A program made the translations under genes and the position numbers. This document shows, piece by piece, positions 1 to 23,965 of a stretch of DNA of 23,965 nt (positions within the stretch are counted from its first letter, which is position 1; each line of letters begins with the position of its first letter). The DNA lies in contig CAKZXL010000147.1 of NCBI GenBank assembly GCA_937883885.1, positions 1 through 23,965 on the forward strand. The letters are read 5' to 3'. The DNA is from an uncultured Aquincola sp. (GTDB taxonomy: Bacteria > Pseudomonadota > Gammaproteobacteria > Burkholderiales > Burkholderiaceae). The notes under the pieces are model-generated. The model had not been told where the DNA came from. It was given only the letters and a program-made list of their open reading frames with translations, and ran no database searches.

Positions 1-314
1 ATGTGGCCGGCTTCGTCCCACACGAAGCCGGTGCCGGTGCCACGCGGCACCTGGGTGACGCGGGTGCTGAAGAAATCGCGCTCCACGCCCAGTGCGGTGA
101 TGTTGACCACCGAGGGCGAGGCGGCCTTGAACACGGCGATGTTGTTCAGCTCATCGGCGGCCAGCGGGCCGCGGGGGGCCACGGCGCGGGGAGAGGCTTC
201 GCTGCGGGCGATGGCCAGCGGCAGGCCGGCGGCGCCCAGCAGGCCGGCAGCGCCCAGTTGCAGCAGGTGCCGACGACGGCCGGCGTTCGACGGGGATGGG
301 AAGCGTGGGGTCAT
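1..314 (-). CDS. Trypsin-like serine protease (S1C/HtrA type), N-terminal part only
   Basis: The gene starts at the ATG at 314 on the minus strand and runs off the window edge, so only about 104 residues are visible. They begin with a basic stretch containing RRRHLLQLG followed by a hydrophobic Ala/Leu/Gly segment, a signal peptide with a twin-arginine look. After the likely cleavage point comes a segment with ELNNIAVFKAASPSVVNI and then PRGTGTGFVWDEAGH, which is the usual start of the protease domain in HtrA/DegP-like S1C peptidases (conserved SVVNI and GTGFVWD blocks). The catalytic His-Asp-Ser residues and any PDZ domain lie outside the window, so activity cannot be judged. The enzyme would act in the periplasm, probably in protein quality control. 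The gene is divergent from the cation exporter next to it. Confidence 0.8.
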   Translation of the reverse strand, partial: MTPRFPSPSNAGRRRHLLQLGAAGLLGAAGLPLAIARSEASPRAVAPRGPLAADELNNIAVFKAASPSVVNITALGVERDFFSTRVTQVPRGTGTGFVWDEAGH

Positions 315-490
315 GGAAGGGCCGGCGCACCGGGCGCCGCGAAAGACCAGGGCGGCCCGGATTCTGGCAAAGCGCAGGGGCTGCCGGCCGTGCTCAGCCT
401 GGCTTCATGCGTGCGGACTAAGCTGTGGCCCGTTGTCGCCTTCTTGATGTGGCCGCCGCCCCTGCTGCGATGGCCGTCGGCCCTGCCACC

Positions 491-1501
491 ATGACCACCT
501 CCCCGTCCGAAGACCCCCGCCTGGACACCGCCGCGCAGGCCGAGCTGCCCGCCGCCGTGTTCGGCGACGACCCGGAGGACAGCGCCCACAGCGCCGACGA
601 GCGAACACGGGCCGCGGTGCGCAGCACCTGGGTCAGCATCGTCGTCAATGCGGTGCTGATCGTGGTGCAGCTGGCGGTGGGCCTGTGGGCCCATTCGCAG
701 GCACTCGTGGCCGATGCGATGCATTCGCTGTCCGACCTGGTGAGCGACTTCGTGGTGCTGCTGGCCGGCAAGCACAGCCGCAAGGCGGCCGACGACGACC
801 ACCCTTATGGCCATGCCCGCTTCGAGAACGCCGGCTCGCTGGCGCTGGGGGCGCTGCTGCTGGCGGTGGGCGTGGGCATGCTGTGGTCGGCGCTGCGCAA
901 GCTGGAAGCGCCCTCGGAGATTGCCCAGGTGCATGCGGCCGCACTGGGGGTGGCCTGCATCACCCTGGTGTGCAAGGAGGGCCTCTTCCGCTACATGCTG
1001 GCCGTGGCCAAGCGGGTGCGCTCCAGCCTGCTGGTGAGCAATGCCTGGCATGCGCGGTCGGACGCCGCTTCGTCGCTGGTGGTCGGCCTGGGCATCGGGG
1101 GCAACCTGCTGGGTTTTCCGCTGCTGGACCCGATCGCCGCGGCCATCGTGGGCTTTCTCATCGCGCGCATGGGCTGGACCTTCGGCTGGAATGCGCTGTC
1201 CGACCTGATGGACCGCGGCGCCAGCGCCGAAGAAGTCGAAGCCATCCACCGCACCGCTGCGGCCACGCCCGGCGTGCACGCGGTGCACGACCTGCGCACC
1301 CGCAAGATGGGCGACCTGCTGGTGGTGGACATGCACCTGGAAGTGGACCGCAGCCTGACCGTGGAGCAAGGCCACGACATCGCGCTGGCCGCCCGCGACG
1401 CGGTGCTGGCCCGCCACAGCGTGCTGCGGGTGATGACCCACGTGGACCCGTGGCCGCGGCGCGGCGAGGTGCCGGTCAGCGGCCGAAGCGCGCCAGGCTG
1501 A
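491..1501 (+). CDS. Cation diffusion facilitator (CDF) family transporter
   Basis: A 336-residue inner-membrane metal/proton antiporter. Numbered from the ATG at 491, the TM2 metal site reads HSLSD (His78, Asp82) and the TM5 site reads HARSD (His187, Asp191), the HxxxD/HxxxD pair typical of zinc-type CDF exporters. A DDDHPYGHARFE loop, conserved in this family, follows TM2. Several hydrophobic segments and a C-terminal cytoplasmic domain of about 90 residues (from the ASAEEVEAI region to HVDPW) complete the fold. The start is uncertain: a GTG at 425 and an ATG at 470 are in frame upstream, and no site has a clear ribosome binding sequence; 491 gives the most usual N-terminus. The 3' end overlaps the convergent oxidase gene by 26 nt. 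Zn(II) is the likeliest substrate by motif; Fe, Co or Cd cannot be excluded. Confidence 0.9.
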   Translation: MTTSPSEDPRLDTAAQAELPAAVFGDDPEDSAHSADERTRAAVRSTWVSIVVNAVLIVVQLAVGLWAHSQALVADAMHSLSDLVSDFVVLLAGKHSRKAADDDHPYGHARFENAGSLALGALLLAVGVGMLWSALRKLEAPSEIAQVHAAALGVACITLVCKEGLFRYMLAVAKRVRSSLLVSNAWHARSDAASSLVVGLGIGGNLLGFPLLDPIAAAIVGFLIARMGWTFGWNALSDLMDRGASAEEVEAIHRTAAATPGVHAVHDLRTRKMGDLLVVDMHLEVDRSLTVEQGHDIALAARDAVLARHSVLRVMTHVDPWPRRGEVPVSGRSAPG

Positions 1502-2654
1502 ACGCGCCCAGGTCCACGCCGCCGGCCTGCCCCATCAGCTGCTGGGCCAGCGCTTCGCCCAGCCCGGCCGAATGCTTGAAGCCGTGGCCCGAGCAGGCCG
1601 ACACCACGGTGACGTGGGGCTGCGTGGGATGCGCATCGACGATGAAGCCCGAATCGCTGCTGACGGTGTAGAGGCAGGCGGCTGTATGCACCGCCTCGGG
1701 CGTGACCGAGCGCAGGCGGCCGGCCACATGCGCCTCGAACATGCGGGCCTGTTCGCCAGCCGACACCTGCCGGTCCATCGACCCGGGCGTGGTGGTGTCG
1801 GCGTACTGCTCGGTGGCCACCTTCACGCCGCCATGGCCGTCGATCATCGGAAAGCCGTAGAAGTAGTCCTCGTCGCTGCGGCCGTGCATCCAGATGAAGA
1901 CGGGGCTGCGCTCAGGCGCATACAGCGCGGGCTCGGTGGGCCGGAACCAGTGCAGCACCTGGCGCATCACCCGCAGTTGCCGTGCGTAGGCACCGCCCAC
2001 GAGCCCCGGCAGCCATGGCCCCGCGGTGATCACGGCCCGCGCGGCCGCATAAGTGCCGCGGTCGGTGCGCACCGTGACGCCGGTGGGCTTGCCATCGATG
2101 GACAGCACCGCTTCGTTCAGCTGCAGCCGGGCGCCGTGGCGGCGGGCAACGGCCAGTTGCGCAGCGATGCAGCGCTCAGGCCGCAGCACGCCGGCGGCAG
2201 GCTCGTAGTAGGCCAGCTCGTCGCCGCGCAGCATGAACTGCGGAAACCGAGCCATCACCTCGGGCGCGTGCAGCACCTCGTGCGCGATGCCGTGCTGCTG
2301 CGCCACCGCGATGGTCCGGCGCACGAAGTCTGGCTTGCCATGGTGCTGCACCGGCCCCTTCGACGGCCCCATCACCAGCTCGCCGGTGGCGGTGTACAGC
2401 GGCTCACCGCACTCGGCCTCCAGCAGGCGCCACAGCGCATGAGAGCGCTGCACCAGCGGCACGTACTGCGCGCCCTCCCCCACCGCCAGCCGCGTGATGC
2501 GCGTGGCGCCATGGCTGGACCCCCGGTCGTGCGGCGGGGCATGCCGGTCGATGCCGAGGACACGGGCGCCACGCGCCGCCAGCTGGCAGGCCACGGCGCT
2601 GCCAAACGCGCCGAGGCCGATGACGATGACGTCGGGGGAAGGGGTCGGGGTCAT
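1476..2654 (-). CDS. solA: N-methyl-L-tryptophan oxidase / monomeric sarcosine oxidase family flavoenzyme
   Basis: A 392-residue cytosolic FAD enzyme of the MSOX/MTOX family, which oxidises N-methyl amino acids to the amino acid, formaldehyde and H2O2. The dinucleotide fold is at residues 9-36 (VIVIGLGAFGSA then GIDRHAPPHDRGSSHG, a MTOX-like stretch). A lysine in GGVKVAT fits the oxygen-activating Lys of MSOX, and the Cys in ACLYTVSSDSGFIVD, near residue 327, fits the covalent flavin attachment Cys. The C-terminal SGHGFKHSAGLGE block is also typical. AAGGAA about 7 nt upstream supports the ATG at 2654. The gene stands alone, convergent with the CDF transporter (26-nt overlap). The substrate cannot be told from sequence: N-methyltryptophan, sarcosine or pipecolate are all possible, so the solA symbol reflects family resemblance. 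Confidence 0.85.
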   Translation of the reverse strand: MTPTPSPDVIVIGLGAFGSAVACQLAARGARVLGIDRHAPPHDRGSSHGATRITRLAVGEGAQYVPLVQRSHALWRLLEAECGEPLYTATGELVMGPSKGPVQHHGKPDFVRRTIAVAQQHGIAHEVLHAPEVMARFPQFMLRGDELAYYEPAAGVLRPERCIAAQLAVARRHGARLQLNEAVLSIDGKPTGVTVRTDRGTYAAARAVITAGPWLPGLVGGAYARQLRVMRQVLHWFRPTEPALYAPERSPVFIWMHGRSDEDYFYGFPMIDGHGGVKVATEQYADTTTPGSMDRQVSAGEQARMFEAHVAGRLRSVTPEAVHTAACLYTVSSDSGFIVDAHPTQPHVTVVSACSGHGFKHSAGLGEALAQQLMGQAGGVDLGAFSLARFGR

Positions 2655-2707
2655 GCGGGTTCCTTGTTGCCTGACATGCTAGCCAGACAAGAAGGGAACG
2701 ACGCTGC

Positions 2708-2721
2708 GGCGGGCATCCGCC
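2708..2721 (-). terminator. Short GC hairpin after the GGDEF-EAL gene
   Basis: GGCGG and CCGCC form a 5-bp stem around a GCAT loop, 3 nt beyond the stop codon of the membrane GGDEF-EAL gene. A pyrimidine-rich stretch follows on the minus strand but there is no clean T tract. It may terminate or stabilise the transcript; this is weak evidence in such GC-rich DNA. Confidence 0.25.
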
Positions 2722-2724
2722 CGG

Positions 2725-5202
2725 TCACACAAACGGCGTGAACTCCGTGCGCAGCCGCGCCTGCGGCGCGCTCCAGCCCAGCAGCCAGTCGGCGAAGTCG
2801 GCTTCGGGCATGGGCTTGCCCATCAGGTAGCCCTGGGCTTCATCGCAGTGCAGGGCCTTGAGCAGGGCCCAGGTCTGGGCGTTTTCCACGCCCTCGGCGC
2901 ACACCGTCAGGCCCAGGTTGTGGGCCAGGTCGATGGTCGAGCGCACGATCTTCAGGTCGGCGCGGTCGGTCTCCATCGCCATCACGAAGCTGCGGTCAAT
3001 CTTCAGCTCATGCAGCGGCAGCCGCTTGAGGTAGGCCAGCGACGAGTAGCCGGTGCCGAAGTCGTCGATCGACAGCCGCAGCCCCATCGCGTGCAGCCGC
3101 TGCAGCGTCTGCAGCGCGCGCTCGGGATCGTCCATGATGGCGCTTTCGGTGATCTCCAGGCACAGCGCCTGAGGCTGCACGCCACCACGCGCGAACAGGC
3201 GCTCCATCTTGGCCGGCAGGTGCTGGTCCAGCAGGTCGCGGGTGCTGAGGTTGATCGCGAACTTCAGCGCCACGCCCTGGCGCTGCAGCTCGGCATAACG
3301 CATCGAGCAGCGCTCGATCATCCAGCCCGTCAGCTCGCGGATGAAGCCGGTCTGCTCCGCGAACGGGATGAACTGCATCGGCGGGATCATGCCGCGCTGC
3401 GGATGCTGCCAGCGCACCAGCGCCTCGGCGCCCACCACCTCGCCGCTGGCCATCGCGATCTTGGGCTGCAGGTACAGCCGCAGCTGGTCCTGGGCCACCG
3501 CGGCGCGCAGCTCGGTCAGCAGCGACAGCGAAGCTTCGCTCGACGAATCGATCTGCGGGCTGTAGGTCACCACGCCCACCTCGTGCGAGGGCTGCGACTT
3601 GGCCGCGTACATCGCCATCTCGGCGCGCACCAGCAACGCATCGGCGGTCTGCCCATGCGCGGGATGCGCGGCGATGCCGATGCCGGCGCTGACGTCGATG
3701 GTGTGGTCGTCCAGCGTCAGCGGCTCTTCCAGCCGGCGGCGCAGGCGCATGGCCACGTCCACCGCCACGTCGGCATCGGCGCCGGGCAGCATCACCGCGA
3801 ATTCGTCGCCGCCCAGGCGGGCCACCAGGTCCTGCTCGCGCAGGCCGCTGGCGCCCAGGCGGGCGGCGATCTGGCGCAGCAGCCGGTCGCCGAAGGCATG
3901 GCCCAGCACGTCGTTCACATGCTTGAAGCGGTCCAGGTCCAGCATCAGCACCGACATCGCCCGCCCCTGCGCCAGCTGGTGGCTCAGCACGTCATGGAAC
4001 TGCGCGCGGTTGGGCAGGCCGGTCAACGTGTCCCAGTAGGCCAGGCGGCGCACCTGCGCCTCGCGCTGCTGCATGCCCCGGCGCATCGCCTCGAAGGAGC
4101 GGGCCAGGTCGCGCACCTCGTCGCGCGCCTGCACCACCACCGGCGTGGCGTAGTCGCCGGCCCCCAGCCGTTCAGCGCTGCGCGACAAGGCCTGGATCGG
4201 CCGCGTGATGTTGCGGGCGGTGACGATGCTGCCCACGAAGAACACGCCCAGCCCCGCGGCGCTGATGGCCAGCAGGATGAGCTGCAGCCGCCGGAACGGC
4301 GCCACCGCCTCGTCCACCGATTGCAGCAGCAGGGCCGCCGCCTCGGTGCCTGGCGAGCGGCCCAGCATCACCACACGGGTGGCGTACCACTCGCCGTCCA
4401 GGTTCACGGTGGCGTCGGCCGCCGCTGGGCCCGCGGCGAGCTGGCGCAACTGGGCCGACAGGCGGTCGGCCTGCTCGGCTGCCTCGCGGCTGGCGTCGGT
4501 GGGCTGCACCTGCCAGGCGCCGTCGGCAAAGCGCACCGCCAGCACCGCACGCAGCCCGGCGATCTGCTCCACGTCGCGCAGCAGCGCCGCGCCCAGCGGA
4601 AAGCCCATCGACACCTGGCCGATGGGCTGCGGTGCGCGCACTGCCACCGTCACGATCTGGAAGGGCCGGCCCTCGAACACCGCGACGGTGCTGGCCTCGG
4701 CCGTGGCCGCGCCCTGGCGGGGCAGCATGGCCAGCGCCTGCAGCGCCGCATCGGGCTGGCCGGTGCTGGTGGCCACCAGCTGGCCGCGCAGGTCGGCGTA
4801 GAAGGCCAGCTCGGCGCCGATGCGCGCGCCGTGGTTGTCCAGCGCATCGGCCACGGTGGCACGGTCGCCGCTGGCCACCGCCGCCCGAAAGCCGAAGTCG
4901 GCCGCCAGCACCTTGGAGGCATCGGCCAGGTTCTGCGCATTGGCCGCCAGCAGGCGGCGCAGCACCTTGTCGCCGGTGGCCAGCTCCTGGGCGATGGTGT
5001 GGCGGGCATTGGCTTCCAGGTCGCGGCGGATGGCCAGGAAGCTGGCCGCCTGCACCAGCACCAGCAGCCCGACGAAAAGGCCCACGATGCGCCACTGCAG
5101 CCGGCGCGAGAAGGGCCGCCACAGGCGCGCCAGCAGCCGCTTGCGCTGGCTGCGGTGCGCCGGCGATCCGGCCGGCGGCAACAGCGTGTGGCGCGAAGGC
5201 AT
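2725..5202 (-). CDS. Membrane-bound sensor-HAMP-GGDEF-EAL c-di-GMP enzyme
   Basis: An 825-residue inner-membrane protein predicted to make and/or degrade cyclic di-GMP. Order: basic N-terminus, TM1 about 38-57, a periplasmic region of about 245 residues that resembles a double CACHE sensor, TM2 about 306-328, HAMP about 325-380, GGDEF about 385-545, EAL about 560-815. The cyclase motif GGDEF (464-468) is intact and is preceded by REQD (455-458), a good inhibitory RxxD I-site five residues upstream. The EAL half keeps EALVR (593), Asn651, Glu683, DDFGTGYSS (713 on), Lys734 and Glu770, so phosphodiesterase activity is plausible too. The gene starts 6 nt after the cupredoxin stop codon, so the two are almost surely one transcript. 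Which activity dominates cannot be read from the sequence. Confidence 0.93.
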   Translation of the reverse strand: MPSRHTLLPPAGSPAHRSQRKRLLARLWRPFSRRLQWRIVGLFVGLLVLVQAASFLAIRRDLEANARHTIAQELATGDKVLRRLLAANAQNLADASKVLAADFGFRAAVASGDRATVADALDNHGARIGAELAFYADLRGQLVATSTGQPDAALQALAMLPRQGAATAEASTVAVFEGRPFQIVTVAVRAPQPIGQVSMGFPLGAALLRDVEQIAGLRAVLAVRFADGAWQVQPTDASREAAEQADRLSAQLRQLAAGPAAADATVNLDGEWYATRVVMLGRSPGTEAAALLLQSVDEAVAPFRRLQLILLAISAAGLGVFFVGSIVTARNITRPIQALSRSAERLGAGDYATPVVVQARDEVRDLARSFEAMRRGMQQREAQVRRLAYWDTLTGLPNRAQFHDVLSHQLAQGRAMSVLMLDLDRFKHVNDVLGHAFGDRLLRQIAARLGASGLREQDLVARLGGDEFAVMLPGADADVAVDVAMRLRRRLEEPLTLDDHTIDVSAGIGIAAHPAHGQTADALLVRAEMAMYAAKSQPSHEVGVVTYSPQIDSSSEASLSLLTELRAAVAQDQLRLYLQPKIAMASGEVVGAEALVRWQHPQRGMIPPMQFIPFAEQTGFIRELTGWMIERCSMRYAELQRQGVALKFAINLSTRDLLDQHLPAKMERLFARGGVQPQALCLEITESAIMDDPERALQTLQRLHAMGLRLSIDDFGTGYSSLAYLKRLPLHELKIDRSFVMAMETDRADLKIVRSTIDLAHNLGLTVCAEGVENAQTWALLKALHCDEAQGYLMGKPMPEADFADWLLGWSAPQARLRTEFTPFV

Positions 5203-5208
5203 GGCCCG

Positions 5209-5826
5209 TCAGCCGCCGGCCTTCAGCCGCAGCACGGCGCGCTGCGCGCCGGTGGCCACGGTCAAGGCGGTTTCGGCCGGCAGGCCGGTCTCGCCCTGGC
5301 TGAAGTGCCAGGCGCGCAGCAGATGCTGGCCGGCGGGCACGTCCAGCGTGGCTTCGCCGCGCGCATCGGTCTTGCCGAACAGGGGCGTGTCCACCACGTG
5401 CACCCAGGCGCTCATCTGGTCGTGCACGTTGCAGCCCAGCGCGGCGGTGCCGGGTTTGTCGAACACCACCGGCTTGGCGGGCGTGCCGGCATACAGCTTC
5501 AGCTCGAAGCTGCGGATCGGCGAGAACGAATAGACGTGGTGGCGCACCGTGTCGAAGTTGGGAAAGCTCACCGAGGTGCCGGTCTGCACCACCGTGACGC
5601 TGGGCACGAACTGGCGCTCGCGCTGGGCGATCTCGGCGGTGGCGCCGGTGGCCGCCTGCGGCTGGCCCTTGAGCAGCACGTACACCGCGGCGTCCGCCAG
5701 CGGCTTGCCGGCGGCATCGGTGACGCTCACTTGAACGGGGGCGGCGTGGGCGCCCAGGCACAGGCCCAGCGCTGCGGCCAGCATGCCGGCCTCGGCGCGG
5801 CGCTTGAAGGTCGTCGGGAGGGGCAT
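5209..5826 (-). CDS. Periplasmic cupredoxin-like protein (methylamine utilization protein-like)
   Basis: A 205-residue exported protein. Residues 1-28 form a signal peptide (hydrophobic MLAAALGLCLGAHA, likely cut before APVQ). The middle has FPNFDTVRHHVYSF and then GCNVHDQMSAW: His96 or His97 with Cys132, His135 and Met138 would form a type 1 copper site. The Cys-x2-His-x2-Met spacing equals that of amicyanin rather than plastocyanin (x2, x4). A beta-rich tail (about 150-205) with TDARGEATLDVPAG looks like a small carboxypeptidase-regulatory-type or Ig-like domain. Relatives are commonly labelled methylamine utilization protein, but no mau genes are present here. It is the first gene of a two-gene operon with the membrane GGDEF-EAL protein, so it may bind copper or carry electrons and influence the sensor domain; that link is inference. 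Confidence 0.8.
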   Translation of the reverse strand: MPLPTTFKRRAEAGMLAAALGLCLGAHAAPVQVSVTDAAGKPLADAAVYVLLKGQPQAATGATAEIAQRERQFVPSVTVVQTGTSVSFPNFDTVRHHVYSFSPIRSFELKLYAGTPAKPVVFDKPGTAALGCNVHDQMSAWVHVVDTPLFGKTDARGEATLDVPAGQHLLRAWHFSQGETGLPAETALTVATGAQRAVLRLKAGG

Positions 5827-5959
5827 GGCAGGGTGGACGCTGGCGAAGACTTGCTGGGGCCGGCGCAGTAGACCTCAAGACCCCGGCGCGGCATCCGAAA
5901 AGAAAGGCAGATTCCGGCAGCCAGTTCCGGCTGGTGCGCCTGCCCCGAGGTCGTCTTCC

Positions 5960-8569
5960 GTGTCGCAACCCCTTCGTCATCCCTGCCCAGGCATCGCCTT
6001 GCCGCCAGCGCAGGCCCATGCACTGCTGGCGCAGACACTGGAACAGGCGATCGACGGCGTGGTGGTGATCGACGAGCACAACGACGTGCTGGTGTTCAAC
6101 GCCGCCGCCGAGCGGCTGTGGGGCTACCCGCGTGAAGCGGTGCTGGGCAGCAACGTGCGCATGCTGATGCCCGCGGCCCAGCGGGCCAGCCACGATGCCG
6201 GCGTGCAGCGGCACCGCAGCACCGGCCAGGCCCGCATCGTGGGCCGCGAGGTGGAAGTGCCCATCGAACGCGCCGACGGCAGCCTGGGCCAGGCGGTGAT
6301 GTCGATCTCGCACATCCAGCACGAAGGCCGCGACCTGTACTGCGCCTTCGTGCGCGACACCACGCAGCAGCATGAATTGCTGGCCCGCCAGCGCCTGCTG
6401 TCCACCGCGGTGGATGAAAGCGACATTGCCGTCATCGTCACCGGCGCCGACCGGCGCGTGGTGTTCGCCAATGCCGGCTGCCAGCGCATGTTCGGCTACA
6501 CCCTGGCCGAGATGGTGGGCCACCACCCCAGCGACCTGATCACCGGCCCCCACACCGACCCGGCCACCTTGCAGGCCCTGACCAGTACCGAAGACCGGGG
6601 CGAACAAGGCATCACCACCGAACTGCTGGCCTACACCAAGGACCGCCGGCCGCTGTGGGTGTCCACCGCCGTGAACCCGGTGCACGACGCGCACGGCCTG
6701 GTGCGCAACTACGTCAGCGTGCTGACCGACATCACCCACACCAAGCTGCACGAGGTGCTGCAGTTCCGCGTGCTGGACGCGATGGCGCGCGAAACCGCCC
6801 TGCCCGAGCTGATGCTGCTGCTGTGCCGCGAGGTCGAGCGCATCGCGCCCGAGGTCATCGCCTCCCTCCTGCAGGTGGACGACGAAGGACGGCTGCGCAC
6901 GCTGGCCGGCCCCAGCCTGCCACCCGGCTATTGCCAGCAGATCGACGGCCTGGCCATCGGGCCGGCCGTGGGCTCCTGCGGCACCGCGGCCTGGCGCAAC
7001 ACCCCGGTGATGGTGAGCGACATCGCCACCGACCCGCTGTGGGCGCCCTTCAAGGACCTGGCACTGCCGCTGGGCCTGCGCGCCTGCTGGTCCAGCCCCA
7101 TCCGCGGCAGCGACGGCCAGGTGCTGGGCACCTTCGCCTTTTACTACCGCGAGCCGCGCGAACCCAGCGCGCTGCACCAGCGGCTGGTGGACGTGAGCCT
7201 GCACCTGTGCATGCTGATCCTGGAGCGCGAGAAGTCCAAGAGCCACATCCACCAGCTGGCCTTCTACGACACCCTGACCGGTCTGCCCAACCGCGCCCTG
7301 CTGCGCGCCCGCACCGAGCGCGCGCTGACCGATGCGCAGCGCAGCGGACGGCCGGTGGCGGTGCTGTTCGTCGACCTCGACCGCTTCAAGCAGGTGAACG
7401 ACACCCACGGCCACCTGGTGGGCGACCGGCTGCTCACCGCGCTGGCGCAGCGGCTGCGCAGCGTGGCCCGGGCCGAGGACATCGTCGGCCGGCTGTCGGG
7501 CGACGAGTTCCTGGCGGTGCTGCCCGACTGCGGCGGCAGCCATGCGCTGGCCGCCGTGCAGCGGCTGGTGGCGGCCGTGGCCCAGCCGCTGTCGGCCCAT
7601 GGCGTGACGCTGCACCCGCGCGCCAGCGTCGGCGTGGCGCTGTATCCGCAGGACGGCACCGACATCGACACCCTGATCCGCCATGCCGACATGGCGATGT
7701 ACCAGGCCAAGACGCATGAGCGCGGCAGCTACCGCTTCTTCAGCGCCGAGATGAACCGCGAGGCGCAGGAACGCGCCATGCTGGAAGCCGACCTGCGCGA
7801 AGCCCTGGGCGAAGCCGGCGGCCTGGCGCTGCACTACCAGCCCAAGGTCAACAGCCAGGGCGGCCAGCTGCATGGCGTGGAAGCGCTGCTGCGCTGGCAG
7901 CACCCGCGGCTGGGCGCGGTACCGCCGCTGCGCTTCGTGGCGCTGGCCGAGGACTGCGGCCTCATCCACGCGCTGGCGCACTGGGTGCTGGCCGAAGCCT
8001 GCCGCCAGATGGCCGACTGGCGCGCCCGCGGCGTGGCGGTGCCGCATGTGGCGGTGAACCTGTCGGCCAGCAACTTCCTCGATCCGGGGCTGCCCGGCTT
8101 CATTGCCGGGCTGCTGCAGCGGCATGGCCTGCACAGCGGCGACCTGGCGGTGGAAATGACCGAAAGCGTGATGCTCAACCCCGACCCGGTGGTGCTGGCC
8201 ACCGTCAAGGCGGTGCATGCGCTGGGCGTGAAGATCTCGCTGGACGACTTCGGCACCGGCTACTCCAGCCTCAGCCACCTGCACCGGCTGCCCATCGGCG
8301 AACTCAAGCTCGACCGCAGCTTCGTGCAGGACATCGAGCATGACGAAATGGCGCGGGCGCTCACCGTCTCGGTGCTGCGCATCGGCCACACGCTGGGCCT
8401 GACCGTGGTGGCCGAAGGCGTGGAAACCGAAGCCCAGCGCCGCTTCGTGGCCGACCAGGGCTGCCCGGTGGTGCAGGGCTACCTGGTGTCCAGGCCGGTG
8501 CCGGCGCAGGGGCTGGAAGCCTGGCTGCTGCGCAGCCAGGTGCCCGAGGCGCTGCTCAGCGCGCTGTGA
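5960..8569 (+). CDS. PAS-PAS-GAF-GGDEF-EAL protein, DosP-like putative heme oxygen sensor
   Basis: An 869-residue soluble protein, with the same overall plan as E. coli DosP (heme-PAS, PAS, GAF-like, GGDEF, EAL). PAS1 covers about 20-140; its AAAERLWGY, MLMPAAQRASHDAG and GQARIVG blocks align with DosP and FixL, and His78 falls on the proximal heme ligand of both (DosP His77, FixL His200). PAS2 is about 145-262, GAF about 265-425, GGDEF about 428-598, EAL about 605-860. The cyclase motif is SGDEF (513-517), a permitted variant, with RAED (504-507) as I-site. EAL residues are intact (EALLR at 641, DDFGTGYSS, LKLD, AEGVE). The GTG at 5960 has GAGG nine nt upstream; a longer reading from 5783 would overlap the divergent cupredoxin gene and adds low-complexity sequence. 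Likely a cytosolic c-di-GMP phosphodiesterase controlled by O2, NO, CO or redox. Confidence 0.9.
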   Translation: MSQPLRHPCPGIALPPAQAHALLAQTLEQAIDGVVVIDEHNDVLVFNAAAERLWGYPREAVLGSNVRMLMPAAQRASHDAGVQRHRSTGQARIVGREVEVPIERADGSLGQAVMSISHIQHEGRDLYCAFVRDTTQQHELLARQRLLSTAVDESDIAVIVTGADRRVVFANAGCQRMFGYTLAEMVGHHPSDLITGPHTDPATLQALTSTEDRGEQGITTELLAYTKDRRPLWVSTAVNPVHDAHGLVRNYVSVLTDITHTKLHEVLQFRVLDAMARETALPELMLLLCREVERIAPEVIASLLQVDDEGRLRTLAGPSLPPGYCQQIDGLAIGPAVGSCGTAAWRNTPVMVSDIATDPLWAPFKDLALPLGLRACWSSPIRGSDGQVLGTFAFYYREPREPSALHQRLVDVSLHLCMLILEREKSKSHIHQLAFYDTLTGLPNRALLRARTERALTDAQRSGRPVAVLFVDLDRFKQVNDTHGHLVGDRLLTALAQRLRSVARAEDIVGRLSGDEFLAVLPDCGGSHALAAVQRLVAAVAQPLSAHGVTLHPRASVGVALYPQDGTDIDTLIRHADMAMYQAKTHERGSYRFFSAEMNREAQERAMLEADLREALGEAGGLALHYQPKVNSQGGQLHGVEALLRWQHPRLGAVPPLRFVALAEDCGLIHALAHWVLAEACRQMADWRARGVAVPHVAVNLSASNFLDPGLPGFIAGLLQRHGLHSGDLAVEMTESVMLNPDPVVLATVKAVHALGVKISLDDFGTGYSSLSHLHRLPIGELKLDRSFVQDIEHDEMARALTVSVLRIGHTLGLTVVAEGVETEAQRRFVADQGCPVVQGYLVSRPVPAQGLEAWLLRSQVPEALLSAL

Positions 8570-8587
8570 GCGGCCACGCGCGCGGCG

Positions 8588-9991
<1,404 letters not shown>

Positions 9992-9996
9992 GCGCG

Positions 9997-10002
9997 ATTA
10001 TC
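9997..10002 (-). promoter_or_regulatory. Candidate -10 box of dbpA
   Basis: GATAAT on the minus strand matches TATAAT at five of six positions in an otherwise GC-rich 58-nt divergent region. It lies 5 nt before the dbpA ATG, which would put transcription start on or next to the start codon. No convincing -35 box is seen. Confidence 0.3.
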
Positions 10003-10049
10003 GGTGGGCCCGCGCCTGAGACACTCGGGGCCTGTCTGAATGCCCACTG

Positions 10050-12331
<2,282 letters not shown>

Positions 12332-12335
<4 letters not shown>

Positions 12336-13175
12336 AAGCACCCGCGCGGCTGCAGCCGCTGATCGACGAAGGCCTGATCGACAGCGTGGTGCGGCAGCTG
12401 ATGAGCGGCAAGGAAGCCACCGTCTACGTGGTGCGCGTGGGCGAGGACACCCGTTGCGCCAAGGTCTACAAGGCGGCCACACAGCGCAGCTTCCGGCAGG
12501 CGGTGGACTACACCGAGAACCGCAAGGTCAAGAACAGCCGCCAGGCCCGCGCGATGGCCAAGGGCAGCCGCTATGGCCGCCAGGCCCAGGAAGAAGCCTG
12601 GCAAAGCGCCGAGGTCGATGCGCTGTACCGCCTGGCCGCCGCCGGCGTGCGGGTGCCGGTGCCCTACAACTTCCACGACGGCGTGCTGCTGATGGAGCTG
12701 GTGGCCGATGCCGAGGGTGATGCCGCGCCGCGGCTGAACGACGTGGTGTTCACGCCCGAGGACGCGCGCCGCCACCATGCCGCGCTGGTGCAGCAGGCGG
12801 TGCGCATGCTGTGTGCTAGCGTGGTGCATGGCGACCTGTCGGAATTCAACATCCTGCTGGCGGCCGACGGCCCGGTGATCATCGACCTGCCCCAGGCCGT
12901 GGACGCGGCTGGCAACCGCCACGCGCCCCGCATGCTGCTGCGCGACGTGGGCAACCTGCGGCACTTCTTCGGTCGGTTTGCACCCGAGCTGCGCGCCACC
13001 GAATACGGCCCCGAGATGTGGTCGCTGTACGAGCGTGGGCTGCTCACCGCGGACACACCGCTGAGCGGCCGCTTCGAGCCTGTGCAGGGCACGGTGGATC
13101 TGCGGGGGTTTGATGCGCGAGATCGACGACGCGCGCGACGAAGAAGCGGCGCGCCAGCAACGCATGGGTTTTTGA
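12332..13175 (+). CDS. RIO-type protein kinase (PA4780-like), apparent +1 frameshift near its 3' end
   Basis: An atypical Ser/Thr kinase of the RIO family, expected 280 residues. Visible motifs: phosphate loop MSGKEATVY (24-32), ATP-binding Lys44 (CAKVYK), catalytic HGDLSEFNILL (166-176) and metal-binding Asp185 in IIDLPQAVDA. The reading frame is clean to about residue 258. At 13104-13108 there is a run of five Gs. Read literally, the frame continues through unusual codons (CGA, AGA, CCA, TTG) and into the next gene, giving a 483-residue fusion ending at 13783. With one G fewer, the frame ends in a charged helix, MREIDDARDEEAARQQRMGF, and stops at 13175 with normal codon use. I take this as the true C-terminus, so the extra base is either a sequencing error or a recent mutation. 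Its start overlaps the helicase stop (ATGA), so the two are probably one operon. Confidence 0.85.
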
Positions 13176-13177
13176 GA

Positions 13178-13783
13178 ATGGACACCACCGACCCCCGAAT
13201 GACCAGTCCCGCCTGCGAACGCAACCGCGGGCCGCTGCTCGACGTGCTGCTTCAGCTGCTGCCGCCGCAAGGCCTGGCGCTGGAAATCGCCTGCGGCACC
13301 GGCCAGCATGCGGCGCACTTCGCGCCCGCGCTGCCCGGCTGGCAATGGCAGCCCACCGACCCGCAACCCGAATGCCTGCGCTCCACCGCCGCCTGGTGTG
13401 CGGGCCTCGCCAACGTGCGCCCGCCGCTGCTGCTGGACGTGACCAGCCCCGGCTGGCCCGGAGTGCCGGCGCAGGTGGACGCCCTCTTCTGCGCCAACAT
13501 GATCCACATCGCGCCCTGGGCCGCCTGCGTGGCCTTGATGCGCGAGGCGGGCGCCCACCTGGCGCCCGGCAGCCAGCTGATCACTTACGGCCCCTACTTC
13601 GTCGAGGGCGAGCCGCCCTCGCCCGGCAACCTGGCGTTCGATGCCGACCTGCAACGCCGCGACCCGGCCTGGGGCGTGCGGCAGCTGGCCGACGTGCAGG
13701 CCGAGGCCGCGCGCCACGGCCTGCGGCTGCTGCGCCGCTTCGACATGCCGGCCCACAACCTGACGCTGGCCTGGGGCCGCTGA
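13178..13783 (+). CDS. DUF938 family SAM-dependent methyltransferase-like protein
   Basis: A 201-residue protein (from the ATG at 13178; an in-frame ATG at 13199 is also possible) that fits the DUF938 family. The N-terminal SPACERNRGPLLDVL block is characteristic, followed by the SAM-binding motif LEIACGTGQHAAHFA at about 36-50, an acidic residue in the PTDPQPE strand end, and the family block NMIHIAPW. Then LITYGPYFVEGE and a closing FDMPAHNLTLAWGR. The substrate of this family is not established to my knowledge. It begins 2 nt after the RIO kinase stop at 13175 and, in the sequence as given, is in the same frame as the kinase because of the extra G upstream. It is probably the last gene of the helicase-kinase operon. 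Confidence 0.85.
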   Translation: MDTTDPRMTSPACERNRGPLLDVLLQLLPPQGLALEIACGTGQHAAHFAPALPGWQWQPTDPQPECLRSTAAWCAGLANVRPPLLLDVTSPGWPGVPAQVDALFCANMIHIAPWAACVALMREAGAHLAPGSQLITYGPYFVEGEPPSPGNLAFDADLQRRDPAWGVRQLADVQAEAARHGLRLLRRFDMPAHNLTLAWGR

Positions 13784-13873
13784 TCGCCCGGCCGCCAGCC
13801 GCAACGGCTTGATCGGCAGGGCGCGCTTGGCGACACTGCCCTTCCCGGCCCCCGGCCTTGTTACACCTCAGCC

Positions 13874-14464
13874 ATGACCCAAGCCCTGCCCACCGCTGCG
13901 CTCGAACAGACCTTTCTGAACGCCCGCACCTTCCACAAGTTCACCAACCAGCCGGTGAGCGACGACACCCTGCGCCAGCTGTACGACCTGGCCAAGTGGG
14001 GCCCGACGTCGATGAACTGCCAGCCGGCGCGCTACGTGTTCGTGCGCAGCGCCGAGGCCAAGGCCAGGCTGGCCGCCGCGCTGTCGCCCGGCAACGTGGC
14101 CAAGACCAACGCCGCGCCGGTGACGGTGATCGTGGCCATGGACACGCGCTTCTTCGACCACCTGCCCGAGCAGTTCCCGGTGATGGATGCCAAGCCGATG
14201 TTCGAAGGCAATGCCGGCCTGGCCGAAGCCACCGCCCAGCGCAACAGCGCGCTGCAGGGCGCCTACCTCATCGTGGCGGCGCGCCAGCTGGGGCTGGACT
14301 GCGGCCCGATGAGCGGCTTCGACCCCGCCAAGGTCAATGCGGCCTTCTTTCCCGATGGCCGCTACAAGGTGAACTTCCTGATCAACCTGGGCTACGGCGA
14401 CGCCTCGGGCAACCACCCGCGGGGTCCGCGCCTGCCGTTCGACACCGTGGCCACCATCGCCTGA
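13874..14464 (+). CDS. rutE: Nitroreductase-family malonic semialdehyde reductase (RutE-like)
   Basis: A 196-residue FMN-dependent reductase of the nitroreductase family. The order of conserved blocks matches RutE/HadB: ARTFHKFTNQPVSDDTLRQL, YDLAKWGPTSMNCQPARYVFV, GNVAKTNAAPVTVIVAMD, HLPEQFPV, AQRNSALQGAYLIVAAR, and GLDCGPMSGFD near residue 140. In the Rut pyrimidine pathway RutE reduces toxic malonic semialdehyde to 3-hydroxypropionate with NAD(P)H. No rutABCDFG genes lie next to it here, so it may serve as a general quinone, aldehyde or nitro-compound reductase. It starts 90 nt after the DUF938 gene and ends 16 nt before the metallopeptidase gene, so it may share a transcript with the latter. 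Confidence 0.88.
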   Translation: MTQALPTAALEQTFLNARTFHKFTNQPVSDDTLRQLYDLAKWGPTSMNCQPARYVFVRSAEAKARLAAALSPGNVAKTNAAPVTVIVAMDTRFFDHLPEQFPVMDAKPMFEGNAGLAEATAQRNSALQGAYLIVAARQLGLDCGPMSGFDPAKVNAAFFPDGRYKVNFLINLGYGDASGNHPRGPRLPFDTVATIA

Positions 14465-14480
14465 GGCCAGCTTCCGTTCG

Positions 14481-14978
14481 ATGACCGCGCTCAAATACCT
14501 CGCCGGCTACCCACCCACCCTGCTGGCGCAGGTGCAGCAGGCCATCGATGCCGGCGAGCTGGGCAGCAGCCTGGCCCGCCGCTACCCCGATGCGCACGAG
14601 GTGCGCACCGACCGCGCGTTGTACGACTACGTGACCGAGCTGCGCAGCCAGTACCTGCGCAATGCCGCGCCGCTGAGCAAGGTGGCCTACGACAACAAGC
14701 TCAAGGTCATCCAGCATGCGCTGGGCACGCACACCACCGTGTCGCGGGTGCAGGGCAACAAGCTCAAGGCCAAGCGCGAGATCCGCGTGGCCAGCCTGTT
14801 CAAGGAAGCGCCGGCGCCCTTCCTGCGCATGATCGTGGTGCACGAGCTGGCGCACCTGAAGGAGCGCGAGCACGACAAGGCCTTCTACGCCCTGTGCACC
14901 CACATGGAGCCGGCCTACCACCAGCTGGAGTTCGACCTGCGGCTGTGGCTCACCGCGCAGGAGCTGGGGGATATCTGA
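14481..14978 (+). CDS. YgjP-like (DUF45/WLM-type) zinc metallopeptidase
   Basis: A 165-residue protein with the zinc-binding signature HELAHLKEREHDKAFY, where the HExxH pair and the third His (HD) match the YgjP/DUF45 family of minigluzincin-type metallopeptidases. Upstream are a basic segment (NKLKAKREIRVASLFKEAP) and VAYDNKLKVIQHALGTHT, which in this family form the beta strands before the metal site. There is no signal peptide, so it should be cytosolic. The biological substrate is unknown. It follows the RutE-like gene by 16 nt and converges with the hypothetical gene at 14982 with a 3-nt gap. Confidence 0.85.
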   Translation: MTALKYLAGYPPTLLAQVQQAIDAGELGSSLARRYPDAHEVRTDRALYDYVTELRSQYLRNAAPLSKVAYDNKLKVIQHALGTHTTVSRVQGNKLKAKREIRVASLFKEAPAPFLRMIVVHELAHLKEREHDKAFYALCTHMEPAYHQLEFDLRLWLTAQELGDI

Positions 14979-14981
14979 GGC

Positions 14982-15488
14982 TCAGCGCGGCTTGGCGTAG
15001 CCGCTTTCGATCCAGGCGGTGGCGCTGGCGCGGTTGAGCTTGAAGCCGGGCGACACCCGCACCTGGGCCAGCGGCTCGCCATCTGCGTCAGCGGCGGCCA
15101 GCAGGCCGTGGGGGTCGTCCTCGTCGGGCACGATGTCCAGCGTCACACTCACCGGGCCCTGCGGGCGGTTGACGGTGAGCTGCTGGTGCAGCAGCGCATG
15201 CAGCTGCTGCTCATGCCGGCGCAGCACCTCGCTGGCGGTTTTCACCAGCGTGTTGAAGGCGGCGGTGTCCAGCGGCTTGGGGTTCTTCTTGTCGCGGCCC
15301 ATGGTCCACGGGCCGACCAGCGCAGGCTCTGGTTCGCCGTCCTTGATCATCGCCACCGCCCAGCCGTCGTCGTCTTCGTTCTTGATGACACGGGCCGTCC
15401 AGCCGTTGTCGCGCCACAGGCGCGCTTCGTGGATGGGCTGGTCTTCGTCGGTGTCGGTCGGGGTGTCGGGCAGGTTCGGCAGGCTCAT
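14982..15488 (-). CDS. Conserved-looking hypothetical protein, 168 aa
   Basis: I do not recognise a family. The protein is acidic at the N-terminus (TPTDTDEDQPIHEARLWR), contains DNGWTARVIKNEDDDGWAVAMIKDGEPEPALVGPWTMG-like alternating segments, then a charged helix (VLRRHEQQLHALLHQQLTV) and a predicted beta-rich end (VSVTLDIVPDEDDP, LAQVRVSPGF). It has no signal peptide, membrane segment or cysteine. Codon use is normal for the window, which supports it as a real gene. A GGGG at a few nt before the ATG at 15488 is a weak ribosome binding site. It lies 39 nt downstream of the 84-residue hypothetical gene on the same strand, so the two may be co-transcribed. Confidence 0.75.
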   Translation of the reverse strand: MSLPNLPDTPTDTDEDQPIHEARLWRDNGWTARVIKNEDDDGWAVAMIKDGEPEPALVGPWTMGRDKKNPKPLDTAAFNTLVKTASEVLRRHEQQLHALLHQQLTVNRPQGPVSVTLDIVPDEDDPHGLLAAADADGEPLAQVRVSPGFKLNRASATAWIESGYAKPR

Positions 15489-15527
15489 GCCCCAAATGGT
15501 AAGCGCCTGGCCTTCAAGCGCCCGATG

Positions 15528-15782
15528 TCAGACACCCGCCTCGCGGCGCTGGGTGGCCGGCACCGATTCCATCAGCAGCTCGTCCAGGCCGCCTTCTTCG
15601 TCTTCGTCTTCATACACCGTCAGCCATGGCGCGGCGCCGATCAGCTCGTCGTCTTCCGCCGCCGGAAAGAGGCCCGGTTGCAGCGGTCGATGCAGGCGCT
15701 GGGCCTGCGCACGGGTGTGGGCATGGGCGCCCGGGTGGGGCCGCGGGGCAGGCCGTCGGAAGGTCGGGTGCACAGCAGACAT
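15528..15782 (-). CDS. Small hypothetical protein, 84 aa, basic head and acidic tail
   Basis: No family is recognised. The start at 15782 is chosen because AGGAG stands 7 nt before the ATG, the best ribosome binding site among the small genes here; longer readings upstream cross the divergent promoter region. The first half is rich in Pro, His and Arg ([24 protein letters not shown] in part), the second half strongly acidic ([18 protein letters not shown]). This charge split suggests a disordered or nucleic-acid/protein-binding small protein. It is upstream of, and parallel to, the 168-residue hypothetical gene and divergent from the PQQ-type dehydrogenase gene. Confidence 0.6.
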
Positions 15783-15926
15783 CGCAAGACTCCTGGGGTC
15801 CGGTCCATCAGCGCCGGACAATGCCTGCAAGGCTACGCTGGCGGCGTCTGCCCGAAAAGTGTTCGGCTTCGGTTTGCGCCCACATCCCACCCCCGGCCGG
15901 CATGTTGTCTGACACGCGGGTACGGC

Positions 15927-15946
15927 TGTTGCCGCGAAGTGCAACA
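15927..15946. promoter_or_regulatory. Inverted repeat upstream of the sugar dehydrogenase gene
   Basis: TGTTGC and GCAACA form a perfect 6-bp inverted repeat with an 8-nt spacer, 24 nt before the ATG at 15971 in the 188-nt divergent region. The spacing suits a dimeric regulator or a small hairpin in the leader. No cognate regulator is adjacent; function is inferred only from symmetry and place. Confidence 0.3.
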
Positions 15947-15970
15947 AGCACCCCCACCGGAGAAGCAAAG

Positions 15971-17314
15971 ATGGTCCGATCCACCCTGGCAGCCCGCCCG
16001 CTGCCCGCCCTGCTGGCGGTGGCCGCCGTGGCCACCGCGATGGCCCTTGCCGGCTGCGGCGACACCGCCCAACTGCGCCTGCAGGACGGCATCGGCCCCA
16101 ACCCCCAGCTGCCGCCGCCCACCCAACGCTTGATTCCCACGGTGAACGTCGCGGAAGCCAGCGCCTGGCCCGCCGGTGCCGCGCCCACGGCCGCGCCAGG
16201 CACGCGCGTGACGCGCTTTGCCGAAGGTCTGGACCACCCGCGCTGGCTGTACGTGCTGCCCAATGGCGACGTGCTGGTGGCCGAGACCAATGCCCCGCCC
16301 AAGCCCGAGGACAAGAGTGGCGGCCTCAAGGGCTGGGTGATGAAGAAGGTGATGGCCAAGGCCGGCGCCGGCGTGCCCAGCGCCAACCGCATCACGCTGC
16401 TGCGCGATGCCGATGGCGACGGCGTGGCCGACCAGCGCACGGTGTTCGCCGAGAACCTGAAGTCGCCCTTCGGCATGGCGCTGGTGGGCCAACATTTCTA
16501 CGTGGCCAATGCCGATGCGCTGCTGCGCTTCGATTACCAGCCGGGCGCGCTGAAGCTGCAGGGCAGCGGCACCCAGGTGACTGACCTGCCCGGCGGCCGC
16601 AACCACCACTGGACCAAGAGCCTGATTGCCAGCCCCGATGGCCGCAAGCTCTATGTGGGCGTGGGCAGCAACAGCAACGTGGCCGAGCACGGCATGGCCG
16701 AAGAAGAGAACCGCGCCGCCATCCTGGAGATCGACGTCGCCACCGGTGCCAAGCGGGTGTATGCCTCGGGCCTGCGCAACCCGGTGGGCCTGGCCTGGCA
16801 GCCCGACAGCCAGCAGCTGTGGGTGGCGGTGAACGAGCGCGACGAGATCGGCAGCGATCTGGTGCCCGACTACATGACCTCGGTGAAGGACGGCGGCTTC
16901 TACGGCTGGCCCTACAGCTACTACGGCCAGACGGTGGACGAGCGGGTGCAGCCGCCCCGCCCCGACCTGGTGGCTAAGGCCATCAAGCCCGACTATGCGC
17001 TGGGTGCGCACACCGCGTCGCTGGGCCTGGCCTGGTCGGCCGGCAACGCACTGCCGCCGGCTTTTGCCAAGGGCATGTTCGTGGGCCAGCACGGTTCCTG
17101 GAACCGCCAGCCGCGCAGCGGCTACCGCGTGATCTTCGTGCCCTTCGAAGGCGCCCAGCCCAGCGGCCAGCCGGTCGAGGTGCTCACCGGCTTCATCAAT
17201 GCGGACGACAAGGCCCAGGGCCGGCCGGTGGGCGTGGCCATCGACAAGAGGGGCGGCCTGCTGGTGGCCGATGACGTGGGCAACATCATCTGGCGGGTGA
17301 CGGCGGATCGATGA
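15971..17314 (+). CDS. PQQ-dependent sugar (sorbosone) dehydrogenase family lipoprotein
   Basis: A 447-residue exported protein. The N-terminus has a hydrophobic segment ending in the lipobox LAGC (26-29), so it is probably anchored by a lipid on Cys29. The rest is a beta-propeller like soluble glucose/sorbosone dehydrogenases: [48 protein letters not shown] with the His expected at the catalytic site, [37 protein letters not shown] and [10 protein letters not shown]. Such enzymes oxidise sugars or aldose-like compounds with pyrroloquinoline quinone and pass electrons to the respiratory chain. GGAGAAG a few nt before the ATG at 15971 supports the start. No PQQ synthesis genes lie in the window, and many homologues have no proven substrate. 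Confidence 0.88.
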
Positions 17315-17320
17315 CGCCGC

Positions 17321-18355
17321 TCAAGCCGCCTGGATGGGGATCGCGCGCCGCCCGCGCGGCAACGCCTCACGCGCGCGCAGCTGGCCACAGCCGCCGTCGA
17401 TGTCCTGGCCGGCCGACCAGCGCAGCCGGGTGAGCACGCCGCGGCGATTGAGGTGGCGGGCCATCTCGGCCGCGCGTTCACCATCGGGCCGGCTGAAGGG
17501 CAGGCCCTCGTTGGAGTTGTAGGGGATGAAGTTCATCATCGCGTAGCGGCCCTGCAGTAGCGTGGCGATGCGTTCCAGCTCGTCGTCGCCGTCGTTGATG
17601 CCGGCCAGCAGCGTCCACTGGTACTGGATGGGGTAGCCGGTGGCGCGGGCATAACGTTCGGCGGCTTCCACCAGCTCTGCGGGTTCCCAGCGCGGGGCGC
17701 GGGGCAGCAGCTCGGCGCGCTTGTCGGCAAAGGTGCTGTGCAGCGACAGCGCCAGCGCCGGCTTGACCGGCCCCTGCGGCAGGCGCTCGAACACCCGCGC
17801 ATCGCCGACGGTGGAAAACACCAGCTGCTTGTGGCCGATGCCGCCTTCCAGCCCCAGCACGGTGATGGCGTCCATCACCGCGTCCAGGTTGTGGGCAGGC
17901 TCGCCCATGCCCATGAACACCACCTTCTTGACCGGCCGGCGCTGGCGCGCCAGCACCACCTGGGCCACGATCTCGCCGCTGCTCACCTGGCGCAGCAGGC
18001 CGCCCTGCCCGGTCATGCAGAACACGCAGCCCACCGCGCAACCCACCTGGGTGGACACGCACACGCCATCGCGCGGCAACAGCACGCTTTCCACCGTCTG
18101 CCCATCGGCCAGGCCCACCAGCAGGCGCTCGGCACCGTCTTCGGCCGGGTGGGCCGAACGCACCGTGGCCAGGCCCGCCAGCTCGGTGGCCAGCGCAGGC
18201 AGCTGCTCACGCACCCCCAGCGGCAGGAAGTGCTCGGCCAGGCTGCGCCCGCCTTCCAGCGGGCGTGCGTTGACCCACTGCCTCAGCAGCCGCGAGGTGT
18301 GGGTGGGCTTGGCGCCCAGGTCGCGCAGGCGTTGGCGGAGGTGGTCGAGGTGCAT
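17321..18355 (-). CDS. RlmN/Cfr-family radical SAM RNA methyltransferase-like protein
   Basis: A 344-residue enzyme of the dual-site (two-cysteine) radical SAM methyltransferase family. The cluster motif CAVGCVFC (106-113) is intact; Cys99 (GVCVSTQVGC) matches E. coli RlmN Cys118, and Cys323 (GQDIDGGCGQL) matches the methyl-carrying Cys355. MGMGEPAHN, LALSLHS and FIPYNSNEG are also conserved. RlmN modifies A2503 of 23S rRNA and A37 of some tRNAs. The FCMTGQGG block after the cluster differs from FCSTAQQGF of E. coli RlmN, which suggests a paralogous branch, so A2503 specificity is not assumed. The ATG at 18355 is preferred; a TTG at 18397 overlapping the mqsA stop is in frame but adds 14 residues without family character. 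It converges with the dehydrogenase gene (6-nt gap). Confidence 0.82.
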   Translation of the reverse strand: MHLDHLRQRLRDLGAKPTHTSRLLRQWVNARPLEGGRSLAEHFLPLGVREQLPALATELAGLATVRSAHPAEDGAERLLVGLADGQTVESVLLPRDGVCVSTQVGCAVGCVFCMTGQGGLLRQVSSGEIVAQVVLARQRRPVKKVVFMGMGEPAHNLDAVMDAITVLGLEGGIGHKQLVFSTVGDARVFERLPQGPVKPALALSLHSTFADKRAELLPRAPRWEPAELVEAAERYARATGYPIQYQWTLLAGINDGDDELERIATLLQGRYAMMNFIPYNSNEGLPFSRPDGERAAEMARHLNRRGVLTRLRWSAGQDIDGGCGQLRAREALPRGRRAIPIQAA

Positions 18356-18393
18356 GGCAGGCGGGTGCGGGGGGCGACAGTGTAGGTTTGCCG

Positions 18394-18795
18394 TCAACCC
18401 GCCCGCACCTCCTGCAGCAGCTCAGGGTGCCGGTCCAACACCTTCAGCAGCTTCAGCAACGCCACGGGCGGCTTCGTCTTGCCGGTTTCGTAGCGCGAGA
18501 ACGCATTGACGCCACCCCCGAAGATCTCGGCAGCCTCGCGCTGGTCTAAAGCCAGCTTGCGACGCACCCTGGCGATGTAGGCGGGGTCCACCAGGGTTGC
18601 ATTCACCTCCCTGTGAAACTGCCCTACCAGATCGCTGTAGCGCTCTGCGTGTTCGCCCGCGAGCAGCACCTCACCGCATGCAGGGCAGAACCGGCCCGTC
18701 ACCTTCGGGATGACGGTGTCCCGCCCCTTGTAGGTGTAAGCGACATCGCGGGTGTCGGCTGCCATGGACGCGCCGCCGCACTGGGGACATTTCAT
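18394..18795 (-). CDS. mqsA: MqsA-type antitoxin
   Basis: A 133-residue antitoxin and DNA-binding repressor. An N-terminal zinc domain has Cys3, Cys6, Cys37 and Cys40; the C-terminal helix-turn-helix has IFGGGVNAFSRYE, with Asn97 and Arg101 at the DNA-contact positions of E. coli MqsA. The start at 18795 is chosen over the ATG at 18801 because AAGGAG lies 8 nt before it (only 2 nt before the other) and because the numbering then equals that of the E. coli protein. It binds and inhibits MqsR and represses the operon through the palindrome upstream of mqsR. The two genes practically abut: the stop of mqsR is at 18798. Some codon choices are less GC-rich than the neighbours, as is common for mobile toxin-antitoxin pairs. 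Confidence 0.95.
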   Translation of the reverse strand: MKCPQCGGASMAADTRDVAYTYKGRDTVIPKVTGRFCPACGEVLLAGEHAERYSDLVGQFHREVNATLVDPAYIARVRRKLALDQREAAEIFGGGVNAFSRYETGKTKPPVALLKLLKVLDRHPELLQEVRAG

Positions 18796-18797
18796 CT

Positions 18798-19097
18798 TCA
18801 TAACTCCTTGAAGGAAACGATCAGCACACCCTCATGCACCGTCAGCTTCACATAGGCCTTGAGGCCGTTCTCGAGCGTGTGTCGATAGACGTCTTGCCAC
18901 AGCCGGTGATCCGCATGTGTGGTCATGCTCTTGTAAAAGCTGGGCGCCTCCAGACGCAGCAACTCCCGCTTCATATCGCTGAAGCCCAGCCCCATCTCCC
19001 TGGCCGTACCAAGCGCAGTGATGGTGGCCTCGCACAAGCCTTCGGCCACCATCTGCTTGACCACCCGCAGCTTGCAGTGCGGCGTCCGTTTCTCCAT
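18798..19097 (-). CDS. mqsR: MqsR-type mRNA interferase toxin
   Basis: A 99-residue endoribonuclease toxin, one residue longer than E. coli MqsR (98). It begins MEKRTPH and ends VLIVSFKEL, both nearly identical to the E. coli protein, and has FYKSMTTHADHRLWQDVYR with Lys56, Gln68 and Arg72 at catalytic or substrate positions. E. coli MqsR cuts mRNA at GCU/GCA sites and is linked to stress and persistence. The gene is first in the operon, with the toxin before the antitoxin, the unusual order known for mqsRA. There is no Shine-Dalgarno sequence upstream and the operator lies within 25 nt of the ATG. All visible active-site residues are present, so the toxin looks functional. Confidence 0.95.
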   Translation of the reverse strand: MEKRTPHCKLRVVKQMVAEGLCEATITALGTAREMGLGFSDMKRELLRLEAPSFYKSMTTHADHRLWQDVYRHTLENGLKAYVKLTVHEGVLIVSFKEL

Positions 19098-19102
19098 ACC
19101 GA

Positions 19103-19131
19103 ACGATAAACCTAGTAGGTTAAATTGGCAA
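19103..19131 (-). promoter_or_regulatory. mqsRA promoter and MqsA operator
   Basis: AACCTAGTAGGTT (19109-19121) is a perfect AACCT-N3-AGGTT palindrome, the same half-sites and spacing as the E. coli MqsA operator. It sits in the spacer of a possible promoter: TTGCCA (19126-19131) and TATCGT (19103-19108), 17 nt apart on the minus strand. MqsA bound here would block RNA polymerase. The region is AT-rich for this genome. The -10 to ATG distance is only 5 nt, so transcription may start at or beside the start codon; the promoter hexamers are less certain than the operator. Confidence 0.8.
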
Positions 19132-19212
19132 ATGGGTTGACTGCACGGTTACCGCTTGTGCGGGGCAGGGTTACCCTCGGCGCCCTGCCTGTCATCACCT
19201 TCACCGAACGCC

Positions 19213-19578
19213 ATGAAATCCCGCTCCGCCACCGGCGGCCTCGTGTATTCCACCGACGCCGGCCGCATGTGCCCCGATTGCCGCCAGCCGCTCGCGCAGT
19301 GCCGCTGCAAGGCCCTGGCCGCCGCCGCGCCGGCGGGCGACGGCATCGTGCGCGTGGGCCGCGAGACCAAGGGCCGCGGCGGCAAGGCGGTGACGGTGGT
19401 GCGCGGCCTGCCGCTGGATGCGGCGGCGCTGGCCAGGATGGGCACCCAGCTCAAGAGCCTGTGCGGCACGGGCGGCACCGCCAAGGACGGTGTGGTGGAA
19501 GTGCAAGGCGACCACCGCGACAAGGTGATGGCACATCTGCAGGCGGCCGGCTACACCGTCAAGCGCTCGGGAGGCTGA
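19213..19578 (+). CDS. yciH: SUI1/YciH family translation factor-like protein
   Basis: A 121-residue protein of the bacterial SUI1/eIF1-like family. The N-terminus LVYSTDAGRMCPDCRQPLAQCRC carries a CxxC...CxC cluster that may bind zinc, absent from E. coli YciH, and is followed by the SUI1 core: GIVRVGRETKGRGGKAVTVVRGL, LKSLCGTGGTAKDGVVEVQGD and the closing AGYTVKRSGG. YciH acts in initiation fidelity or as a stress-time inhibitor of translation. The ATG at 19213 is chosen as it gives the family N-terminus; the reading from 19156 adds unrelated residues. No clear Shine-Dalgarno is present. The 3' end overlaps the end of the convergent LysR gene by 20 nt. It is divergent from mqsR with 115 nt between the starts. 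Confidence 0.92.
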   Translation: MKSRSATGGLVYSTDAGRMCPDCRQPLAQCRCKALAAAAPAGDGIVRVGRETKGRGGKAVTVVRGLPLDAAALARMGTQLKSLCGTGGTAKDGVVEVQGDHRDKVMAHLQAAGYTVKRSGG

Positions 19579-20587
19579 TGTCTGCCCCCAAGCTCACTGC
19601 GTTCGCGGCCCCCCCGAGGGGGCGCTCAGCGCCTTGGGGCGGCCCGGCGGCGCTGAGGTCGCGGTTGCTTCGCACCTGCGCCAGGCAGTCCGCGATGCAC
19701 TCCGCCAGCACCGTCGCCACGGTTTTGACCAGCGGCCCCGGTGGCTTGCCGGCATGGATGGCCACGGCCACGGTCTGCGGGTCGGCGCGCGGGTCGCGCA
19801 CCGGCACGAAGCGCAACGTGCCGGCCAGCAGCTCGGGCGCGGCGTCCAGTTCGGACGTCAGCGCCACATGCCGGCCTTGCCGGGCCAACATCTTCACCAG
19901 CTGCAGTGAATTGGTCTCCACCCGCGCCCGGCTGTCGTTGAACAGCCAGTCGTAGTGCGCCTCCAGGTAGCGGCGGATCAGCAGCACCTTGCTCTGCAGC
20001 GCGATGGGATGGGCGCTCACCTCCTGCAGGCTCACCGTGGGCAGCGCCGCCAGCGGATGGTCGGGCGCCACCACGCAGCCCAGCGGCAGCTCGGCCTGCC
20101 ACAGCGGCAGCAGCTCACGCCGCGGGTGCAGGTTGAAGCCGGCCATCACCTCGGCCTGGCCGGCCACCAGCGCGGCCACCGCTTCGTCGGTGCTGGCGAT
20201 CTCGATGTCCAGCGAGATGCGCGGATGCGCCTCGCCCAGCCGCGCCACCAGTGCCGGCAGCACGCTGGTGGCGTGGCTGTCCATTGCCACCACGCGCACC
20301 CGGCCCTGGAACACGCCCTGCATCTGGCGGATGTCTTCCACCAGCCGGCGCTCATCGTGCCGCCAGCGCCGCGCCAGCGTAACCACCGCGTCGCCGGCCG
20401 AGGTCAGGCGCATGCCGCGCGGCAGCCGCTCGAACAAGGCCACGCCCAGCTCGTCTTCCAGCTGCAGCACCTGCCGGTGCACCGCGGAAGCCGCCACATG
20501 CAGTTCCTTGGCGGCGCCCTGCACCGAGCCTGATTTCGCCACCTGGTCGACGTAGCGAAGGACGATGGGCAAAAGGGAATGGCGCAT
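19559..20587 (-). CDS. LysR family transcriptional regulator
   Basis: A 342-residue regulator from the ATG at 20587 (a TTG at 20593 is also in frame). The winged helix-turn-helix is at about 10-65 (SGSVQGAAKELHVAASAVHR, then LEDELGVALFERLPRGMRLT), followed by a LysR substrate-binding domain to about residue 300 (MDSHATSVLPALVARL, HPRISLDIEIASTDEAVAALVAGQAEV). The protein then has an odd Gly/Ala/Pro-rich tail of about 35 residues, which is translated through the palindromic repeat at 19584-19656 and overlaps the SUI1 gene. It is divergent from the OHCU decarboxylase gene, the classic arrangement for LysR control, and a palindrome lies between the two. Control of ureide or purine breakdown, in response to a ligand of that pathway, is a fair inference. 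Confidence 0.9.
   Translation of the reverse strand: MRHSLLPIVLRYVDQVAKSGSVQGAAKELHVAASAVHRQVLQLEDELGVALFERLPRGMRLTSAGDAVVTLARRWRHDERRLVEDIRQMQGVFQGRVRVVAMDSHATSVLPALVARLGEAHPRISLDIEIASTDEAVAALVAGQAEVMAGFNLHPRRELLPLWQAELPLGCVVAPDHPLAALPTVSLQEVSAHPIALQSKVLLIRRYLEAHYDWLFNDSRARVETNSLQLVKMLARQGRHVALTSELDAAPELLAGTLRFVPVRDPRADPQTVAVAIHAGKPPGPLVKTVATVLAECIADCLAQVRSNRDLSAAGPPQGAERPLGGAANAVSLGADISLPSA
19584..19656. repeat. REP-like nested palindromic element
   Basis: The segment is built from inverted repeats: an outer CCCCAAG (19586-19592) with CTTGGGG (19633-19639), an inner hairpin GCCCCC/GGGGGC (19608-19623) and another GGCGC-TCA-GCGCC (19621-19633), plus TCAGCGCC (19626-19633) with GGCGCTGA (19649-19656). 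I recall very similar GC palindromes scattered between genes of Comamonadaceae and related Burkholderiales. It lies just past the SUI1 stop and inside the LysR 3' end, and may act as a two-way terminator or mRNA stabiliser. Only one copy is in this window, so repetition is not shown here. Confidence 0.6.
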
Positions 20588-20600
20588 GGACAACTCGACC

Positions 20601-20622
20601 GCGTACTAATTTTGCGTACGCA
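20601..20622. promoter_or_regulatory. Palindromic operator candidate between LysR and OHCU decarboxylase genes
   Basis: TGCGTACGCA (20613-20622) is a perfect 10-bp palindrome; GCGTAC is also repeated directly at 20601-20606, 13 nt apart from the copy at 20614-20619, with an AT-rich stretch (TAATTTT) between. This is in the divergent region of a LysR gene and its presumed target, where LysR proteins usually bind. No clear promoter hexamers were assigned. Confidence 0.5.
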
Positions 20623-20667
20623 GTATGGCCGCGATGCTCATGGACGCTCATCCAGCCGCTGCCTAGC

Positions 20668-21204
20668 ATGCAGCGCATGGACACCCCACGCCCCTCGCTG
20701 GCCACCCTCAACCACTGCCCGCCGGCGCAGTTCGTGGCCACGCTGGGCAGCGTGTTCGAGCATGCGCCGTGGGTGGCCGAAGCGGTGCTGCCGCAGCGCC
20801 CCTTTGCCGACGTGCCCGCCTTGCATGCGGCCATGCTGTCGGTGCTGCAGGCCCTGCCCGAGCCGGCCCTGCTGGACCTGCTGCGCGGCCACCCCGAACT
20901 GGCCGGCGATGCCGCCCGCCGCGGCCAGATGACCCGCGACTCGGCCAGCGAGCAAGGCCGCCTGGCGCTGCACGACCTGGCCGCTGAAGAAGCCGCGCGC
21001 TGGGACACGCTGAATGCCGCCTACCGCCAGCGCTTCGGCTTCCCCTTCATCCTGTGCATCGCGCGCCACAGCCGCGACAGCGCGCTGGCCGCCTTCGAGC
21101 AGCGGCTGCAGCACGACCGCGCCACCGAGTTGCGCCTGGCGCTGGACGAGATCGCCGAGATCTCGCGCCGCCGCCTGGACCAGCGCTTGCGTGCAGCCTG
21201 CTGA
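20668..21204 (+). CDS. uraD: OHCU decarboxylase (2-oxo-4-hydroxy-4-carboxy-5-ureidoimidazoline decarboxylase)
   Basis: A 178-residue enzyme that converts OHCU, formed from 5-hydroxyisourate, into S-allantoin in purine breakdown. It carries the family blocks: FEHAPWVAEAVLPQRPF, the catalytic-histidine segment RGHPELAGDAARRG, DSASEQGRLALHDL with the Glu-Gln pair, and YRQRFGFPFILCIARHSRDSALAAFEQRL, ending ELRLALDEIAEISRRRLDQRL. All key residues I can name look present. An ATG at 20677 is an alternative start; neither has a strong ribosome binding site. It is divergent from a LysR gene and is followed 39 nt later by a Bug-type binding protein on the same strand. No uricase, HIU hydrolase or allantoinase gene lies in the window, so the rest of the pathway must be elsewhere. 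Confidence 0.92.
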   Translation: MQRMDTPRPSLATLNHCPPAQFVATLGSVFEHAPWVAEAVLPQRPFADVPALHAAMLSVLQALPEPALLDLLRGHPELAGDAARRGQMTRDSASEQGRLALHDLAAEEAARWDTLNAAYRQRFGFPFILCIARHSRDSALAAFEQRLQHDRATELRLALDEIAEISRRRLDQRLRAAC

Positions 21205-21243
21205 GCCCCTGAACCCCTGTTCCGCCCCTTGTTGGAGTTGCCC

Positions 21244-22224
21244 ATGACGCGCCCTGCCACCCTCTCCCGCCGCGCTGCCCTGCTGTGCGCCTTCAGCCTG
21301 GCCACCGGCGCCGGCGCCGTGCAGGCCGCCTGGCCCGACAAGCCGATCCGCATCGTCGTCACCTTCGCGGCCGGTGGCGCCAGCGACATCGTGGCGCGCG
21401 AGATTTCAACGCCGCTGGGCAAGCTGCTGGGCCAGCCGGTGATCGTCGACAACAAGCCCGGCGCGGGCGGCACCATCGGCGGCGCCGAGGTGGCCCGCTC
21501 GGCCCCTGACGGCTACACGCTGCTGCTGTCCAACTCCACGCCGCTGTCCATCGGCCCCTTCACGCTGGCCAAGCCACCCTACGACCCGGTCAGGCAGTTC
21601 ACCCATGTGGCGATGCTGGGCGTGGCGCCAGTCCTGGTGATGGCCAATCCGCAGGCCGGCATGGCCACGCTGAAGGACCTGCCCAAGGTGGCCGCCGCGG
21701 CCAAGGGCGGCATGAGCTTCGGCAGCGGCGGGCCGGGCTCCATCGGGCAGATCGTGGGTGAGATGGTCAAGGTGGACATGAAGCTGGACATGACCCACGT
21801 GCCCTACCGCGGCGGCGCGCCGATGACCACCGACCTGGTGGCCGGGCAGATCCCGCTGGGCATCGACGTGATCACCGCCTATGTGCCCATGCTCAAGACC
21901 GGGCAGCTCAAGGGACTGGCCGTGACCTCACGCACACGCTCGCCGCTGGCGCCCGACGTGCCCACGGTGGTGGAGCTGGGCTACCCCGACCTGGTGGCCG
22001 ACAACTATTTCGGCGTCTCGGCGCCGGCCGGCCTGCCCAAGGACATCACCGACAAGCTGGCCGCTGCCCTCAACGAAGTGGCCGCCCAGCCGGCCATCGT
22101 CAAGCGCTTCGAGGAGCTGGGCATCACGCCGATGAAGCTCAACGGCGAGGCCTTCGCGGGCTTCGTCGGCAAGCAGGTGAACGACTGGGCGCCGGCCATC
22201 AAGGCCGCCAACCTCAAGCCCTGA
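21244..22224 (+). CDS. Bug-family periplasmic substrate-binding protein (TctC-like)
   Basis: A 326-residue secreted solute-binding protein of the Bug/TctC family, greatly expanded in Burkholderiales and used with tripartite tricarboxylate transporters. The N-terminus has SRRAALLCAFSLATGAGAVQA, a signal peptide with a twin-arginine look, cut before AWPDKPIRIVV, which is the classic mature start. Family blocks PAGGASDIVAR-like (here FAAGGASDIVAREI), NKPGAGGTIGGAEVARS, PDGYTLLL, HVPYRGGAP and the GVSAPAGLPKDI segment are all present. TTGGAG 7 nt before the ATG at 21244 supports the start. No membrane subunits (TctA, TctB) are next to it, typical of orphan Bug genes. Linkage with OHCU decarboxylase suggests a ureide- or dicarboxylate-like ligand; that is inference. 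Confidence 0.92.
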   Translation: MTRPATLSRRAALLCAFSLATGAGAVQAAWPDKPIRIVVTFAAGGASDIVAREISTPLGKLLGQPVIVDNKPGAGGTIGGAEVARSAPDGYTLLLSNSTPLSIGPFTLAKPPYDPVRQFTHVAMLGVAPVLVMANPQAGMATLKDLPKVAAAAKGGMSFGSGGPGSIGQIVGEMVKVDMKLDMTHVPYRGGAPMTTDLVAGQIPLGIDVITAYVPMLKTGQLKGLAVTSRTRSPLAPDVPTVVELGYPDLVADNYFGVSAPAGLPKDITDKLAAALNEVAAQPAIVKRFEELGITPMKLNGEAFAGFVGKQVNDWAPAIKAANLKP

Positions 22225-22233
22225 GGCAGGCTT
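22216..22233. terminator. Weak hairpin between convergent genes
   Basis: AAGCCCTG and CAGGCTT pair over seven base pairs with one bulged C and an AGG loop, covering the stop codon of the Bug gene and just preceding the end of the convergent LysR gene. No T tract follows. It could act as a shared terminator but evidence is only the pairing and place. Confidence 0.3.
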
Positions 22234-22240
22234 CGGCGCC

Positions 22241-23164
22241 TTACCACCCGCCGGCTTCGCCCCGCCGCCCGGCCCGCTTGTCGGCCAGCGAATCGGCCAG
22301 AAAGTCGATGAAGGCGCGGGTCTTGGCGGCCAGGTTCTGCTGCGTGGGATACACCGCCACGATGTCGGCGCCCGGAAAGCTCCAGCCCGGCAGCACCCGC
22401 TGCAGCCGGCCCGAACGCACATAGGCCGCCGCGTCCCACTCGCTGCGCAGCAGGATGCCGTGGCCGTCCAGCGCCCAGGCCATCGCGGTTTCGCCGTCGT
22501 TGGTGCTGCAGCGACCACGCACCTTCACCGTCTCGGTGCGGCCGGCCTGGCGCAGGTGCCAGGTGCCGAAGGTGTCGTCGTCCTGGCGGATGACGATGCA
22601 GCGGTGCTGGTGCAGCTCGGCCGGCGTGCGCGGCTCGCCGAACTGCTTCAGGTACAGCGGCGAGGCCACCAGCACCCGCCGGTTGGGCGCCAGCCGGCGG
22701 GCGTTCCAGCGTGCATCGGGCAGCGGGCCCACCCGCACCATCACGTCGTGGTGCGGCTGGTCGCGGGTGGGCGGCTTGTCGCTCAGCTGCAGCAGCACAT
22801 CCACGTCGGGCTGCTGCTGCATGAATTGCGACACCAGCGGCGCCACGTAGCGGCGGCCGAAGCCCAGCGTGGCCTGCACCCGCAGCAGCCCGCGCGGCGT
22901 GTCGCGGGCGGCGGCCACCCGCTGCTCCAGCGCGTTCAACTCTTCCATCAGCCGCGTGCCGTCGGCCACATAGGCTTCGCCTTCGGGCGTCAGCGCCATG
23001 CGCCGCGTGCTGCGGTTGAGCAGGCGCACGCCCAGCCGGCGCTCCAGCGCCGCCAGCCGCTTGCTCACGGTGGGTGGCGTCACGCCCAGCTGCTGGGCGC
23101 AGGCGGCCAGGCTGCCGCTGCGGGCCAGCAGCACGAAAAAGCCGAGGTCGGAGACGTTGTCCAT
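22241..23164 (-). CDS. LysR family transcriptional regulator (DmlR/CrgA-like)
   Basis: A 307-residue regulator with a typical winged helix-turn-helix in the first 65 residues (SGSLAACAQQLGVTPPTVSKR, LERRLGVRLLNRSTRRMALTPEG) and a ligand domain with GLLRVQATLGFGRRYVAPLV, LPDARWNARRLAPNRRVLVASPLYL, HRCIVIRQDD and GHGILLRSEWDA, the pattern of the DmlR/CrgA subgroup that often controls dehydrogenases or catabolic genes. It starts 14 nt after the stop of the endonuclease gene on the same strand, so it may be transcribed from the same promoter, which is unusual for LysR genes. It converges with the Bug gene (16-nt gap). Its target cannot be inferred. Confidence 0.92.
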   Translation of the reverse strand: MDNVSDLGFFVLLARSGSLAACAQQLGVTPPTVSKRLAALERRLGVRLLNRSTRRMALTPEGEAYVADGTRLMEELNALEQRVAAARDTPRGLLRVQATLGFGRRYVAPLVSQFMQQQPDVDVLLQLSDKPPTRDQPHHDVMVRVGPLPDARWNARRLAPNRRVLVASPLYLKQFGEPRTPAELHQHRCIVIRQDDDTFGTWHLRQAGRTETVKVRGRCSTNDGETAMAWALDGHGILLRSEWDAAAYVRSGRLQRVLPGWSFPGADIVAVYPTQQNLAAKTRAFIDFLADSLADKRAGRRGEAGGW

Positions 23165-23178
23165 CGTGCTGCAGGCCC

Positions 23179-23965
23179 TCAGCGGGCGCGCGCCGGCCGC
23201 AGGCCGACGATCACCGGGTCATGGTCGGAAGACCGATACGCATCGGGGCGCCAACCGTCGGGGGCGCAGCGGGCGCAGGCGGGCTGCCGGCCCTCCAGGT
23301 TGTAGTCCAGCAGCGGCGGTTCATCGGCATTGATGTGCCACACCGTGGCGCCGGTGGCCTGCGCCGCCAGCGCGGGCGAGGCCAGCGCATGGTCCAGCCG
23401 GCCCGAGCGACCCTGGAACACATAGGTCCAGGCCCCGGGCTCGAATTGGTGGACCAGGTCAACGAATCCGGCCTCGCGCAGCCGCTGCACCGGGTCTTCC
23501 TGGCCGTAGGCATTGAGGTCGCCCACCAGCAGCGTGCGTGGGCCCTGCGCCTGCGCGAACTTGGCCAGCGCCCGCGCCTGCCGCACCCGGCGGGCGTTGA
23601 AGCAGCCCTGGCCGTCGCCCTGGTCGGCATCGGCATCGTCGGCCGCGCGCTCGTCGTCGCAGCGCTTCGATTTGAAGTGGCTGACGATGACGCTGAAACG
23701 GTCGCCGCCGGCCACCGGCTCGAAGGCCTGGGCCAGCGGGGGCCGGTGGTGCACCGGCCGCTCGTCGCCCTGCGCCGGGCCCACCGGCCGCAGCCGCCCG
23801 GGCTTGTAGAGCAGGGCCACCTGGATGGCATCGGCACCCTCGGCCGGCGGGGCCACGGGCGCCTGCACGGCGGCATAGCTGCCGGCGCCCACGGCGCGGT
23901 TGAGCGCCTGCGCCAGGTCGGCCGCGGCATCGGGCCGGTTCTCGATTTCCATCAGCCCCAGCACA
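23179..23965 (-). CDS. ExeM/NucH-type extracellular endonuclease, C-terminal part
   Basis: The visible 262 residues are the C-terminal half of an endonuclease/exonuclease/phosphatase-fold nuclease; the start lies beyond the window edge. LGLMEIENRPDAAADL holds the Glu of the active site, then FSVIVSHFKSKRC, CFNARRVRQARALAKF, GDLNAYGQEDPVQRLREAGF and the closing SSDHDPVIVGL with the catalytic Asp-His. These blocks match ExeM/NucH-like secreted nucleases, which degrade extracellular DNA for nutrients or biofilm release. Two Cys-containing stretches (CDDER with CFNAR, and CARCAP) suggest disulphides, in line with secretion. Upstream parts, such as a signal peptide, lamin-tail domain or sorting tag, are outside the window. 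Confidence 0.85.
   Translation of the reverse strand, partial: VLGLMEIENRPDAAADLAQALNRAVGAGSYAAVQAPVAPPAEGADAIQVALLYKPGRLRPVGPAQGDERPVHHRPPLAQAFEPVAGGDRFSVIVSHFKSKRCDDERAADDADADQGDGQGCFNARRVRQARALAKFAQAQGPRTLLVGDLNAYGQEDPVQRLREAGFVDLVHQFEPGAWTYVFQGRSGRLDHALASPALAAQATGATVWHINADEPPLLDYNLEGRQPACARCAPDGWRPDAYRSSDHDPVIVGLRPARAR

Follow-up and report, generated by a model that had tools for sequence, protein, structure and literature searches.

Can a DosP-like protein still act as an oxygen sensor when its heme pocket lacks the residue that holds oxygen? FixL and DosP are generally agreed to hold O2 by means of a distal arginine. A gene in a 23,965-nucleotide stretch of DNA from an uncultured Aquincola sp., here called the window, raises this question since its product carries a valine at the place of this arginine. 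The reading that we favour, with modest confidence, is that the window protein would be a DosP-like, heme-containing c-di-GMP enzyme that senses NO, CO or the redox state of its heme instead of binding O2 stably.

Domain architecture and heme-pocket residues

The gene lies at 5960..8569 on the + strand and, by ORF call, Pfam and NCBIfam, encodes a DosP-like protein of 869 aa with the order PAS-A, PAS-B, GAF, GGDEF and EAL. Its start is GTG, and in-frame ATGs at 5783 and 5825 are also possible starts. A search for a sigma-70-like promoter or a terminator in 5700-6100 gave no match, which is uninformative in high G+C DNA. PAS-A (residues 20-138, 6017..6373, +; Pfam PAS at 23-133) is a domain of the DosP/FixL heme-PAS type according to PDB sequence matches, a predicted model and superpositions. 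It is followed on the same strand by the Pfam matches PAS-B (PAS_9, residues 157-259, 6428..6736), GAF (GAF_2, 280-421, 6797..7222), GGDEF (434-588, 7259..7723) and EAL (610-846, 7787..8497). Motif location places SGDEF at residue 513 and an RxxD site (RAED) at 504. In the EAL domain, motif location and comparison with E. coli DosP show that E641, N700, D762, D763, K783, E819 and Q839, which we take to be the metal-binding and catalytic residues, are intact and lie in columns invariant with DosP. The SGDEF motif, the RxxD site and the intact EAL residues together make both synthesis and hydrolysis possible, and the protein may thus be able to make and cleave c-di-GMP.

The best NCBIfam match is the DosP model NF008467, which covers residues 18-858. 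Despite this near full-length match, the score of 712.4 bits stays under the equivalog cut-off of 857. E. coli DosP (EcDOS, b1489), an oxygen-sensing c-di-GMP phosphodiesterase, is 34% identical overall and shares the PAS-PAS-...-GGDEF-EAL order, an ungapped PAS-A alignment, the proximal His and the EAL residues. In contrast to the window protein, it has no GAF match, and its GGDEF motif is EGTQF. In the pocket, Met95 of DosP is replaced by Arg96, Arg97 by Val98, Asn84 by His85 and Phe113 by Met114. The window protein is DosP-like by its architecture, with a GAF domain in between, but its sequence lacks the distal Met and the O2-binding Arg of DosP and scores below the equivalog level. From rhizobial FixL it shares the heme-PAS fold and the F-helix His. 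It differs in having Arg96 for Ile218 and Val98 for Arg220, and Pfam finds no kinase domain in it, whereas FixL ends in a histidine kinase.

Both the sequence and the predicted structure of PAS-A align without gaps with DosP and FixL heme PAS domains. The model superposes on FixL 1dp6 at 1.2 A with spans of equal length. Alignment and superposition agree that His78 (6191..6193, +) takes the place of the proximal ligand (DosP His77, FixL His200), Arg96 (6245..6247, +) that of DosP Met95 and FixL Ile218, and Val98 (6251..6253, +) that of DosP Arg97 and FixL Arg220. An earlier note had made these assignments from an alignment by eye and gave the codons of His78 and Arg96; it was exact to the residue, its codon positions were correct, and neither alignment nor structure prediction displaces His78 from the heme pocket. 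A His occupies position 78 in 39/39 rows of a hand-chosen alignment (A3). It lies inside modelled helix 72-88, and an F-helix His is the heme site of PAS cluster 3, the FixL/DosP heme PAS (PMC10468136, in part). Leu99, Phe113 and Leu115, the hydrophobic triad near the ligand in DosP (PMC4263535, in part), correspond by alignment to Val100, Met114 and Ile116. The nearest engineered parallel to Val98 appears, from part of its record, to be the R220A FixL structure 1y28.

The model also matches structure 10jx of FG214, a heme-PAS transcription factor with a distal side unlike that of FixL (PMC13060918, in part). FG214 is chiefly bis-His, its distal His175 standing 19 residues after the proximal His156 (preprint PMC13060918, in part). 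Counting residues rather than aligning, this spacing leads to Glu97 in the window protein.

Loss of the distal arginine in two clades

The three nearest orthologues among the best 120 of 481 matches bear on the history of the pocket. In the first 280 residues, P0021, P0023 (from genome G001) and P0033 (from Aquincola tertiaricarbonis) share 81, 77 and 75% identity with the window protein. Residues 96-98 are S-A-V, T-E-V and T-T-V in these proteins, respectively, and R-E-V in the window protein. Val98 is therefore common to all four Aquincola-type proteins, and Arg96 is private to one and later. Related PAS domains usually read T-x-R: His78, Thr96 and Arg98 occur together in 333/419 PAS alignments, drawn from the first 121 proteins and the plus-strand frames of 30 loci (L001-L030), many of them chemoreceptor repeats. 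The simplest history for these sequences has Arg98 disappearing in the shared ancestor of the four and Thr/Ser96 turning into Arg later, in the window lineage only. The earlier note had read the distal pocket as one whose arginine had moved by two positions. Its alignment and its proximal His stand, as does the lack of the Arg that binds O2, but the movement does not. A shift of gaps, with a 2-residue deletion and a 2-residue insertion (GTSREVEIER in the family, GREVEVPIER here), was considered as the source of Arg96 and rejected: the four orthologues align ungapped and keep Val98-Glu99-Val100-Pro101, and the superposition spans are equal.

P0124 (743 aa) and P0125 (724 aa), which are close kin from PAS-B onward, have no PAS-A, and P0123 carries another N-terminal sequence before PAS-B that by eye seems membrane-spanning. 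These three proteins suggest loss or exchange of the input domain next to the Aquincola-type clade.

The wider family was sampled as 228 DosP-type proteins, taken from the best 120 of 481, the best 120 of 5554 and the best 120 of 2853 matches. The N-terminus is too short in 34 of them; 152 cover 80 or more of the 103 alignment columns, 142 are distinct, and 107 have the aligned His. E. coli DosP is outside this PAS-A sample of 142, as it did not pass the PAS-B/GAF filter. Among the 107 distinct His-bearing PAS-A domains, 70 have Arg98 and 29 have Val98. A second large group without Arg98 is Phreatobacter-type, in the Alphaproteobacteria, with Val and sometimes Leu at position 98. Its members (e.g. 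P0226, P0169, P0254) are DosP-like and mostly keep His78, some having R, K or H at 96; P0226 and P0169 share 50% identity with the window protein. Among the matches listed, P0201, P0227, P0254 and P0255 are named Phreatobacter, and P0246 comes from a Xanthobacteraceae MAG. The gene is present in 10/12 genomes of one genus (E up to 1e-40), taken as Phreatobacter from its matches. Eight of these ten loci have Val at position 98 and two have Leu, the Leu pair being the two with Tyr for His78, and position 96 is T in five, S in two, and R, A and K in one each. The Tyr-bearing pair is P0201 and P0239 (L134 and L135), in which Tyr ligation or heme loss is possible. P0242 combines His96 with Val98 and is possibly a bis-His heme-PAS, in idea like FG214.

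In a tree of 35 proteins, the Aquincola-type and Phreatobacter-type proteins form separate supported clades, each beside proteins with Arg98. A single origin of Val98 is rejected by the AU test (LG+G4): forced monophyly is 173.6 log-likelihood units worse, with a p-AU of 1.2e-48, on 35 hand-picked rows (12 vs 23) and for a group chosen after an earlier tree. By these sequences, loss of Arg98 is separate in the two clades. In a larger tree of 106 proteins, 36 rows lack Arg98, and 28 of these fall within the two clades. Further losses are scattered (P0285, P0160, P0219, P0297, P0302 and P0315/P0175).

Probable heme retention and probable signal

The pattern of conservation bears on whether PAS-A still binds heme. 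Together, the two clades comprise 30 proteins, all without Arg98. His78 is kept in 4/4 Aquincola-type and 24/26 Phreatobacter-type proteins, as is Tyr127 (DosP Tyr126), while Asp32, Trp54 (DosP Trp53) and Pro71 are present in 30/30. Arg92 is found in 4/4 and 18/26, with Lys in five of the latter. DosP Asn84, part of the propionate hydrogen-bond network (PMC4263535, in part), is matched by Asn in 25/26 Phreatobacter-type proteins and by His85 in 4/4 Aquincola-type proteins.

PAS-A could nevertheless have given up heme, with His78 as a remnant and the domain serving as a dimerisation element or binding another ligand on the way to being lost. This is a doubtful reading that still deserves weight, because PAS-A evolves faster than the remaining domains. 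Its dN/dS is 0.44 and 0.75 vs 0.23-0.50 for other domains (two orthologue pairs, five domains), by the Nei-Gojobori method, which is rough at this G+C. The ratio of PAS-A distance to that of the rest is 1.27-1.73 in six Aquincola-type pairs, with a median of 1.29 for other pairs without Arg98 (110 pairs) and of 1.00 for pairs with Arg98 (10-90% 0.68-1.72, 157 pairs). Loss of heme would also fit the nearest relatives outside the clade, P0123-P0125, and the Tyr at position 78 in two of the 26 Phreatobacter-type proteins. Against it, His78, Trp54, Pro71 and Tyr127 are all kept in the four clade members, whose PAS-A domains are 72-79% identical; the His has been lost in other DosP-type proteins (it aligns in 107/142) and yet is kept here. 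The balance favours retained heme binding.

The preferred reading of a DosP-like heme enzyme draws on the gap-free homology, His78, the DosP domain order, the best NCBIfam match, the pocket residues conserved across both clades and the intact EAL residues. The faster change of PAS-A, its absence in P0124 and P0125, the other N-terminal sequence of P0123 and the score under the cut-off count against it. Heme, coordination, ligand and direction of regulation are inferred. PAS-A would hold heme through His78, with a distal side that has neither the switchable Met ligand nor the O2-hydrogen-bonding Arg of DosP; by alignment, this side is made up of Arg96 (Thr or Ser in its orthologues), Val98, Val100, Met114 and Ile116. 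Since equivalents of Met95 and Arg97 are missing, the Fe(II) heme is predicted to be open on the distal side and five-coordinate or weakly six-coordinate. Because the hydrogen bond to O2 is lost, a short-lived oxy form and relatively better binding of CO and NO are expected: CO and NO would bind readily, and the O2 complex would be weak or fast-oxidising. In DosP, incoming O2 replaces Met95 and is bound by Arg97, both side chains rotating by ~180 degrees, and signalling proceeds through the F-G loop (PMC4263535, in part). Ligand binding or oxidation in the window protein could likewise shift the F-G loop and the G strand and alter the activity of EAL and perhaps that of GGDEF. In that case NO, CO or the redox state of the heme, and not stable O2 binding, would be the signal. 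An exception is conceivable in the window protein alone, where Arg96 could provide a new contact to O2.

Variants of E. coli DosP PAS-A indicate what each change may do. In R97I, the Kd for O2 rises to 500 uM from 20-21 uM, and autoxidation to 0.16 from 0.0053 per min; R97A and R97E autoxidise at >9.5 and >45 per min, respectively (PMC4263535, in part). M95A/L opens the sixth heme site, and these variants bind O2 fast and tightly, with a Kd of <0.73 uM (A) and <0.45 uM (L) (PMC4263535, in part). The window protein combines both types of change, which speaks against a simple prediction of weak O2 binding, and its O2 affinity is not readable from the DosP variants. An altered ligand preference, as the earlier note proposed, is a fair inference from the pocket residues. 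Most likely, a pocket of this sequence is unable to stabilise O2 as DosP does, O2 binding through a different contact being the alternative.

Such a contact could come from Arg96 if it swung over the heme and took over the hydrogen bond to O2 from the lost Arg97, which would give a mirrored distal pocket and leave the protein an O2 sensor. In DosP, side chains 95 and 97 swap between facing the heme and facing the surface upon O2 binding (PMC4263535, in part), which makes such a swing conceivable. In a tree of 106 His-bearing DosP-type proteins, six gains of a basic residue (R/K/H) at 96 fall on branches without Arg98 and three on branches with it. Branches without Arg98 make up 6.94 of the total length of 27.42 and hold 6/9 basic gains (p 0.011). 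The p value was 0.014 under a first Fitch reconstruction that set an ambiguous deep node to non-Arg98; the recomputed lengths limit this state to pure clades. Other counts argue against a relocated arginine. Only one of the four Aquincola-type proteins carries Arg96, the others having Thr or Ser there, and gains of Arg alone are 4/7 on branches without Arg98 (p 0.07). Basic vs small/hydrophobic gains are 6:3 without and 3:9 with Arg98 (p 0.087). Per sequence, a basic residue at 96 is present in 7/37 proteins without and 4/70 with Arg98 (p 0.045), but dropping the gap row P0189 gives 6/36 (p 0.085). An independent-pairs test of basic 96 against Arg98 loss, from which P0247 was left out, is not significant, the informative pairs being too few for significance. 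Part of the sample was drawn around the Phreatobacter-type clade, and the residue classes were picked after the data were seen. Arg96 also occurs beside Arg98 in 4/70 distinct proteins, so its presence alone does not make it a replacement. The counts weakly suggest, as a lead only, that basic residues at 96 are somewhat commoner where Arg98 is missing. Selection of Arg96 upon loss of Arg98 is suggested by the branch counts and not by the event-type comparison or the independent pairs, and we do not claim it. We consider an O2 sensor with a relocated arginine quite unlikely.

An ordinary O2 sensor with a neutral Arg96, a hydrophobic pocket holding O2 without a distal arginine and unchanged physiology would suit the variability of residue 96 (beside Arg98 it is T in 46/70, otherwise S, A, V, R, I, L or G) and the tight O2 binding of the Met95 variants, but it is highly improbable given that Arg97 variants lose O2 affinity or oxidise fast (PMC4263535, in part), that most His-bearing family members keep Arg98, and that its absence is concentrated in two clades.

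Wider meaning and gene neighbourhood

Since the distal Arg was lost twice separately while the putative heme-holding residue was mostly kept, these arginine-less DosP-like proteins may respond to another gas or redox state. The two lineages amount to a natural experiment on ligand change in heme-PAS domains, in which the three Thr/Ser96 orthologues help to isolate the effect of Arg96. A loose parallel is offered by NO-selective H-NOX domains, which lack the distal Tyr. Titles and abstract openings among the papers listed from an open-access library gave no description of DosP homologues without Arg97, which is weak evidence that such proteins are undescribed so far. A bolder generalisation, by analogy, would make arginine-less DosP a new, natural and convergent heme-PAS class that, in controlling c-di-GMP, gave up O2 as a signal in exchange for NO, CO or redox state, with the Arg re-created two residues upstream as a mirrored pocket in a few members including the window protein. 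We think it unlikely.

Two genes on the - strand lie divergently beside the DosP-like gene. One encodes a dCache_3-HAMP-GGDEF-EAL protein (2725-5202), and the other a 205-aa protein (5209-5826) with a CarboxypepD_reg match under its cut-off. In L121 (genome G161), the DosP-like gene alone was found out of the five genes GGDEF-EAL protein, 205-aa protein, DosP-like gene, DbpA helicase and Suv3-like helicase. Their order is the same as in the window in two Aquincola-type loci, L120 (G001) and L031 (Aquincola tertiaricarbonis), and this conservation may point to a linked c-di-GMP module.
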